From Buchnera aphidicola (Cinara curvipes) (GTDB lineage Bacteria; Pseudomonadota; Gammaproteobacteria; Enterobacterales; Enterobacteriaceae): a DNA stretch of 64,000 nucleotides. The notes beneath the pieces are model-generated. The model was not told where the DNA came from, did no database searches, and worked only from the letters and a program-made list of their open reading frames with translations. Shown piece by piece: positions 1-64,000 of the stretch. Position numbers and translations under genes: made by a program. How positions within the stretch are numbered: position 1 is the first letter of the stretch; the number at the start of each line of letters is the position of its first letter. The stretch lies in contig NZ_LR217710.1 in the NCBI RefSeq assembly GCF_900698915.1, positions 248,001 through 312,000 on the forward strand. Reading direction: 5' to 3'.

Positions 1-395
1 TTTCCATCATCTAATAATAGAATATCATTACAGAATACTTCATTTGGAAGATTAGTATAATTAATACCTACTGAATTTTTATCTCCCTTATTTTTAGGTA
101 TATTTAAATCTAATAAAAAATTATCTCCATTTTTTAAAAAAACTTTTTTTTCTTTAAAACTAGAAATACGTATTTTAGGACCTTGTAAATCACCTATTAA
201 TGCTATAGAACAATTTAATTCTTTTTCTATTAATCGAATTTTATTAACTCGATTAATATGATCTTGAGCTATACCATGAGAAAAATTTAATCTTAATACA
301 TTTACACCTGATTTTATAATTTTTCTTAAAATATTTTTATTATCTGTTGAAGGACCTAGAGTAGAAATAATTTTTGTTCTTCTAATAGAATTCAT
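1..395 (-). CDS. pykA: Pyruvate kinase, N-terminal part (cut by window edge)
   Basis: Reading leftwards from an ATG at 393-395 gives about 131 residues beginning M-N-S-I-R-R-T-K-I-I-S-T-L-G-P-S-T. This is the typical start of pyruvate kinase (phosphoenolpyruvate + ADP to pyruvate + ATP, last step of glycolysis). The LRLNFSHG segment and the GDLQGPKIR segment, both part of the catalytic barrel, follow in the expected order. The rest lies outside the window. It is divergent from zwf, as pykA is in E. coli. The choice of pykA over pykF rests on that neighbour; the N-terminus alone does not separate the two isozymes. Confidence 0.93.
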   Translation of the reverse strand, partial: MNSIRRTKIISTLGPSTDNKNILRKIIKSGVNVLRLNFSHGIAQDHINRVNKIRLIEKELNCSIALIGDLQGPKIRISSFKEKKVFLKNGDNFLLDLNIPKNKGDKNSVGINYTNLPNEVFCNDILLLDDG

Positions 396-758
396 TATAT
401 ATTAATCCTGTTTATAGTTATATTTAATATTTAAAAAAATAATTAACTTTACTTATTTTTTAATATAAAGATTATTTTAATTAATTTTAAAAAAAAACAC
501 TTTAATTATATTTATTATAAATATAATAATTTATTATTTTTTTTATTTTATAAAATTTATTATATATAATTAGTTTTTTATTAAAAAATAAAATATAATT
601 AATTATAAATGAAAAAAACAAAATATATATATTTATATTTAAAAATATTTTATTTTTATTATGATTATTTTTACTTAAAAAAATATAATTTTTTTGTATA
701 AAAAATAATTTATATAATAATTATATATATTCTTATATATAATATAATAAGGTACCAT
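396..758. other. Divergent pykA/zwf intergenic region
   Basis: About 360 bases of nearly pure A/T between two divergent genes. It must hold the promoters of both pykA and zwf, but many -10-like sequences occur by chance at this composition, so none can be assigned. There is no ORF with recognisable content, no tRNA and no clear hairpin. Confidence 0.6.
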
Positions 759-2225
759 ATGATATTAAAAATAATACCGCAAGATTTAATAATTTTTGGA
801 ACAACGGGTGATTTAGCTCAAAGAAAATTATTTCCAGCTTTATATCGTTTAGAAAAAAAAAAAAAATTAACAACTAACATGCGAATTATTGGAATAAGTA
901 GATCTCAAATTAAAAAAAAAGAATATAAAAATATAATATATGAATCTTTAAAAAAATTTTTAAATGAAAATATAAAATTATCTACATGGAATAAGTTTGA
1001 AAAACGTCTTTTTTTTTGTAAAATAGATGTTAATAAAATTTATGATTTTAAAAAATTAATTAATTTTTTTCAAAAAAAAAAACACTGTTTAATTAATTAT
1101 TTTGCAGTATCTTCAAATATATTTATTAATATTTGTAAAGGATTAGATTCTATCCAATTAAATACAAAAACATCTAAAATTATTATAGAAAAACCTATCG
1201 GTAATTCTTTAAAAACATTCAATATTATTGATACATCTATTAAAAAATATTTTTCTGAAAAACAAATATTTCGTATTGATCATTATTTAGGAAAAGAAAC
1301 TATACTTAATCTTATCTCATTAAAATTCGCTAATCCATGGTTTAAAAATATACTAAATAATAAAAATATTGACCATATTCAAATCACTATATCTGAAAGT
1401 TTAGGAATAGAAAAAAGATGGGATTATTTTAATAAAACCGGACAAATAATAGATATGGTGCAAAATCATATACTACAAATTATTTCAATTTTTTCTATGA
1501 ATACTCCTAAATCATTAAATAAGAAACACATTCAAAAAGAAAAAATAAAAATTTTAAAATCTTTGAGTCATATTAATAACAAAAATATATATAATAATAT
1601 TTCACTAGGACAATATTCTGAAGGAAAAATCAATAATAATATTATTAAACCATATTTACAAGAAAAAGGAGCAAGTAAAGATAGTTTAACTGAAACATTT
1701 GTTGCTATAAAATTATATATAAATAATACACAGTGGAAAAATATTCCATTTTATATACGTACAGGAAAGAGGTTACCTAAGAAATGTTCAAAAATTGTTA
1801 TTTTTTTTAAAGAAATAAAAAATAATATTTTTTATACAAAAGAACTAAATGCTATACCAAATAGTTTAACAATAACTTTACAACCAGAATTTGGAATAAA
1901 AATAAAATTTTTCAATAAAATACCAGAATTAAATTCAAAATTTAAATTAAAACCCTGTGAAATGTTTTTAAATTATAATAAGATTTTTAAAAATTATTCT
2001 ATACCTGAAGAATATGATCGATTACTATTAGATAGTATACAAGGAAACCCGTTTTTATTTGTTCATGAAAAGGAAATTATATATTCCTGGAAATGGATAG
2101 ACCCTATAATACAAGCATATAAAAAAAATCCATCATTATTAGAATTTTATCCATCTGGTACCTGGGGTCCAAAATCATCAAATGATTTACTATGGTATGA
2201 TAAAAGAGTATGGGATAATGATTAA
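759..2225 (+). CDS. zwf: Glucose-6-phosphate 1-dehydrogenase
   Basis: Cytosolic enzyme that oxidises glucose-6-phosphate with NADP+ and opens the oxidative pentose phosphate pathway. At 488 residues it matches the family length (about 490). The nucleotide-binding fingerprint FGTTGDLAQRK is at residues 13-23, EKPIG at 144-148 and the active-site signature RIDHYLGKE at 172-180. The C-terminal part (YIRTGKRLPKK, then a GTWGP-like ending) is intact. It is divergent from pykA. A run of 14 A at 853-866 encodes part of E-K-K-K-K-L and is in frame, so any transcriptional slippage there would cost product. The ATG at 759 places the fingerprint where E. coli Zwf has it. Confidence 0.97.
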   Translation: MILKIIPQDLIIFGTTGDLAQRKLFPALYRLEKKKKLTTNMRIIGISRSQIKKKEYKNIIYESLKKFLNENIKLSTWNKFEKRLFFCKIDVNKIYDFKKLINFFQKKKHCLINYFAVSSNIFINICKGLDSIQLNTKTSKIIIEKPIGNSLKTFNIIDTSIKKYFSEKQIFRIDHYLGKETILNLISLKFANPWFKNILNNKNIDHIQITISESLGIEKRWDYFNKTGQIIDMVQNHILQIISIFSMNTPKSLNKKHIQKEKIKILKSLSHINNKNIYNNISLGQYSEGKINNNIIKPYLQEKGASKDSLTETFVAIKLYINNTQWKNIPFYIRTGKRLPKKCSKIVIFFKEIKNNIFYTKELNAIPNSLTITLQPEFGIKIKFFNKIPELNSKFKLKPCEMFLNYNKIFKNYSIPEEYDRLLLDSIQGNPFLFVHEKEIIYSWKWIDPIIQAYKKNPSLLEFYPSGTWGPKSSNDLLWYDKRVWDND

Positions 2226-2656
2226 TTGTCATTTATAAAATTAAATATAAGGATATATTTTTTATAAAAATTAAATTTATTTAAACAAAAATAATAAAAA
2301 ATTATTTTAATGTTTAATTTTTTTAAAATATTGTTAATATTTATTTATTTTAAAAATAAAAAATTATTTTTAGTATCAAGAAAAAATTTATTAAAAAAAT
2401 ATTTATTTATATTAAAAATAGTTTTTATTTAAAATTTAAAAAAATTAAAATTCAATTTTTAAATAAAGTAAATATATAAAACGTTTTATATAAAATATAT
2501 ACTTATATTATTATAAATATAATTTTATTAATAAAATTAACATTATATTTTAATTATTTTAAAATTAAATAATTAAATTAATTATATACTAAATATAAGT
2601 TAAAATATTGTATATATTGTTTAATAAAATTGAATTTTTTTTTGGAGTATCCTTTC
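2226..2656. other. AT-rich spacer, no gene seen
   Basis: About 430 bases between zwf and the TerC/CBS gene, full of stops in all frames and close to pure A/T. Nothing recognisable remains. Its length is more in keeping with an eroded gene than with a simple promoter region, but that is an inference. Confidence 0.5.
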
Positions 2657-4240
2657 ATGTATTTTTTTTTAGATCTATCTGTTTGGTCAAATCTATTTAC
2701 TTTAATATTTTTAGAGATAATTTTAGATGTTAATAATATAATTCTTATTTCTATTTTATCTAAAAAATTACCTTTTAATCAATATAATCAGGTTAGAAAT
2801 ATTGGTTTAATACTAGCTTTTTTTATAAGATTTGGTTTATTAATGATAACATCATTTTTAATAAATTTAACAAAAACAATTGTAATAAATAAATTTTTTA
2901 TTTTTTCTATAAAAAAAATAATTTTATTAACTAGTAGTATATTTTTGTGTATAAAAATAATTTTTGAATTATTTAATCAGATAAATATTGAAACTAAAAA
3001 GAAAAAACAAAAAAATACAAAATCAAGATTTTGGTATATAGTTGCTCAAATTATTATATTAAACATGATTTTATCAATTAACTCTATAATAACCGCTATA
3101 GGAATAATACAAAATTTATTGGTAATAAAAACAATAATAATATCTACAATATTAATAATATTTTTATCTAATTTATTTATTAAATTTATTAATTTAAAAA
3201 AAAAAATAATTATTCTATATTTAGTTTTTTTATTAATAATTAGTTTAAATCTAATTTTAGAATCATTAGGATTTTATATTCCCAAAAAGTATTTATATGT
3301 GTCTATTGGGTTTTCTTTATTTATTGAAATTATAAATCAGATAAGAAAAAAAAATATAATTAAACATAAAGAAAAAAAACTAATAAGAAAAAAAATATAT
3401 AACAAAATATATAGTATTTTTACTACTAAAAAAGAACATAAAATAAACAAAAAAAAATATTCATCTTTAATTCAAGAAAAAAATAAAATTTGTAAATATA
3501 TAAATAATAAAAAAAATATAAAAGAAATAAAAAATAATGAAATAAAAATACTTATTAATATGTTAAAATTTAATAATAATAAAATTAAAAATATTATAAT
3601 TCCAAAAGAAAAAATTATATGGATAGATATTACAAAAGATTACAACAATATTAAAAATAAATTACTAAATACTTCACATAAAAAAATACTAGTATGTGAA
3701 AACGAATTAAATGAAATTATAGGAGTTGTATCAAAAAAAAAATTACTCCAAGCAATAAATAATAATGAAGATATATATAATTTTTCTATTAAATATCCAC
3801 CATTTATTATTCCAGAAACAATTACAACAATTAATTTATTAAATATTTTACGTTATTGTAAAAATAATAGTGTTATTATTAGTAATGAATTTGGTATAAT
3901 AAAAGGATTAATTAAACCTATAGATATATTTAATATTATAGCCGGTAAATTTTTAAATAAAAAAAATACACCAAAAATAATTATTAATAATAATAACTGG
4001 ATAGTACATGGTACTGTATATTTAAATAATTTAAAAAAAATATTAAATATTAATATTTTTAAAAAACATCATGACTGTATTTCAATAGCTGATTTTTTAA
4101 TAAAAAAAAATAAAAATATTCCAAAAACAGGAACTATAATTTCCAGTAAATCTTACAATTTTTATATCATAAAATCTAATTTGTATCAAATACATCTAAT
4201 AAAAATTACTAAAAATAAAAAAAAACAGAATAATATATAA
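2657..4240 (+). CDS. yoaE: TerC-family membrane protein with CBS/CorC domains (YoaE-like)
   Basis: Inner-membrane protein of unproven function. The N-terminal half (about residues 1-230) has seven or so hydrophobic helices like TerC. A lysine-rich linker, a CBS pair (about 310-440) and a C-terminal CorC-like domain follow, the order found in E. coli YoaE/YegH. The opening FFLDLSVWSNLFTLIFLEII lines up with FLMDPSIWAGLLTLVVLEIV of E. coli YoaE. I chose the ATG at 2657 because it starts at that homologous position and has GGAG at 2644-2647 nine bases upstream; an in-frame TTG at 2630 would add nine unsupported residues. The acidic G-I-D-N motif of TerC proteins is altered to D-V-N-N, so ion transport, if any, may differ. 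Confidence 0.85.
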   Translation: MYFFLDLSVWSNLFTLIFLEIILDVNNIILISILSKKLPFNQYNQVRNIGLILAFFIRFGLLMITSFLINLTKTIVINKFFIFSIKKIILLTSSIFLCIKIIFELFNQINIETKKKKQKNTKSRFWYIVAQIIILNMILSINSIITAIGIIQNLLVIKTIIISTILIIFLSNLFIKFINLKKKIIILYLVFLLIISLNLILESLGFYIPKKYLYVSIGFSLFIEIINQIRKKNIIKHKEKKLIRKKIYNKIYSIFTTKKEHKINKKKYSSLIQEKNKICKYINNKKNIKEIKNNEIKILINMLKFNNNKIKNIIIPKEKIIWIDITKDYNNIKNKLLNTSHKKILVCENELNEIIGVVSKKKLLQAINNNEDIYNFSIKYPPFIIPETITTINLLNILRYCKNNSVIISNEFGIIKGLIKPIDIFNIIAGKFLNKKNTPKIIINNNNWIVHGTVYLNNLKKILNINIFKKHHDCISIADFLIKKNKNIPKTGTIISSKSYNFYIIKSNLYQIHLIKITKNKKKQNNI

Positions 4241-4266
4241 TAAAGTATTAAGGAATTATATTAAAT

Positions 4267-4941
4267 ATGAATTTTACTAAAACAATTTTAGCTTTAGATA
4301 CAACATTATATTCTTGTTCTGTATCATTACTACATAAAAAAAAAATATATAGTTTATTTAAAAGTAGCTTTAAAAAACACGAAATATATATACTTAATAT
4401 GATTAAAAAAATTTTAAAAAAAGCTAATACTACTTTAAAAAAAATAGATTTTATTGCTTGTACAATAGGACCTGGTAGTTTTACTGGAATTAGAATTTCT
4501 ATTGGAATATCACAAACAATATCAATTATTTATAAAATTCCAATTATTGGTTTTTCTACATTACAAATTTTATCAGAACAAAGCTGGAACATTAACAAAA
4601 TAAATCGTGTTTTAATTGCTATTCAAATTTCTAAAAATCAAATTTTTTGGGCAAAATATTTAAAAAATAAAATAGGTTTATGGGTTGGGATACATACAGA
4701 AAGGTTATATAATAATATGGGTAATATTAAAAAAATAATAAAAAATTACAAAGGGATTTGGTCTACTATTGGATTTAAAATAAAAATAAATTGTTTTAAA
4801 AAATCTACTAAATGGTTTAATACTCATATTAAAACTCCTCACTCTAAAGATATTATCTCCTATTCTATAAAATATTTACAATATAATAAAAAATATAAAA
4901 TAATGCAAATATATCCGAGATATTTATCCCCTATATATTAA
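4267..4941 (+). CDS. tsaB: tRNA threonylcarbamoyladenosine biosynthesis protein TsaB
   Basis: Non-catalytic partner of TsaD in making t6A at position 37 of ANN-reading tRNAs; it also contacts TsaE. It has the ASKHA-type start LALDTT (8-13) and the GPGSFTG loop (68-74) typical of TsaB/YeaZ. Length 224 residues, near the usual 231. It lies 26 bases downstream of yoaE on the same strand, with AAGGA about 12 bases before the ATG, and converges on minE. The C-terminal half is diverged but collinear. Confidence 0.93.
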   Translation: MNFTKTILALDTTLYSCSVSLLHKKKIYSLFKSSFKKHEIYILNMIKKILKKANTTLKKIDFIACTIGPGSFTGIRISIGISQTISIIYKIPIIGFSTLQILSEQSWNINKINRVLIAIQISKNQIFWAKYLKNKIGLWVGIHTERLYNNMGNIKKIIKNYKGIWSTIGFKIKINCFKKSTKWFNTHIKTPHSKDIISYSIKYLQYNKKYKIMQIYPRYLSPIY

Positions 4942-4969
4942 ATATATTTATCATTCAATTTTTTATTTT

Positions 4970-5221
4970 TTATTTTAAATTTGGTATATTTACTTCTAAA
5001 ATAAATATATCTTTATTATTTTTTTCTATTTGAATTAATATTTCATTAGGTTTAATTTTTATATATTTTGAAATTACCAATAATAAATCATTTTTTAATT
5101 GTGGAAAATAATCTGGCTCTTTTAAATTTTTTTTTTGTTTTTTTATTATTATCTGTAATCTTTTTTTGGCTAAGTTAGCTGTATACTTTCTTTTTGATGA
5201 AAATAAATCTAATATAATCAT
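4970..5221 (-). CDS. minE: Cell division topological specificity factor MinE
   Basis: Small protein (83 residues) that stimulates MinD ATPase and drives pole-to-pole oscillation of MinCD so that division occurs at midcell. The N-terminal anti-MinCD helix (A-N-L-A-K-K-R-L-Q-I-I) and the dimerisation domain (Y-F-P-Q-L-K-N-D-L-L and V-N-I-P) follow the family. It is last in the minCDE operon and starts two bases after the minD stop, suggesting translational coupling. Confidence 0.96.
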   Translation of the reverse strand: MIILDLFSSKRKYTANLAKKRLQIIIKKQKKNLKEPDYFPQLKNDLLLVISKYIKIKPNEILIQIEKNNKDIFILEVNIPNLK

Positions 5222-5223
5222 AT

Positions 5224-6036
5224 TTATCTCCTAAATAACCATTGTAAAAAACTTTTCTTTTTTTCTGAAAAAAATCTTAATGGTATATTTATTCCTAATA
5301 ATCTTTGAACTGTATCTGAATATGCTTGCCCGGCAATAGAAATTTTATCTAATATTACAGATAATCCTTGATTAGAAGATTTTAATACAGATGGGTCTTC
5401 TGGAATAACTCCAATTAAAGGTATTTGAAGTATATCTAAAACATCATCCATACTTAACATATCACCTTTTGTTACTTTTTGTGGATTATATCTAGTTAAT
5501 AATAAATATTCTTTAACTGGTGAATCATTATTTTCAGCTCTTTTTGATTTAGAAGATATAATTCCTAAAATTCGATCAGCATCTCTTATAGAAGAAATTT
5601 CTGGATTAGTTACAATTATTGCTTCATCGGCAAAATAAAGAGAAAGAATAGCTCCTGATTCAATACCAGCTGGGGAATCACAAATAATAAAATCAAAGTT
5701 CATATCTAAAAGAGTTTGTAAAATACGTTCTACTCCAGATTTTGTTAAAGAATCTTTATCTCGTGTTTGAGAAGCTGGAAGTAAAAATAAATTTTTAGTA
5801 CGCCTATCTCTGATTAATGCCTGATGAATAGAAGCCTCTCCTTTAACTACATTAATAAAATCATATACTACACGACGTTCACAACCCATAATTAAATCTA
5901 AATTTCTTAATCCTATATCAAAATCAATAACTACAGTTTTCTTTCCATTTAAAGCTAAACCAGTTGCAATAGAGGCGCTTGAAGTGGTTTTTCCTACACC
6001 ACCCTTACCTGAAGTAATAGTAATAATTTTAGACAT
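5224..6036 (-). CDS. minD: Septum site-determining ATPase MinD
   Basis: Membrane-bound P-loop ATPase of the ParA/MinD family that recruits MinC and cycles with MinE. The deviant Walker A motif KGGVGKT is at residues 11-17, and the D-S-P-A-G Walker B-like segment is near 120. The amphipathic C-terminal membrane-targeting helix (F-F-S-E-K-K-K-S-F-L-Q-W-L-F-R-R) is complete. Length 270 equals E. coli. It is one of the best conserved proteins in the window and sits between minC and minE. Confidence 0.98.
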   Translation of the reverse strand: MSKIITITSGKGGVGKTTSSASIATGLALNGKKTVVIDFDIGLRNLDLIMGCERRVVYDFINVVKGEASIHQALIRDRRTKNLFLLPASQTRDKDSLTKSGVERILQTLLDMNFDFIICDSPAGIESGAILSLYFADEAIIVTNPEISSIRDADRILGIISSKSKRAENNDSPVKEYLLLTRYNPQKVTKGDMLSMDDVLDILQIPLIGVIPEDPSVLKSSNQGLSVILDKISIAGQAYSDTVQRLLGINIPLRFFSEKKKSFLQWLFRR

Positions 6037-6073
6037 ATAGTTAATACCTTTATAATATCATATATAAGAATAT

Positions 6074-6799
6074 TTAAATTAAATTTTTTATGCACAAAAT
6101 ATGATTTATTAAACTAATTTCAACACTTTTTCCTAAAAATTTTAATGGTATTTGTTCAATTGTTAAATATTCTCCAGCAATAGATATTAATTCTGCAAAT
6201 AAATGTGTACAAAAAATTTTTCTGGTAATATCTCCATTAGCTCCAGCTAACACTCTTCCCCTCATTACACCGTATATATGAACATGACCATCTGAAATTA
6301 ATTCAGCCCCTGAACTAACATTATTAGTAATTATCAAATCAGTATTAGGTAAATATATTCTTTGCCCGGAACGTACTAATTTATTAAAAACATAATTTTT
6401 TTGATTCTTTATATCATAATAAGATGAATTTATATATTTATTTTGATTATTATTAGTATAATTTTTATTTTTATAAATTTTTGATTTAATTTGTTTTTGT
6501 ATAGAAAAAATAGGTAATCCAGACTTTGAAATTATTTTTTCTGTATGTTTATTTTTACAACCTGTGATACCAATTAAAAATAAACCAATAGATAAAATAA
6601 AACTTTTAATATTCATCCAATCAAATTTATATGATAATTTTTCTATATTTAATATAATAGGTATATTTTTAAAAAAAGAAGGAGATTCTTGAATTTTCTC
6701 AATTAAAAAATCTTTAAAATAACTAAATTTTATATTTTTTACATTAATTACTAAAATAGTAAAATTATTTTTTTTAAAAGTAACTAACTGATGTTTCAT
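6074..6799 (-). CDS. minC: Septum site-determining inhibitor MinC
   Basis: Blocks FtsZ ring formation away from midcell when brought to the membrane by MinD. The C-terminal beta-helix domain (about residues 130-241) keeps the MinD-binding face, seen as GMRGRVLAGANGD. The N-terminal FtsZ-inhibiting domain (1-110) is much more diverged but has the right length (241 against 231 in E. coli). It is first gene of minCDE, 37 bases upstream of minD. Keeping the whole Min system in a genome this small implies placed binary fission still matters. Confidence 0.95.
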   Translation of the reverse strand: MKHQLVTFKKNNFTILVINVKNIKFSYFKDFLIEKIQESPSFFKNIPIILNIEKLSYKFDWMNIKSFILSIGLFLIGITGCKNKHTEKIISKSGLPIFSIQKQIKSKIYKNKNYTNNNQNKYINSSYYDIKNQKNYVFNKLVRSGQRIYLPNTDLIITNNVSSGAELISDGHVHIYGVMRGRVLAGANGDITRKIFCTHLFAELISIAGEYLTIEQIPLKFLGKSVEISLINHILCIKNLI

Positions 6800-7052
6800 A
6801 TATTTTAACCTGATATATAAATAATATTCATTATATAATAATCATTATAATAAATAAAATAAATTTTAATATATAAATAAAATTAAATATTATATACTAA
6901 ATGTAGTTTCATATATTCCCATATTATAGATATGAATATATTTAATAATAAATATATATGATATTTTTTAAAAATATATATTTATTTAAAAATAAAATTA
7001 TCAATCATTATTAATATTTTTACTATTATATCTATTAAAGAAAAACAAGACT

Positions 7053-8075
7053 ATGTACTCTCAATTATTATCTTTATCTAAAGAATATCAATTATTAATA
7101 AAAAATATTCAATTATTCAAAAATAAATCTACAATTTTATCTGGAATAATACCATATCAATTATTTAACACAAAATTTTTTAAAAATTTTATTATATATA
7201 CTCAATATTATAATTTATATAAAATAAAAAATAAAAAAATAAATAAAAATATTATTTTAAATAATTTCTATTATCAAAATAAACTCAATACATACCAACA
7301 ACTAATTTATTTTTGGGTTAAAAATAAACAAGAAGTTAAATTTCAACTAACATATTTATTATCATTTATTTCAAATAGCTGTTGTATATATATAATAGGT
7401 AAAAATAAAAGTGGAATTAATAGTATTAATAAAATATTTAATAATTATTTAATATTTAAAAAAATAGATTATGCACGTAATTGCTGTTTATATAAAGGAT
7501 ATATTAAAAATAAACCAAAATTTTCATTAAAAATATTTATAAATATTTATACATGGAATAATATAATTATTAAAAGTCTACCAGGAGTATTTGGATATAA
7601 AAAAATAGATGAAGGAACTAAATTATTAATATCAACTTTTAAAAATAACATTAAAGGAAAAGTATTAGATATAGGATGTGGAACAGGAATATTAAGTATA
7701 GCTTTAGCTAAAAAAAATCCTAAATTAGATTTAACATTAATAGATAATTATAATTCCGCTATTTGGTGTAGTAAAAATAATTTAATTAATAATAAAATAA
7801 AAGGAAAGGTATTTTTTAGTGATATTTATTCTCAAATAAAAGAAAAATATAATTTAATTATATCTAATCCTCCTATACATAATAATTTAAATATAAATTT
7901 AAGTGTAATAAAAAAAATAATAAAAAATGCAAAAAAATATTTAATAAAAAATGGAGAATTAAGAATCATAATACAATCTTTTATATCTCTAAATACATTT
8001 TTAAAAAAAAGATATTTAAATTATAAAATAATTTTAAAAAAAAAACATTATACAGTATTTAAATTTACATTATGA
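7053..8075 (+). CDS. rsmC: 16S rRNA (guanine1207-N2)-methyltransferase
   Basis: SAM-dependent enzyme that methylates G1207 of 16S rRNA in the 30S subunit. The 340-residue protein has the RsmC layout: a degenerate N-terminal domain without SAM motifs, then a catalytic Rossmann domain with the SAM loop VLDIGCGTG (204-212) and the catalytic N-P-P-I-H motif (272-276; N-P-P-F-H in E. coli). It stands alone between minC, which is divergent, and a tRNA cluster. No strong ribosome binding site is visible before the ATG. Confidence 0.93.
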   Translation: MYSQLLSLSKEYQLLIKNIQLFKNKSTILSGIIPYQLFNTKFFKNFIIYTQYYNLYKIKNKKINKNIILNNFYYQNKLNTYQQLIYFWVKNKQEVKFQLTYLLSFISNSCCIYIIGKNKSGINSINKIFNNYLIFKKIDYARNCCLYKGYIKNKPKFSLKIFINIYTWNNIIIKSLPGVFGYKKIDEGTKLLISTFKNNIKGKVLDIGCGTGILSIALAKKNPKLDLTLIDNYNSAIWCSKNNLINNKIKGKVFFSDIYSQIKEKYNLIISNPPIHNNLNINLSVIKKIIKNAKKYLIKNGELRIIIQSFISLNTFLKKRYLNYKIILKKKHYTVFKFTL

Positions 8076-8085
8076 ATTATATTCA

Positions 8086-8171
8086 TACCCGGGGCGGGAC
8101 TTGAACCCGCAAGGCCATTAAAAGCCGAGGGATTTTAAGTCCCTTGTGTCTACCGATTTCACCACCCGGGC
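8086..8171 (-). tRNA. tRNA-Leu(UAA)
   Basis: 86 bases; folds into a class II cloverleaf with a long variable arm. The anticodon loop CTTAAAA gives UAA. The acceptor GCCCGGG pairs with CCCGGGT, with one G-U at the end, and A73 follows. Last of three minus-strand tRNAs; resembles E. coli leuZ. Confidence 0.97.
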
Positions 8172-8186
8172 ATATTTTTTTATTCT

Positions 8187-8257
8187 AGGCGCGTTCTGGA
8201 ATTGAACCAGATTCTTTGGATTTGCAATCCAATGCATTACCAATCTGCCAACGCGCC
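8187..8257 (-). tRNA. tRNA-Cys(GCA)
   Basis: 71 bases; acceptor GGCGCGT/ACGCGCC with the U73 discriminator typical of tRNA-Cys. The anticodon loop TTGCAAA gives GCA. Very close to E. coli cysT and, as there, directly upstream of tRNA-Leu(UAA). CCA is not encoded. Confidence 0.97.
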
Positions 8258-8279
8258 TATAAATATATTATATTTTATA

Positions 8280-8364
8280 TGGAGGAAGAGGGATTCGAAC
8301 TCTCGGATAATTTCTCATCGGCGGTTTTCAAGACCGCTGCCTTAAACCACTCGGCCATTCCTCC
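8280..8364 (-). tRNA. tRNA-Ser(UGA)
   Basis: 85 bases; class II cloverleaf with acceptor GGAGGAA/TTCCTCC, anticodon loop CTTGAAA (UGA) and a long variable arm. First tRNA in the Ser-Cys-Leu cluster. The base after the acceptor reads A73, whereas serine tRNAs usually have G73, so the 3' end could be off by one base. Confidence 0.95.
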
Positions 8365-8385
8365 TCATAAAAACTTAATAAATAT

Positions 8386-8413
8386 ATTATACTAAGAAAT
8401 AAAAAAAGTAAAG
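8386..8413 (-). promoter_or_regulatory. Candidate sigma-70 promoter of the Ser-Cys-Leu tRNA cluster
   Basis: On the minus strand a perfect TATAAT (8386-8391) lies 22 bases before tRNA-Ser. CTTTAC at 8408-8413 makes a -35-like box 16 bases further upstream. The fit and position suit a stable-RNA promoter, but A/T content makes chance matches common. Confidence 0.45.
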
Positions 8414-8566
8414 CTTTTCAAAAAAAAACGTTTTTAATTAAATAAATTTAAAAATTTATATATTTTATTAAAAAAATATAATTAAATAAAAATAATAATA
8501 TATTTTTATTTAGTGGTAGATATAAAATTATCTTAATTTGATTAATCTATTAATTAATAGAAAATG

Positions 8567-9580
8567 TTAATTAGTAATTTTTTTATTATGTATAACATTA
8601 TTATCTGTATTAAATTTTTTGTTTGTTAATGTATCAATTTTTGTAATAACAAAATTTTTTCTTAATAAATCTTTTTTCATTAAATATTTATGTATTATTA
8701 GAGCTCTTTTTAGAGATAATATTTTATTAATATTTTTTCTTCCTATTATTCCAATATGATCCGTAATTATTAAAATTACTTTATTTTGTTCTTCTTGATT
8801 TAGTGTTTTTTTAAAATTTTCTAAAATACGAAATGCTTCAGCAGATAATATAGGGTTATTAACATAACGTTCCATATGATCTTTTAAGTCTTCATTTTTT
8901 ATAATATTTATATTTTTTTGTAAAAATATTTGTCCATTATATTTCTGAAAATTATTTAAATTAGGACATAGTTTCCATGAAACACCAGCATTTATATTAT
9001 TTAATATTTTATTAAAATTATTAAAATTTATTTTTTTAAAACTATTATGCAGATTAATATTTAAATTACCTTGTAAATAATTATTAAATAAACACTCTAA
9101 ACCAATAGAAAAAAGTGGAGATAATTGTTTATATTTTGATAAAATAAAAATATCTGATAAATTTTTACTATTAATTTCAGTTGTTAATTTAGCTCCTATT
9201 TTTGTATATAGATTAATATTTTTTCTAATAGGATATATAATATTAGCGGCATATTCTATGCTAGAAAAATATATATCAATTGTATTTTTTTTAAAATCTT
9301 TAACTATATTTTCTAATATGTTTGAATTTAATTGAAAATTAATATAAGGATTTAATTGATATTTTGTAAAAATATTTGGATTTAATGCCATAAATCCATT
9401 TATAATATGACGATAATTATTATAAGATAAATTCTTATATTTATAAAATATTTTTTTAGGATTAAATGAATTTAATTGAATTCCAAAATCCCATTTTTTT
9501 ACTTTAGAAATAGGTTTTGCATGTACAGTTGAAAAAAAACTAGATATTAGTAATGTAAAAATAATAAAAATTTTTTTCAT
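8567..9580 (-). CDS. ompA: Outer membrane protein A (shortened C-terminus)
   Basis: Major outer-membrane beta-barrel with a periplasmic peptidoglycan-binding domain. The 337-residue product starts with a signal peptide (M-K-K-I-F plus a hydrophobic core, cleavage likely after V-H-A at about 22). A diverged 8-strand barrel region (to about 200) and an OmpA-like domain follow. In that domain the T-D-H-I-G segment and the S-L-K-R-A stretch align by eye with T-D-R-I-G and S-E-R-R-A of E. coli, which carry the Asp and Arg that bind diaminopimelate. The final roughly 20 residues of the family (the R-R-V-E-I-E-V strand) are missing. Preceded by murJ on the same strand. Confidence 0.88.
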   Translation of the reverse strand: MKKIFIIFTLLISSFFSTVHAKPISKVKKWDFGIQLNSFNPKKIFYKYKNLSYNNYRHIINGFMALNPNIFTKYQLNPYINFQLNSNILENIVKDFKKNTIDIYFSSIEYAANIIYPIRKNINLYTKIGAKLTTEINSKNLSDIFILSKYKQLSPLFSIGLECLFNNYLQGNLNINLHNSFKKINFNNFNKILNNINAGVSWKLCPNLNNFQKYNGQIFLQKNINIIKNEDLKDHMERYVNNPILSAEAFRILENFKKTLNQEEQNKVILIITDHIGIIGRKNINKILSLKRALIIHKYLMKKDLLRKNFVITKIDTLTNKKFNTDNNVIHNKKITN

Positions 9581-9856
9581 ATATATTCCTTCATTATTAA
9601 AATTAATAATCTCTATTTATTTTTTAAGAATATTATTTTTAAAAACAATTATTAGATAAAATTAATATAGTTAAATATTACTTGCTATAAATTATAACTA
9701 TAATATTTTTAATTAATAAAAAAAATAATATTTTATGTTAAAATTATTTTTTAAATATATAAACTATATAATATTTAAATTTTATAAATTTTTATTACTA
9801 TTAAATGTGTTATATAAAAAAATATAAAATTAATTTTTATAAAATTTTTATATACT

Positions 9857-11401
9857 TTAATCTTCATAATAAAACTGTTTAATAGTAATATTATTAAACC
9901 ACAATGATATTATATAAATAAAACTACCAAAAACACAAACACTAAAAATACGTAACATTCTAATAAACATATTACCTACATACCAAGTAGATATAAAATA
10001 AGATAAAAAAAGCAAAGAAATTGACATAATTACAGTTGATAATAATATTTTTTTAAAAAAGATACACCAACCTGGTTGAGGAAAAAAAATTTTTTTTTTG
10101 TATAAAATAAAAAATAATAATATAGCATTAATCCAAGCAGATATACTTCCAGACAAAGCTAAACTAGATTGATTTAAAAAAAAAATAAAAAACAAATTTA
10201 ATATTTGTGTAATTAATAAGGTTAGAAAAGATATTTTCATAGGTATGATAACATCTTTTATTGCATAAAAAGCTGTTGATAAAACTTTTACTATTATTAA
10301 AGCAATAATACCTAAGGCATAACATAAAAGAATTTTTTGTGTAATTAAAGTATCTATATTTGTAAAATTACCATATTGAAATAAAGAAATAACAAATGGT
10401 TTTGATAAAAAAATTAATAATGAAGTACAAGGCAAAGATAAAAGTAATGAGATACGTAAACTCCAATCTAGTAACCTAGAATAACTTTTAGTATTTTTTA
10501 ATGTATAATACTTAATTAATTTTGGAAAAATCAAAGTACTAATAGAAGAACCTAATATACCTACCGGTAATTCAGTAAGCCTATCAGCATAATATAGCCA
10601 TGATATAGAACCAGAATTAAATAAAGAAGCTATAATACTATTGATAATTAAAGATATTTGTCCTATAGATACTCCCAACAGTGATGGTATAAGTTTATAT
10701 AATACTTTCTTCAAACCAATATTATTAAAATTAATACTAGGTAACACTAATATTTTTTTTATACTTAAAAATGGTAATTGATAAATTGTTTGTAAAAAAC
10801 CTCCAAATATTACTCCCCAACCTAAAAATAAAATTTGTGGATATAAATAAACATCTTTAAAATAAATACTAAATATAGTAAATAAAATTATACAAATATT
10901 TAATAAAATTGGTGAAAATAAAGGAATTAAAAAAACACCATATATATATAGAATAGATGAAAAAAATGAAGATAAAGATGCAAAAATAATATATGGAAAA
11001 ATAATTTTAAAAAGTTTAATAGCTAGATTTAATTTAACAGTATCTTTTAAAAAACCAGGCGACATTATAATAACAATTATATTAGGAAAAAGTATACTAA
11101 TAAACATTATTATCGTTAACAAAATTGTTAATAAACCAAATATACATGAAATAAAATCTTTTGTTAAAGAATGTTTATAATTTATTTTATATTCTGATAA
11201 TACTGGTATAAAAGCTTGAGAAACTACTCCTTCTGTAAAAATTCTACGTAATAAATTAGGTATCTTAAAAATTGAAAAAAAAACATCAGTTTCAAGAGAT
11301 GCACCAAAAGTATATGCAATTAAAAAATCTCGTACAAAACATAAAAAACGACCACTAGCAGTAACTAGACTCATTGATGCTAAAGATTTCAAAAGATTCA
11401 T
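9857..11401 (-). CDS. murJ: Lipid II flippase MurJ
   Basis: Polytopic inner-membrane protein (514 residues, about 14 hydrophobic helices) of the MviN/MurJ family that moves lipid-linked peptidoglycan precursor to the periplasmic face. The N-terminus M-N-L-L-K-S-L-A-S-M-S and the R-R-I-F-T-E-G segment, which carries functional arginines, are conserved, and length matches E. coli (511). In E. coli mviN sits next to the flg cluster, and the same is true here. It points to surviving envelope synthesis even though murA and glmM are missing from their expected positions. Confidence 0.96.
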   Translation of the reverse strand: MNLLKSLASMSLVTASGRFLCFVRDFLIAYTFGASLETDVFFSIFKIPNLLRRIFTEGVVSQAFIPVLSEYKINYKHSLTKDFISCIFGLLTILLTIIMFISILFPNIIVIIMSPGFLKDTVKLNLAIKLFKIIFPYIIFASLSSFFSSILYIYGVFLIPLFSPILLNICIILFTIFSIYFKDVYLYPQILFLGWGVIFGGFLQTIYQLPFLSIKKILVLPSINFNNIGLKKVLYKLIPSLLGVSIGQISLIINSIIASLFNSGSISWLYYADRLTELPVGILGSSISTLIFPKLIKYYTLKNTKSYSRLLDWSLRISLLLSLPCTSLLIFLSKPFVISLFQYGNFTNIDTLITQKILLCYALGIIALIIVKVLSTAFYAIKDVIIPMKISFLTLLITQILNLFFIFFLNQSSLALSGSISAWINAILLFFILYKKKIFFPQPGWCIFFKKILLSTVIMSISLLFLSYFISTWYVGNMFIRMLRIFSVCVFGSFIYIISLWFNNITIKQFYYED

Positions 11402-12163
11402 TTTGTGTAACCTTAGCTCTTATATTTTATATAATGATTTTAATATTAATTAATACAATTTAATATTGTATTACATTTAATTAATTTTATTTTATTAATG
11501 TAGAAGTAATAAAAATATAATTTTCATAAAAATATTTTTTAAAATATATAATTATAAATTACATTATACCGTTATTCATATGATTTAAATAAATATTTTT
11601 TTAAAACAATTAAAAAAATATCATAAAAATTACTCTACTTAATAAAAAAAAATATTTATTCTTTATAAATATTTTTTATAAATATATCATTATAATAATA
11701 TATATAAAAATAATTTTTAAAAAATAATATAATAAATACTTTATTATAAATTTTATTATTATATAATATAATAAATATATTTAATGAATTATTTATAAAA
11801 AATAATATATTTTATAGAATAAATAAATTAATCAAATTTATTGAATATTAAATTTTTAAATAAATTAAATATAAATCATAACATAATATAAAAAAGTATA
11901 AATCTAAAAAAATTTATTAAAATAATAAATGATTAATTATATAAAAAAAGATTATAAATTATATAAAAGTTTTTTTATTTTAAAATAAATACTTTATTAT
12001 TTTAATAAAAAATATGATAAAATAAATTTTCAAAGTAATTATTAAAAAGAAATTAAATAGTTATCAATTATTATTAAAATATATTTTAAAAAATTTTTTA
12101 AAATAAGATCTTTGAAATATTAATAATAAAAAATATTTATATTTTTATAAAGTGAGGTTATAT
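11402..12163. other. Large AT-rich gap at the site of lost flagellar genes
   Basis: About 760 bases between divergent murJ and flgF, where E. coli-like order would place flgN, flgM, flgA and flgB-E. All frames are broken by stops and I can recognise no protein remnant, RNA gene or stable hairpin. Best read as the eroded remains of flg genes plus the promoter regions of murJ and flgF. Confidence 0.55.
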
Positions 12164-12877
12164 ATGAACAATACTATACATCCAATTATTACATTTACTG
12201 ATATACATCTACTTCCAGATAATACTGAAATAAAAAAAAAAACAGATACTGTCAAAACAGATTTACAAATAAAAAATGTATATAATATTAAAATAAATTC
12301 TGATAATAAAAAAATAATAAAAAAACAAGATATAGCATCAGATACTATTCACATTAAACCATTACAAGAAAATAAAACTATAAAAGAAAATGATAATCCA
12401 GAAATAGGTTTTTTCTCTATTTTAGATGATGAAGGATGTGAAGGATTTTTAATAGAAGGACGTATAAGAATAAATAAAAATCGTGAAGTAACAATGGATG
12501 GTTATCCTTTATTAAATATTAAAGATACAGTTATTAAAGTACCAGAAAATAAAAAAATACTTGTTAAATCTGAAGGTTTAATTGTAATAAAAGAAAATGA
12601 TGATCAAAAAACAAATAAACCGACAGTGTTAGGACAATTAAAATTTATTTCATTAAATAAAAATGATGTTATAGCACGTAAATATAATAAAGTATATGAT
12701 TTAAATGATTTAGGTTTAGAAAAATACAAACAAAATGAATTAGATATTAAATATCAATTTTTATCTAACAAAGAAATACTTGAAAATAATGAAAAAGCCA
12801 CCAGGAGTTTAATTAAAAAAATAAATTTAATTAGATCTTATGAATTTAATTCATTACCAAAATTAAAGAAAAATTAA
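12164..12877 (+). CDS. flgF: Flagellar basal-body rod protein FlgF, remodelled N-terminus
   Basis: Residues from about 90 onward follow E. coli FlgF. The block G-F-F-S-I-L-D-D-E-G aligns with W-L-A-V-Q-T-A-D-G-S, V-T-M-D-G-Y-P-L-L with L-T-I-Q-G-H-P-V-I, and V-L-G-Q-L-K-F-I-S with P-V-G-R-L-K-L-V-K. A C-terminal I-N-L-I-R-S-Y-E-F helix aligns with M-I-A-S-A-R-R-F-E. The first 85 residues are lysine- and asparagine-rich and do not resemble the conserved N-terminal rod helix (normally with an N-L-A-N-A-x-T-P-G-F motif). Length 237 against 251. The ATG at 12164 has GAGG six bases upstream; the GTG at 12152 overlaps that site. FlgF rather than FlgG because of the spacing insert before V-L-G-Q-L. 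Function as a rod subunit is uncertain. Confidence 0.75.
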   Translation: MNNTIHPIITFTDIHLLPDNTEIKKKTDTVKTDLQIKNVYNIKINSDNKKIIKKQDIASDTIHIKPLQENKTIKENDNPEIGFFSILDDEGCEGFLIEGRIRINKNREVTMDGYPLLNIKDTVIKVPENKKILVKSEGLIVIKENDDQKTNKPTVLGQLKFISLNKNDVIARKYNKVYDLNDLGLEKYKQNELDIKYQFLSNKEILENNEKATRSLIKKINLIRSYEFNSLPKLKKN

Positions 12878-13180
12878 ATAATATAAAAAATATAATTATA
12901 TTCTTTAAAGATAAAAAATTACATAATTTTTAATTATATTAAATTTATTAATTATATTTTAATAAAATCTATATTTTATTTTTCATAAAATAAATTAGAA
13001 ACTAGTCATATACTAGTTTCTATATTTTTAGGTATAGAAAAATATATTACATATTTATTGTATTAAATATAAATTTAATTATAAAAAAGTAATTATTTTT
13101 ATTTATAAAACAGAAAAATAAATAAAAAATTCTTCTTCTAAAATAGAAATATATTTATGTTATTAAAGGTAACATAATTA
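12878..13180. other. flgF-flgH gap at the place of flgG
   Basis: About 300 bases where flgG would stand in E. coli order. Apart from the hairpin at 12996-13022 it holds only A/T-rich sequence with stops in every frame. AAAGGT at 13165-13170 is a plausible ribosome binding site for flgH. Confidence 0.5.
12996..13022 (+). terminator. Hairpin after flgF, probable terminator
   Basis: Perfect 11-bp arms, TAGAAACTAGT and ACTAGTTTCTA, around a CATAT loop, followed by TATTTTTAG. It lies 119 bases after the flgF stop and before flgH, so it probably ends the flgF transcript. Confidence 0.6.
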
Positions 13181-13850
13181 ATGTTAAAATCATTTTATAA
13201 GATACTTAAAAGTATTATACTTATAATACTAATAATTTCTATTATAAATAATAATGTCTTTTCATGTAAGAAAATAATAAATAAAAAAATTTTTTTAAAA
13301 CCCATTCAGATAATTAAAAAAAAACAAAAAAAAAAAAAATAATTATTCATCTTGGTTTACAAATTATAAAAATTATAAAATCGGAGATAATATTACTATT
13401 TTCTTTAATGAAAAAAATAATATTAATTATAATATAAAAAAGTATATAATTAGAAAATCATATTATATATATAATTTTAAATTGTTTATTATTAAAAAAA
13501 TAAATACATATATTGGAAATATAGAAAAAATAAAGAAATTAATTAATAAAAAAAAATTTTATATAAAAAAAAATATAAATTTAAAATTATCAGTTAGAGT
13601 AGTGGCAATATTAAAAAATAAATATTTAAAAATTTTAGGTGAAAAAAATTTTTTTATTAATAATCATATAGAAAAAATAAAATTCTATGGAATAATTAAT
13701 CCTAAAAAAATTAATTTAAATAATTCAATAAATTCTTCTAAAATTTCTAATTTTAAAATTAAATATTCAAATCAAAATTTCAAAAAAAACATTTTTTTTT
13801 ACTTAAAAAAAATATTTTATTTTTTAAAATTAAATATATATACTATTTAA
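13181..13850 (+). pseudogene. flgH: Flagellar L-ring lipoprotein FlgH, frameshifted in a poly(A) run
   Basis: The first frame starts with ATG at 13181 and encodes a lipoprotein signal peptide: a basic start, a hydrophobic core and a lipobox-like N-V-F-S-C. It stops at 13340-13342, directly after a run of 14 A (13326-13339). One base on, the other frame continues without stop to 13850 and matches FlgH: Y-K-I-G-D-N-I-T-I with N-I-G-D-T-L-T-I, then L-K-I-L-G-E-K with L-H-V-V-G-E-K, F-Y-G-I-I-N-P with F-S-G-V-V-N-P, and a final F-Y-F-L-K-L-N. Removing one A from the run, or adding two, restores a 222-residue protein (E. coli 232). RNA polymerase slippage on the run could do this, so the gene may still be expressed. 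FlgH forms the outer-membrane ring of the basal body. The TTG at 13482 is not a real start. Confidence 0.82.
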
Positions 13851-13884
13851 TTGTAGTATATATACTATATATAATTAAAATTAT

Positions 13885-14682
13885 ATGAAAATTATACCAA
13901 AATTTAAATATATAATTATTATTCTTTATATTTTATTAAATAATAAATCTTTAATATCTGCAAAAAAAATTTATAATTTAATAAATATTGTAGGAATTCA
14001 AGATACTCAACTTATTGGATATGGTCTAGTGGTTGGTTTAAATGGTACAGGCGATACAACCGCTCAAATTCCCTTTACATATCAATCATTAAATAATATG
14101 TTAATAAAATTTGGAATTTATACTAAAAATAGTCAAAATATACAAACAAAAAATACAGCTGCAGTTATAGTAACTACTACTATATCACCATTAAATTATA
14201 TTGGACAAAAAATTGATATTACAGTTTCTTCCATTGGAAATGCCAGTAATTTAAATGGAGGAACATTAATAATGACTCCATTAATGGGTATAGATAAGAA
14301 AACTTATGCTATTGCTCAAGGTAATATACCAACGGATTTGCAAGAAAAAAGAATGTACTTTAAAAAAAGTAGTAAAGATTTATTAAATAGAAAGAAAATA
14401 ATTCATGGAGCAATTATTAAAAAATCTACTTCTAATAAATTTGATAAATATCATCGTGGAATTATAATTTTAAAATCTATAAGAAATAATTGGTCTTTAT
14501 TAAAAAATATACGTGATACTATTAATATGTATTATTATAATATTGCAACTATTATTGATTTTAATACTATACAATTAAATGTACCAAAAAATAAAATTTT
14601 ACAAAATAAAATTTTATTTCATATATTTAATATAGACATAACATCTAAAAAAAATATACATAAAAAAAAATATAATATATAA
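13885..14682 (+). CDS. flgI: Flagellar P-ring protein FlgI, C-terminally truncated
   Basis: Periplasmic P-ring subunit around the flagellar rod. It has an N-terminal signal peptide (cleavage near S-A, residue about 26), then the family core: I-G-Y-G-L-V-V-G-L-N-G-T-G-D, a T-Y-Q-S-L-N-N-M-L block, S-S-I-G-N-A-S-N-L-N-G-G-T-L and Y-A-I-A-Q-G-N. These align closely with E. coli FlgI up to about residue 260. At 265 residues it lacks about the last 100 of the usual 365, including the two conserved cysteine positions. rluC starts only 42 bases downstream, so the tail is deleted, not frameshifted. It follows flgH by 34 bases. Whether the short form can make a ring is unknown. Confidence 0.9.
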   Translation: MKIIPKFKYIIIILYILLNNKSLISAKKIYNLINIVGIQDTQLIGYGLVVGLNGTGDTTAQIPFTYQSLNNMLIKFGIYTKNSQNIQTKNTAAVIVTTTISPLNYIGQKIDITVSSIGNASNLNGGTLIMTPLMGIDKKTYAIAQGNIPTDLQEKRMYFKKSSKDLLNRKKIIHGAIIKKSTSNKFDKYHRGIIILKSIRNNWSLLKNIRDTINMYYYNIATIIDFNTIQLNVPKNKILQNKILFHIFNIDITSKKNIHKKKYNI

Positions 14683-14724
14683 TTATATATATTTATTAAA
14701 ATATCTTATATATAAGAAAACTAT

Positions 14725-15671
14725 ATGAATAATAAAGAATTATTAAAAAAATCAATTATAATACAAAAAAATATGTCAGGTCAAAGAATTGATAATTTTT
14801 TATTTAAAAATTTTAAAAAATTACCAAAAAGTATGATATATCGTAGCATAAGAATAGGAAAAATAAAAATAAATAAAAAAAAAACAAAACCATTTTATAA
14901 ACTTAAAATAAACGATTGTATTACAACATATTCTATTAAAATAGATGTAAAAAAAAAAAAATTCATTTAAAAAAATCAATAATTAATTTATTTCTAAAAA
15001 ACATATTGCTTGAAGACAAGTATTTAATTATTTTTAACAAACCATATGGATTTGCAGTGCATGGAGGTAGTGGAATTAATTATGGAGTAATAGAAATATT
15101 TCGAAAGATTCGCCAGGAATTAACATTTTTAGAACTCGTACATCGCATTGATAAGGATACTTCTGGTATACTAATTCTTGCAAAAAAACGTTCTATTTTA
15201 AAAAAAATGCATGAAAATTTACGTAAAAAAAAAATATATAAAGAATATTTAGCATTAATACATGGCCATTGGTCTAATAAAAATAAAATAATTAATTTAC
15301 CTTTATTAAAAAGAAAAGATGTTACAAAAAAAAAAAAAGTATATGTACATGAAAATGGAAAACCTTCACAAACAAAATTTAAAGTAAAAAAATATTTTAA
15401 TAATACTACTTTAATATCAGTTATACCTGTTACCGGAAGAACTCATCAAATTAGGGTACATACTTCACAATTCGGACACCCTATTGTTTTTGATAAAAAA
15501 TACGGAAATATAAAACAAGAAAAAAAATATATATTAAAAAGAAATAACAGATTATTACTACATTCATATAAAATTTCTTTTATCCATCCAAAAGAAAAAA
15601 CAAAAATTTTTATAACAGCTCCATTAGACAAAAAGTTTAAATATTGCTTGAAATATTTTTCAAAAAAATAA
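14725..15671 (+). pseudogene. rluC: 23S rRNA pseudouridine synthase RluC, frameshifted in a poly(A) run
   Basis: The first 81 codons (14725-14970) give the S4 RNA-binding domain: G-Q-R-I-D-N-F-L and K-S-M-I-Y-R, as in E. coli RluC. A 13-A run at 14949-14961 then shifts the frame. From there the other frame reads I-H-L-K-K-S-I-I-N-L-F-L-K-N-I-L-L-E-D-K, which aligns with the E. coli linker, and continues through the catalytic H-R-I-D-K-D-T-S-G block and the T-G-R-T-H-Q-I-R-V-H motif to 15671. Adding one A (or removing two) restores a 315-residue enzyme (E. coli 319). RluC makes pseudouridine at 955, 2504 and 2580 of 23S rRNA. The two halves may be rejoined by transcriptional slippage. rpmF follows, as in enterobacteria. 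Confidence 0.85.
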
Positions 15672-15698
15672 TTTTTTTTTAAAAATTAAGGAAAAAAA

Positions 15699-15902
15699 AT
15701 GGCAGTACAAAAAAGTAAACCAAGTAGATCAAAAAGAGGAATGAGAAGATCTCATGATCATATATCAGAAAATCAGTTATCTATAGATAAAACATCAAAA
15801 GAAATACATGTTCGTCATCATGTAACACATAATGGATATTATAAAGGAAAAAAAACTTTTTTATTTAATAAAAGATATGAAAAAACATTAAATAAATCAT
15901 AA
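15699..15902 (+). CDS. rpmF: 50S ribosomal protein L32
   Basis: 67-residue protein starting [20 protein letters not shown], the L32 signature, followed by D-K-T-S-x-E-x-H-x-R-H-H. The C-terminus is about ten residues longer than in E. coli (57). AAGGA eight bases before the ATG is a good ribosome binding site. In E. coli rpmF leads into plsX-fabH-fabD; here plsX and fabH are absent and fabD follows directly. Confidence 0.98.
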
Positions 15903-16077
15903 AAACTAAAAATTATATAAAAATTATATTTTTGTATAAAAAATATTTTTCTTAAAATATTTTTATAACTATAAACATTTAAAATTATTAAATTAAAATT
16001 ATATATATAATAAAAATATTTTTCTATATACTATGTAAGTAGTAGTGTATAGAATAAAAGAGGTTAAATTATATTTT

Positions 16078-17016
16078 ATGAAAAATTTTTCAGTAATTTT
16101 TCCTGGATATGGATTATATAATATAGAATTTTTAAAGTTATTTTCAAAAAAATATCATATAGTTCGAAAAACATTTAAAGAAGCATCTGATATACTAAAC
16201 TATAATGTATATAATAGTTTTTTTAAAAAAAAAAATAATTTTACTTTTCATAATAAAAATATATATTTACTAACATTTATTTCTTCAGTAGCTATATATA
16301 GAATTTTAGAAAAAAAAATAAACATTCAACCAAATATAATGTCTGGACATAGTATAGGTCAATATTCTGCTTTAGTTTGTAATAAAAATATCTTATTTGA
16401 AGAAGCAATTAATATTATTAAAATACGTAATAAAATTATGTTAGAAGCGGTAAAAAATACTCGAGTATTAACATTAGTAGTTCTTGGATTAAGTTATAAT
16501 CTTATTAAAAAAACTTGTTTATTAATTTCTAATAAAAAAAAAGTATTTATTTCTATTATTAACTCAAAAAAACAAATAGTTATTACTGGAAATTATTCCA
16601 CAGTATATTCTGCCGGTTTAATATTTAAAAAAAAGTTTTATGCCAAAATAATTCGATTACCAATGTCAATTGCATCTCATTGTTTATTAATGAAAAATTA
16701 TAAAGAACAATTTTCTTATTATTTAAAAAAAATAAAAATATTTACAGGTAAATATCCTGTAATTAGTAATCATAATGCAAAAATTATTTTATCTAAAAAA
16801 GAAATATATTCTTCATTAATAAAACAAATATATAAAAAAGTACAATGGAATAAAAGCATAAAAAAAATTATCTCTATGGGAATAAATATTTTTATCGAAG
16901 TAGGACCAGGTAATATATTAACTAATTTAAATAAAGAAAATAAAAATATATCTTCTTACTCAACAAATGAGTATAAAAAATTGTTATTAGTTATGGATAT
17001 AATAAAAAAATTATGA
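16078..17016 (+). CDS. fabD: Malonyl-CoA:ACP transacylase FabD
   Basis: Loads malonyl groups from CoA onto acyl carrier protein for type II fatty acid synthesis. Starting at the ATG at 16078 the protein has 312 residues and begins K-N-F-S-V-I-F-P-G, in register with A-F-V-F-P-G of E. coli. The nucleophile elbow G-H-S-I-G then falls at Ser92, exactly as in E. coli, and the catalytic histidine lies in I-A-S-H. The GTG at 16045 would add 11 residues without homologues; AGAGG at 16059-16063 is rather far (14 bases) from the ATG. The end overlaps fabG by four bases (ATGA), which couples the two. Confidence 0.95.
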   Translation: MKNFSVIFPGYGLYNIEFLKLFSKKYHIVRKTFKEASDILNYNVYNSFFKKKNNFTFHNKNIYLLTFISSVAIYRILEKKINIQPNIMSGHSIGQYSALVCNKNILFEEAINIIKIRNKIMLEAVKNTRVLTLVVLGLSYNLIKKTCLLISNKKKVFISIINSKKQIVITGNYSTVYSAGLIFKKKFYAKIIRLPMSIASHCLLMKNYKEQFSYYLKKIKIFTGKYPVISNHNAKIILSKKEIYSSLIKQIYKKVQWNKSIKKIISMGINIFIEVGPGNILTNLNKENKNISSYSTNEYKKLLLVMDIIKKL

Positions 17017-17750
17017 AAAAAAAAATAGCTTTAGTAACCGGAGCTAATAGAGGGATTGGAGAAAAAATTTCAATAGAATTAATATCATTAAATATATTTG
17101 TAATTGGTACTTCTACTACAAAAAAAGGAGTGGAAATAATTAAAAAAAATTTACAAAATAATGGAACTGGAATATTAATAAACTTTTTAAAAATTTCTAC
17201 AATTAAAAAAAAAATTAAAAAATTAATTAATGAGTTTAAAAAAATCGATATATTTATACATAATTCAGGAATTATAAATGATAAATTATTAATTACAATG
17301 AAAAATTCAGAATGGAATAATGTAATTAATATTAATTTATCCTCTATATTTTATATAACAAAAATAATTTTAATACCAATGATTAAACAAAAATATGGAA
17401 GAATAATTATAATTAGTTCACTGGTTAGTCATATGGGACAAGTAGGACAAACGAATTACGCAGCATCAAAAGCCGGTTTAATTGGTTTCTCAAAATCTTT
17501 AGCTTTAGAAGTAGCATCAAAAGGGATTACAGTTAACTTAGTTTCTCCAGGATATATAATTACAGATATGACAAAAAAAATTTTATCTTTTAATAAAAAA
17601 AAAATACTAAAAAAAATACCAATGGGAATTTTTGGAAAAACAAAAGATATTGCTTATGTTGTATCTTTTTTATCATCAGAAAAATCTTCATATATTACAG
17701 GTCAAAATATTCATGTAAATGGAGGAATGTATATCGACCTTGCTACATAA
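17013..17750 (+). CDS. fabG: 3-oxoacyl-ACP reductase FabG
   Basis: NADPH-dependent short-chain dehydrogenase that reduces beta-ketoacyl-ACP in each elongation round. The glycine-rich G-A-N-R-G-I-G motif is at residues 10-16, followed by the N-S-G-I segment, the catalytic Ser in I-I-S-S and Y-A-A-S-K with active-site Tyr and Lys. Length 245 (E. coli 244), ending in H-V-N-G-G-M-Y. It overlaps the fabD stop codon and precedes acpP. Confidence 0.97.
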   Translation: MKKKIALVTGANRGIGEKISIELISLNIFVIGTSTTKKGVEIIKKNLQNNGTGILINFLKISTIKKKIKKLINEFKKIDIFIHNSGIINDKLLITMKNSEWNNVININLSSIFYITKIILIPMIKQKYGRIIIISSLVSHMGQVGQTNYAASKAGLIGFSKSLALEVASKGITVNLVSPGYIITDMTKKILSFNKKKILKKIPMGIFGKTKDIAYVVSFLSSEKSSYITGQNIHVNGGMYIDLAT

Positions 17751-17802
17751 AAAATATTTATAAAAATTTTTTACTATTAAAAATAATCACCGAGATATAA
17801 AT

Positions 17803-18042
17803 ATGAATAATATTATTGAACGTATAAAGAAAATAATTAAAAAACAATTTCAAACAAAAGAAAAAAATATTTCATTAAATAATGAGTTAAAAAAAGATTT
17901 TAATATGGATTCATTAGATTTTATAGAATTGATCATGTTATTAGAAGAAGAATTTAAAATTGAATTATTTGATATAGAGATAGAAAAAATTAAAACTATA
18001 AAAGATATTAAAAAATATATCATAAAAAAAATTAAAAAATAA
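17803..18042 (+). CDS. acpP: Acyl carrier protein
   Basis: 79-residue acidic helical protein carrying fatty acyl chains on phosphopantetheine. The attachment site is Ser37 in N-M-D-S-L-D, the canonical D-S-L motif. Helix II ([12 protein letters not shown]) is well kept. It is more lysine-rich than E. coli AcpP, as is usual in this genome. In E. coli fabF, pabC, mltG and tmk separate acpP from holB; here only 17 bases do. Confidence 0.96.
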
Positions 18043-18059
18043 AAATAGAAAATTTACCA

Positions 18060-19046
18060 ATGAAAAATTATCCCTGGTTAGTTAGTGAATATAAAAAAAT
18101 AGTAAAAAAATATTATAATAATAAACTACACCCTATAATTTTAATTCAATCACATATTGGTTTTGGAGTTTCACGATTAATTTTTAATATTTCTCAATGG
18201 ATTCTTTGTTCAAATAAAAAAAAAGAGAAAAGCTGTAAAAGATGTTTATCTTGTATCTTAATAAATAAAAAAAAACATCCTGATTTTTATAATTCTAACT
18301 ATATTTCACAAAATAAATATATTGGAATAAATATTACTCGTACTATTATAAATAATATTTATCAAACCTCACAACAAGGAGGAGCAAAAATTATTTGGTT
18401 TTCATCCATTAATAGACTTACTACAGAAGCACAAAATTCTTTATTAAAAATTTTAGAAGAACCTCCAGAAAATACTATATTTTTTTTAAACACAAGTAAT
18501 ATAAAAACAGTTCTTAGTACTATTAAAAGTAGATCTACAATTTATTATATAAATTTGCCTAAAGAAAAAGAAAACTTAATTTGGCTAAAAAAAAAAAATA
18601 AAATTTATACTTCTATTCAACTATTAACAGCTTTAAGAATAAATAATAATGCACCTATAATTACACACAAATTTTTAAACAGTAAAAAATTAAATGAAAG
18701 AAATATATTTATGATAGCAATAAATAAATATATGATTGATAAAAAATATATTAATTTATTAAAAATAATATTAAATTATAAAAAAAAAAAAATAATTATA
18801 TGGATTTGTTATCTAATTCTAGATGTTATAAAATATATTGTGTGCAATAAATATAAAATTCAAAATTTGGATCAAATTAAATTAATAAAAAAAATAGCAA
18901 AAAAAAATAATTTTAACATATTAATCAAACATTTAAAATCTTGGATTCAATGTAAAAAAATATTATCTAGTTCATATCATATTGATAAAAAATTAATACT
19001 TACAGAACAAATTCTATTGTTAGCTAATGATATATTAAATATATAA
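18060..19046 (+). CDS. holB: DNA polymerase III subunit delta-prime
   Basis: Stator subunit of the clamp loader that places the beta clamp on DNA. The 328-residue protein begins N-Y-P-W-L, like R-W-Y-P-W-L of E. coli HolB. It has the zinc-binding cysteines (S-C-K-R-C-L-S-C-I, with an upstream Cys), a degenerate P-loop (I-G-F-G-V-S-R), L-L-K-I-L-E-E-P-P and the sensor 1-like S-R-S motif. The delta-prime subunit does not hydrolyse ATP, so the broken Walker A is expected. It follows acpP closely and precedes ycfH, as in E. coli. Confidence 0.93.
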   Translation: MKNYPWLVSEYKKIVKKYYNNKLHPIILIQSHIGFGVSRLIFNISQWILCSNKKKEKSCKRCLSCILINKKKHPDFYNSNYISQNKYIGINITRTIINNIYQTSQQGGAKIIWFSSINRLTTEAQNSLLKILEEPPENTIFFLNTSNIKTVLSTIKSRSTIYYINLPKEKENLIWLKKKNKIYTSIQLLTALRINNNAPIITHKFLNSKKLNERNIFMIAINKYMIDKKYINLLKIILNYKKKKIIIWICYLILDVIKYIVCNKYKIQNLDQIKLIKKIAKKNNFNILIKHLKSWIQCKKILSSSYHIDKKLILTEQILLLANDILNI

Positions 19047-19082
19047 TATATATATAATTTAAATAATATATAAGGAAAAAAA

Positions 19083-19874
19083 ATGTTTTTAATTGATACT
19101 CATTGTCATATTAATCATATAGACAATATTAAAAAAAACTGTAATATAGACAATATTTTAAAAAAAGCTTATAAAAAAAATGTTAGATTATTTTTATCTA
19201 TTTCAACTTCTATTCAAGATTTTTATCATATATTTCAACATACTTATTTTTATAAAAATATTTTTTTATCTTGTGGCTTACATCCAAATTATGATCATCA
19301 TAAAAATGATTTAAAAAATATAGAATTAATATCTAAGTATAATAAAGTTATTGCTATTGGTGAAACTGGATTAGATTTTTATAGATCAAAAAAAAAAGAA
19401 AGACAAATTGATCTTTTTCAACATCATATCTATATATCTCAAAAAACTAAAAAACCTATTATTATTCATAATAGAAATGCAGATAAAGAAATAATAAGTA
19501 TCTTAAACTCTCATAAGAACCAATTATATTCAGGAATAATACATTCATTTACAGGAACAATAGATTTTGCAAGGCAATTATTAGATATCGGATTTTATAT
19601 TTCATTTTCTGGAATAATTACATTTAAAAAATCACATAATTTAAGATCCATTTTAAAATTTATACCTTTAAATAGATTATTTATAGAAACAGATTCACCT
19701 TATTTATCTCCTGAACCATATAGAGGCAAAATAAATCAACCATATTTATTATGGTACATTGCTAAATTAGTTCAAAAATGTTTAAAAATAGATTTTTTAA
19801 CATTTACTGAAATATTAAAAAAAAATTTCTTTACATTATTTAAAATAAAAAATAATATAGATATAAAAACATAA
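19083..19874 (+). CDS. ycfH: TatD-family metal-dependent deoxyribonuclease (YcfH)
   Basis: TIM-barrel hydrolase of the TatD family. Metal ligands are visible in D-T-H-C-H (5-9), G-E-T-G-L-D, I-I-H-N-R and E-T-D-S-P-Y-L. Length 263 (E. coli YcfH 265). The position directly after holB identifies it as the YcfH member. AAGGA lies before the ATG. The substrate in vivo is unclear; 3'-5' DNA exonuclease and D-aminoacyl-tRNA related roles have been proposed for relatives. Confidence 0.93.
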   Translation: MFLIDTHCHINHIDNIKKNCNIDNILKKAYKKNVRLFLSISTSIQDFYHIFQHTYFYKNIFLSCGLHPNYDHHKNDLKNIELISKYNKVIAIGETGLDFYRSKKKERQIDLFQHHIYISQKTKKPIIIHNRNADKEIISILNSHKNQLYSGIIHSFTGTIDFARQLLDIGFYISFSGIITFKKSHNLRSILKFIPLNRLFIETDSPYLSPEPYRGKINQPYLLWYIAKLVQKCLKIDFLTFTEILKKNFFTLFKIKNNIDIKT

Positions 19875-19989
19875 TTAAAAAGATATTAAAGAATAATTTT
19901 TATATAATTTTAATAAATATAAAAAATTTTGTTTATACAAATTTATATCTTAATATTTATATTTTTTTACTATAAAATATAAAAAATAT

Positions 19990-21387
19990 TTAAAAATCTG
20001 CATGTCCTATAGTTCTAGGAAATGGAATTGATTCTCGAATATTTTTAATCCCAGTAATAAATAATATTAACCGCTCTAAACCTAAACCAAAACCAGAATG
20101 AGGAACTGTTCCATATTTTCTTAAATCTTTATACCAATCATAATTTTTTTTATTTAATCCCATTTCTATCATTCTGTTCTCTAAATAATCTATTCTATCT
20201 TCTCTCTCTGAACCACCTATAATTTCACCAACTTGAGGAATTAATATATCAAATGCAGATACTGTTTTTTTATCTTTATTCATACGCATATAAAAAGCTT
20301 TTAATAATTTTGGATAATTTCTTATAATCACAGGAGCTTTAAAATAATTATTTACTAAATATTTTTCATGATGAGAAGATAAATCTTCTCCCCATAAGAT
20401 TTTCTCATTAATATTATGATTATTTTTTAATAAAATATTAATAGCTTCATTATATTCAATATTAACAAAATTAATATTTAAGAAATTATTTAAACGAAAA
20501 ATAATATTTTTATCAATTTTTTTTTGTAAAAATAATAATTCAGAAATACAGTTATCTAAAATAAAGTTAATCGAATTTTTTAATAATTTTTCTGCAAAAA
20601 TAGATATATCATTAATACCTGAAAAAGCTTTTTCTACTTCTAACATCCAAAATTCTGTTAAGTGTTTTTTAGTATTAGAATTTTCCGCCCTAAAAGTAGG
20701 CCCTAAAGAGTAGACCTTAGACAAAGCGCAAGCATAAGCTTCTAAAGTTAATTGACCAGATACAGTTAAAAATACTTTTTTTCCAAAAAAATAATTTTCT
20801 TTATTAGTGTTTTTTTTAATATTAACTTTATTATTAATATCTAACATAGATACTTGAAACATTGATCCAGAACCCTCTGTATCAATACTAGTAATAATAG
20901 GAGTTGATACCCATAAATAACCATTATTATCTAAAAACTCATTTAAAGATTGAAAAACTGCACTTCTAATTCTTGCAATAACACTAATTAAACTAGTACG
21001 AGGACGTAAATGACAAAAATATCTAATATATTCAGTTGTATGTTTTTTAGCTGACATAGGATATAAATCAGGACGATCTACCCATCCTATTATTTTAATA
21101 TTGTTAGCTTGAATTTCATAAGTTTGTAAATCACTAGGAGATAGTATTAAATTACCAGATACTATTACTGAACAACCAATAGTTAATTTAATAATCTCTG
21201 TAGAATAATTAAATAAAGATTTTTTAGCAATTACTTGAATAAAACGCGTAGATGAACCATCATATATAGTTAAAAAAGATATTCCTATTTTTGATATTCT
21301 TTTACTTCTTATCCATCCACTAATAGTAATTTCTTTATTTAAATAATTATTTTTTGTATAAATTTCTAATATAGAAATTTTTTTCAT
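19990..21387 (-). CDS. asnS: Asparaginyl-tRNA synthetase
   Basis: Class IIb synthetase charging tRNA-Asn. The 465 residues (E. coli 466) comprise an N-terminal OB-fold anticodon domain (I-T-I-S-G-W-I-R-S-K-R) and a catalytic core with motif 2 (F-R-A-E-N-S-N-T-K-K-H-L-T-E-F) and motif 3 (G-F-G-L-G-L-E-R-L). The E-F-W-M-L-E-V-E segment separates it from AspS. Convergent with ycfH and monocistronic, with about 220 bases up to trhO. Confidence 0.98.
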   Translation of the reverse strand: MKKISILEIYTKNNYLNKEITISGWIRSKRISKIGISFLTIYDGSSTRFIQVIAKKSLFNYSTEIIKLTIGCSVIVSGNLILSPSDLQTYEIQANNIKIIGWVDRPDLYPMSAKKHTTEYIRYFCHLRPRTSLISVIARIRSAVFQSLNEFLDNNGYLWVSTPIITSIDTEGSGSMFQVSMLDINNKVNIKKNTNKENYFFGKKVFLTVSGQLTLEAYACALSKVYSLGPTFRAENSNTKKHLTEFWMLEVEKAFSGINDISIFAEKLLKNSINFILDNCISELLFLQKKIDKNIIFRLNNFLNINFVNIEYNEAINILLKNNHNINEKILWGEDLSSHHEKYLVNNYFKAPVIIRNYPKLLKAFYMRMNKDKKTVSAFDILIPQVGEIIGGSEREDRIDYLENRMIEMGLNKKNYDWYKDLRKYGTVPHSGFGLGLERLILFITGIKNIRESIPFPRTIGHADF

Positions 21388-21609
21388 AACTATTTCCTAA
21401 TATATAAAATATAAATATTTAAAATTTAATATTATAAATAAAAAATTACTTATATTACTGAAAATAAATTTATCTAAATAAAAAATTTTTTTATATAAAA
21501 ATATAAATTTATTATATATAAAAAATATTTAAAAATAAATTCACTAATAAGTGATTTCTATTTCTTTATATAAATACAATTATTTTTTTTTATTAAAATA
21601 ATATCATAT

Positions 21610-22551
21610 TTATAATTTATTTTTACAATTTAAACAACAACATGAATTTAATTTTACAGAACATACTTTACATTGAATAAATAAACGATGACAAAAATTA
21701 TTTAAACAATTTATATGTATACGATCTGTATATTCTTTACAATTAATACATTGGGAAAATACATCATTAGTAATTTTTTCTGATAAACGATTATCAAAAA
21801 CAAAAATTTTTCCTTGAAAATAATTAGGAAGATTATATTTTTTTACTTGTTTAATATAACTCAAAATTCCACCATAAATGTGGTATATTTTAGAAAAACC
21901 TTTATTCTTTAATAAAGCGGTAGCTTTTTCACAACGTACTCCTCCTGTACAATACAAAACAATTTTTTTATTTTTATACAATTCTAAAAATTTAGGCAAT
22001 TTTTCTAATTGTTCTCGAAATGTTCGAGATGGAACAGTTAATGAATTATAAAAACGCCCAATTTCATATTCATAACTATTTCTCATATCAACAAAAATAA
22101 AATTTTTATTAAAAAAATATTTATTTACTAAAAAAGCATTCAAATAAATTCCAATTTTATTACGTGAAAAATAAAAATTTTTAATTTCACTGGAAACAAT
22201 TTGTTTTTTAATTTTTATTTTTAAATTCCAAAATGCCATTTTTTTATTTTCAATTGTGTAATTAATATACATTCTTCTTGTTTTAGAATGAATTCTTTTA
22301 AAGAAATGTTTAATATATTTATATTTATTAGAAGGAATACTAATTGTACCATTAATTCCTTCTTTTGAAATATAAATACGACCTAAAATATTTTTATTTT
22401 CTAAATTTAGTTTAAGAAAAAAAAGTAATTTTTTAGGATTTAAAATAAAAAAATATTTGTAAAAAGATAAAACAACCCGTTTATTATATAAATAATGTGA
22501 ATAAATATTTTTTAAATTATTATGTGAAACTGTTTTTTTTATTTTATACAT
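21610..22551 (-). CDS. trhO: tRNA uridine(34) hydroxylase TrhO
   Basis: Rhodanese-domain enzyme that hydroxylates U34 in a subset of tRNAs (precursor of the cmo5U/mcmo5U wobble modifications) using molecular oxygen. The 313 residues keep the N-terminal S-F-Y-K-Y-F segment and E-G-I-N-G-T-I-S. The rhodanese active-site loop Y-C-T-G-G-V-R-C-E-K-A and a cysteine-rich C-terminus (C-x-x-C pairs) are also present. The tail is shorter than E. coli YceA (350). It stands alone between asnS and valS. Confidence 0.93.
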   Translation of the reverse strand: MYKIKKTVSHNNLKNIYSHYLYNKRVVLSFYKYFFILNPKKLLFFLKLNLENKNILGRIYISKEGINGTISIPSNKYKYIKHFFKRIHSKTRRMYINYTIENKKMAFWNLKIKIKKQIVSSEIKNFYFSRNKIGIYLNAFLVNKYFFNKNFIFVDMRNSYEYEIGRFYNSLTVPSRTFREQLEKLPKFLELYKNKKIVLYCTGGVRCEKATALLKNKGFSKIYHIYGGILSYIKQVKKYNLPNYFQGKIFVFDNRLSEKITNDVFSQCINCKEYTDRIHINCLNNFCHRLFIQCKVCSVKLNSCCCLNCKNKL

Positions 22552-22666
22552 AGATAATATATTCTTTTAGTAAAAAAATAATAACTATAAAATAGATAAC
22601 TCTAATTTAACAAATAAATTAAATATAATTTAATAAAAATAATTTACAGATAAACAATTTTTTTAT

Positions 22667-25525
22667 TTAGGTTAATATTTTTTTTAATAAGATTTTTTTT
22701 TGATTATTAATTTTTTTTAAAATATCAAAATTATTTTTTAATAAAGATTTTTTTTCTAAAATAAAACATGAAGGTGCATTCATTAAAATTTTTTTATTTA
22801 ATAAAAAATAATTTATTTTATGAATTTCCCTTTCAAGTAAAAGAATTTTTTTATCTAAGCGCTGTAATTCAATCTTAATATCAAAACACGAATCAACAGA
22901 AATAAATATTTCCACACCATCAATAATACGCATTATTACAGAAGATAAATTTAATGGTGATTGAATTTCAACTATACATTTTAAATAAGCAATTTTTTTT
23001 AAAATTACATTATTTTCCTGTAAAAAAATTTTCTTATATAAAGAAATATTTTTATAATAAACTTTTAATAATCTTGTATATTCTACTTTAGAATCTACTC
23101 TAATAGAACGTAAAATAGAAATAACTTTTTGAAACCAATTCATAAATTTAGTAATATATACATTTTTTAAATTTTTATTGTATTGAGGTATGGTATTTAA
23201 AATTATTATAGGGTGAAATATTTTATTTAATTTCTGTAAAATACTCCAAATATATATAGTAATAAATGGCATTACAGGATGTACTAATAAAAGAATTTTA
23301 CTTAAAATAAAAAATAAAGATATTTTAACTGAATTAATTTCATATAATGAACCATATTGTAATATTGGTTTTATCATTTCTAAATATTGATCACAAAATT
23401 TATTCCATATAAATTTATATAATAAAGTTGATAATTGATCAAATCGAAATAATTTTAAAAAATAATGATATTTTTTAATAACTTTATTTAATTCAATATA
23501 AATCCATTGATTTAATAATAATGAAGAAATATTTTTTTTCTTAAATACAGTTTTATCAATATTTTTTATTACAAAGCGACTAGCATGCCAAATTTTATTA
23601 CAAAAATTTTGATATCCTTTTAAACGATTCATATTCCAGTTAATATTTCTACTTGTAGATGCTATAGATAAAAAAGTAAATCTCAAGGAATCAGCGCTAT
23701 GAGTTAAAATTCCTTTTGGAAATTTATTTATAGTATTTTTTTTAACTAAGTTTATTTGTTTAGAATTTATTAAATTTTTCGTTCTTTTTTCTATTAATTT
23801 TTCTAAACTAATTCCATCAATCATATCTAATGGATCTAAAACATTTCCATAAGATTTTGACATTTTTTGACCTTGTTCATCTCGTATTAAACCAGTAATA
23901 TATATATATTTAAAAGGAATTTGTGAATTACCTAATTTATCTTTTATAATATACATAGTCATCATAATCATACGAGCAATCCAAAAAAAAATAATGTCAA
24001 AACCACAGACTAAAACGTTTGTTGGATGAAACATATTTATTTTTTTAATATCTAAAGGCCATCCTAAACCAGCAAATGTCCACAAACTAGAAGAAAACCA
24101 AGTGTCTAATACATCAGAATCTTGTGTAAGAGGAACATCTTTTTTCAAAGAATATTCTTTTCGAATTGATTCCTCATTTTCACCTACATAAATATTATTA
24201 AATGAATCATACCAAACTGGAATTCTGTGCCCCCATAGTAGTTGACGAGATATACACCAATCCTGAATATTATTCATCCAAGATAAATACATATTTTTGT
24301 ATTGCTTAGGAATGAAAATAATTTTATTTTCTTTTACAGCTTTAATTGCTTCTATAGATAGTATTTTAGTACTTAAATACCACTGATTAGTAAGCATAGG
24401 TTCTAAAATTACACCACTTCGATCTCCATATGGAATATTAATTTTATAAGAAATAACTCGACTTAAAAAACCTTCTTTTTTTAAAGTAAATAAAATATTC
24501 TTTCGAGCAGTAAATCGATCTAAATTTTGTAAATTTTTTGGAATAAAATCATTAAATATTTTTTTTTTCTTTCCTTTATAATTAAAAATATTTAATTTCT
24601 TTAATATTTTACCATCTTTAGTAAAAATATTAATCATAGGTAATTTATTACATTGACCAATATCATAATCATTAAAATCATGTGCAGGAGTTACTTTCAT
24701 ACATCCAGTTCCTTTGGATATATCAATAGATTTGTTACTAATAATAGGAATAGATCGATTTAATATAGGAACATTAACAAAACAACCAATATATTTGGTA
24801 TATCTTTTATCATCAGGATGCACAGCTAAAGCTGTATCTCCTAATAATGTTTCAGGTCTAGTAGTAGCTACAGTAATATATTTTTTATTATTATTATCAT
24901 GACTTTCTGTAAAAAAATATTTAATATACCACATTTTATTTTTATGTATTTGATTTTCTACTTCTAAATCAGAAATTACTGTCTGAAATTTTGGATCCCA
25001 ATATACCAATTTTTTACGCCTATAAATTAACCCATCTTTATATAAAGTAATAAAAACATCTTTTACTGCTTGTGAAAAATTAGAGTCTAATGTAAATCGA
25101 ACATCTTTCCAATTAATTAGATGACCTAAACGTTTAATTTGATTGAACATAACTAATTCAGACTTTTTTTTCCAATCAAAAATTTTTTTTATAAATTCTT
25201 CTCGGGAATATGAATTTTTATTTTTACCTTCTTTCATTAATAAATAACGTTCAACTACCATTTGTGTAGCAATACCAGCATGATCTGTACCCATTTGTAA
25301 TAATGTATTTTTTCCAGACATACGATGATATCGTATTAATGTGTCCATTATAGTCTGCTGAAAAGCATGACCCATATGTAAATAACCGGTTATATTTGGT
25401 GGTGGAACCATAATACAAAAATTATCATTTTTTAAAAAACTATTATTATGAAAAAAAATTTTATTTTTTTTACAATATTTTTGTATCTTTTTTTCTATTA
25501 AATGAAAATTATAATTTTTATCCAT
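22667..25525 (-). CDS. valS: Valyl-tRNA synthetase
   Basis: Class Ia synthetase, 952 residues (E. coli 951). The HIGH motif appears as H-M-G-H-A (near residue 50), the CP1 editing domain has T-T-R-P-E-T-L-L-G, K-M-S-K-S follows G-Q, and a C-terminal coiled-coil arm ends the protein. D-H-A-G-I-A-T-Q and W-C-I-S-R-Q-L-L-W-G-H are also intact. Divergent from argI. Confidence 0.98.
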   Translation of the reverse strand: MDKNYNFHLIEKKIQKYCKKNKIFFHNNSFLKNDNFCIMVPPPNITGYLHMGHAFQQTIMDTLIRYHRMSGKNTLLQMGTDHAGIATQMVVERYLLMKEGKNKNSYSREEFIKKIFDWKKKSELVMFNQIKRLGHLINWKDVRFTLDSNFSQAVKDVFITLYKDGLIYRRKKLVYWDPKFQTVISDLEVENQIHKNKMWYIKYFFTESHDNNNKKYITVATTRPETLLGDTALAVHPDDKRYTKYIGCFVNVPILNRSIPIISNKSIDISKGTGCMKVTPAHDFNDYDIGQCNKLPMINIFTKDGKILKKLNIFNYKGKKKKIFNDFIPKNLQNLDRFTARKNILFTLKKEGFLSRVISYKINIPYGDRSGVILEPMLTNQWYLSTKILSIEAIKAVKENKIIFIPKQYKNMYLSWMNNIQDWCISRQLLWGHRIPVWYDSFNNIYVGENEESIRKEYSLKKDVPLTQDSDVLDTWFSSSLWTFAGLGWPLDIKKINMFHPTNVLVCGFDIIFFWIARMIMMTMYIIKDKLGNSQIPFKYIYITGLIRDEQGQKMSKSYGNVLDPLDMIDGISLEKLIEKRTKNLINSKQINLVKKNTINKFPKGILTHSADSLRFTFLSIASTSRNINWNMNRLKGYQNFCNKIWHASRFVIKNIDKTVFKKKNISSLLLNQWIYIELNKVIKKYHYFLKLFRFDQLSTLLYKFIWNKFCDQYLEMIKPILQYGSLYEINSVKISLFFILSKILLLVHPVMPFITIYIWSILQKLNKIFHPIIILNTIPQYNKNLKNVYITKFMNWFQKVISILRSIRVDSKVEYTRLLKVYYKNISLYKKIFLQENNVILKKIAYLKCIVEIQSPLNLSSVIMRIIDGVEIFISVDSCFDIKIELQRLDKKILLLEREIHKINYFLLNKKILMNAPSCFILEKKSLLKNNFDILKKINNQKKILLKKILT

Positions 25526-25932
25526 AGTTTTCTGCGATTATGTGTATATTTTTATTTAAAATAATATAATAAAAATTATACTGTAATTTTAAAATAATAA
25601 TTAAAATATATTTATTAAAAAAATATATATATTAAAATATAATTATTTATATAATTAAAATTAATATAAATGAAATAATAAAAAAAATTTTTTTAATATA
25701 AAAATTAAATTATTTTTCAATAAAATTTTCACTTATATACATATATAAATATATATTGTAAAATAAAATTTCATTATTATCAATTAAATAAAAAAATTTT
25801 TAATAAAATATATTATATATAATATATATTATAAATATAAAAAATATTTTTATAATAATTTAAAAATTTTTCATATAAAAATTAAATATCATTAATAAAA
25901 AGACTTAAATTTTAATATATAAGAAAAATATC
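25526..25932. other. Divergent valS/argI intergenic region
   Basis: About 400 bases of A/T-rich sequence holding the promoters of valS and argI. I looked for paired ARG boxes, the ArgR operator found before E. coli argI, and saw no convincing match. No ORF or RNA gene is recognisable. Confidence 0.5.
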
Positions 25933-26946
25933 ATGAAAACATTATATAAAAAAAGTTTATTAAGATTATCTGATTATACAAATAAAGAAATTATTTATTT
26001 AATAAAACTATCAAAATTTTTAAAAAAACAAAAATACAATAAAAAAGAAAATAAATATATAAAAGGAAAAAATATAGTATTAATATTTGAAAAAGAATCA
26101 ACAAGAACCAGATGTGCATTTGAAATAGCAGCTTATGATCAAGGAGCAAATATTACATATTTAGGACCTAATGATACACATATCGGATACAAGGAATCTA
26201 TTCAAGATTCAGCAAAAGTATTAGGAAAAATGTACGATGCAATACAATATAGAGGTCATAATGATAAAATTATCAAAGATTTTAAAAAATATTCTAAAAT
26301 ACCTGTTTGGAATGGTTTAACTGATACATTTCATCCAACTCAAATTCTAGCTGACTTACTTACTATTCAAGAAATTAATCCTAAAAAACCGTTAAAAGAA
26401 ATTAAATGCGCATATGTTGGAGATGCTCAAAATAACATAGCAAATTCATTATTAGAAGCAGCTAATATTATAGGATTAAAAATGAATATTGTGGCTCCTA
26501 AAATATATTGGCCTAAAAAAAAATTCCTATTTAAAAAAATAAAATATATAAAAAAAAATAAAAATATAATATGCACTGAAAATATAAAAGAAGGAGTTAA
26601 AAACGTTGATTTTATCTATACAGATGTATGGGTATCAATGGGAGAAAAAAAAAATATATGGGAAAAAAAAATAAAAGAATTATATCCATATCAAATTAAT
26701 AAAAAAATGCTAAATATGACAAATAATAAAAATATAAAAATACTACACTGTTTACCAGCATTTCATGATAAAAAATCTATATTAGGATATGAAATACATA
26801 ATAAATTTCATATTAAAGATGGATTAGAAATTACTAATGATATATTTAATTCCAATATAAATCTTAGTTTTAAACAATCAGAAAATAGATTACATACTAT
26901 AAAAGCTTTACTTGTATCTTGTTTATCAAAAAAATCTTTTTTTTAA
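25933..26946 (+). CDS. argI: Ornithine carbamoyltransferase
   Basis: Makes citrulline from ornithine and carbamoyl phosphate in arginine synthesis, an essential amino acid for an aphid-type host. Of 337 residues, the carbamoyl-phosphate loop S-T-R-T-R is at 56-60, followed by Y-R-G-H, the H-P-T-Q motif, and the ornithine-binding D-x-W-V-S-M-G and H-C-L-P-A motifs. It matches E. coli ArgI (334) along its length. An ordinary start ATG lies at the right register. ridA follows 40 bases downstream. Confidence 0.98.
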
Positions 26947-26986
26947 AAAATTATTTAAAAGTATAAATATAATTGATGGAATTATT

Positions 26987-27364
26987 ATGTTAAAAGAAAA
27001 AAATATATCAAATAAAATATTTGGACCATATTCACCTATTTTTCAAATAAATAATTTATTTTTTATTTCTGGACAAATTCCAGTAGATAAAAACACAGGA
27101 ATAATACCGAAAAAAATACACGAACAAATAGATTTAATATTAATGAATATTTATTTTTTATTAAAAGATTATAAATTGAAAATAAGAAATATTGTTAAAA
27201 CAACTATATTTACAACAAAAATGGATAAATTAAAAGAAATTAATTTATCCTATAAAAAATTTTTTGATAAATACACAGATAAATATCCTGCTCGATCATG
27301 TATAGGTGTATCAGAATTACCTAAAAAGGTAAGTGTAGAAATTGAAGCGATAGCATCAACATAA
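26987..27364 (+). CDS. ridA: 2-iminobutanoate/2-iminopropanoate deaminase RidA
   Basis: Hydrolyses reactive imine intermediates released by PLP enzymes such as threonine dehydratase. It has the YjgF/Rid fold with G-P-Y-S-P near the start, S-G-Q-I-P-V, V-K-T-T-I-F and the substrate-binding Arg in P-A-R-S-C-I, ending V-E-I-E-A-I-A-S. I chose the ATG at 26987 (125 residues; E. coli 128) because the upstream in-frame start at 26912 lies inside argI and adds residues with no homologue. It probably shares a transcript with argI. Confidence 0.94.
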   Translation: MLKEKNISNKIFGPYSPIFQINNLFFISGQIPVDKNTGIIPKKIHEQIDLILMNIYFLLKDYKLKIRNIVKTTIFTTKMDKLKEINLSYKKFFDKYTDKYPARSCIGVSELPKKVSVEIEAIAST

Positions 27365-27370
27365 TATATT

Positions 27371-27389
27371 TATGCCACTAAGTGGCATA
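27371..27389 (+). terminator. Hairpin between ridA and deaD
   Basis: Perfect 8-bp arms TATGCCAC and GTGGCATA around a three-base loop, seven bases after the ridA stop and unusually GC-rich for this window. It has no long T-run on the plus side. It probably ends argI-ridA and may also protect the 3' end of the convergent deaD transcript. Confidence 0.65.
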
Positions 27390-27467
27390 AAATTTAATAA
27401 TAAAAAATATTGTATATTTTATATTACAATCATCTATATTAAATTTTATTATTTTATATAATAAATA

Positions 27468-29186
27468 TTATTTCTTAATATTATATCTTTTTTTTTTTGA
27501 ATATACATTAGAAAAAAGTACAGGTTTAATTTTAATTGGTTTATTTAAAATACGAGTATTCAATAAACGTACTAATAAACGTTTAGAATATTGTTTAGGT
27601 AATTCGATAGTAGAATAATTTGAAAACAATCTAATATTACCAATTAAACGACTGTTAATATCCCCTTCATTAGCAATAGCTCCTACTATATGACGAACTT
27701 CTATTTTATCATTACGACCTACTTCTATACGATAAAGAATCATATCTTCTAATTTTTTATTATTTTTAATAAATCGGTTATTTGTAAATTTTTTATTATA
27801 ACCAAATCTCCCCTTATTATATGGTGACAAAAGATTATTTTTTCTAAAAGATAAAAAAGAATAATTTTTTTCAGGCGGAATAATTAATGGACGATCACCT
27901 TGAGCTAATTTTAATAAAGCAGCTGATAATTTTTCAAAATCCCAACCTTCTTTTAAATTTAACTGTAATAATAATTTTCTATATAAATCTAAATCATTAC
28001 TATTTAATTGATTTTGTATTTTTTCTGAAATAATTTTTAATCTATGTTTTACTAGTAATTCAGGTTTAGGTAATTCCACTTCTGGAATAGAATGTTTTAT
28101 TATTCTTTCAATATTATAAAGTAATCTTCGTTCACGATATTCTACAAATAATAATGCTCGACCTGTTCTACCCGCTCTACCAGTTCGACCAATACGATGA
28201 ACATATGATTCGGCATCCATAGGAATATCATAATTAATAACAAAACTAATTCTATCAACATCTAATCCTCGAGCTGCAACATCAGTAGCAATTAATATAT
28301 CTAATTTTCCTGTTTTTAAACGTTCTAATGTTTGCTCTCTTAATAATTGATTCATATCACCATTTAATGCAGCACTATTATATCCATTTTTTTCTAAAGC
28401 TTCAGATACTTCTACTGTAGCATTTTTTGTACGAACAAAAATAATGGTAGCAGAAAAATCTTCTACTTCTAAAAACCGAATTAAAGCATCAGTTTTTTTA
28501 CCACGTACTATCCAATAACTTTGTTGTATATCAGGACGAGTAATTCCAGTAGACTGTATTTTAACTTCCTTTGGAGAGTCCATAAATCGTCTAGATATCC
28601 TACGAATAATATTAGGCATTGTTGCTGAAAATAAAGCAGTTTGATGTTTCTTGGGAATTTTTGACATAATAGTTTCTACATCTTCTATAAAACCCATACG
28701 TAACATTTCATCTGCTTCATCTAAAACTAGGCTACTTAAATTAGTTAAATTTAATGTTCCTCTTTTTAAATGATCTAATAATCGACCTGGCGTTCCAACA
28801 ATAATTTGAGGTCCTTTTCTTAAAGCTTGTAATTGAATTTCATATCTCTGACCACCATATAAAGCTAGTACTTGTATTCCAATAACATATTTAGAAAAAT
28901 CAGAAAAAGCTTTAGCTACTTGAATTGCTAATTCTCGAGTAGGAACTAAAATTAAAATTTGAGGAGACCTTAAAGAAATTTTTATATTATTTAATAATGG
29001 TAATGCAAATGCGGCTGTTTTTCCGCTACCAGTTTGTGCCATTCCTAATACATCTTTTCCTGATAATAAATAAGGAATACAAATAGATTGAATAGGAGAT
29101 GGTTTAATATATCCTAAAGATTCAAGAGATTTTAATAAAAAAGAATTAAGTCCAAAAACGGAAAAAGAATGATGAATTTGAGTCAT
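27468..29186 (-). CDS. deaD: DEAD-box ATP-dependent RNA helicase DeaD/CsdA
   Basis: RNA helicase for 50S subunit assembly and mRNA unwinding at low temperature, and an alternative helicase of RNA-decay complexes. The helicase core has [21 protein letters not shown] and H-R-I-G-R-T-G-R. A dimerisation region and an RNA-binding domain of DbpA/CsdA type follow (R-I-E-V-G-R-N-D and V-G-A-I-A-N-E-G near residues 480-510). At 572 residues it is shorter than E. coli CsdA (629), mainly in the basic tail. It is downstream of pnp, as in enterobacteria, but nlpI is absent. The ribosome binding site AGAGG is before the ATG. Confidence 0.96.
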
Positions 29187-29290
29187 GTAGAGTATAAGCC
29201 TCTTATGTTACAAAAATGGCCAGTATACTACATAACTCATTATGAGAATTTCTATCTATTTTCATTAAAGAGTATGAACCGGCTAAATTG
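29187..29290 (-). promoter_or_regulatory. Structured deaD 5' leader, candidate regulatory element
   Basis: The 100 bases before deaD are richer in G/C than the other spacers. On the minus strand the Shine-Dalgarno AGAGG sits inside a small hairpin, ATAAG-AGG-CTTAT (29194-29206). GGCTTATACTCT (29189-29200) and GGTTCATACTCT (29269-29280) form an imperfect direct repeat. E. coli csdA also has a long regulated leader. Function here is inferred. Confidence 0.35.
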
Positions 29291-29463
29291 AATATATATA
29301 GTTTTTTTAAAAAAAATAATAAATAATTTTAACAAAAAAATTACAAATTAAAATATTTAATATTTTTGAATGAATTAATATAATATTTATTGTACAATAA
29401 AAATATATAATAAGATAGTATACACTATATAAAATATCAATTGTGTATATATTATAAATTATT

Positions 29464-31563
29464 TTATTTTTCATTAATATTTTTCATACTTAATCTAATA
29501 CGACCTTGTCGATCTACTTCTAATACTTTTACAGAAATAATTTGATCAATTTTTAAATAATTAACTACTTTATCTACTCTTTTATTTGAAATTTGAGAAA
29601 TATGTATTAAACCTTCCTTACCTAAACCAATAGATACAAAAGCACCAAAATCAAGAATACGAGTTACTTTTCCTAAATAAACTTTTCCAATTTTAATATC
29701 TTCAGTAATTTCCTTAATTCTACGAATAGCACTTTTAGCTTTTTTTCCAATAGTTGCTGATATTTTTACTACTCCATCATCTTTAATTTCAATAACAGTT
29801 CCAGTTTCTTCTGTTAACATTCTAATTATAGAACCACCTTTACCAATTACATCTTTGATTTTCTCAGGATTAATTTTTATTGTATAAATTCTAGGAGCAA
29901 ATTTTGAAATATCACTTCTAGGGATTTGTAAAGTTGTTTCCATAATATCTAAAATTTTTAATCTTGCTAATCTTGCTTTATACAAAGAGTCTTTGATAAT
30001 ACTAATTGTAATACCAGAAATTTTTATATCCATTTGTAAAGCAGTAATACCTACTCTACTACCTGAAACTTTAAAATCCATGTCACCTAAATAATCTTCA
30101 TCTCCTAAAATATCTGATAAAATCACATAAGAATTATTTTCTTTTATTAAACCCATAGCAATTCCAGCAATTGCTGATTTAATAGGAACTCCAGCATCCA
30201 TTAAAGCTAAAGATGCACCACATACAGAAGCCATTGAAGAAGAACCATTTGATTCTGTAATTTCAGAAACTAAACGAATTGTATAAGGAAATTCTTCAAT
30301 ATTAGGCATTACAGCTAAAAAACTACGTTTAGCTAATTTTCCATGACCTATTTCTCTCCTTTTAGGTGATCCAACAATTCCAATTTCACCTACAGAATAT
30401 GGAGGAAAATTATAATGAAATAAAAAATTATCAGTTCTGTCTCCTAAAAGATCATCTAAATTTTGTGCATCTCTAGATGTTCCTAAAGTAGCAGATACTA
30501 AAGCCTGTGTCTCACCTCTAGTAAATAAAGCAGATCCATGAACTCTAGGAAGTACACCTGTTCTTACATCAATATGTCTAATTATATCATTTTCTCTACC
30601 ATCAATTCTTAATTTTCCTCTTAAAATACGTTTTCGTACAATATTACGTTCTAATAAACATATATTTTCTTCAATTTTAGCTGTTATTAACGTATTATCA
30701 TTATTTAATAAATCTATAATCAATTTTTGTCTAATATCACTTAATTTTTTTAATCTCTCTTTTTTTGTAAAAATATGATACGCTTGATTAATATCTTTCT
30801 TAATTTTTTTAGAAATTAAATTATATAATGTTTTATCTGGTTTAGATAAAATAGAATTAGTATTTGGAATTTTATTTGCTTTTTTAGAAAATAAATAAAT
30901 ATTATCAATTAATGATTTTTGATTTTCGTGTCCAAATAAAATAGCATTTAAAATCTCCTCTTCAGACAATATATTAGCTTCAGCTTCTACCATAAAAATA
31001 GTATCTTTAGTGCCTGAAATTACTAAATCTAAAAAACTCTTTTTAATTTCCTCTGTAGAAGGATTTAATATATATTTATTATTTATTAATCCAACACGTG
31101 CTGCACCTATAGGACCTATAAAAGGTAAACCCGATAAACATAAAACCGCAGAAGAACCTATAATAGAAATTATATCCGGATTTATTTGAGGATTTACTGA
31201 AATGACTGTTACAATAATTTGTACTTCATTTAAAAAATCCTTAGGAAATAAAGGACGTATAGGTCTATCAATTAATCTAGAAATTAAAATCTCGTTTTCA
31301 CTAGGTCTACCTTCGCGACGAAAAAAACCTCCAGGAATTCTACCGGCAGCATAAGTACGCTCTTGATAGTTTACAATTAAAGGAAAAAATTTTTGTCCTG
31401 TTGACACCGAAGTATCACTAACTATAGTGACTAAAACAGTTGTATCATCCATACTAGCTAAAACTGCAGCGGTAGCTTGTCGAGCTATCACTCCAGTTTC
31501 TAAAATAATAGAATGATTACCATATTTAAATTTATGTGTGATTGGTTTTAACAAAATTAACAT
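29464..31563 (-). CDS. pnp: Polyribonucleotide nucleotidyltransferase (PNPase)
   Basis: Trimeric phosphorolytic 3'-5' exoribonuclease of RNA decay. Of 699 residues (E. coli 711), two RNase PH domains (the second with [11 protein letters not shown] and [14 protein letters not shown]) are followed by a KH domain ([10 protein letters not shown]) and an S1 domain ([14 protein letters not shown]). The short acidic tail is reduced. It lies downstream of rpsO and is likely cotranscribed with it, with the E. coli-style partial terminator between them. Confidence 0.98.
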
Positions 31564-31665
31564 CCTTAAAAAATGATTTAAAAAAATATTTATATTTTAT
31601 TAAAAATAATTTATCATATTAATAATTCAAAAAAATATTTTTATCTCTAATAAATATAAAAATAT

Positions 31666-31690
31666 AAAGAAAAGAGCTATTAAAGCCCCC
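31666..31690 (-). terminator. rpsO-pnp intercistronic terminator-like hairpin
   Basis: On the minus strand GGGCT and AGCTC (31684-31688 and 31674-31678) can pair around a short loop and are followed by TTTTCTTT. It lies about 70 bases after the rpsO stop. E. coli has an attenuating terminator at the same place. The stem is short and includes a G-U pair. Confidence 0.5.
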
Positions 31691-31760
31691 TTCTATATAT
31701 AGAATTATACTCTATTTACTATTATATTTTAATGTTATATAATAACAATTATTTAATATT

Positions 31761-32030
31761 TTAATGACGTAAACCTAAATCTTTAATTAAATATAGATAA
31801 TGTTTATGTTTTTTAGATTTTATATAATCTAATAATTTTCTACGATGAGCAACCATGTTTAATAATCCTTTACGACCACAATGATCATCTTTATTAATAG
31901 AAAAATGTTTTTGTAAATGATTTATTTTTCTAGTTAATAATGCAACTTGAACTGAAGAATTTCCACTATTACTATATAATTTTCCATATTTTATAATTAA
32001 ATCTTTTGTTTCTAATTTATTTTTTGACAT
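31761..32030 (-). CDS. rpsO: 30S ribosomal protein S15
   Basis: 89 residues, same length as E. coli S15. It keeps the rRNA-contact blocks N-S-G-N-S-S-V-Q-V-A-L-L-T-R-K-I, L-x-x-H-F, D-H-x-G-R-K-G-L-L-N-M-V-x-x-R-R-K-L-L-D-Y and the end L-G-L-R-H. It binds 16S rRNA early in 30S assembly. It is between truB and pnp as in E. coli. Confidence 0.98.
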   Translation of the reverse strand: MSKNKLETKDLIIKYGKLYSNSGNSSVQVALLTRKINHLQKHFSINKDDHCGRKGLLNMVAHRRKLLDYIKSKKHKHYLYLIKDLGLRH

Positions 32031-32094
32031 ATATACACCTCATATACTTTTTTATTAAATATAATAATATTATAGTTTTTTATAAAAATTATAA

Positions 32095-33030
32095 TTAATT
32101 ACATAAAATACATTCTGGCTTTAATAATCCTGATGTATTTACTTGCCCAATTCCTAAAAATACATTATTTAGTTTGTTAAAAACCCGAACTAAACCAGTA
32201 TTAAAAGGTAAAATTAATAAAATACATTTATTTTTCTGAAAATCTTTAGCATCTTTTTCAAATAGTTTTACTTGAGGATATTTTAAAAAAACTGAACTAA
32301 TAGGTAATAAAAACGTACGTAATATATTAAAAATACATAATTTGTATTTTTTTTGTATATATCTTTTATTAATAAAAAATAAATCAGATAATTTAATTAA
32401 TTGTGATGAATGATAAGGACCTACTCTTAAACGACGTAAAAAAATTACATGTGCCCCACAATTTAATTTTCTTCCGATATCATATACTAAACTACGAATA
32501 TATGTTCCCTTAGAACATACAACTGTAAATTCTAAAAAACAATTAATAAATTTAATAAAATTTAATTGATAAATCATTAATTTTCTTTTATGACGAGGAA
32601 TTGTAATACCTATCCGAGCATATTTATATAATGGTATTCCATTATATTTAATAGCTGAAAACATAGGTGGAATTTGTTGAATTTCTCCAATAAAATTTTT
32701 TAGAATTTCAGTTATATCATTAATATTAATACATACTGATTGAGTCTTTAATACTTCTCCAGATAAATCTCCAGTAGTAGTAATTTCCCCTAATTTTGCT
32801 ATTACATGATATTTTTTTACTGAATCAGTTAAATATTTTGAAAATTTTGTTGCCTTACCAAATAAAATAGGTAACATACCAGTAGCTAGAGGATCTAATG
32901 AACCTGAATAACCTGCTTTTTTAGCAAAAAAAATTCTTTTTATTTGTTGTAATATACAATTAGAAGAAACTCCTTTTGGTTTATCTAGCAACAATACTCC
33001 AGTATTGTTCATACTGTTTATATAATCCAT
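32095..33030 (-). CDS. truB: tRNA pseudouridine(55) synthase TruB
   Basis: Makes the universal pseudouridine 55 in the T-loop of tRNAs. It has G-V-L-L-L-D-K-P-K-G near residue 11 and the catalytic Asp in G-S-L-D-P-L-A-T-G-M-L-P. K-Y-H-V-I-A and C-S-K-G-T-Y-I-R-S-L follow in order, and a short PUA-like end closes the protein. Length 311 (E. coli 314). It is in the rbfA-truB-rpsO order of E. coli; the rbfA stop is 41 bases upstream. A second in-frame ATG 18 bases downstream is also possible as the start. Confidence 0.97.
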   Translation of the reverse strand: MDYINSMNNTGVLLLDKPKGVSSNCILQQIKRIFFAKKAGYSGSLDPLATGMLPILFGKATKFSKYLTDSVKKYHVIAKLGEITTTGDLSGEVLKTQSVCININDITEILKNFIGEIQQIPPMFSAIKYNGIPLYKYARIGITIPRHKRKLMIYQLNFIKFINCFLEFTVVCSKGTYIRSLVYDIGRKLNCGAHVIFLRRLRVGPYHSSQLIKLSDLFFINKRYIQKKYKLCIFNILRTFLLPISSVFLKYPQVKLFEKDAKDFQKNKCILLILPFNTGLVRVFNKLNNVFLGIGQVNTSGLLKPECILCN

Positions 33031-33071
33031 TTTAAACTCATATTTATATTACTTGAATACTAAATTATTAA

Positions 33072-33431
33072 TTAGTTCAATATACGATTACTAATTAATT
33101 TTGAAATAAAAATCCCATTAATGAAAGAAACATCATGAATAAAGCATAATTTCGGAACAATACGTAAATATATATTCTTATTAAGGAGTGACCTAATAAA
33201 TCCCTCTGCTTTCTGCAATATACTTAATATTAATTCAATATATTTTTTATTTTTATACTGTAAAAAAGTAATAAATATCTTAGCATAACTTAAATCTGAT
33301 GATAACTTTACTTCTGAAATTGTTATTAATGAATTAATTCTTGGATCTTTTAAACGAAATTGAATAATTGTAGCAATTTCTTTATGTAAACTACGTTCTA
33401 ATCGCATAGATCGACTAAAGTTTTTTAACAT
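33072..33431 (-). CDS. rbfA: Ribosome-binding factor A
   Basis: KH-fold factor that binds the 30S subunit and helps mature the 5' end of 16S rRNA, important in the cold. The 119 residues follow E. coli RbfA: R-x-x-R-x-x-x-x-x-x-H-K-E-I-A-T-I-I-Q, D-P-R-I, S-D-L-S-Y-A-K-I-F-I-T-F and a V-P-K-L-C-F-I-H-D segment. I chose the ATG at 33431 because AGGA is six bases upstream and it aligns with the homologous start; the ATG at 33455 precedes that site. The C-terminal tail after strand beta-3 is shortened. Confidence 0.94.
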   Translation of the reverse strand: MLKNFSRSMRLERSLHKEIATIIQFRLKDPRINSLITISEVKLSSDLSYAKIFITFLQYKNKKYIELILSILQKAEGFIRSLLNKNIYLRIVPKLCFIHDVSFINGIFISKLISNRILN

Positions 33432-33485
33432 ATTATTTCCTATTAATAATGACAATATTTTTTATGTATAACATTATTAATTTAT

Positions 33486-35723
33486 TTATTTAATTACTTG
33501 AAAAACCTCAATAATGTCACCGACATGAATATCATTATAATTTTTTACTCCAATACCACATTCAGTTCCACTGCGAACTTCTATAACATCCTCTTTAAAA
33601 CGACGTAATGATTCTAATTCTCCTTCATAGATAACAATATTGTCTCTTAATACTCTTATTGGGTTAGTTTTTTTAATAATACCTTCTATAACCATACACC
33701 CGGAAACTAATCCAAATTTAGGAGATTTAAATATATTTCTTACTTCTGCTAAACCAATAATTTTTTGTTTATGTGTCGGAATTAACAAACCAGACATAAT
33801 TTTTTTAATATCATCAATTAAATCATATATTATAGAATAATATCGAATATCTAAATGTTCTAATTCTATAATTTTTTTCGCAGAAACATTAGCTCTTATA
33901 TTAAAACCTATTAGTATAGCTGAAGTAGTAATACTTAAATTTACATCAGTTTCTGTAATAGCTCCTACACCAGACATTATAATATTAATTTTAATAATTT
34001 TATCAGATAATAATCTTAATGAATCTAATATTGCTTCTAAAGAACCTTGAACATCTGCTTTTAAAATAATATTTAAATCTGATATTTTTTTTGTATTAAT
34101 TTTAGTAAACAAATTATCTATATCAGTCTTTTTTTGATTAAAAAATTTTTTTTCTTTAATTTTTGTTTTTCTATAAATAGAAACTGCCTTAGCTTTTTTT
34201 TCATTATGAACAACTGTTAATATATCTCCTATATTTGGAACTCCGGATAAACCTAATATTTCTACTGGTATAGAAGGGCTAGCTGATGAAATTTTTTGAT
34301 GAGATTCATCTCTAAGTAATTTTATTTTTCCATATTCTGTTCCACAAATGATAATATCATTTAAATGTAAAGTTCCTTCTTTTATTAATACTGTAGCTAT
34401 AGGTCCACATTTTATATCTAAAAAAGATTCAATTACTACACCTGAAGCTGCTCCATTATATACTGATTTTAATTCTAACATTTCAGACTGAAGTAAAATT
34501 ACAGATAACAATTCATCAACTCCAAAACCTGTTTTTGCTGAAACTAATACAAATATATTTTCTCCACCAAATTCCTCAGAAATAATAGAATATTTAACTA
34601 AATCTTTTTTAATTTTTTCTAAATAAGCGTTAGTTTTATCAATTTTATTAATAGCTACTATAATTGGAACATTCGCATTTTTTGCATGTTGAATTGCTTC
34701 TATAGTTTGAGGCATTACACCATCATCTGCAGCAACTACTAACACAACTATATCAGTAATTTTAGTTCCTCGCGCTCTCATAGCAGTAAAAGCAGAATGA
34801 CCTGGAGTATCTAAAAAAGTAATAATTCCATGAGGTGTATTTACATGATAAGCACCAATATGCTGAGTAATACCACCTAATTCTTTTGAAACTACTTTAG
34901 TAGATCGAATATAATCTAATAAAGATGTTTTTCCATGATCTACATGTCCCATTATAGTAACGATAGGAGGTCTTATTTTTTTTATTAAATTATCTAAATT
35001 ACGATTTTTCATTAAAGATATTTCTAATTCATTATCATAATGAATAAGAACTTTATAACCCATTTCCTCTGCTACTAATTGAGCTGTATCTTTATCTAAT
35101 ACTTGATTAATCGTAGCTGAAAAACCTAAGCTTAATAACTTTTTAATAACTTCAAAACTTTTAACTGACATTTTATTAGATAATTCTAATACAGAAATAT
35201 CATTAATAATGATAACTGGCTTATTAAAATTTTTGGAAGGTTTATTAAACTTTTGGTGTAATATAGAATTTTTTATTATATGTGCTTTATTTTTTTTTTT
35301 ATAATTTAAAAAACGTTTATCAGATATTTTTGAAGAAAAAGAAACACTTTTTTTATTATTTTTATTATTACCAGACAATTTAATCGATTTATTATTAATA
35401 TAACTTTTTTTTATTTTTTTAGAATCTTGATTATTTCGTATATTTTTTTTATTTTTATGTATTACAATATCAGAATCTAATTGTTTATTTTTTAAAATAT
35501 TTTTTTTATTTAATGAATTAAAACTAGATGTTTTCTTCTTTATTTTTTTTTTAAATTCAGTGCTAATATTTTTCTTATTTCTATTTTGAAAAGAAATATC
35601 TGATTTAATAAATTTAGAATGTACTAAATTTGTTGGTTTTTTTTTATTATTTGATAATTTTTTTTTCTTATCTTTATTTAATAACTGATTATTATTTTTA
35701 TGTCTTATTTTTTTCAATTTCAC
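33486..35723 (-). CDS. infB: Translation initiation factor IF-2
   Basis: GTPase that brings fMet-tRNA to the 30S subunit and promotes 50S joining. The first 150 residues are a lysine/asparagine-rich low-complexity region replacing most of the E. coli N domain. Then comes the IF2-N helix bundle, the G domain with [13 protein letters not shown] and N-K-I-D, and domains II to IV. Length 745 against 890 in E. coli. It is between rbfA and nusA as in E. coli. Confidence 0.97.
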
Positions 35724-36059
35724 TGGTAAAATTATCTCTTTTATTTTAAGTGTAAATTCAATTAAAGATTAATATTATTAAAAATTTTATTAAAATAATA
35801 TATCAAAAAATATATTTAATAAATACTATTTTTTATTCAATTATTTAATATATATAAAAAACATATTTATTTAAATATATTTAAATTACTATTTTTTTAA
35901 AAAATTATTTGATATAATCTATATTTTATGATTCTTAATAAAAAAAATTATTTTATTAAAAGTTTTATATATTTTTATTTAAAAAATATTACTAAATTTT
36001 TTAAAAATAATTTTATTTTTTTAAAAAATTTGTTATTATAAATACTATTATATTTTATT
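35724..36059. other. nusA-infB spacer
   Basis: About 335 A/T-rich bases inside what is an almost gapless operon in E. coli. No ORF or clear hairpin is seen. It may contain a separate promoter for infB, since the distance makes readthrough from nusA less certain. Confidence 0.45.
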
Positions 36060-37547
36060 TTATTTATTTTCATTAAACCAACAAATATTTCGTGCTTCCA
36101 TTATTAATTGACCTGCTTGTATAGTTGTTAATATAGAAATATCATTTAAATCATCAATACTTTTTTCAGCTAAATGTTCTAAAGTATATATTTTTTTTTC
36201 TATTAATTTTTGAATTACAATTTCATTGATGTTTTTTAAACAAGATAGTTCTGAATTTGAATAATTCTTATAAAACATTTTTACTAATTTTTCTTGATCA
36301 TTTTTTAAAATTAGTGTTGCTTTTCTTTTTATTTTGAGAATAATATTATTTTTAATTCCTTTGATTGATAATAATTGACGTATAGATGCATCAGCAATTG
36401 ATTGTATAGAAGAAAATCCTGAATGAAATAATAGTGAGATATCATTTTTAGTAAGTTGAAGTTGATTTTTAAAAATATAAAAAAAATCTTTTTTTTCTAA
36501 TTTGTTATCTTTTATTAAAGTATCTGAAGTCATAATGTTTAATTCCCATCCAGTTAACTGAGATGCTAAACGAACATTTTGTCCATTTCTTCCGATTGCT
36601 TGAGCTAAATTATATTCTTCAACAGATACATTAATAGTATGATTATAATCATCTAAAATAATTGACGATACATCAGCAGGAGCCATAGAATTAATAACAA
36701 ATTTTTCTGGGTTATGATCCCATAAAATTATATCAATTCTTTCTCCTCCTAATTCACTAGAAACTGCTTGAACTCTAGCTCCACGAATTCCAACACAAGC
36801 ACCCACGGGATCAATTCTACTATCATATGTCATAACAGCTATTTTTGATCTTGAACCAGGATCTCTAGCAATAGCTTTTATTTCTATTAATTTTTCTCCT
36901 ATTTCAGGAACTTCAATGCGAAATAATTCAATTAACATATCTAATCTTGATCTACTAATAAATAGTTGTATACCTCTAGATTCACAAGAAATATTGTATA
37001 ACACACCTCGTACTCTATCATTAATTCTAAAATTTTCTCTTGGTAGCATATCTTCACGCATAATTATACCTTCAATATTATTACCAATATCCAAAATAAT
37101 GTAATCTCGATTAATTTTTTTAACGATTCCTATAATAATCCGACCTTTTTTTTTATAAAACTGACTAATAATAATTTCTCTTTCCGCTTCTTTTACTTTT
37201 TGTATAATAACCTGTTTAGCTATTTGAGTTGCAATACGATCAAAAGTTACAGAATTAATACAATCTTCTATATAATCATTTAATTTTATAGTATTATTTT
37301 CAAATCGAGCTGCTTCTAATGTAATTTCTTTTGTTGGATTAAATACAGTATTTACTACTAACCATCTTCGATATGTATTAAAACTACCATCATTACGATT
37401 TATGCACACTCTAACATTTATATCTTGATTATATTTTTTTTTCGTAGCAATTGATAAAGCGCTTTCTAAAGCTTCAAAAATTTTCTCTCTAGGAATAGAC
37501 TTTTCATGAGAAACAACATCTACTACAGATAATATTTCTTTGTTCAT
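36060..37547 (-). CDS. nusA: Transcription termination/antitermination factor NusA
   Basis: RNA polymerase-associated factor for pausing, termination and antitermination. 495 residues (same as E. coli): N-terminal RNAP-binding domain, S1 domain ([16 protein letters not shown]), KH1 and KH2 ([17 protein letters not shown] loop), and two C-terminal acidic repeat regions. AAGGAT lies upstream of the ATG. In E. coli rimP is directly upstream; here a terminator, tRNA-Leu and secG are found instead and no rimP is present. Confidence 0.97.
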
Positions 37548-37726
37548 ATCAATTATCCTTAAATTTAAATGGATATATTCAACTAAATAAATAATTCAAA
37601 GAAAAAGAAATTTTGTTAATCAAAATAAAAAAAATGATATTTTATATATAAAATTATTTTTTAAATATGCTAAATTTTTTATAATAGATATTTTCTAATG
37701 AAAAATTTTTATTTATTAAATAGTTG

Positions 37727-37755
37727 TAATAAAAAACCCCGAAAATTTCGGGGTT
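37727..37755 (-). terminator. Rho-independent terminator of secG-tRNA-Leu(GAG)
   Basis: Perfect 10-bp arms AACCCCGAAA and TTTCGGGGTT (37735-37755) with a GC core. Read on the minus strand it is followed by TTTTTTATTA. It lies 80 bases after tRNA-Leu and 180 bases before nusA, so it isolates nusA from upstream transcription. Confidence 0.88.
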
Positions 37756-37835
37756 GAAATATTAAATTTCCATTTTAATAAAAATATATTTAATATAAAA
37801 AATTAAAAAAAGAAAGAAAAAAGAAACATAATTTA

Positions 37836-37925
37836 TACCGAAGACGGGAATTGAACCCGTACACTTATTTAAAATTAAGTACTACCCCCTCAAGATAGCG
37901 TGTCTACCAATTTCACCACTTCGGT
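37836..37925 (-). tRNA. tRNA-Leu(GAG)
   Basis: 90 bases; class II cloverleaf, acceptor ACCGAAG/CTTCGGT with A73. The anticodon loop TTGAGGG gives GAG. It follows secG, exactly as leuU does in E. coli. Confidence 0.97.
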
Positions 37926-38007
37926 TAAGATCTTTATATTATTATTATAGTATAAATATTTTAATAAATAAGTATAATTATAAAAATAAAATAATTCATA
38001 TGAATAA

Positions 38008-38256
38008 TTATATATTTAAACTATATTGAGTCCAATAATTAAATTTACATAAAATTAAACTTATTACAAAAAATAAAATTAATAATACTATTATTGTATA
38101 TGTCATTACATAACCTTTCGAATGTTCAGTAAATAACTGAGAGGAATAATCACTGACATTAGAAGATAAATTACTTCCAGAACTAAATTGAAATATAATA
38201 AGAGAAATTAATATAAAGGAAATAAAAACAAAAATTATCAATAAAAACAAATGCAT
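38008..38256 (-). CDS. secG: Protein translocase subunit SecG
   Basis: Small inner-membrane partner of SecYE. Two hydrophobic helices (about residues 3-22 and 47-70) flank the Ser-rich loop with F-Q-F-S-S-G-S aligned to L-Q-Q-G-K-G-A. Starting at the ATG at 38256 gives 82 residues and matches the first residues of E. coli SecG (M-Y-E-A-L-L-V-V-F); an ATG at 38268 adds four. The long hydrophilic C-terminal tail of E. coli SecG is missing. Confidence 0.9.
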   Translation of the reverse strand: MHLFLLIIFVFISFILISLIIFQFSSGSNLSSNVSDYSSQLFTEHSKGYVMTYTIIVLLILFFVISLILCKFNYWTQYSLNI

Positions 38257-38961
38257 ATAAAACACCATATATTATTTTAATACTTAAAATATAATTTATA
38301 TAAAATATTTATATAATTAATTATCATTAATTTAAATCTATAAAAATTTTATATATTAAAAAATAGTATATACTAATTAAAATAGTATATAAATAATTTT
38401 TATATACTTTTAAAATATTAAAATAAATTTTAAATCTAATTATAATAATATATATTTAATTTACTTATATAAAAATTTTATTTTTTTAATATGAGTTTAT
38501 TATAATTAATAATTTTACAAAAAGAAAAAAAATTATTATGTATATATTTTTCTATAAAAAAATAAAGTTAAATTTTACAAAAAATTAAATAATTTTTTAT
38601 AAAAATATTTATATAAATAAATATCTATTTAAAATATAAATATTTAATAAAATATATAAACTTTATTTTTTAATAAATATTAAATGATTTATCCAAGAAT
38701 ATATATAAAATTATTTTTTTAAAATAAAAAATATATATATTTTATAAACGATTAATTTATTAATGATATCTATTATAAAAATAGATATCATTAAATTAAT
38801 GATAATAATATTTTTAATAATTATAAATTTTATATAAATTATTTTTAAAAATAATTATAAATAATAATATTTATATTTTTACAAGAAAAATAATTATTAC
38901 TATATAAAATCGATTAATTTTTAAAAAAAATAAAAAAATTTTCTTTCTATGAAAATAATTT
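38257..38961. other. Gene desert between secG and ftsH
   Basis: About 700 bases of extreme A/T with stops in every frame. In E. coli glmM and folP stand between secG and ftsH; no trace of either protein can be read here. The only structure is the long inverted repeat at 38760-38794. Confidence 0.6.
38760..38794. repeat. Perfect 15-bp inverted repeat downstream of ftsH
   Basis: Arms TTAATGATATCTATT and AATAGATATCATTAA are exact complements around a five-base loop (ATAAA). It lies about 170 bases beyond the ftsH stop. It could end or stabilise the ftsH transcript, but no T-run follows on either strand. Confidence 0.75.
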
Positions 38962-40821
38962 TTAACGTAAATGCCATCCGTCTGGTACACGAACTGGTTT
39001 TCTAGACATTAAATCATCAATTTGTAAAGAATCTAATGTTTCATATTTCATTAAAGCGTCTTTCATAGCATGTAAAATATCTATATTTTCATCTAAAATT
39101 TTCTTTGCTCTTTTATAATTAATTTTAATTAGTAATTTTATTTCCTCATCAATTATTTGAGCTGTTTTATCCGAAATATATTTATTTTTTTCTATAGTCT
39201 GACCCAAAAATACTTCTTTTTCTTCTTCTACGTATGATAAAGGTCCTAATTTTTCTGAAAAACCCCATCGTGTAACCATATTTCTTGCTAAACTAGTAGC
39301 TAACTTAATATCACCATAAGAACCAGTTGAAACTTTATTAAAACCATAAATAATTTCTTCAGCTAAACGTCCACCATATAAAGTAGATATTTTACTTTCT
39401 AATTTTTGACGACTTAAAATGCGTGTATCAGATGAGGGTAAAAATAATGTTAAGCCTAAAGCATCTCCTCTAGGAATAATTGTAACCTTATGTACAGGAT
39501 CATGATTAGGAGCTAATCTACCAATGATTACATGACCTGATTCATGATATGCGGTAGATTCTCGTTGAAATTCTGTTATTATAATAGATTTTTTCTCAGA
39601 ACCCATTATAATCTTATCTCTAGATTTTTCAAAATCTAGCATGCTAACTACAGCTTTATTAAATCTAGCAGCTAATAATGCTGCTTCATTAACTAAATTA
39701 GCTAGATCTGCTCCTGAAAAACCAGGAGTACTTCGAGCTATAATAATTGGAATTACATCATTAGAAACAAGAATTCTTCGTATATGAATTTTCAATATTT
39801 CTTCTCTTCCCTTAATGTCTGGTAAAGAAACTGTAACTTGTCGATCAAACCTACCAGGTCTTAAGAGAGCAGGATCGAGAACATCTGGGCGATTAGTAGC
39901 TGCAATTAATATAATTCCTTTATTACCTCCAAAACCATCCATTTCTACTAATATTTGATTCAATGTTTGGTCTCTTTCACTATGACTATTATTTGCATGT
40001 ACACTTCTACTTCTTCCAACAGCATCAATTTCATCAATAAAAATTATACAAGGTGCACATTTTCTTGCATTTTCAAACATATTTCTAACTCTAGAAGCGC
40101 CAACACCAACAAACATTTCTACAAAATCAGAACCTGATATTGCAAAAAAGGGAACATTAGCTTCACCAGCGATTGCTTTAGCTAATAATGTCTTTCCGGT
40201 TCCGGGAGGACCTGACATTAATATCCCTCTAGGAATCTTTCCACCGAGTCTTTTAAATCTCTTTGGTTCTTTCAAATACTCAACTAATTCAGATACATCT
40301 TCTTTTGCTTCTTCGCATCCAGCAATATCTGAAAAAGTAGTTTTAACTTTATTTTTCAATAACATTTTAGCTTTACTTTTTCCAAACAAAAATATTCCTT
40401 TACTTCCATTAACCTGTATATAATTTATAAAAAAAATCAATATACCTACTAAAAAAAAAGAAGGAAACCAGGAAATAAAAATAGATAAAAAAATACTTCG
40501 ACCTTTGTTAGGATAATCTCCTATAATATTAATCTTATGTCTTAATAATACATCTAGTAGTCTAAAATCATGAATAGGAATATACGTAATATACTGTGAC
40601 ATATCTTTTCTAATAACTGAAATTTTATTTCCATTAATTCGAACTTCACGAATTTTATTTCTATTAACTTCTACTAAAAAAGTAGAATAATTAACTTCAT
40701 AATTATTTAAATAATAATTATTTATTTTTTGAAATAAAGACATTCCTATAATTAAAATTAAAGACCATATAATGAAATTTTTAACTGTATTAGTCAAAAG
40801 ATAACCCCACTTTATGTTCAT
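38962..40821 (-). CDS. ftsH: ATP-dependent zinc metalloprotease FtsH
   Basis: Membrane-anchored AAA+ protease for membrane quality control and regulated turnover. It has two N-terminal transmembrane helices with a periplasmic domain between them, Walker A G-P-P-G-T-G-K-T, Walker B F-I-D-E-I-D, the SRH region with R-P-G-R-F-D-R, and the zinc site H-E-S-G-H. I chose ATG 40821 (619 residues); the GTG at 40857 lies inside rlmE and aligns with nothing in E. coli FtsH. The disordered C-terminal tail of E. coli (about 35 residues) is absent. It is downstream of rlmE as in E. coli. Confidence 0.96.
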
Positions 40822-40840
40822 ATTAAAATAAAATAAAAAA

Positions 40841-41470
40841 TTATATTTTAAGTCCACGAGCTATAATAAAAACTTCACGAGAATTAAAACGTGAAGAACG
40901 TGGTTTATAAACTTTTACTATTATAAATTTACTAAAAATTTTTTGTATATATTTATTAAAACCATAACCTTGAAATAACTTTATTATTAGATATCCTGTA
41001 TTTGATAATACATGTACAGCAATTCTTACTGCAATATTACTTAATTTAAATGTATTAACATTATCAACAATAGAACAACCACTAATATTAGGAGACATAT
41101 CAGACATGACAACATTCCAGGAATGCTTTTTCAAAAAAAACAACATTTTTTTTTGTACATCTGTATTTGAGACATCTACATTAAAAAAAGTAACATTTTT
41201 TAAAGGACGCATTGGTAAAATATCATATGCAAAAATAACTCCTGAACAACCAATTTCCTGACTAGCGTATTCTGACCAACCTCCTGGATTTGATCCTAAA
41301 TCTATGATATTCATGCCTTTTTTAAAAATTTTTTCAGATTCATTAATTTCTTTTAATTTAAACCATGATCTAGACCTTAAACTTCTTCTATTTCTTTCTT
41401 TAACATAAGGATCACTACAATGTTTCTTAAACCAATTTTTAGAACTTCTTGAATTTTTTCTAAAAATCAT
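40841..41470 (-). CDS. rlmE: 23S rRNA (uridine2552-2'-O)-methyltransferase
   Basis: SAM enzyme (FtsJ/RrmJ) that methylates U2552 in the A-loop of 23S rRNA at a late 50S assembly step. 209 residues, same as E. coli. It has the basic N-terminus with R-S-R-S-W-F-K-L, the SAM loop [10 protein letters not shown], and catalytic Asp in S-D-M-S-P-N and Lys in L-I-I-K-L-F-Q-G. It is directly upstream of ftsH. Confidence 0.97.
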
Positions 41471-41642
41471 AATATATTAATACCAATAAAATATAAAAGA
41501 CACGGAAATTTAATAAAAATATATTATACATAGAAATATTTATTTTTTTTAAACTACTTAGATTTTTATGTATAAAACAATTAATACATTCTAAAAAACT
41601 ATTTAATTAAAAATTAATATATATAATTAATATATTTTTATT

Positions 41643-42122
41643 TTAAATATATTCAATTTTTTTAATTAAATATTCTACTGATCCAGAAGGGGTTTTTACT
41701 AAAATAATATCATTTTTTTTTCTTCCAATTAAAGCTCTAGACATAGGTGAATAAATAGAAATTGAATATTCTTTATAATTCGCTTCATCATCACCTACAA
41801 TAGTATATACAAAGATATTATTTGTATATATTTGTAATACTGTTACAGTACATCCAAAAATAACAATACCTTTATAAGGTATTTTAGTTATGTCAATAAT
41901 TTGAGCACAAAGCAATTTGTTTTCAATTTCGCATATTCTATTTTCACAAAAACTTTGCTCTTCCCTTGCCGAATGATATTCTGCATTTTCCTTTAAATCA
42001 CCTAACTGCCGAGCATCTGCAATTGACTTTACAATACAAGGTCTTGTGGTATATTTTAATTTTTTTAATTCAGATTTTAATTTATTAAAACCCCGTAATG
42101 TCATTGGAACTTTATTAAACAA
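41643..42122 (-). CDS. greA: Transcription elongation factor GreA
   Basis: Rescues backtracked RNA polymerase by stimulating transcript cleavage. 159 residues (E. coli 158): an N-terminal coiled coil with the catalytic acidic tip D-L-K-E-N-A-E-Y-H-S-A-R-E-E-Q (about 45-59) and a C-terminal FKBP-like domain with S-P-M-S-R-A-L-I-G-R. First gene of a minus-strand block with rlmE and ftsH. Confidence 0.97.
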   Translation of the reverse strand: MFNKVPMTLRGFNKLKSELKKLKYTTRPCIVKSIADARQLGDLKENAEYHSAREEQSFCENRICEIENKLLCAQIIDITKIPYKGIVIFGCTVTVLQIYTNNIFVYTIVGDDEANYKEYSISIYSPMSRALIGRKKNDIILVKTPSGSVEYLIKKIEYI

Positions 42123-42459
42123 GCTCTTAACTCCTTTACGTTAAAATATAAAAAATAAAATTTGATTTATTAAAATTATTAATTTTATATCTCTATAAAA
42201 AAAATAATATTATATAAATAATATTGAATATTTTAATATTATGTTAAAATATATTATAAGTATATAATAATATATACATATATTAAAAATATATAATTAA
42301 TAAAATTATCAAAAATATTAGAATTACTAAAAATAATATAAAATTATTAAATATATATATTTATATATAAAAATATTTTTTATATATCATATAAAATAAA
42401 AATATTTATATTAATCAATTTTAATAATTAATTAATATACCAGATTTAGAGAAATTAAT
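42123..42459. other. Divergent greA/ibaG intergenic region
   Basis: About 335 bases, almost entirely A/T, including alternating TA tracts that can fold by chance. It must contain both promoters. No ORF, RNA gene or GC-rich hairpin is seen. Confidence 0.5.
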
Positions 42460-42708
42460 ATGAAATCTAGTAAAATTAGTATTTTAATTAAGGAAAAATT
42501 AAAATTAAAAAAAGTAATAATAAATAAACAATACAATAATATTATTATCACAGCTATAGGAGATTTTTTTATAGGTATGAATTCTTTAGAAAAACAAAAA
42601 AATATATATAAAATATTAATGCCTTATTTTTTAAAAAAAAAAATTCATGCAGTTACTATAAATACATATACTATATCTGAATGGAATAAAAAAAATTTTA
42701 TTGAATAA
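42460..42708 (+). CDS. ibaG: BolA-family acid stress/iron protein IbaG
   Basis: 82 residues with the BolA fold signature: I-I-T-A-I-G-D-F-F-I-G-M-N-S-L-E-K-Q (E. coli I-A-V-G-E-L-F-D-G-M-S-R-V-K-K-Q), followed by I-H-A-V-T-I-N-T-Y-T. IbaG partners monothiol glutaredoxin (GrxD) around an Fe-S cluster. In E. coli it is directly upstream of murA; here the next gene on the strand is rplU and murA is absent. Confidence 0.92.
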   Translation: MKSSKISILIKEKLKLKKVIINKQYNNIIITAIGDFFIGMNSLEKQKNIYKILMPYFLKKKIHAVTINTYTISEWNKKNFIE

Positions 42709-42950
42709 TAAAAATAAATAATTATATAAAATATATTTTTAAAAATATTTAAAAACTAATTATATAAATATATCATAATTATAAAAAAAACATATGATAT
42801 ACTATTTAATATAATAATTTTATTTTTTTTCAAAATATTTTATTTTTAAGTAAAATCAAAAATTTAATTTATAAAAAAATATTATTAAAAAAAATGAGTA
42901 TTATATTAAAAATTTTTATCTTTAACTGATTAATATATAGAGAAAAAATT

Positions 42951-43265
42951 ATGTATGTTATATTTTTAGATCGTAATAAACAATATAAAGCAAAATGCGG
43001 ACAAATTATTAGATTAGACAAATTAAATATAAAAATAGGAGAAAAAATACTTTTTAAAAAAATAATACTATTATCCGATCAAGAAAAAGTATTAATTGGA
43101 AAGCCAGTATTAAAAAATATTTATATAGAAGGTTCTATATATAAACACGGAAGAGATAAAAAAATAAAAATTATAAAATTTAAACGTAGAAAACATTATA
43201 AAAAAAATCAAGGACATAGACAATATTATACAGATATTAAAATAAAAAAAATAATATATTTATAA
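42951..43265 (+). CDS. rplU: 50S ribosomal protein L21
   Basis: 104 residues (E. coli 103). Starts [13 protein letters not shown], with [25 protein letters not shown], the conserved rRNA-binding block near the C-terminus. First in rplU-rpmA-obgE, spaced 19 bases before rpmA. Confidence 0.97.
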
Positions 43266-43284
43266 AAGAAATTAAGGAAAAAAA

Positions 43285-43545
43285 ATGGCACAAAAAAAAG
43301 CAGGCGGTTCTTCTCGTAATGGAAGAGATTCACACTCAAAAAGATTAGGTGTTAAAAAATATGGAGGGGAATATGTTTATTCCGGAAATATTTTAGTTCG
43401 ACAAAGAGGAACAAAATTTCATCCGGGTAATAATGTTAAATGTGGTAAAGATCATACTTTATTTTCTATTGCTAAAGGAAAAGTAAAATTTGAAAAAAGA
43501 GGCTTGTTAAAAAAAACATATGTCAGTGTTATTTGTATGCCATAA
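43285..43545 (+). CDS. rpmA: 50S ribosomal protein L27
   Basis: 86 residues beginning [16 protein letters not shown], the N-terminal tail that reaches the peptidyl transferase centre, then K-R-L-G-V-K and [18 protein letters not shown] precedes the ATG. Well conserved. Confidence 0.98.
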
Positions 43546-43605
43546 AAATATTAAATTATATAAATAAATAAAAAATATTTAATTTTATAAAAATATTTTC
43601 AATAA

Positions 43606-44628
<1,023 letters not shown>

Positions 44629-44790
44629 AAAGTATTTTTAATAAAAAAATAAAATACTATATTTCAATTAATAAAATATAAAAAACAGAAAATATTTTAT
44701 ATCTTATTAAATTCAAAAAATAATTTTATTTATTTGTGTAAAATAAAAACATACTTCTATTATTATTTTAAAAATAAAATTTTTTTATTA

Positions 44791-44821
44791 AAAACCCGGA
44801 TTAAAATATACCGGGTTTTTT
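44791..44821. terminator. Bidirectional terminator between obgE and rpsI
   Basis: Nine-bp arms AAAACCCGG and CCGGGTTTT with an A/T loop. T-runs follow the stem on the plus strand (CCGGGTTTTTT), and on the minus strand (CCGGGTTTTTAAT). It lies between convergent obgE and rpsI and serves both. Confidence 0.88.
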
Positions 44822-44833
44822 ATAAAAAAAAAA

Positions 44834-45226
44834 TTATCTTTTTGAAAACTGAGGTTTTTTTCTAGATTTACGAAAACCACATTTTTTACGTTCTACTTGT
44901 CTTGAATCACGAGTAACAAATCCTTCTTTTCTTAAAACACCTCTTAATGTACTATCATATTTTATCAATGCACGAGTAATTCCCTGACGGATTGCTCCCG
45001 CTTGACCTGAAACCCCCCCACCTTTAACAGTAATATAAAAATTAAATTTATTTAACATATTAACTATATCTAAGGGTTGTTGAACAACCATACATGAAGT
45101 TTCTCTTCCAAAATATTTTTTTAAAGAACGTTTATTTATAACAATTTTACCTTCTCCCTTATATAAAAAAACACGAGCTGAAGAACTTTTACGACGACCT
45201 GTACCATAATTTATATATTTTGACAT
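44834..45226 (-). CDS. rpsI: 30S ribosomal protein S9
   Basis: 130 residues, same as E. coli. Keeps [14 protein letters not shown], the [18 protein letters not shown] block and the C-terminal S-K-R tail that touches P-site tRNA. It follows rplM by 33 bases, with an AGGTGT-type ribosome binding site. Confidence 0.98.
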
Positions 45227-45259
45227 AAATTACACCTCCTTTTCCTATTACTTAAATAA

Positions 45260-45688
45260 TTAGATATCCAAAAAAATGGGTTTTTGAGCAATTAAATTAT
45301 GTTCATTAAATGAAAATACTTTTAACTTTTTAAAAACAGTTCTACCTAAAGAACCCTTAGGTAACATTCCTTTTATCGCTTTTTCAATTACACGTTTAGG
45401 ATGATGTAATAACATATATTGTAAAGTATATTTTTTTATACCTCCAACGTATCCTGTATGATGATAATAAATTTTATTAATTTCTTTTTTTCCTGTAACA
45501 ATTATTTTTGATGCATTTATAACTATGATATAATCACCAGTATCTATGTGAGGAGTATATTCTGGTTTATGTTTTCCTCGTAAATATATAGATATTTTAC
45601 TTGCAAGACGACCTAATATTTTATTAGTTCCATCAACATAATACCAAGATTGTATAATTTTATTTGAATTAGCTGAAAAACTTTTCAT
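45260..45688 (-). CDS. rplM: 50S ribosomal protein L13
   Basis: 142 residues, equal to E. coli. Has W-Y-x-x-D-x-x-x-x-x-[25 protein letters not shown] and M-L-P-K-G-S-L-G-R. One of the first proteins to bind 23S rRNA; forms the rplM-rpsI operon. Confidence 0.98.
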
Positions 45689-45835
45689 AATACATTACCT
45701 ATATAGTTACTAAAATTAAAAATATATTTATTTATTTTTTTTAAAAAAAATAATTTTATTTATAGATATAAAATATATTTATAAAAATTTATATATAATA
45801 AAAAATATAAAAATAATTAAATTGGAAAATAAAAA

Positions 45836-46978
45836 ATGAACAAAAAAACAAAATTATATTTATTAAGAAATAAAATAAATTTTATTGATAATAAAATAAT
45901 AAAACTATTAAAATGTAGAGAATCTGTATCAGTAGATATTTTAAAAAATAAAATATATAATAAATTTAATATTTATGATAAAAATAGAGAAATAGAATTA
46001 TTTAAAAACTTAAATAAATTAAGCAAAAAAAATGAAATTAATCCTACATTCATAAAAAAAATGTTTAAAATGATTGTAGAAAATTCTATTTTAATTCAAA
46101 GAAAATGGAAAAATAAAATATTAAATTCCAAAAAAGAATTTCGTTGTGCATATTTAGGACCTATAGGTTCATATTCATCTGCTGTTTTTAATATTATAGC
46201 TAAAAAAAATAAAAATATTTTACTAGAAGATGAACACATTGATTTTCAATCTATGATAGAATCTTTTAACAAAAAAAGATGTCAATTAGCATTATTTCCT
46301 ATTGAAAACAGAATATCAGGAATTATTCCTGAAGTATATGATATATTAAGAAAACAAGAAAAAGTAAATATAGTTAAAGAAATAAATATATCTGTTCATC
46401 ATCATTTATTTACTTTAAAAAATTGTTTTTTCTATAACATAAAACGTGTATATAGTCATATACAACCTTTTATACAATGTAGTCTTTTTTTAAAAAGATT
46501 TCCAGAGTGGAAAAAATACTATTTTAATAGTACATCTGCAGCTATGAATCAAATTTCTATAGAAAATAAAAAAACATCTGCCGTATTAGGAAATTCAATA
46601 GGAGGCTCTTATTATAATTTACAAAAAATAGCAACAAATATATCTAATATAAAAAATAATATAACTCGATTTATACTAATTTCAAAAAAATCAAAAAAAA
46701 TATCTAATATAACTCCATCTAAAATAACTATGTTAATAACATTAAATGATAGTAAAATCAATAAGAACAAAATATTACAAATATTAAAAGAAAAAAATAT
46801 ATTAATTATAAAAATAATTTTAGCAAGTAAAAAAGAAAAAACATATCTTCTAGAAATAGAAGCTAATCTAAACTTAGATATTAAAAAAGATATATTATAT
46901 CATATACAGAAATATACTAAATATATAAAAATATTAGGTTGTTATCCTATCTCAAACAAAATAATAAAAATATATTAA
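45836..46978 (+). CDS. pheA: Bifunctional chorismate mutase/prephenate dehydratase, feedback motifs lost
   Basis: Converts chorismate to prephenate and then phenylpyruvate for phenylalanine synthesis. Chorismate mutase helices occupy residues 1-90 (L-R-N-K-I-N-F-I-D-N-K-I-I-K-L-L), the dehydratase 105-290 (A-Y-L-G-P-I-G-S-Y-S, P-I-E-N-R and the catalytic T-R-F at N-I-T-R-F), and an ACT domain 300-380 ending L-G-C-Y-P. The two phenylalanine-sensing motifs of E. coli, G-A-L-V and E-S-R-P, are replaced here (N-K-I-L and L-A-S-K by alignment). That suggests poor feedback inhibition, as reported for Buchnera PheA. No phe leader peptide or attenuator hairpin is seen upstream. Confidence 0.96.
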   Translation: MNKKTKLYLLRNKINFIDNKIIKLLKCRESVSVDILKNKIYNKFNIYDKNREIELFKNLNKLSKKNEINPTFIKKMFKMIVENSILIQRKWKNKILNSKKEFRCAYLGPIGSYSSAVFNIIAKKNKNILLEDEHIDFQSMIESFNKKRCQLALFPIENRISGIIPEVYDILRKQEKVNIVKEINISVHHHLFTLKNCFFYNIKRVYSHIQPFIQCSLFLKRFPEWKKYYFNSTSAAMNQISIENKKTSAVLGNSIGGSYYNLQKIATNISNIKNNITRFILISKKSKKISNITPSKITMLITLNDSKINKNKILQILKEKNILIIKIILASKKEKTYLLEIEANLNLDIKKDILYHIQKYTKYIKILGCYPISNKIIKIY

Positions 46979-47068
46979 TTAATTTAAAAATTTTATTCAA
47001 TATAAATAAAATTATTATTATATAAATAATAATTTATATTACTAATATAAGGATATTTATTTAACGTT

Positions 47069-48415
47069 ATGTTTAATAACTTAACAAAAAAAATAACAGA
47101 TATTTTTGATAAAATTTCATATAAAAGCCAATTAAAAGAAAAAAAAATAAAAAAAACACTTAAAAAAATAAAAATAGCATTAATAGATGCTGATGTATCA
47201 TTAGAAGTTATAAAAATATTTTTAAAAAATATAAAAAAAAAAATATCAGAAATTTATATAAATAAAAATTTTAGTCCTAGTCAAAATTTAATACAAATTG
47301 TATTAAAAGAATTAATCAAAATAATGGGGAATAATTGTTATCTATTTAATTTTTTATTAAATGGATTAACTACTTGTACTATTATAGGTCAGCCAGGTTC
47401 TGGTAAAACCACAAGTGTAGCCAAACTAGCTTATTTACTATCTAAACAATACAAAAAAAAAGTACTTGTAGTATCTATTGATATATATAGACCAGCTGCA
47501 ATTTTACAATTAAAAAGACTAATAAAACAAACAAAAGCTAATTTTTTTCTATCTAACCTTGACCAAAAAATAAGTGAAATTATAAAATCAGCAATAAAAG
47601 AAGCAAAAAAAGAACAGTATGATGTACTATTAATCGATACAGCGGGAAGAATGCATACTGATCAAAAAAAAATAAATGAACTAAAAAAAATACAAAATTA
47701 TATTCAACCTCATGAAACATTATTTGTTGTTGATTCAATGACCGGTCAAGATTCTATTTATTCAATTAATAAATTTAATAAAAATTTTAAATTATCTGGA
47801 ATTATTTTAACAAAATTAGATAGTGATACAAGAGGAGGAATTGCATTATCTATTCGAACATTAACAAAAAAACCAATAAAATATATTGGTATAGGAGAAA
47901 AAATTTATGATCTACAAATTTTTCATCCTGAAAGAATTGCCAAAAGAATTTTAGGAATGGGTGATATATTATCTTTAATAGATGAAATTCAAAATAAAAT
48001 AAAACATAAAGAATTAAAATTACTTAAAAAAACTACTAAAAAAGGAGATACATTTAATTTAAATGATTTCTTAATACAAATTAAACAAATAAATAAAATA
48101 GGAGGAATTAGTTCATTAATAAATAAATTACCAATTAATATATTTTCTTCAAATTCAATATTAGAAAAAATTGATGAAAAATCTCTTATAAAAATTAAAG
48201 CAATGATTAATTCAATGACACAAAAAGAAAGAAAATTTCCATCTATTATAAAATCTTCAAGAAAAAAAAGAATATCAAAAGGATCAGGAAATACAATACA
48301 AGAAATAAATATGTATTTAAAAAAATTTGATAATATTAAACGTATTATGAAAAAAATTAAAAATAGTAAAAAAAATAAAATATTTGAAAAAATTAAAAAT
48401 TATCTGATAAAATAA
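47069..48415 (+). CDS. ffh: Signal recognition particle protein Ffh
   Basis: GTPase of SRP that binds 4.5S RNA and signal sequences and docks on FtsY. N domain, then G domain with G-Q-P-G-S-G-K-T-T, D-T-A-G-R-M and T-K-L-D, and a methionine-poor M domain with G-M-G-D-I-L-S-L-I and S-K-G-S-G (RNA contact). 448 residues (E. coli 453). It leads ffh-rpsP-rimM-trmD-rplS. AAGGA is some way upstream of the ATG. Confidence 0.98.
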   Translation: MFNNLTKKITDIFDKISYKSQLKEKKIKKTLKKIKIALIDADVSLEVIKIFLKNIKKKISEIYINKNFSPSQNLIQIVLKELIKIMGNNCYLFNFLLNGLTTCTIIGQPGSGKTTSVAKLAYLLSKQYKKKVLVVSIDIYRPAAILQLKRLIKQTKANFFLSNLDQKISEIIKSAIKEAKKEQYDVLLIDTAGRMHTDQKKINELKKIQNYIQPHETLFVVDSMTGQDSIYSINKFNKNFKLSGIILTKLDSDTRGGIALSIRTLTKKPIKYIGIGEKIYDLQIFHPERIAKRILGMGDILSLIDEIQNKIKHKELKLLKKTTKKGDTFNLNDFLIQIKQINKIGGISSLINKLPINIFSSNSILEKIDEKSLIKIKAMINSMTQKERKFPSIIKSSRKKRISKGSGNTIQEINMYLKKFDNIKRIMKKIKNSKKNKIFEKIKNYLIK

Positions 48416-48478
48416 TATAAATAATAAATATTTTATATAAAAAAATAAAATAAATAAAAAAAATAAAAAGGATTTCAA

Positions 48479-48736
48479 ATGATTAAAATAAGACTTGCTC
48501 GATATGGAGTAAAAAAAAAACCGTTTTATAAAATAGTAGTTGCAGATATCAGATCTGCTCGTAATGGGAAATTTATTGAACGCATTGGATATTTTAATCC
48601 TTTCGCTGGAAAAAATGAAGAAAAAGTATTTTTTTATATTAAAAAAGTTCAATATTGGTTACAAAAAGGAGCAAAAAAATCAAATAGAATTAAAAAATTA
48701 TTAAATCAATATAATAAAAAAAACCATTCTCATTAA
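48479..48736 (+). CDS. rpsP: 30S ribosomal protein S16
   Basis: 85 residues (E. coli 82). Starts M-I-K-I-R-L-A-R-Y-G-V-K-K-K-P-F-Y-K-I-V-V-A-D; I-E-R-I-G-Y-F-N-P follows. AAGGA eight bases before the ATG. A binding protein for 16S rRNA folding in the 30S body. Confidence 0.98.
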   Translation: MIKIRLARYGVKKKPFYKIVVADIRSARNGKFIERIGYFNPFAGKNEEKVFFYIKKVQYWLQKGAKKSNRIKKLLNQYNKKNHSH

Positions 48737-48766
48737 TATTATTAATATTATTATTCTTAATTAATT

Positions 48767-49270
48767 ATGATTATTATCGGTAAAATAGGAAAACCATATG
48801 GCATTTTAGGATGGGTGCATTTAATTTCATTTACAGAAATAAAAAAAAATATTTTTTATTATCTTCCTTGGAGATTAAATAAAAATGATTTAATTATTAA
48901 TAAAAATGATATAATTATATACAAAAAATATATAAATAATTTTATTATAAAATTAAAAAAAATTAACAACAGAAATCAGGCTTTTGACATATCGCAACAA
49001 AAAATTTTAATTAAAAATAAACAATTACCTAAATTAAAAAATAAAGAATATTATTGGAATGATATTTTATCTTGTAATATTTTTAATACAAAAGGAGAAA
49101 AAATAGGACTAGTAATTAATATACTAGATAATAAAGTATATAATATGTTATTAGTTTTATGTAAAAAAAAAAATAAAACTATATATATTCCATTTATACA
49201 ACCAAAAATTATTAAAAAAATAAATATTAAAAAAAAAGTTATTATTGTTGAATGGTTCAATTATAAATAA
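48767..49270 (+). CDS. rimM: Ribosome maturation factor RimM
   Basis: Binds S19 and helps mature the 30S head. N-terminal beta barrel with I-G-K-I-G-K-P-Y-G-I-L-G-W-V-H-L, then the PRC-barrel C-terminal domain with Y-Y-W-N-D-I and I-Y-I-P-F. 167 residues (E. coli 182). Between rpsP and trmD as in E. coli, with short spacers. Confidence 0.95.
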   Translation: MIIIGKIGKPYGILGWVHLISFTEIKKNIFYYLPWRLNKNDLIINKNDIIIYKKYINNFIIKLKKINNRNQAFDISQQKILIKNKQLPKLKNKEYYWNDILSCNIFNTKGEKIGLVINILDNKVYNMLLVLCKKKNKTIYIPFIQPKIIKKINIKKKVIIVEWFNYK

Positions 49271-49300
49271 ATATATTTTTTATACAAAAAGATAAATAAG

Positions 49301-49987
49301 ATGATACAGTTTAGTATTATAACAATTTTTCCAAATATGTTTAATAATATCTTTAAATATGGAGTAATAAAAAAAGCAATTCAAAAAAAAAAGATTAATA
49401 TAAACATATTAAATTTACGAGATTTCAGTATAGATAAAAGAAAAAAAATAGATGATAAAATATATGGAGGGGGTTCAGGTATGTTAATTATGTTTTTACC
49501 CCTATTTAAAGCTGTTATAGAAGCAAAAAAAAAACAAAAAAAAAAAAGTATAGTGATATATTTATCACCGCAAGGAAAAATATTAAATCATAATAATATA
49601 AAATATTTTATTAAAAAAAAAAACTTAATATTTATTTGCGGACGTTACAAAGGAATTGATGAAAGATTTATAAAAACACAAGTAGACGAAGAATGGTCAA
49701 TTGGTGACTATATATTAACTGGAGGAGAATTACCAGCTATGATATTTATAGATGCTATTACACGATCTATACCTGGAGTGCTAAACAATAAAAATTCTTT
49801 AAAAGAAGAGTCCTTTAATAACAATTTATTAGATTGTCCAAATTATACTAGACCAAAAAATATAAATAATAATACAGTGCCTTCTATTTTATTATCTGGA
49901 AATCATAAAAAAATAAAAAAATGGAGATTAAAATACGCATTAAAAAATACTTTATTGAAAAGACCTGATTTATTAAAAAAAAAATAA
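49301..49987 (+). CDS. trmD: tRNA (guanine37-N1)-methyltransferase TrmD
   Basis: SPOUT-family enzyme that prevents +1 frameshifting by methylating G37 next to the anticodon. Has Y-G-G-G-S-G-M-L, the trefoil-knot SAM site with I-F-I-C-G-R-Y-K-G-I-D and I-G-D-Y-I-L-T-G-G-E-L-P-A, and the D169-equivalent region. 228 residues against 255; the C-terminal helix is a little short. In the ffh-rplS operon. Confidence 0.97.
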   Translation: MIQFSIITIFPNMFNNIFKYGVIKKAIQKKKININILNLRDFSIDKRKKIDDKIYGGGSGMLIMFLPLFKAVIEAKKKQKKKSIVIYLSPQGKILNHNNIKYFIKKKNLIFICGRYKGIDERFIKTQVDEEWSIGDYILTGGELPAMIFIDAITRSIPGVLNNKNSLKEESFNNNLLDCPNYTRPKNINNNTVPSILLSGNHKKIKKWRLKYALKNTLLKRPDLLKKK

Positions 49988-50064
49988 TTATTAAAATAAA
50001 AAAAAAATAAAAATCATAAAATAATAATATATATTTTAGAATTAATTATATGAGAAATAAAAAT

Positions 50065-50412
50065 ATGAATAATTGTATACAAATCATTGAAAATGAATAT
50101 AAAAAAAAAAATATTCCTAAATTTAAAACAGGAGATTCTCTTATAGTAAAGATATGGATATTAGAAGGAAATAAAAAACGTATTCAATCTTTTGAAGGAA
50201 TAGTAATTTCTAAAAGAAATAGAAATCTTAATTCATCATTCACTGTACGTAAAATATCAAATGGAGAAGGAGTAGAAAGAACTTTTTTAACTCATTCACC
50301 AAATATAAACGAAATAGAAATTATAAAAAATGGATTAGTTAGAAAAGCTAAATTATATTATTTACGTAAACGTAAAGGAAAATCTGCACGTATAAAAGAA
50401 AATTCAAAATAA
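50065..50412 (+). CDS. rplS: 50S ribosomal protein L19
   Basis: From the ATG at 50065 the product is 115 residues, exactly E. coli length, and M-N-N-C-I-Q-I-I-E aligns with M-S-N-I-I-K-Q-L-E. An in-frame ATG at 50050 adds five residues without a homologue. It keeps [21 protein letters not shown] and K-A-K-L-Y-Y-L-R. L19 sits at the 30S-50S interface. Confidence 0.96.
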
Positions 50413-50495
50413 ATAATACAAAAATATATATACTTGTATTATATAAATCATAAAAAATTTAAATAATTAATAATCTAATTTATTTGTATAAATTA

Positions 50496-50525
50496 TGCAG
50501 TCATAATACTATTAAATTGACTGCA
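50496..50525. terminator. Hairpin between convergent rplS and tldD
   Basis: Perfect 8-bp arms TGCAGTCA and TGACTGCA around a 14-base loop, between the stops of rplS (+) and tldD (-). There is no long T-run on either side, so the call rests on position and pairing. Confidence 0.5.
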
Positions 50526-50543
50526 CAAAATATATTAATATTT

Positions 50544-51980
50544 TTAAGAAACTCCACCTATTGTTAATTTATTTATTTTAATAGTAGGTTGACCAACACT
50601 AACTGATATATCTTGTCCGTTTTTACTACAAATACCTAATCCGCTATCTATACTTAAATCATTTCCTACCATAGTTATTGATTGCATTACTTGAAGACCA
50701 GATCCAATTAAAGTAGCTTCTTTTATAGGATAAAGAATTTTACCATTTTTAATAATATACGCTTCTGAAGTAGAAAAAACAAAATTTCCTGAAGTAATAT
50801 CTACTTCTCCTCCACTAAAATTTACTGCATATATACCATATTCTACACTTTCAATAATATCTATATGTTTATCTGTACCAGCTAATAAATATGTATTAGT
50901 CATACGAGGTAAGGGAAGGTATGCATATGATTCCCTTCTTCCATTACCGGTACTTTTACTATCCATAATATGTGCATTTAATTTATCTTGTAAAAAAGAT
51001 TTTAAAATTCCTTTCTGAACTAATATGTTATATTGACCGGGTACTCCTTCATCATCAATATTTACTGAACCATTACAGCCTATTAAAGTAGAATCATCAA
51101 CAATAGTACATAAAGAAGAAGCAACTTGTTTTCCTATTTTTTTAGAAAAAATAGATGTTTTCTTGCGAATAAAATCCCCTTCTAATCCATGACCAACTGC
51201 TTCATGAAATAAAATACCAGGCCATCCCGGACCTAAAACAACAGGAAAATATCCAGAAGGAGAAGATTTTGCGGATAAAGTAATAAGAGCGATACGGACA
51301 GCTTCTTTTGTCCAAAATTCTATTAATGTTTCATTATTATTTTTTTTTTCTAAAAAATCACTAAATCTTAATCTACCTCCTCCTCCACTATAACCTTTCT
51401 CACGATTATTATTCTGTTCAACGGTAACTTGAATAGAAATATTAATTAAAGGACGAATATCATGAGATATAACATTATTATCTGTTGAACCAATAACAAT
51501 TTCTTCATATTCACATGTTAATGTTGAATAAACATCAACAACACGAAAATCTTGTTTTCTTGCTAAGAAATCAATAGATTTTAATAAATAAATCTTTTTT
51601 TTAATAGAAAAACTTTTTATTGAATTACATTGAGTATACAAACAATTCATATTTAAATATGATTTTTTTTTAAAAATATTTCTATCTACTGTAGGTAGAA
51701 ACGAACAAACTGTATTAGTAGCATTAACTAAGTTATCTAATGTAACTGAATTAGTATAAGAAAAACTAGAAGAAATATTTTTTACTACCCTAATTCCTAC
51801 TCCTTCATCAAAAAGATAAGTACCTTTTTTAATAATTTTTTTTTCTAAAACCCATACTTCTTTTTCCCTTAATTGAAAATAAATATCGCCAAAATCAACT
51901 TTTTTATCTAACATATCATTTAATAATGAATAAATATTATTTTTAGTAATGCTATATTTTTTTAAAAAAATATCTATCAT
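50544..51980 (-). CDS. tldD: Metalloprotease TldD
   Basis: Half of the TldD/TldE(PmbA) zinc protease that degrades unfolded peptides through a narrow cavity. TldD carries the zinc site H-E-A-V-G-H-G-L-E-G-D, seen near residue 255. The 478 residues match E. coli (481), including R-R-E-S-Y and the C-terminal I-G-G-V-S. The partner PmbA is not in this window. Confidence 0.96.
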   Translation of the reverse strand: MIDIFLKKYSITKNNIYSLLNDMLDKKVDFGDIYFQLREKEVWVLEKKIIKKGTYLFDEGVGIRVVKNISSSFSYTNSVTLDNLVNATNTVCSFLPTVDRNIFKKKSYLNMNCLYTQCNSIKSFSIKKKIYLLKSIDFLARKQDFRVVDVYSTLTCEYEEIVIGSTDNNVISHDIRPLINISIQVTVEQNNNREKGYSGGGGRLRFSDFLEKKNNNETLIEFWTKEAVRIALITLSAKSSPSGYFPVVLGPGWPGILFHEAVGHGLEGDFIRKKTSIFSKKIGKQVASSLCTIVDDSTLIGCNGSVNIDDEGVPGQYNILVQKGILKSFLQDKLNAHIMDSKSTGNGRRESYAYLPLPRMTNTYLLAGTDKHIDIIESVEYGIYAVNFSGGEVDITSGNFVFSTSEAYIIKNGKILYPIKEATLIGSGLQVMQSITMVGNDLSIDSGLGICSKNGQDISVSVGQPTIKINKLTIGGVS

Positions 51981-52235
51981 AACTCAATATCTCTCAAAAT
52001 AACCATAAATTTAAATATATTATTTAATATAAAAAATATTTATTTTATAATAAAAAAAATTACAAATAAAATTTTTTAAAAAATGTCTTTAAACATGGTA
52101 TGTATTTACTATAAAATTAATTTTAATTAAATAATTATTATAAAAACTATATAATTATTTTATAAAATGTTAATATATAAAATGTATAATAAATGTTATT
52201 TTTAATTAATTTATATATAAAAATAGGAAATATTT

Positions 52236-52703
52236 ATGAAAAATAAATTTAAAATAATGATAATTAATGGACCTAATTTAAATTTGTTAGGTACTAGAGA
52301 AACAAAAATATATGGAAAAAAAACATTATCCGATATAATTAATAAAACAAAAAAAATAGCAAATAAATTAAATGTCAAATTATATAATTTTCAATCTAAT
52401 GCAGAACATAAAATAGTAGAAAAAATACATGAATGTAAAAGTATAAAAATAAAATTTATTTTAATTAATCCAGGTGCATTTGCTCATACTAGTATCTCAA
52501 TAAGAGATGCTCTTTTAGCTATACAAATTCCATTTTTCGAAATTCATATCTCTAATATATTTTCTAGAGAAAATTTTCGTTCACACTCTTGGATATCTGA
52601 TATATCAAATGGTATTATATCTGGATTTGGTTCTGATGGATATATTTGGGCTCTTCATACAGCTGTAAATATTTTATTAGAAAAAAAAAATACTACTTAT
52701 TAA
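52236..52703 (+). CDS. aroQ: 3-dehydroquinate dehydratase, type II
   Basis: Shikimate pathway enzyme converting 3-dehydroquinate to 3-dehydroshikimate, feeding aromatic amino acids including the PheA branch in this window. 155 residues: I-N-G-P-N-L-N-L-L-G-T-R-E at 10-22 (catalytic Tyr a few residues later in I-Y-G), E-x-x-I-V-x-x-I and N-P-G-A-F-A-H-T-S (catalytic His). The last 11 bases overlap the convergent fis gene. Confidence 0.97.
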   Translation: MKNKFKIMIINGPNLNLLGTRETKIYGKKTLSDIINKTKKIANKLNVKLYNFQSNAEHKIVEKIHECKSIKIKFILINPGAFAHTSISIRDALLAIQIPFFEIHISNIFSRENFRSHSWISDISNGIISGFGSDGYIWALHTAVNILLEKKNTTY

Positions 52704-53004
52704 ATCGTTTATTATTTTGATAATAAATGTTTAATTTTTTTCTTAATGTTCCTCTATTAATACCTAAAATTAAAGCTGCTTTTGTTTGATTACCTCTAGT
52801 ATATTGCATTACTATGTCAAATAGAGGTTTTTCAATTTCAGATAAAAACATTGGATATAAATTATTTTCTTTTTTTTCAATTACTATTAAAAAGTAATTT
52901 TTTAAAGCAATTTTAATATAATGAATCAAAGGAGTATAAAAAACTTTTTTATTAACAGTATTAGATACTATAAACTTACTAGAATTTTTTCTATTATTTA
53001 ACAT
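52693..53004 (-). CDS. fis: DNA-binding protein Fis
   Basis: Nucleoid-associated factor that activates rRNA/tRNA promoters and bends DNA. 103 residues (E. coli 98). The C-terminal helix-turn-helix T-R-G-N-Q-T-K-A-A-L-I-L-G-I-N-R-G-T-L-R (about 70-90) is nearly identical to E. coli, while the N-terminal beta-hairpin that contacts invertases is diverged. It is one of few transcription regulators left here. dusB, its E. coli operon partner, is absent. Confidence 0.95.
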   Translation of the reverse strand: MLNNRKNSSKFIVSNTVNKKVFYTPLIHYIKIALKNYFLIVIEKKENNLYPMFLSEIEKPLFDIVMQYTRGNQTKAALILGINRGTLRKKLNIYYQNNKRFNK

Positions 53005-53165
53005 ATATTTACTTAATTGATTTTATATTATAAATTCTTAATATAAAAATATATAGAATTTTAATATTTTTAATAAAAAAATTAATTTAATGATTATTAA
53101 TTATATCGTATATAAAAAATATATTTTATGCAATAAAATTGCATAAAAATAATATTTTATAAAAA

Positions 53166-54130
53166 CTATTTCATATCTTCTAAATATAAAAAATTAATTA
53201 ATTGTATCATATCTATTGGAGGAGTAACTAGCCAAATTTTTTTTTTATTAATAATAGGATGAACAAAACCTAACATTCTAGAATGCAATGCAGGTCTAGA
53301 AAATTTCAAAAAAAATTTATACATTTTTTTAGAAATACCAAAAAAATTTAACTTTACACCTTTATTATATATTTTATCACCAAATATGGGATGTAAAATA
53401 GAAGATAAATGTACTCTAATTTGATGCATTCTACCTGTTTTTAATTGTATACGAATATATGTATAATTTCTAAAAATTGTCATAACTTTATAATAAGTTA
53501 AAGCTGATTTTCCGCCAATACCTACTGTCATTATAGTTCTACGATAAATATTTCTTTTAATAGGATAGTTAATAAAACCATCTTGTTCAATTCTACCAAT
53601 AACAATAGCATCATATTCTTTTATCACTTCTCTTTTTTTAAATAAAGAAATTAGATAATTATATGAAAATATTGTTTTTGCTACAACTAATAAACCAGAA
53701 GTATTTCGATCTAATCGATGTACAATACCAGCCCTGGGTAAAGTTAAATTATTTTTATAATGATAAATTAAAGCATTAAATAATGTGCCTGAAGTATTTC
53801 CATAACCTAAATGTATAACAAAATTAAATGGTTTATTAATAATTAATAATTCAGAATCTTCAAAAATAATATTTAAAAATATATTTTCTTTTTTTATTTT
53901 AATAAAATTAAATTCTTTTTTTATATTAATAGAAATTTTGTCTTTAAAAAAAATTTTTTTTTTGGAATAGTAGTAATATTATTATTTACTGTAACATATC
54001 CTGATAAAATCCATTTTTTTATACAAGAACGAGAAACTGAAGAAGTTAATTTTACTAATATTTTATCTAATCTATAGGACTGTAATTTTAGATTAGGAAC
54101 TATAAAATTGAATTTTGCTTTATTATTCAT
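53166..54130 (-). pseudogene. rluD: 23S rRNA pseudouridine synthase RluD, frameshifted in a homopolymer
   Basis: From ATG 54130 the S4 domain reads Y-R-L-D-K-I-L-V-K-L and I-K-K-W-I-L-S-G-Y-V-T-V-N as in E. coli RluD. It then goes out of frame at an A10-T8 stretch (minus strand; 53946-53963) and stops at 53921. In the other frame D-K-I-S-I-N-I-K-K-E-F continues through L-L-I-I-N-K-P, the catalytic H-R-L-D-R-N-T-S-G and T-G-R-M-H-Q-I-R-V-H, to 53166. One extra base in the homopolymer (or two fewer) restores about 320 residues. RluD makes the highly conserved pseudouridines 1911, 1915 and 1917 in helix 69. The M-I-K-E-Y start near 53627 is internal, not a real start. Confidence 0.85.
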
Positions 54131-54411
54131 AAATACTCATTAAAATTATATTTTTTTAAAAAAATTCACATATATAATATAAATTATATATTAAATAATT
54201 TTATCTATATTTTAAATATTTTAACAGATATAAAAAATTTTACATATAAAAAATATCATTTTAATTAATCAAAATAAAAAAAACAATATATTTATATATA
54301 AAATTTTTATATATAAAATAAAAAAAATATTTTTTTTTAAATATATATTTTATATATTTATATAATAATTTTTTTTATCTTATTCCAATAATATTAATGG
54401 ATATTACTTTT

Positions 54412-57060
54412 ATGAAAACAGAAAAAATTCGTTCTTTATTTTTACAATTTTTTAAAGAAAAAAAACATACTATTGTTCAAAGCAGTTCGTTGATTCCTAA
54501 AAATGATGATAGTTTATTATTTACAAATGCTGGAATGAATCAATTTAAGGATATTTACCTAGGATATAAAAAAATAAATTCATCATCTTTTGCTAGTTCT
54601 CAATATTGTATTCGAACAGGAGGAAAACATGATGATTTTAAAAAAGTTGGTTATAAACCTTATCATCACACACTATTTGAAATGTTAGGAAACTTTAGTT
54701 TTGGAGAATATTTTAAAGAAAAAGCTATTATATATGCTTGGGAATTTTTAACACATAAAAAATGGTTACAACTATCAAAAAAAAAAATATGGATTACATA
54801 TTATTATCAAGACTACGAAACAAAAGATATTTGGCTGAATATTATTAAATTACCATCTGATCATTTAATTGCAATAAATGATAAAAATAACATAAAATAT
54901 AATTCTGATAATTTCTGGAAAATGGGAGATTCAGGTCCGTGTGGACCATGTACTGAAATTTTTTATGATCAAAGAAAAAAAAATACTAATATTGAAAATA
55001 TAAAAAACAGTAATGATCTAAAAAAAAATTGCTTAGAAATTTGGAACTTAGTATTTATGCAATTTAATCAGATTAAACCAAACAAAATGATTAAATTGCC
55101 AATTCCATCAGTAGATACAGGAATGGGTTTAGAGCGAATTTCTTCAATTTTACAAAATGTATCTTCAAGTTATAAAACAGATAATTTTACTAAACTAATT
55201 CAGTCTATAAAAAAAAAAATAAAAAATAAGAAAAAAAATAATGTTTCTTTAAGAATTATTGCAGATCATATCCGAACATCCACTTGTTTAATCTCTGAAA
55301 ATATTATTCCAGGTAATGAAGGAAGAAATTATGTGTTAAGAAGAATTATTAGACGTGCGTTAAGTCATGGATATTTTATAGGTTTAAAAAAACCATTTTT
55401 TTATAAATTATCTAAATTCATTATACATAGCTTTAAAAATATTAATTCTGATTTTAATATTTATAATAAAATTAATATAATAAGAAATATTTTATTTACC
55501 GAAGAAAAACAATTTCATTTTATACTAAAGAATGGAATGAATAAGTTAAAAAAAGAAATTAAAAAACAAAAAAATAATATACTATGTGAAAAAAAAATAT
55601 TTTATTTATATGATACTTTTGGACTACCTATTGAAATAACACAAGATATTTGTAAAGAAAAAAAAATAATAATTAATATAGATAAACTAAATAAAATTAT
55701 TTATTTAAACAAAAGAAAACAAAAGAAAAATAAAAATAAAAAAATAAAAAAAAATTCATATTTAATGTTAATTACAAAAAAATCTATTTTTGATGGTTAT
55801 AATGAACGTATAAAGACAACTAAAGTAACACAAATTATTTATAATAATAATATTACATCCTGTTTAAAAAATAAATGTATAGGAATTTTAGTATTAGAAG
55901 TAACACCATTTTATGGTGAATCTAGTGGACAAATAGGAGATTCTGGTGAAATTATTAGCAAAAATGGAATATTTATAGTAGAAAATACGAAAAAAAATGG
56001 TAATTTTATAGCCCATATAGGATTCATGAAAAACGGATTTATAAATATAAATGATATTGTATATGCTAAAATTAATATTAAAAAAAGAAAAATAATACAA
56101 TCCAATCATTCCGCTACACATTTATTACATTCTGCATTAAATAAAATATTTAAATTAAAAGTAAATCAAAAAGGATCTCTTATTAATAATAAATATCTAA
56201 GATTTGATTTTCAATATAACGAAGATATTACAGAAAAAAATATTAATCAATTAGAAATTATAGTAAATAAAAAAATTCAAAAAAATATACCAATAAATGC
56301 TATTATTACTTCATTTAAAAAAGCAAAAAAAAATAAAGTTATATATTTACAGTCAAAAAAATATAAAAAAATAGTACGTATAATTGATATTGAAAACTTT
56401 TCTAGTGAATTATGTAGTGGAACACATCATCAAAATACAGGTCAGATTGGATTTTTTAAAATTATTTCATGTAAAAAAATAGGAAACCAAATAAAACGTA
56501 TCAAAGCAATAACAGGAATAAAAGTAATTAAATATTTTCATAAAAAAATAAAAAAAGAAAAAAAAATAAAAAATCTATTTATAAATAACAAAAATAACAT
56601 TTACCAATCAATAAAAAAAATTATTAATAATATCAATGATATAAAAAAAGAAAATCAAAAACTAATAAACCAAAACATTTTACAGATTTCTAAAAACTTA
56701 ATATCAAAAGCATATTTTATTAATAAAATATTTTTTATTATAAAAATTATATCTTATAAAGAACATAGAATTATTAGAAAAATATCTGATATTATTAAGG
56801 AAAAATTAAAAAAAGCAATTATTATATTAATTAATGAAAATAATTTTATAACAACATTTTTAATTAATATAACACAAAATATAATAAAAAATATCAATGC
56901 TTTAAAAATAAAAAATATTTTATTTTCTATAATACCAGGTCAAGGAGGAGGAAAAAAAAATATTGTAGAGGGAAAGTTGATAAATAAAAAAATAAATTCT
57001 AAAAAAATAAAAAAAATAAAAATAAAAGTTATAGAATATATAAAAAAAATAATGAATTAA
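54412..57060 (+). CDS. alaS: Alanyl-tRNA synthetase
   Basis: Class II synthetase with editing. Starting from the ATG at 54412 gives 882 residues (E. coli 876), and F-L-Q-F-F is in register with F-L-D-F-F; the ATG at 54397 adds five residues. Core motifs: F-T-N-A-G-M-N-Q-F-K-D, R-T-G-G-K-H-D-D-F, G-M-G-L-E-R. The editing domain has H-S-A-T-H-L-L-H and C-S-G-T-H-H. The C-terminal C-Ala region is kept but lysine-rich. Divergent from rluD and followed by csrA, as in E. coli (where recX may intervene). Confidence 0.97.
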   Translation: MKTEKIRSLFLQFFKEKKHTIVQSSSLIPKNDDSLLFTNAGMNQFKDIYLGYKKINSSSFASSQYCIRTGGKHDDFKKVGYKPYHHTLFEMLGNFSFGEYFKEKAIIYAWEFLTHKKWLQLSKKKIWITYYYQDYETKDIWLNIIKLPSDHLIAINDKNNIKYNSDNFWKMGDSGPCGPCTEIFYDQRKKNTNIENIKNSNDLKKNCLEIWNLVFMQFNQIKPNKMIKLPIPSVDTGMGLERISSILQNVSSSYKTDNFTKLIQSIKKKIKNKKKNNVSLRIIADHIRTSTCLISENIIPGNEGRNYVLRRIIRRALSHGYFIGLKKPFFYKLSKFIIHSFKNINSDFNIYNKINIIRNILFTEEKQFHFILKNGMNKLKKEIKKQKNNILCEKKIFYLYDTFGLPIEITQDICKEKKIIINIDKLNKIIYLNKRKQKKNKNKKIKKNSYLMLITKKSIFDGYNERIKTTKVTQIIYNNNITSCLKNKCIGILVLEVTPFYGESSGQIGDSGEIISKNGIFIVENTKKNGNFIAHIGFMKNGFININDIVYAKINIKKRKIIQSNHSATHLLHSALNKIFKLKVNQKGSLINNKYLRFDFQYNEDITEKNINQLEIIVNKKIQKNIPINAIITSFKKAKKNKVIYLQSKKYKKIVRIIDIENFSSELCSGTHHQNTGQIGFFKIISCKKIGNQIKRIKAITGIKVIKYFHKKIKKEKKIKNLFINNKNNIYQSIKKIINNINDIKKENQKLINQNILQISKNLISKAYFINKIFFIIKIISYKEHRIIRKISDIIKEKLKKAIIILINENNFITTFLINITQNIIKNINALKIKNILFSIIPGQGGGKKNIVEGKLINKKINSKKIKKIKIKVIEYIKKIMN

Positions 57061-57187
57061 AAAATAAAATTTATTAATAATTTCAAATAAAATTTATAAA
57101 TAATTTATATAAATATATAATTTAAATAATATAAATTTTTTAAAAAATCATAAATGTAAATCTTATTTTTTTAAAAGGAAAAAAGGA

Positions 57188-57373
57188 ATGCTTATTTTAA
57201 CTCGTCGAATTGGCGAAACATTAATAATCGGCGATGAAATAATGATAACAATTTTAGGAATAAAAGGAAATCAAATTCGCGTTGGTATTAATGCCCCTAA
57301 AGAAATACCAGTACATAGAGAAGAAATATATAAAAGAATTCAGCTAGAAAAAAAAATATTACATAAAATATAG
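57188..57373 (+). CDS. csrA: Carbon storage regulator CsrA
   Basis: Dimeric RNA-binding regulator of translation and mRNA stability. 61 residues, same as E. coli: [17 protein letters not shown] with both RNA-contact regions (L-T-R-R and the V-H-R-E-E-I block) intact. AAGG lies 8-10 bases before the ATG. Located between alaS and serV-argV as in E. coli. It is kept here although the CsrB/C sponge RNAs are not visible. Confidence 0.98.
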
Positions 57374-57537
57374 AAAATAATACTATACTGTATTTTGTTA
57401 ACATTCAAAATACAGTAAAATAAATTCATTAAAAATATTTACTAAAAAAAACATATTTTTTAAAAATTATTAAAAATTAAATTAATAATATATTATCTAA
57501 TATTTATTTAAAATTAAATATAAAAATAAAATTTCAT

Positions 57538-57566
57538 TTGACTTATTTTATAAAAAAAAGTAATAT
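57538..57566 (+). promoter_or_regulatory. Candidate sigma-70 promoter of tRNA-Ser/tRNA-Arg
   Basis: TTGACT (57538-57543) and TAATAT (57561-57566) are separated by 17 bases and lie 27 bases before tRNA-Ser(GCU). TTGAC is rare enough in this A/T background to make the match credible. Confidence 0.55.
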
Positions 57567-57592
57567 AATCATTATTATTTGTTATAAATATT

Positions 57593-57679
57593 GGTGAGAT
57601 GGCCGAGTGGTTTAAGGCGCTCCCCTGCTAAAGGAGTATGCATTAAAATGCATCGAGGGTTCAAATCCCTCTCTCACCA
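57593..57679 (+). tRNA. tRNA-Ser(GCU)
   Basis: 87 bases; class II cloverleaf, acceptor GGTGAGA/TCTCACC, anticodon loop CTGCTAA giving GCU and a long variable arm. Closely resembles E. coli serV and lies after csrA as it does there. Confidence 0.97.
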
Positions 57680-57698
57680 AAATAATAATATTATTTAT

Positions 57699-57772
57699 GC
57701 ATCCGTAGCTTAGTTGGATAGAGCACTCGGCTACGAACCGAGAGGTTGGAGGTTCAAATCCTCCCGGATGCA
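57699..57772 (+). tRNA. tRNA-Arg(ACG)
   Basis: 74 bases; acceptor GCATCCG/CGGATGC, anticodon loop CTACGAA giving ACG (inosine after TadA action, reading CGU/CGC/CGA). Nearly identical to E. coli argV and directly after serV. CCA not encoded. Confidence 0.98.
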
Positions 57773-57864
57773 AAAATAATATTATTTTTATAATATAAAT
57801 ATTTTATAAATCATATATTTTATATATAAATAAAATTTTTTTAAATAAAATAGGATGTAATATT

Positions 57865-58593
57865 TTGTATATTCCTAGAATCTATTTTAATCAAACTATA
57901 AATCTTAATTCCATAATAGAGTTAAAAAAAAATACTACACATTATTGTTTAAATGTAATAAGACTAAAAATAAAAAATATTATTCACATATTTAATAATA
58001 CAAATTATATTTTTATCTCTAAAATAATAAACATAAAAAAAAATAAAATTTTTGTTGAAGTAATAAAAAAAAAAAAAGATGATAGAGAGTCACCAATAAA
58101 TATTCATTTAGGTCAAATTCTTTCTAAAAAAATGAATATTACTATTGAAAAATCAGTAGAATTAGGTGTAAAAACAATTACTCCTATTATACCTAAACAA
58201 AAAAATTATAATAAAAAAATAAAAAATATTATTTCAAAAAAAAACTATCATTGGAATAAAGTAATAATTTCTGCATGCTCTCAATCAAAAAGAAATATAA
58301 TACCTATTTTAAAAAAACCACATTCAATATCTGATTGGTGTAATTTAATACCTTGTAGATCTACTAAAATTATTTTTTCTTTAAATTCTGTTAATAAAAT
58401 TAATGATATTCCATATAAATACAAAGATATTTATATATTAATAGGATCAGAAAAAGGATTTAGTGAACAAGAAAGAAAATATGCGCAAAAAAAAAATTTT
58501 TTAAATATTTCTTTAGGACCTAGAATTTTAAGAACAGAAACAGCAAGTATTGTTGCAATAACTGCATTACAAATATATTTTGGGGACATATAA
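57865..58593 (+). CDS. rsmE: 16S rRNA (uracil1498-N3)-methyltransferase
   Basis: SPOUT-family enzyme for m3U1498 in the decoding region. 242 residues (E. coli 243). I-P-R-I-Y at the start, D-D-R-E-S-P-I-N-I-H-L-G-Q, V-E-L-G-V-K, and the knot motifs L-I-G-S-E-K-G-F-S and L-G-P-R-I-L-R-T-E-T-A. The start is TTG at 57865: it puts I-P-R-I-Y in register and AGGA lies nine bases upstream. An A13 run near 58065 is in frame. Confidence 0.95.
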   Translation: MYIPRIYFNQTINLNSIIELKKNTTHYCLNVIRLKIKNIIHIFNNTNYIFISKIINIKKNKIFVEVIKKKKDDRESPINIHLGQILSKKMNITIEKSVELGVKTITPIIPKQKNYNKKIKNIISKKNYHWNKVIISACSQSKRNIIPILKKPHSISDWCNLIPCRSTKIIFSLNSVNKINDIPYKYKDIYILIGSEKGFSEQERKYAQKKNFLNISLGPRILRTETASIVAITALQIYFGDI

Positions 58594-58643
58594 TAAAAAA
58601 ATTAATTTATTTTAAAAATTCAGAAAAAATAATATTAAAAATA

Positions 58644-58937
58644 TTATTCTTTCATTAAAGCTGTATCCATCATTTTATTTAATGCCAACATTCTAGACTT
58701 TAAATGTTTTACACAGTGAACCGATTTTTCTTTCTCTAATTCTAATTCATAACAAATATTTAAAGCAGTAATAAAAATCAGTTGTTCTATATTTGAAACA
58801 CCTGTTTTTTCTCTTAAATCTTCTAATCGTTTACTTAAAATATCTGCTATATAATATAGATCAGAAGAATTACCATTAGGGCAATTAACTCGTATAAATC
58901 GTCCGCAAACTTCTATATCAATAGATTTTAATGACAT
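58644..58937 (-). CDS. zapA: Cell division protein ZapA
   Basis: Small protein that bundles FtsZ filaments and stabilises the Z-ring; works with the Min system in this window. 97 residues: I-D-I-E-V-C-G-R-F-I-R-V-N-C-P globular start, then L-R-E-K-T-G-V-S-N-I-E-Q-L and the coiled-coil tail, shortened against E. coli (109). It lies 92 bases after rpiA. No 6S RNA (ssrS), which follows zapA in E. coli, fits in the 50 bases before rsmE. Confidence 0.94.
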   Translation of the reverse strand: MSLKSIDIEVCGRFIRVNCPNGNSSDLYYIADILSKRLEDLREKTGVSNIEQLIFITALNICYELELEKEKSVHCVKHLKSRMLALNKMMDTALMKE

Positions 58938-59029
58938 AAATGGTTTCTCTATAAAAATAAATTAAAAAAAATATTAATAATTATATTATATTATAAAATT
59001 TTTAAAAATATATTTTTATATTTTTATTA

Positions 59030-59683
59030 TCAATATATTTCTTTTATTTTATCTGCATAACTAACTAATAATAAATCAGCTTTTCTCATACAAAATAAAC
59101 CTACTGAAACTACACCTGATATATTATTAATAGTTTTTTCCAAATTAATAGAATTTTTTATATATAAATTATGTATATCAATAATACAATTTCCATTATC
59201 TGTAATAAAATTTTCTCTATATTTAGGCATCCCTCCTAATTTAATAATTTCTTCAGAAACTTTTCTTAAAGCCATAGGAATAACTTCAACAGGAATAACA
59301 CAACAATCAAAGTGTTTTATATATTTTGATTTGTCTATTATACATATAAATTTTTTTGCAACAGAAGATATAATTTTTTCACGAGTTAATGCTCCTCCAC
59401 GACCCTTTATCATCTCCATAGATGTATTTACTTTATCAGCGCTATCAATATAAATATCTAAATTTTCTAAAGAATTTAAATCTATTATAGGTATATTACA
59501 TTTTCTTATCTTTTTTTCTGAAACTAATGAGCCGGGCACTACACCGCGAATAGAAGATGAAATATTTGATAATTCTTTAATAAAGTAATTTATTGTTGAA
59601 CCAGATCCAATTCCAATAATAGAATTTTTAGGAACATACTTTAAAACAAACTTTGCTACAGATTTTTTTAACGTATTAAACAT
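59030..59683 (-). CDS. rpiA: Ribose-5-phosphate isomerase A
   Basis: Interconverts ribose-5- and ribulose-5-phosphate downstream of Zwf. 217 residues from the ATG at 59683 (E. coli 219). G-I-G-S-G-S-T (phosphate loop), D-S-A-D-K-V, I-K-G-R-G-G-A-L-T-R-E-K (active-site Asp/Lys) and V-E-V-I-P are present. GGAG six bases before 59683 decides the start; an ATG at 59710 precedes that site and adds nine unaligned residues. Confidence 0.96.
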   Translation of the reverse strand: MFNTLKKSVAKFVLKYVPKNSIIGIGSGSTINYFIKELSNISSSIRGVVPGSLVSEKKIRKCNIPIIDLNSLENLDIYIDSADKVNTSMEMIKGRGGALTREKIISSVAKKFICIIDKSKYIKHFDCCVIPVEVIPMALRKVSEEIIKLGGMPKYRENFITDNGNCIIDIHNLYIKNSINLEKTINNISGVVSVGLFCMRKADLLLVSYADKIKEIY

Positions 59684-59797
59684 ATATTCTCCAAAATACA
59701 TTAAAAACAATATTGTTAATAATATAAAATAAAATTATTTCTACAAATAAAGAAATAATAAAAAAATAATTAAAATAAACATATAAAAAAATATTAT

Positions 59798-59869
59798 CTG
59801 GGGTACCTGGATTCGAACCAGGGATGCCGGTATCAAAAACCGGTGCCGTAACCTCTTGGCTATACCCCA
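59798..59869 (-). tRNA. tRNA-Gln(UUG)
   Basis: 72 bases; acceptor TGGGGTA/TACCCCA with G73 as in E. coli glutamine tRNAs, anticodon loop TTTTGAT giving UUG. Last of the Met-Leu-Gln tRNA operon, matching the order metT-leuW-glnU in E. coli. Confidence 0.97.
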
Positions 59870-59917
59870 AAAAATAATATTTTCATAAAAATATTATTTA
59901 AAAATATAAAATCATTA

Positions 59918-59999
59918 TACGGAAGGCGAGATTTGAACTCGCAAACTTTTCAGTGCCAGAACCTAAATCTGGTGCGTCTACCATTTTCGCCACTCCCGC
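59918..59999 (-). tRNA. tRNA-Leu(UAG)
   Basis: 82 bases; class II cloverleaf, anticodon loop TTTAGGT giving UAG, very close to E. coli leuW. The acceptor pairs GCGGGAG with CTTCCGT through two G-U pairs, weaker than usual. CCA not encoded. Confidence 0.96.
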
Positions 60000-60028
60000 C
60001 TACTTAAACTTAAAATTATATAATTTAA

Positions 60029-60102
60029 TGGCTATAACGAGAATCGAACTCGTGACCTCAGCGTTATGAGTGCTGCGCTCTAACCATCTGAGCTACATAG
60101 CC
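60029..60102 (-). tRNA. tRNA-Met(CAU), elongator type
   Basis: 74 bases; acceptor GGCTATG/TATAGCC with one G-U, anticodon loop CTCATAA giving CAU. It resembles E. coli metT. First of the tRNA operon. The C1-A72 mismatch and GGG/CCC anticodon stem of an initiator are absent, so it is an elongator. Confidence 0.96.
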
Positions 60103-60134
60103 GTATTTTTATTAAAAATAATATTTAAATGATA

Positions 60135-60163
60135 ATTTTACACAAATAAAATCATTTTTACAA
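60135..60163 (-). promoter_or_regulatory. Candidate sigma-70 promoter of the Met-Leu-Gln tRNA operon
   Basis: On the minus strand TTGTAA (60158-60163) and TAAAAT (60135-60140) are 17 bases apart, and the -10 lies 32 bases before tRNA-Met. Good spacing and position; moderate weight because of the A/T background. Confidence 0.48.
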
Positions 60164-60358
60164 TCAAAATTTTCAAATAAAATATTTTTTTTATTTTAAT
60201 AAAAATAATTTAAAATTTTTATATTAAAATATAATTTAGTAAGAAAAATTTTTATTATTTCTATATACTTTATAAAAGTAATAAAATTTCCTTATTTAGT
60301 AAATATAATTATATCTTATAGTATAAACTATATCAAAAAAATTTAAAATGGTTATAAT

Positions 60359-61987
60359 ATGAATAATAATTTCATTAATAAAATAATAAAAAAATCAATA
60401 TTAAAAAATCCTCATGATAAAATAAAAACACGCTTTCCACCAGAACCTAACGGTTACCTACATATTGGACATGCGAAATCTATCTGTTTAAATTTTAATA
60501 TTGCAAACCAATATAATGGTATCTGTAATCTTAGATTTGATGATACTAATCCAAAAAAAGAAAAAATTAAATATATTGATTCAATAAAAAAAGATATACA
60601 ATGGTTAGGTTTTAAATGGTATAAAAAACCTAAATTTACTTCAAATTATTTTAATAAATTATATAAATATGCAGTTCAATTAATTGAAAATAATTTAGCA
60701 TATGTAGAAGAACTAAATAAAGATGAAATAAAAAAATATAGAGGTACATTAAAAAAAATAGGAAAAGATAGTCCATTCAGAAATCGAACAATTAAAGAAA
60801 ATTTAATTTTATTTGAAAATATGAAGCTCGGTATGTTTCCTGAAGGTTCTATGTGCTTAAGAGCAAAAATTAATATGAAATCTCCATATATTATTTTACG
60901 TGATCCTGTTTTATATAGGATAATATTCTCCGAACACCATCAAACAAAAAATAAATGGTGTATATATCCCATGTATGATTTTGCTCATTGTATTGCTGAT
61001 GCTTTAGAAGGAATTACACACTCTTTATGTACACTTGAATTTCAAGATAACCGACAATTATATAAATGGATATTAAAAAAATTGCATTTTATAAAAAAAC
61101 CTCCTAAACAATACGAATTCTCTAAATTAAATTTAGAACATACGATTTTGTCTAAAAGAAAATTAAAAAAATTAATAAATTCTAAACTTGTCAATGGGTG
61201 GGAAGATCCAAGATTACATACAATCTCTGGATTAAGAAATAAAGGATATACAAAAAACTCTATTCAAATGTTTTGTCAAAAAATAGGAATTACAAAACAA
61301 CAAAATATAGTAGAATTATCTTTACTAGAAGCGTGTATAAGAAAAGATCTCAATATGTCTTCTCCTAGAAGAATGGCTGTAATTAATCCTATTAAAATTA
61401 TAATTACTAATCTACCTGAAAGTCATATAGAATATTTTAATGTTTTTAATCATCCACAAGTAAAAGAAATGGGTACTAGAAAGATTTTATTCACTAAAGA
61501 GATATACATTGAACAAGAAGATTTTTCTGAAAAAGAGAAAGAAAATTATAGAGGGCTAGTATTAGGAAAAAAAGTTCGATTAAAATACGCCTATATAATA
61601 AAAGCAAAGAAAATTTTAAGAGATACAAATTATGAAATAAATTGTATTTTATGTAAATATTATCCTAAAAAAACAAAAAAAAATATAGGAATAATTCACT
61701 GGATATCTATAAAAAATTCTATTCCAGCACAATTTCAATTATTTGATATTTTATTTATTTCTAAAAATCCTGAAAAGCAAGATGATTTTATGCAATCATA
61801 TAATCCTAACTCATATATTCTTAAAAAGGGATATATAGAATATATTGTCTATCATGAAAAAGTTAATCAAGCTTACCAATTTGAAAGAATTGGGTATTTT
61901 TTAAAAACAACAAAGAAAAATAAAAAAAAAATTATATCATTTAATAGAATCGTATCATTAAAAAATAGACATAGAAGTTTTATTTAA
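60359..61987 (+). CDS. glnS: Glutaminyl-tRNA synthetase
   Basis: Class Ib synthetase charging tRNA-Gln, which is encoded just upstream on the other strand. 542 residues (E. coli 554). H-I-G-H in P-N-G-Y-L-H-I-G-H-A-K-S, R-F-D-D-T-N, and the KMSKS equivalent L-S-K-R-K-L (M-S-K-R in E. coli), followed by the two beta-barrel anticodon domains. In-frame lysine runs are common near the C-terminus. Confidence 0.98.
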   Translation: MNNNFINKIIKKSILKNPHDKIKTRFPPEPNGYLHIGHAKSICLNFNIANQYNGICNLRFDDTNPKKEKIKYIDSIKKDIQWLGFKWYKKPKFTSNYFNKLYKYAVQLIENNLAYVEELNKDEIKKYRGTLKKIGKDSPFRNRTIKENLILFENMKLGMFPEGSMCLRAKINMKSPYIILRDPVLYRIIFSEHHQTKNKWCIYPMYDFAHCIADALEGITHSLCTLEFQDNRQLYKWILKKLHFIKKPPKQYEFSKLNLEHTILSKRKLKKLINSKLVNGWEDPRLHTISGLRNKGYTKNSIQMFCQKIGITKQQNIVELSLLEACIRKDLNMSSPRRMAVINPIKIIITNLPESHIEYFNVFNHPQVKEMGTRKILFTKEIYIEQEDFSEKEKENYRGLVLGKKVRLKYAYIIKAKKILRDTNYEINCILCKYYPKKTKKNIGIIHWISIKNSIPAQFQLFDILFISKNPEKQDDFMQSYNPNSYILKKGYIEYIVYHEKVNQAYQFERIGYFLKTTKKNKKKIISFNRIVSLKNRHRSFI

Positions 61988-62256
61988 TAAAATTATTTAT
62001 CTTTAAAAAAATAATATTTTTTTCAAAATACAAATATATTTTACTATTTAAATAGTATAGTGATTACTATATATTCATAATACATAAAAAAGTTAAATTT
62101 ATATAAATAAAAGTAATAAATTTTATTATTAATATTTATTAAAAATAGTTATTATATTTTTATATAAAAAATACTTTATTAAAATATTTAATTCAATAAA
62201 AATAAAAAACTATTTTAATATATAAAATATTGTTAAATAAAAAGGATAAGTTAAAA

Positions 62257-63564
62257 ATGTCAAAAATAAAAAAAATATTTGCTAGAGAAATATTAGATTC
62301 ACGTGGATTTCCTACTATTGAAACAGAAGTTCATTTAGAAAGTGGTCATTTCGGTTGTTCAGCAGCTCCTTCTGGAGCATCAACGGGGTCTAAAGAAGCT
62401 TTAGAATTAAGAGATTTTGATAAAAATCGATTTCTGGGAAAAGGAGTGCAAAAAGCAATAAACTATGTTAATACAGATATAAATAAAGAATTAATAAATA
62501 AACAATCAGAAAATCAAAAAGAAATCGATTATTTAATGATTGAGTTAGACGGTACAAATAATAAATCAAAATTTGGCGCTAATGCAATTTTATCTGTATC
62601 ACTATCTTTAGCAAAAGCAACTGCATCTGAAAAAAAAATACCATTTTATTCTTATATATCTCAAATTAATAATACAAATAATAAATTCTCCATTCCTCTT
62701 CCAATGATTAATATTATCAATGGAGGAATGCACGCTAATAATAATATTGACATTCAAGAATTTATGATCCAACCTATAGGAGCAAGAAATATAAGACAAG
62801 CCATTCAAATGGGTTCAGAAATTTTTCATACATTAGGTATGATTCTTAAAGAAAAAGGATATTCAACCTGTGTTGGAGATGAAGGAGGATATGCACCTAA
62901 TTTAAAATCTAATGAAGAAGCATTATCCATAATTAGTTTAGCTGTAGAAAAAACTAATTATAGATTAGGAGAAGATATTACTTTTGCAATAGATTGCGCT
63001 GCATCAGAACTATTTGATAAAAATACTAAAAAATATAGACTAAAAAATGAAAATAAAGAATTTACTTCACAGGAATTTACACATTACTTAGAAAAACTAA
63101 CAAATAAATATCCAATTATATCTATAGAAGACGGACAAAATGAAGATGATTGGGAAGGTTTTATATACCAAACAAAAATTTTAGGAAATAAAATTCAATT
63201 AGTTGGAGATGATTTATTTGTTACAAATAAAAAAATATTGAGAAAAGGAATAAAAAACAAAGTTGCTAATGCTATTTTAATTAAATTTAATCAAATAGGA
63301 ACTCTAACAGAAACATTAGAAACAATTTATTTAGCTAAAAAAAATAATTATTCTGTTATAATATCACATAGATCTGGAGAAACAGAAGATACAAGTATAG
63401 CAGATCTTTCTGTCGGGACATCCGCAGGACAAATAAAAACTGGTTCAATGTGTAGATCAGATAGAACAGCTAAATATAATAGATTAATTAAAATAGAAGA
63501 ATCACTAAAAAAACAAAAAAAAACATTTAAAAAAAAATTAAATATATTTAAATTTAAAAAATAA
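62257..63564 (+). CDS. eno: Enolase
   Basis: Converts 2-phosphoglycerate to phosphoenolpyruvate, the substrate of PykA in this window; in E. coli also an RNA degradosome component. 435 residues (E. coli 432) from the ATG at 62257, which gives M-S-K-I-K-K-I and has AAGGA ten bases upstream; the TTG at 62230 precedes that site. [13 protein letters not shown], metal ligands in A-I-D-C-A, S-I-E-D-G and G-D-D-L-F, and H-R-S-G-E-T are present. pyrG, upstream of eno in E. coli, is absent. Confidence 0.98.
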
Positions 63565-63617
63565 AACTACATATACTCAAATTACATAAATAACTAAATC
63601 ATATAAAAAAAAAGAAA

Positions 63618-63636
63618 CCCCCTATATACTAGGGGT
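63618..63636. terminator. Hairpin downstream of eno
   Basis: CCCCTA and TAGGGG (63619-63624, 63630-63635) pair around a TATAC loop, 54 bases after the eno stop. The good T-run (TTTCTTTTTTTTT) follows the stem only on the minus strand, although both flanking genes are on the plus strand. It may end eno transcription, or be left from a lost minus-strand gene. Confidence 0.6.
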
Positions 63637-63767
63637 AATAGAATTATTAAGAGAATATCTATATAAATAATATATATTTAAACATATAAAATTATAAATA
63701 ATAAAAATATTTATTTTATTAAAAAGTGTAATAAATTTAATAATTAAATTACTAAACGGGAATTATT

Positions 63768-64000
63768 ATGAAAAAAAAAACTATTGTATTAATAGATGGA
63801 AATTATTGTTTATATCAAACATATTTTTCTTTTTTAAAACTTAAAAATCATTATGGACATTTTACAGGTGTTTTATATGGATATATAAAAATATTTAATA
63901 AAATAGTAAAAAAATTCTGTCCTAATAATATAATAGTTATTTTTGATACTCCAACAAAAACTCTTAGACATCAATTATATTCAAAATATAAAAAAAATAG
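63768..64000 (+). CDS. polA: PolA-type 5'-3' exonuclease, N-terminal part (cut by window edge)
   Basis: From the ATG at 63768, 77 residues read I-V-L-I-D-G-N-Y-C-L-Y-Q-T-Y, F-T-G-V-L-Y-G-Y-I, and I-V-I-F-D-T-P-T-K-T-L-R-H. They align with the FEN/5' nuclease domain of DNA polymerase I (L-I-L-V-D-G-S-S-Y-L-Y-R, P-T-G-A-M-Y-G and V-V-F-D-A-K-G-K-T-F-R). Metal-binding Asp residues are in L-I-D-G and I-F-D. Whether a polymerase domain follows cannot be seen; in Buchnera only the exonuclease part is usually kept. GGGA lies before the ATG. Confidence 0.85.
   Translation, partial: MKKKTIVLIDGNYCLYQTYFSFLKLKNHYGHFTGVLYGYIKIFNKIVKKFCPNNIIVIFDTPTKTLRHQLYSKYKKN

Follow-up and report, generated by a model that had tools for sequence, protein, structure and literature searches.

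Genes whose reading frame is broken at a poly(A) tract have been described in Buchnera and Blochmannia (Tamas et al. 2008 and Wernegreen et al. 2010, as cited in PMC3017870, PMC3164680 and PMC5009743), and slippage on the A runs of symbionts is credited with 12-50% corrected transcripts (Tamas 2008, as summarised in PMC5009743). When transcription errors were surveyed across the genome in Buchnera, homopolymer insertions (151 of 157 insertions), mostly of a single base, were the commonest indel by count, and the portion of that study available to us records no frame-restoring error (Traverse and Ochman 2017, PMC5574713). The statement in the original prediction that slippage has been reported in Buchnera and Blochmannia is therefore borne out through the papers that cite Tamas 2008, but it has to be set against the lack of a restored frame in the available portion of PMC5574713. 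The split flgH gene considered here is ordinary in kind, as A-run frameshifts are already known in such symbionts. Like the poly(A) genes of Tamas and Wernegreen, to the extent that the citing papers describe them, it has a length change in one long A run, two open halves and an otherwise conserved sequence, and it comes from the same host group; unlike them, its phase is not kept between two sister species.

Two other described systems are close to this material. Programmed -1 frameshifting or transcriptional slippage of the dnaX type is resembled by rluD and rluC, which keep a -1 phase at an A run across species; unlike the dnaX type, rluD has no conserved downstream structure, and the shift would join a gene instead of adding a second product. 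The L-ring FlgH of the Buchnera basal body, as far as it is described in the accessible part of PMC8109811, shares with our FlgH the PF02107 domain and the synteny with flgI, and differs from it in that the present species has no detected Lgt, LspA or rod domains, a short FlgI and a split frame.

The window analysed here is a stretch of 64,000 nucleotides from a Cinara-type Buchnera genome of 445 kb in three contigs; a 2-kb piece of the leu plasmid of this species shares 81% identity with its counterpart in Buchnera aphidicola BCc (Cinara cedri). The comparison set consisted of 16 Buchnera genomes, the window species included, among which G007 is the nearest to it. Twelve genomes make up the ingroup, the other four being G008, G010, G013 and G014, and an unrooted tree of the rluC and rluD catalytic halves sets the ingroup apart from these four with a support of 100, one deep node having a support of 49. 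G010 was not relied on where the absence of a gene was at issue, as its FlhA match falls within an unusual open frame of 3137 residues; this match is located near position 190665 of contig C1 in that genome, and the sequence there is possibly masked. Split genes were screened for by comparing the window with the genes of five relatives, using ORFs of at least 90 residues and strong matches only, a procedure that can miss short upstream pieces and did not flag flgH.

All flgH features lie on the forward strand. The signal-peptide or N-terminal frame (13181..13325) opens with the ATG at 13181 and begins MLKSFYKILKSIILIILIISIINNNVFSC, a basic, hydrophobic start resembling a signal peptide, and its stop comes just past an A run. 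This run, an A14 at 13326..13339 with A9-C directly before it, is the site of the frame change, and the mature FlgH frame at 13341..13850 comprises 169 open codons and a stop ending at 13850. The profile match of the mature frame to PF02107 reaches 77 bits at a cut-off of 27, which places it in the FlgH family, and it is shifted by +1 from the frame of the signal peptide (13341-13181 = 160). Thus, the original prediction that two FlgH frames, one base apart, meet at this run and that the second stays open for about 510 bases with FlgH character was confirmed. The gene contains this one frame change, in a long A run, without another lesion, and the arrangement is not due to chance, because G006 and other genomes carry the gene as one open frame. 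In the window species, no ATG, GTG or TTG precedes the conserved SWF motif of the mature frame, the first one in frame being a TTG at 13482, 44 residues past the motif; the first such codon of G007 lies 83 residues past it. FlgH, if it is made, requires the joining of both frames.

The flgH gene of G007 has its break in this run too, there 16 A long, with the mature frame in -1 phase, while G006 has the signal and mature parts in a single open frame. Counted by hand between fixed flanks, the tract measures 24 bases in the window species, 25 in G007 and 26 in G006. With one species at +1, one at -1 and one in frame, the phase of the break is not conserved among relatives, and since it differs between the sisters, the present breaks may be young; the original wording of a dead gene "of this age" consequently has no basis. 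FlgH scored above the cut-off in 11 of the 16 genomes, two others have weak pieces with stops, and three have no match. As flgH is decayed or undetected in five of the 16 and the rod domain PF00460 is undetected in 13, loss is a live trend. A family-wide search for FlgH gave a match in 289 of 392, with loci given only for the best matches.

The mature part of flgH was compared by pairwise maximum likelihood with a likelihood ratio test against an omega of 1, and NG86 counting served as a second method. As the original prediction would have it, the second-frame segment does not evolve neutrally against a related strain: between the window species and G007, both broken, the 163 codons compared have an omega of 0.230 (p=0.0011 against 1), a value compatible with old as well as recent breaks. 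The intact pair G005-G003 gives 0.243. By NG86 the values are 0.234 and 0.268 for these two pairs and up to 0.42 for others, and a codon-model grid over the flgH of seven genomes, intact ones included, is best at an omega near 0.2. The signal part of the sister pair, with 47 codons, has an omega of 0.60 and is indistinguishable from 1 (p=0.52). For the same pair, the neighbouring flgI and flgF-like ORF have values of 0.221 and 0.188, respectively, and the 56 ORFs compared span 0.05 to 0.88, some of them being spurious opposite-strand frames.

A single indel distinguishes the window species from G007 within 13341-13810: the A run at about 13804-13811, in the tail, is A8 in the former and A7 in the latter, a second A-run length change that alters the FlgH tail of G007. 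By comparison, two nearby intergenic stretches with 989 aligned bases contain 12 indel events, of which those of 69 and 58 bases are perhaps alignment artefacts. In simulations of a shared ancestral neutral break, both mature frames remained clean with a probability of 0.0002-0.1, depending on the calibration; when neutral breaks arose separately in the two species, each at a random time, the probability was 0.05-0.35, again by calibration. The simulations thus weaken the open frame as proof of function. The codon comparisons indicate that selection acted on mature flgH during much of the divergence of the two species, and the breaks themselves may be young. The original claim that the mature protein is under selection hence retains the omega of 0.23 between two broken species, but is weaker than it was stated, given the simulated range for independent breaks and a phase that is not kept.

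In addition, a complete lipoprotein had been read across the two sides of the break, and this part of the earlier reading has to be given up. A search that found both Lgt and LspA in E. coli found Lgt in none of the 16 Buchnera genomes and LspA in one of them, which is not the window species. Among seven ingroup FlgH sequences, the putative lipobox Cys is a Cys in the window species, G007 and G005 and a Tyr in G006, G009, G011 and G003. With neither Lgt nor LspA detected in the window species and Tyr in place of Cys in four of the seven, lipidation by the known route is unlikely, and FlgH as a lipoprotein was rejected.

Upstream of flgH, the forward-strand ORF at 12164..12877 is FlgF-like: it matches the D1 domain weakly, at a score under the Pfam cut-off, and its best matches are FlgF of G014, G008 and G010; rod end domains were not detected in it. 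The FlgF-like ORF was found in all eight other ingroup genomes examined (G007, G006, G009, G011, G005, G003, G001 and G012). It is kept even in G001 and G012, where flgH and flgI have decayed. Downstream, flgI (13885..14682, forward strand) is C-terminally short, matching positions 1-229 of a 343-position profile, and in the window species the next gene follows too closely for the remainder to fit. A FlgI match is present in 13 genomes, ending at profile position 227-246 in 10 of them; G014 has the full length, and two have fragments. FliF was matched in 15 of the 16 genomes and FlhA in all 16. The rod domains PF00460 and PF06429, found in three and four of the 16 genomes, respectively, were both undetected in the window species, so that no rod was detected there for FlgH to surround: proteins with Flg_bb_rod and Flg_bbr_C were unmatched and only the FlgF-like ORF is present. 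FliE was detected in all seven ingroup genomes with FlgH above the cut-off and in none of the five without it, although FliE is short, the match in G011 falls below the curated cut-off and weak FliE members may be missed. G010, outside the ingroup, is an exception to this pairing, having FlgH with FliE and FliF unmatched. That FlgH and FliE are retained or lost together in the ingroup favours FlgH still having a use in the window species.

Two further genes of the window, rluC and rluD, which encode 23S rRNA pseudouridine synthases, have breaks of the same kind. On the forward strand, the rluC N-terminal half (14725..14970), which we take to be the S4 domain, meets an A13 run at 14949..14961, and the catalytic half follows in the -1 frame at 14962..15671; both halves were placed by comparison with relatives. 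On the reverse strand, the rluD N-terminal half (53921..54130), presumably also an S4 domain, contains an A10 run (53954..53963; CC-A10-T8 on the coding strand), and the catalytic half, with its HRLDRNTSG motif, lies in the -1 frame at 53166..53953. The two halves of rluD stand in the -1 relation in 14 of the 16 genomes, namely all 12 of the ingroup, G008 and G014, and are in frame in G013 and G010. The coding strand at the break reads CC-A10-T throughout the 12 ingroup genomes, with A9G in G012, and the overlap of the open frames holds one run of at least eight A (A10 or A9) in 13 of the 14 split genomes, a count that covers all but G014. As to rluC, 10 of the 12 ingroup genomes show the -1 relation, at runs of 11 to 15 A, as does G008; the gene is in frame in G009, G004, G013, G010 and G014. 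The frameshift is therefore conserved among relatives in rluD and rluC, which is not the case in flgH, and the same phase in so many assemblies makes a sequencing error unlikely for these two genes.

Both halves of each gene are under purifying selection. Omega is 0.253 for the N half and 0.132 for the C half of rluD (12 genomes), and 0.111 and 0.106 for those of rluC (10 broken genomes), with likelihoods far better than at an omega of 1. The rluD catalytic frame of the window species has its first ATG, GTG or TTG 31 codons past the start of the HRLDRNTSG motif, and no other canonical route to the catalytic motif was found. The same count in the 10 other ingroup genomes in which the motif was found (G012 being outside this count) places a start 1-16 codons before the motif in G007, G009, G002 and G015 and 34-70 codons before it in the others; broken rluC frames mostly have a start before the motif as well. 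Such starts mean that separate translation of the catalytic half may occur in those species. For rluD, RNAalifold of 12 sequences gave no conserved stem-loop or other structure behind the run (0.0 kcal/mol). In the literature searched, as far as its text was accessible, no description of a frameshifted rluC or rluD in Cinara Buchnera was found; three homopolymeric frameshifts were counted in BCc in the part of Degnan 2011 (PMC3164680) available, and one of them could be rluD. The rluC and rluD breaks are better supported examples than flgH. We suggest, tentatively, that rluD in 14 of the 16 genomes and rluC in most may be made by way of a constant -1 frameshift on an A run, so that rRNA modification would depend on slippage, with the phase kept through the radiation, while flgH would be a younger case of flickering phase within a FliF-FliE-FlgI-FlgH remnant that has no detectable rod.

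On balance, we lean towards the reading that flgH is a real gene, split by a change in A-run length and probably still expressed at a low level through polymerase slippage. A length change in the run between the signal peptide and the mature domain would have split the gene; RNA polymerase would slip on the A14 run, a minority of transcripts receiving the length that joins the frames; and the joined FlgH would be exported and placed in the remaining basal body of FliF, FliE, the FlgF-like protein, FlgI and FlgH. We infer that slippage occurs, that FlgH is produced and exported, and that it sits in the basal body. The purifying selection on the mature domain suggests that some FlgH protein is probably made, and the frame-conserved rluC and rluD breaks of the same kind in the same window support the proposal. 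Counting against it, the phase in the window species needs the loss of one base or the gain of two: a one-base insertion would suit flgH of G007, rluC and rluD but would not suit flgH of the window species. Also against it are the differing phases of the sisters, the signal part without detectable constraint, the altered FlgH tail of G007, the loss of flgH and rod domains among relatives and the lack of a restored frame in PMC5574713. Ribosomal frameshifting might join the frames in place of polymerase slippage. The rluD site, with its A10 (A9G in G012, which contains a heptamer of the A-AAA-AAG type), needs a shift of -1, and the same shift suits flgH of G007; flgH of the window species, however, needs +1, and a conserved structure behind the rluD run is absent, so that we hold this explanation to be quite improbable. 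Still less credit, indeed very little, is given to separate translation of the part behind the break from an internal start, in flgH as well as in rluC and rluD. The in-frame TTG at 13482, a start 22 codons into the rluC catalytic frame of the window species with the motif at 67, and a start before the rluD motif in all 10 of the counted ingroup genomes, plus G014 and G008, would allow it; yet an own start for the mature domain of FlgH is unlikely when the first candidate codon falls past SWF in both sisters and the product would be without a signal peptide and the conserved N-terminal part. In addition, rluD of the window species offers no ATG, GTG or TTG before the motif, and purifying selection acts on the rluC and rluD N halves as well.

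The alternative that flgH broke recently and independently in both sisters, and is now disappearing with a low omega that dates from its intact period, deserves more weight than these, and we still consider it rather unlikely. The differing phases, a flgH decayed or undetected in five of the 16 genomes, a PF00460 undetected in 13, and the 0.05-0.35 probability of finding both mature frames undamaged after neutral breaks agree with it, but it requires two recent events at one site, and FlgI and FliE matches persist in both species; a single older neutral break in a shared ancestor would leave both frames clean with a probability of only 0.0002-0.1. It could also be that the lengths A14 and A16 were miscalled and flgH is intact in both species, which we regard as improbable. 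The flgH runs are among the longest, two of the nine window runs of at least 12 sit at breaks, and published Cinara symbiont genomes were made from PCR-amplified Illumina libraries according to the part of PMC6908640 available, a set to which the genome of the window species may not belong. However, the other seven of the nine, two further A14 runs among them, fall within unbroken frames, and a miscall would be needed at one site in two assemblies. The window has 118 A/T runs of at least nine, 107 of them genic; 102 of the 107 coding runs and eight of the 11 noncoding runs are equal in length in the window species and G007, and three of the five genic runs that differ are at gene ends. A general homopolymer assembly error in the window is thus unlikely on these counts, and an error at the flgH run itself is possible. 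The fabD gene of G007 (L014/L015), the counterpart of 16045-17016 in the window, appears split at an A run two bases longer than that of the window species, where the gene is open.

The A-run breaks of this window bear on a dispute in print, in which long A runs are held either to kill genes of AT-rich symbionts or to be routinely read across (PMC5574713 vs PMC5009743, as far as the accessible parts of both papers state it). The rluD gene of the window species is a clean case for this question, as its A10 is conserved across species and its catalytic motif has no canonical start ahead of it; an active enzyme there would require the frame to change at some step of expression. A further case is flgH, whose phase is no longer the same in the two sister species. 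In addition, the joint fate of FlgH and FliE in genomes without detectable rod domains bears on the role of the basal body in Buchnera.
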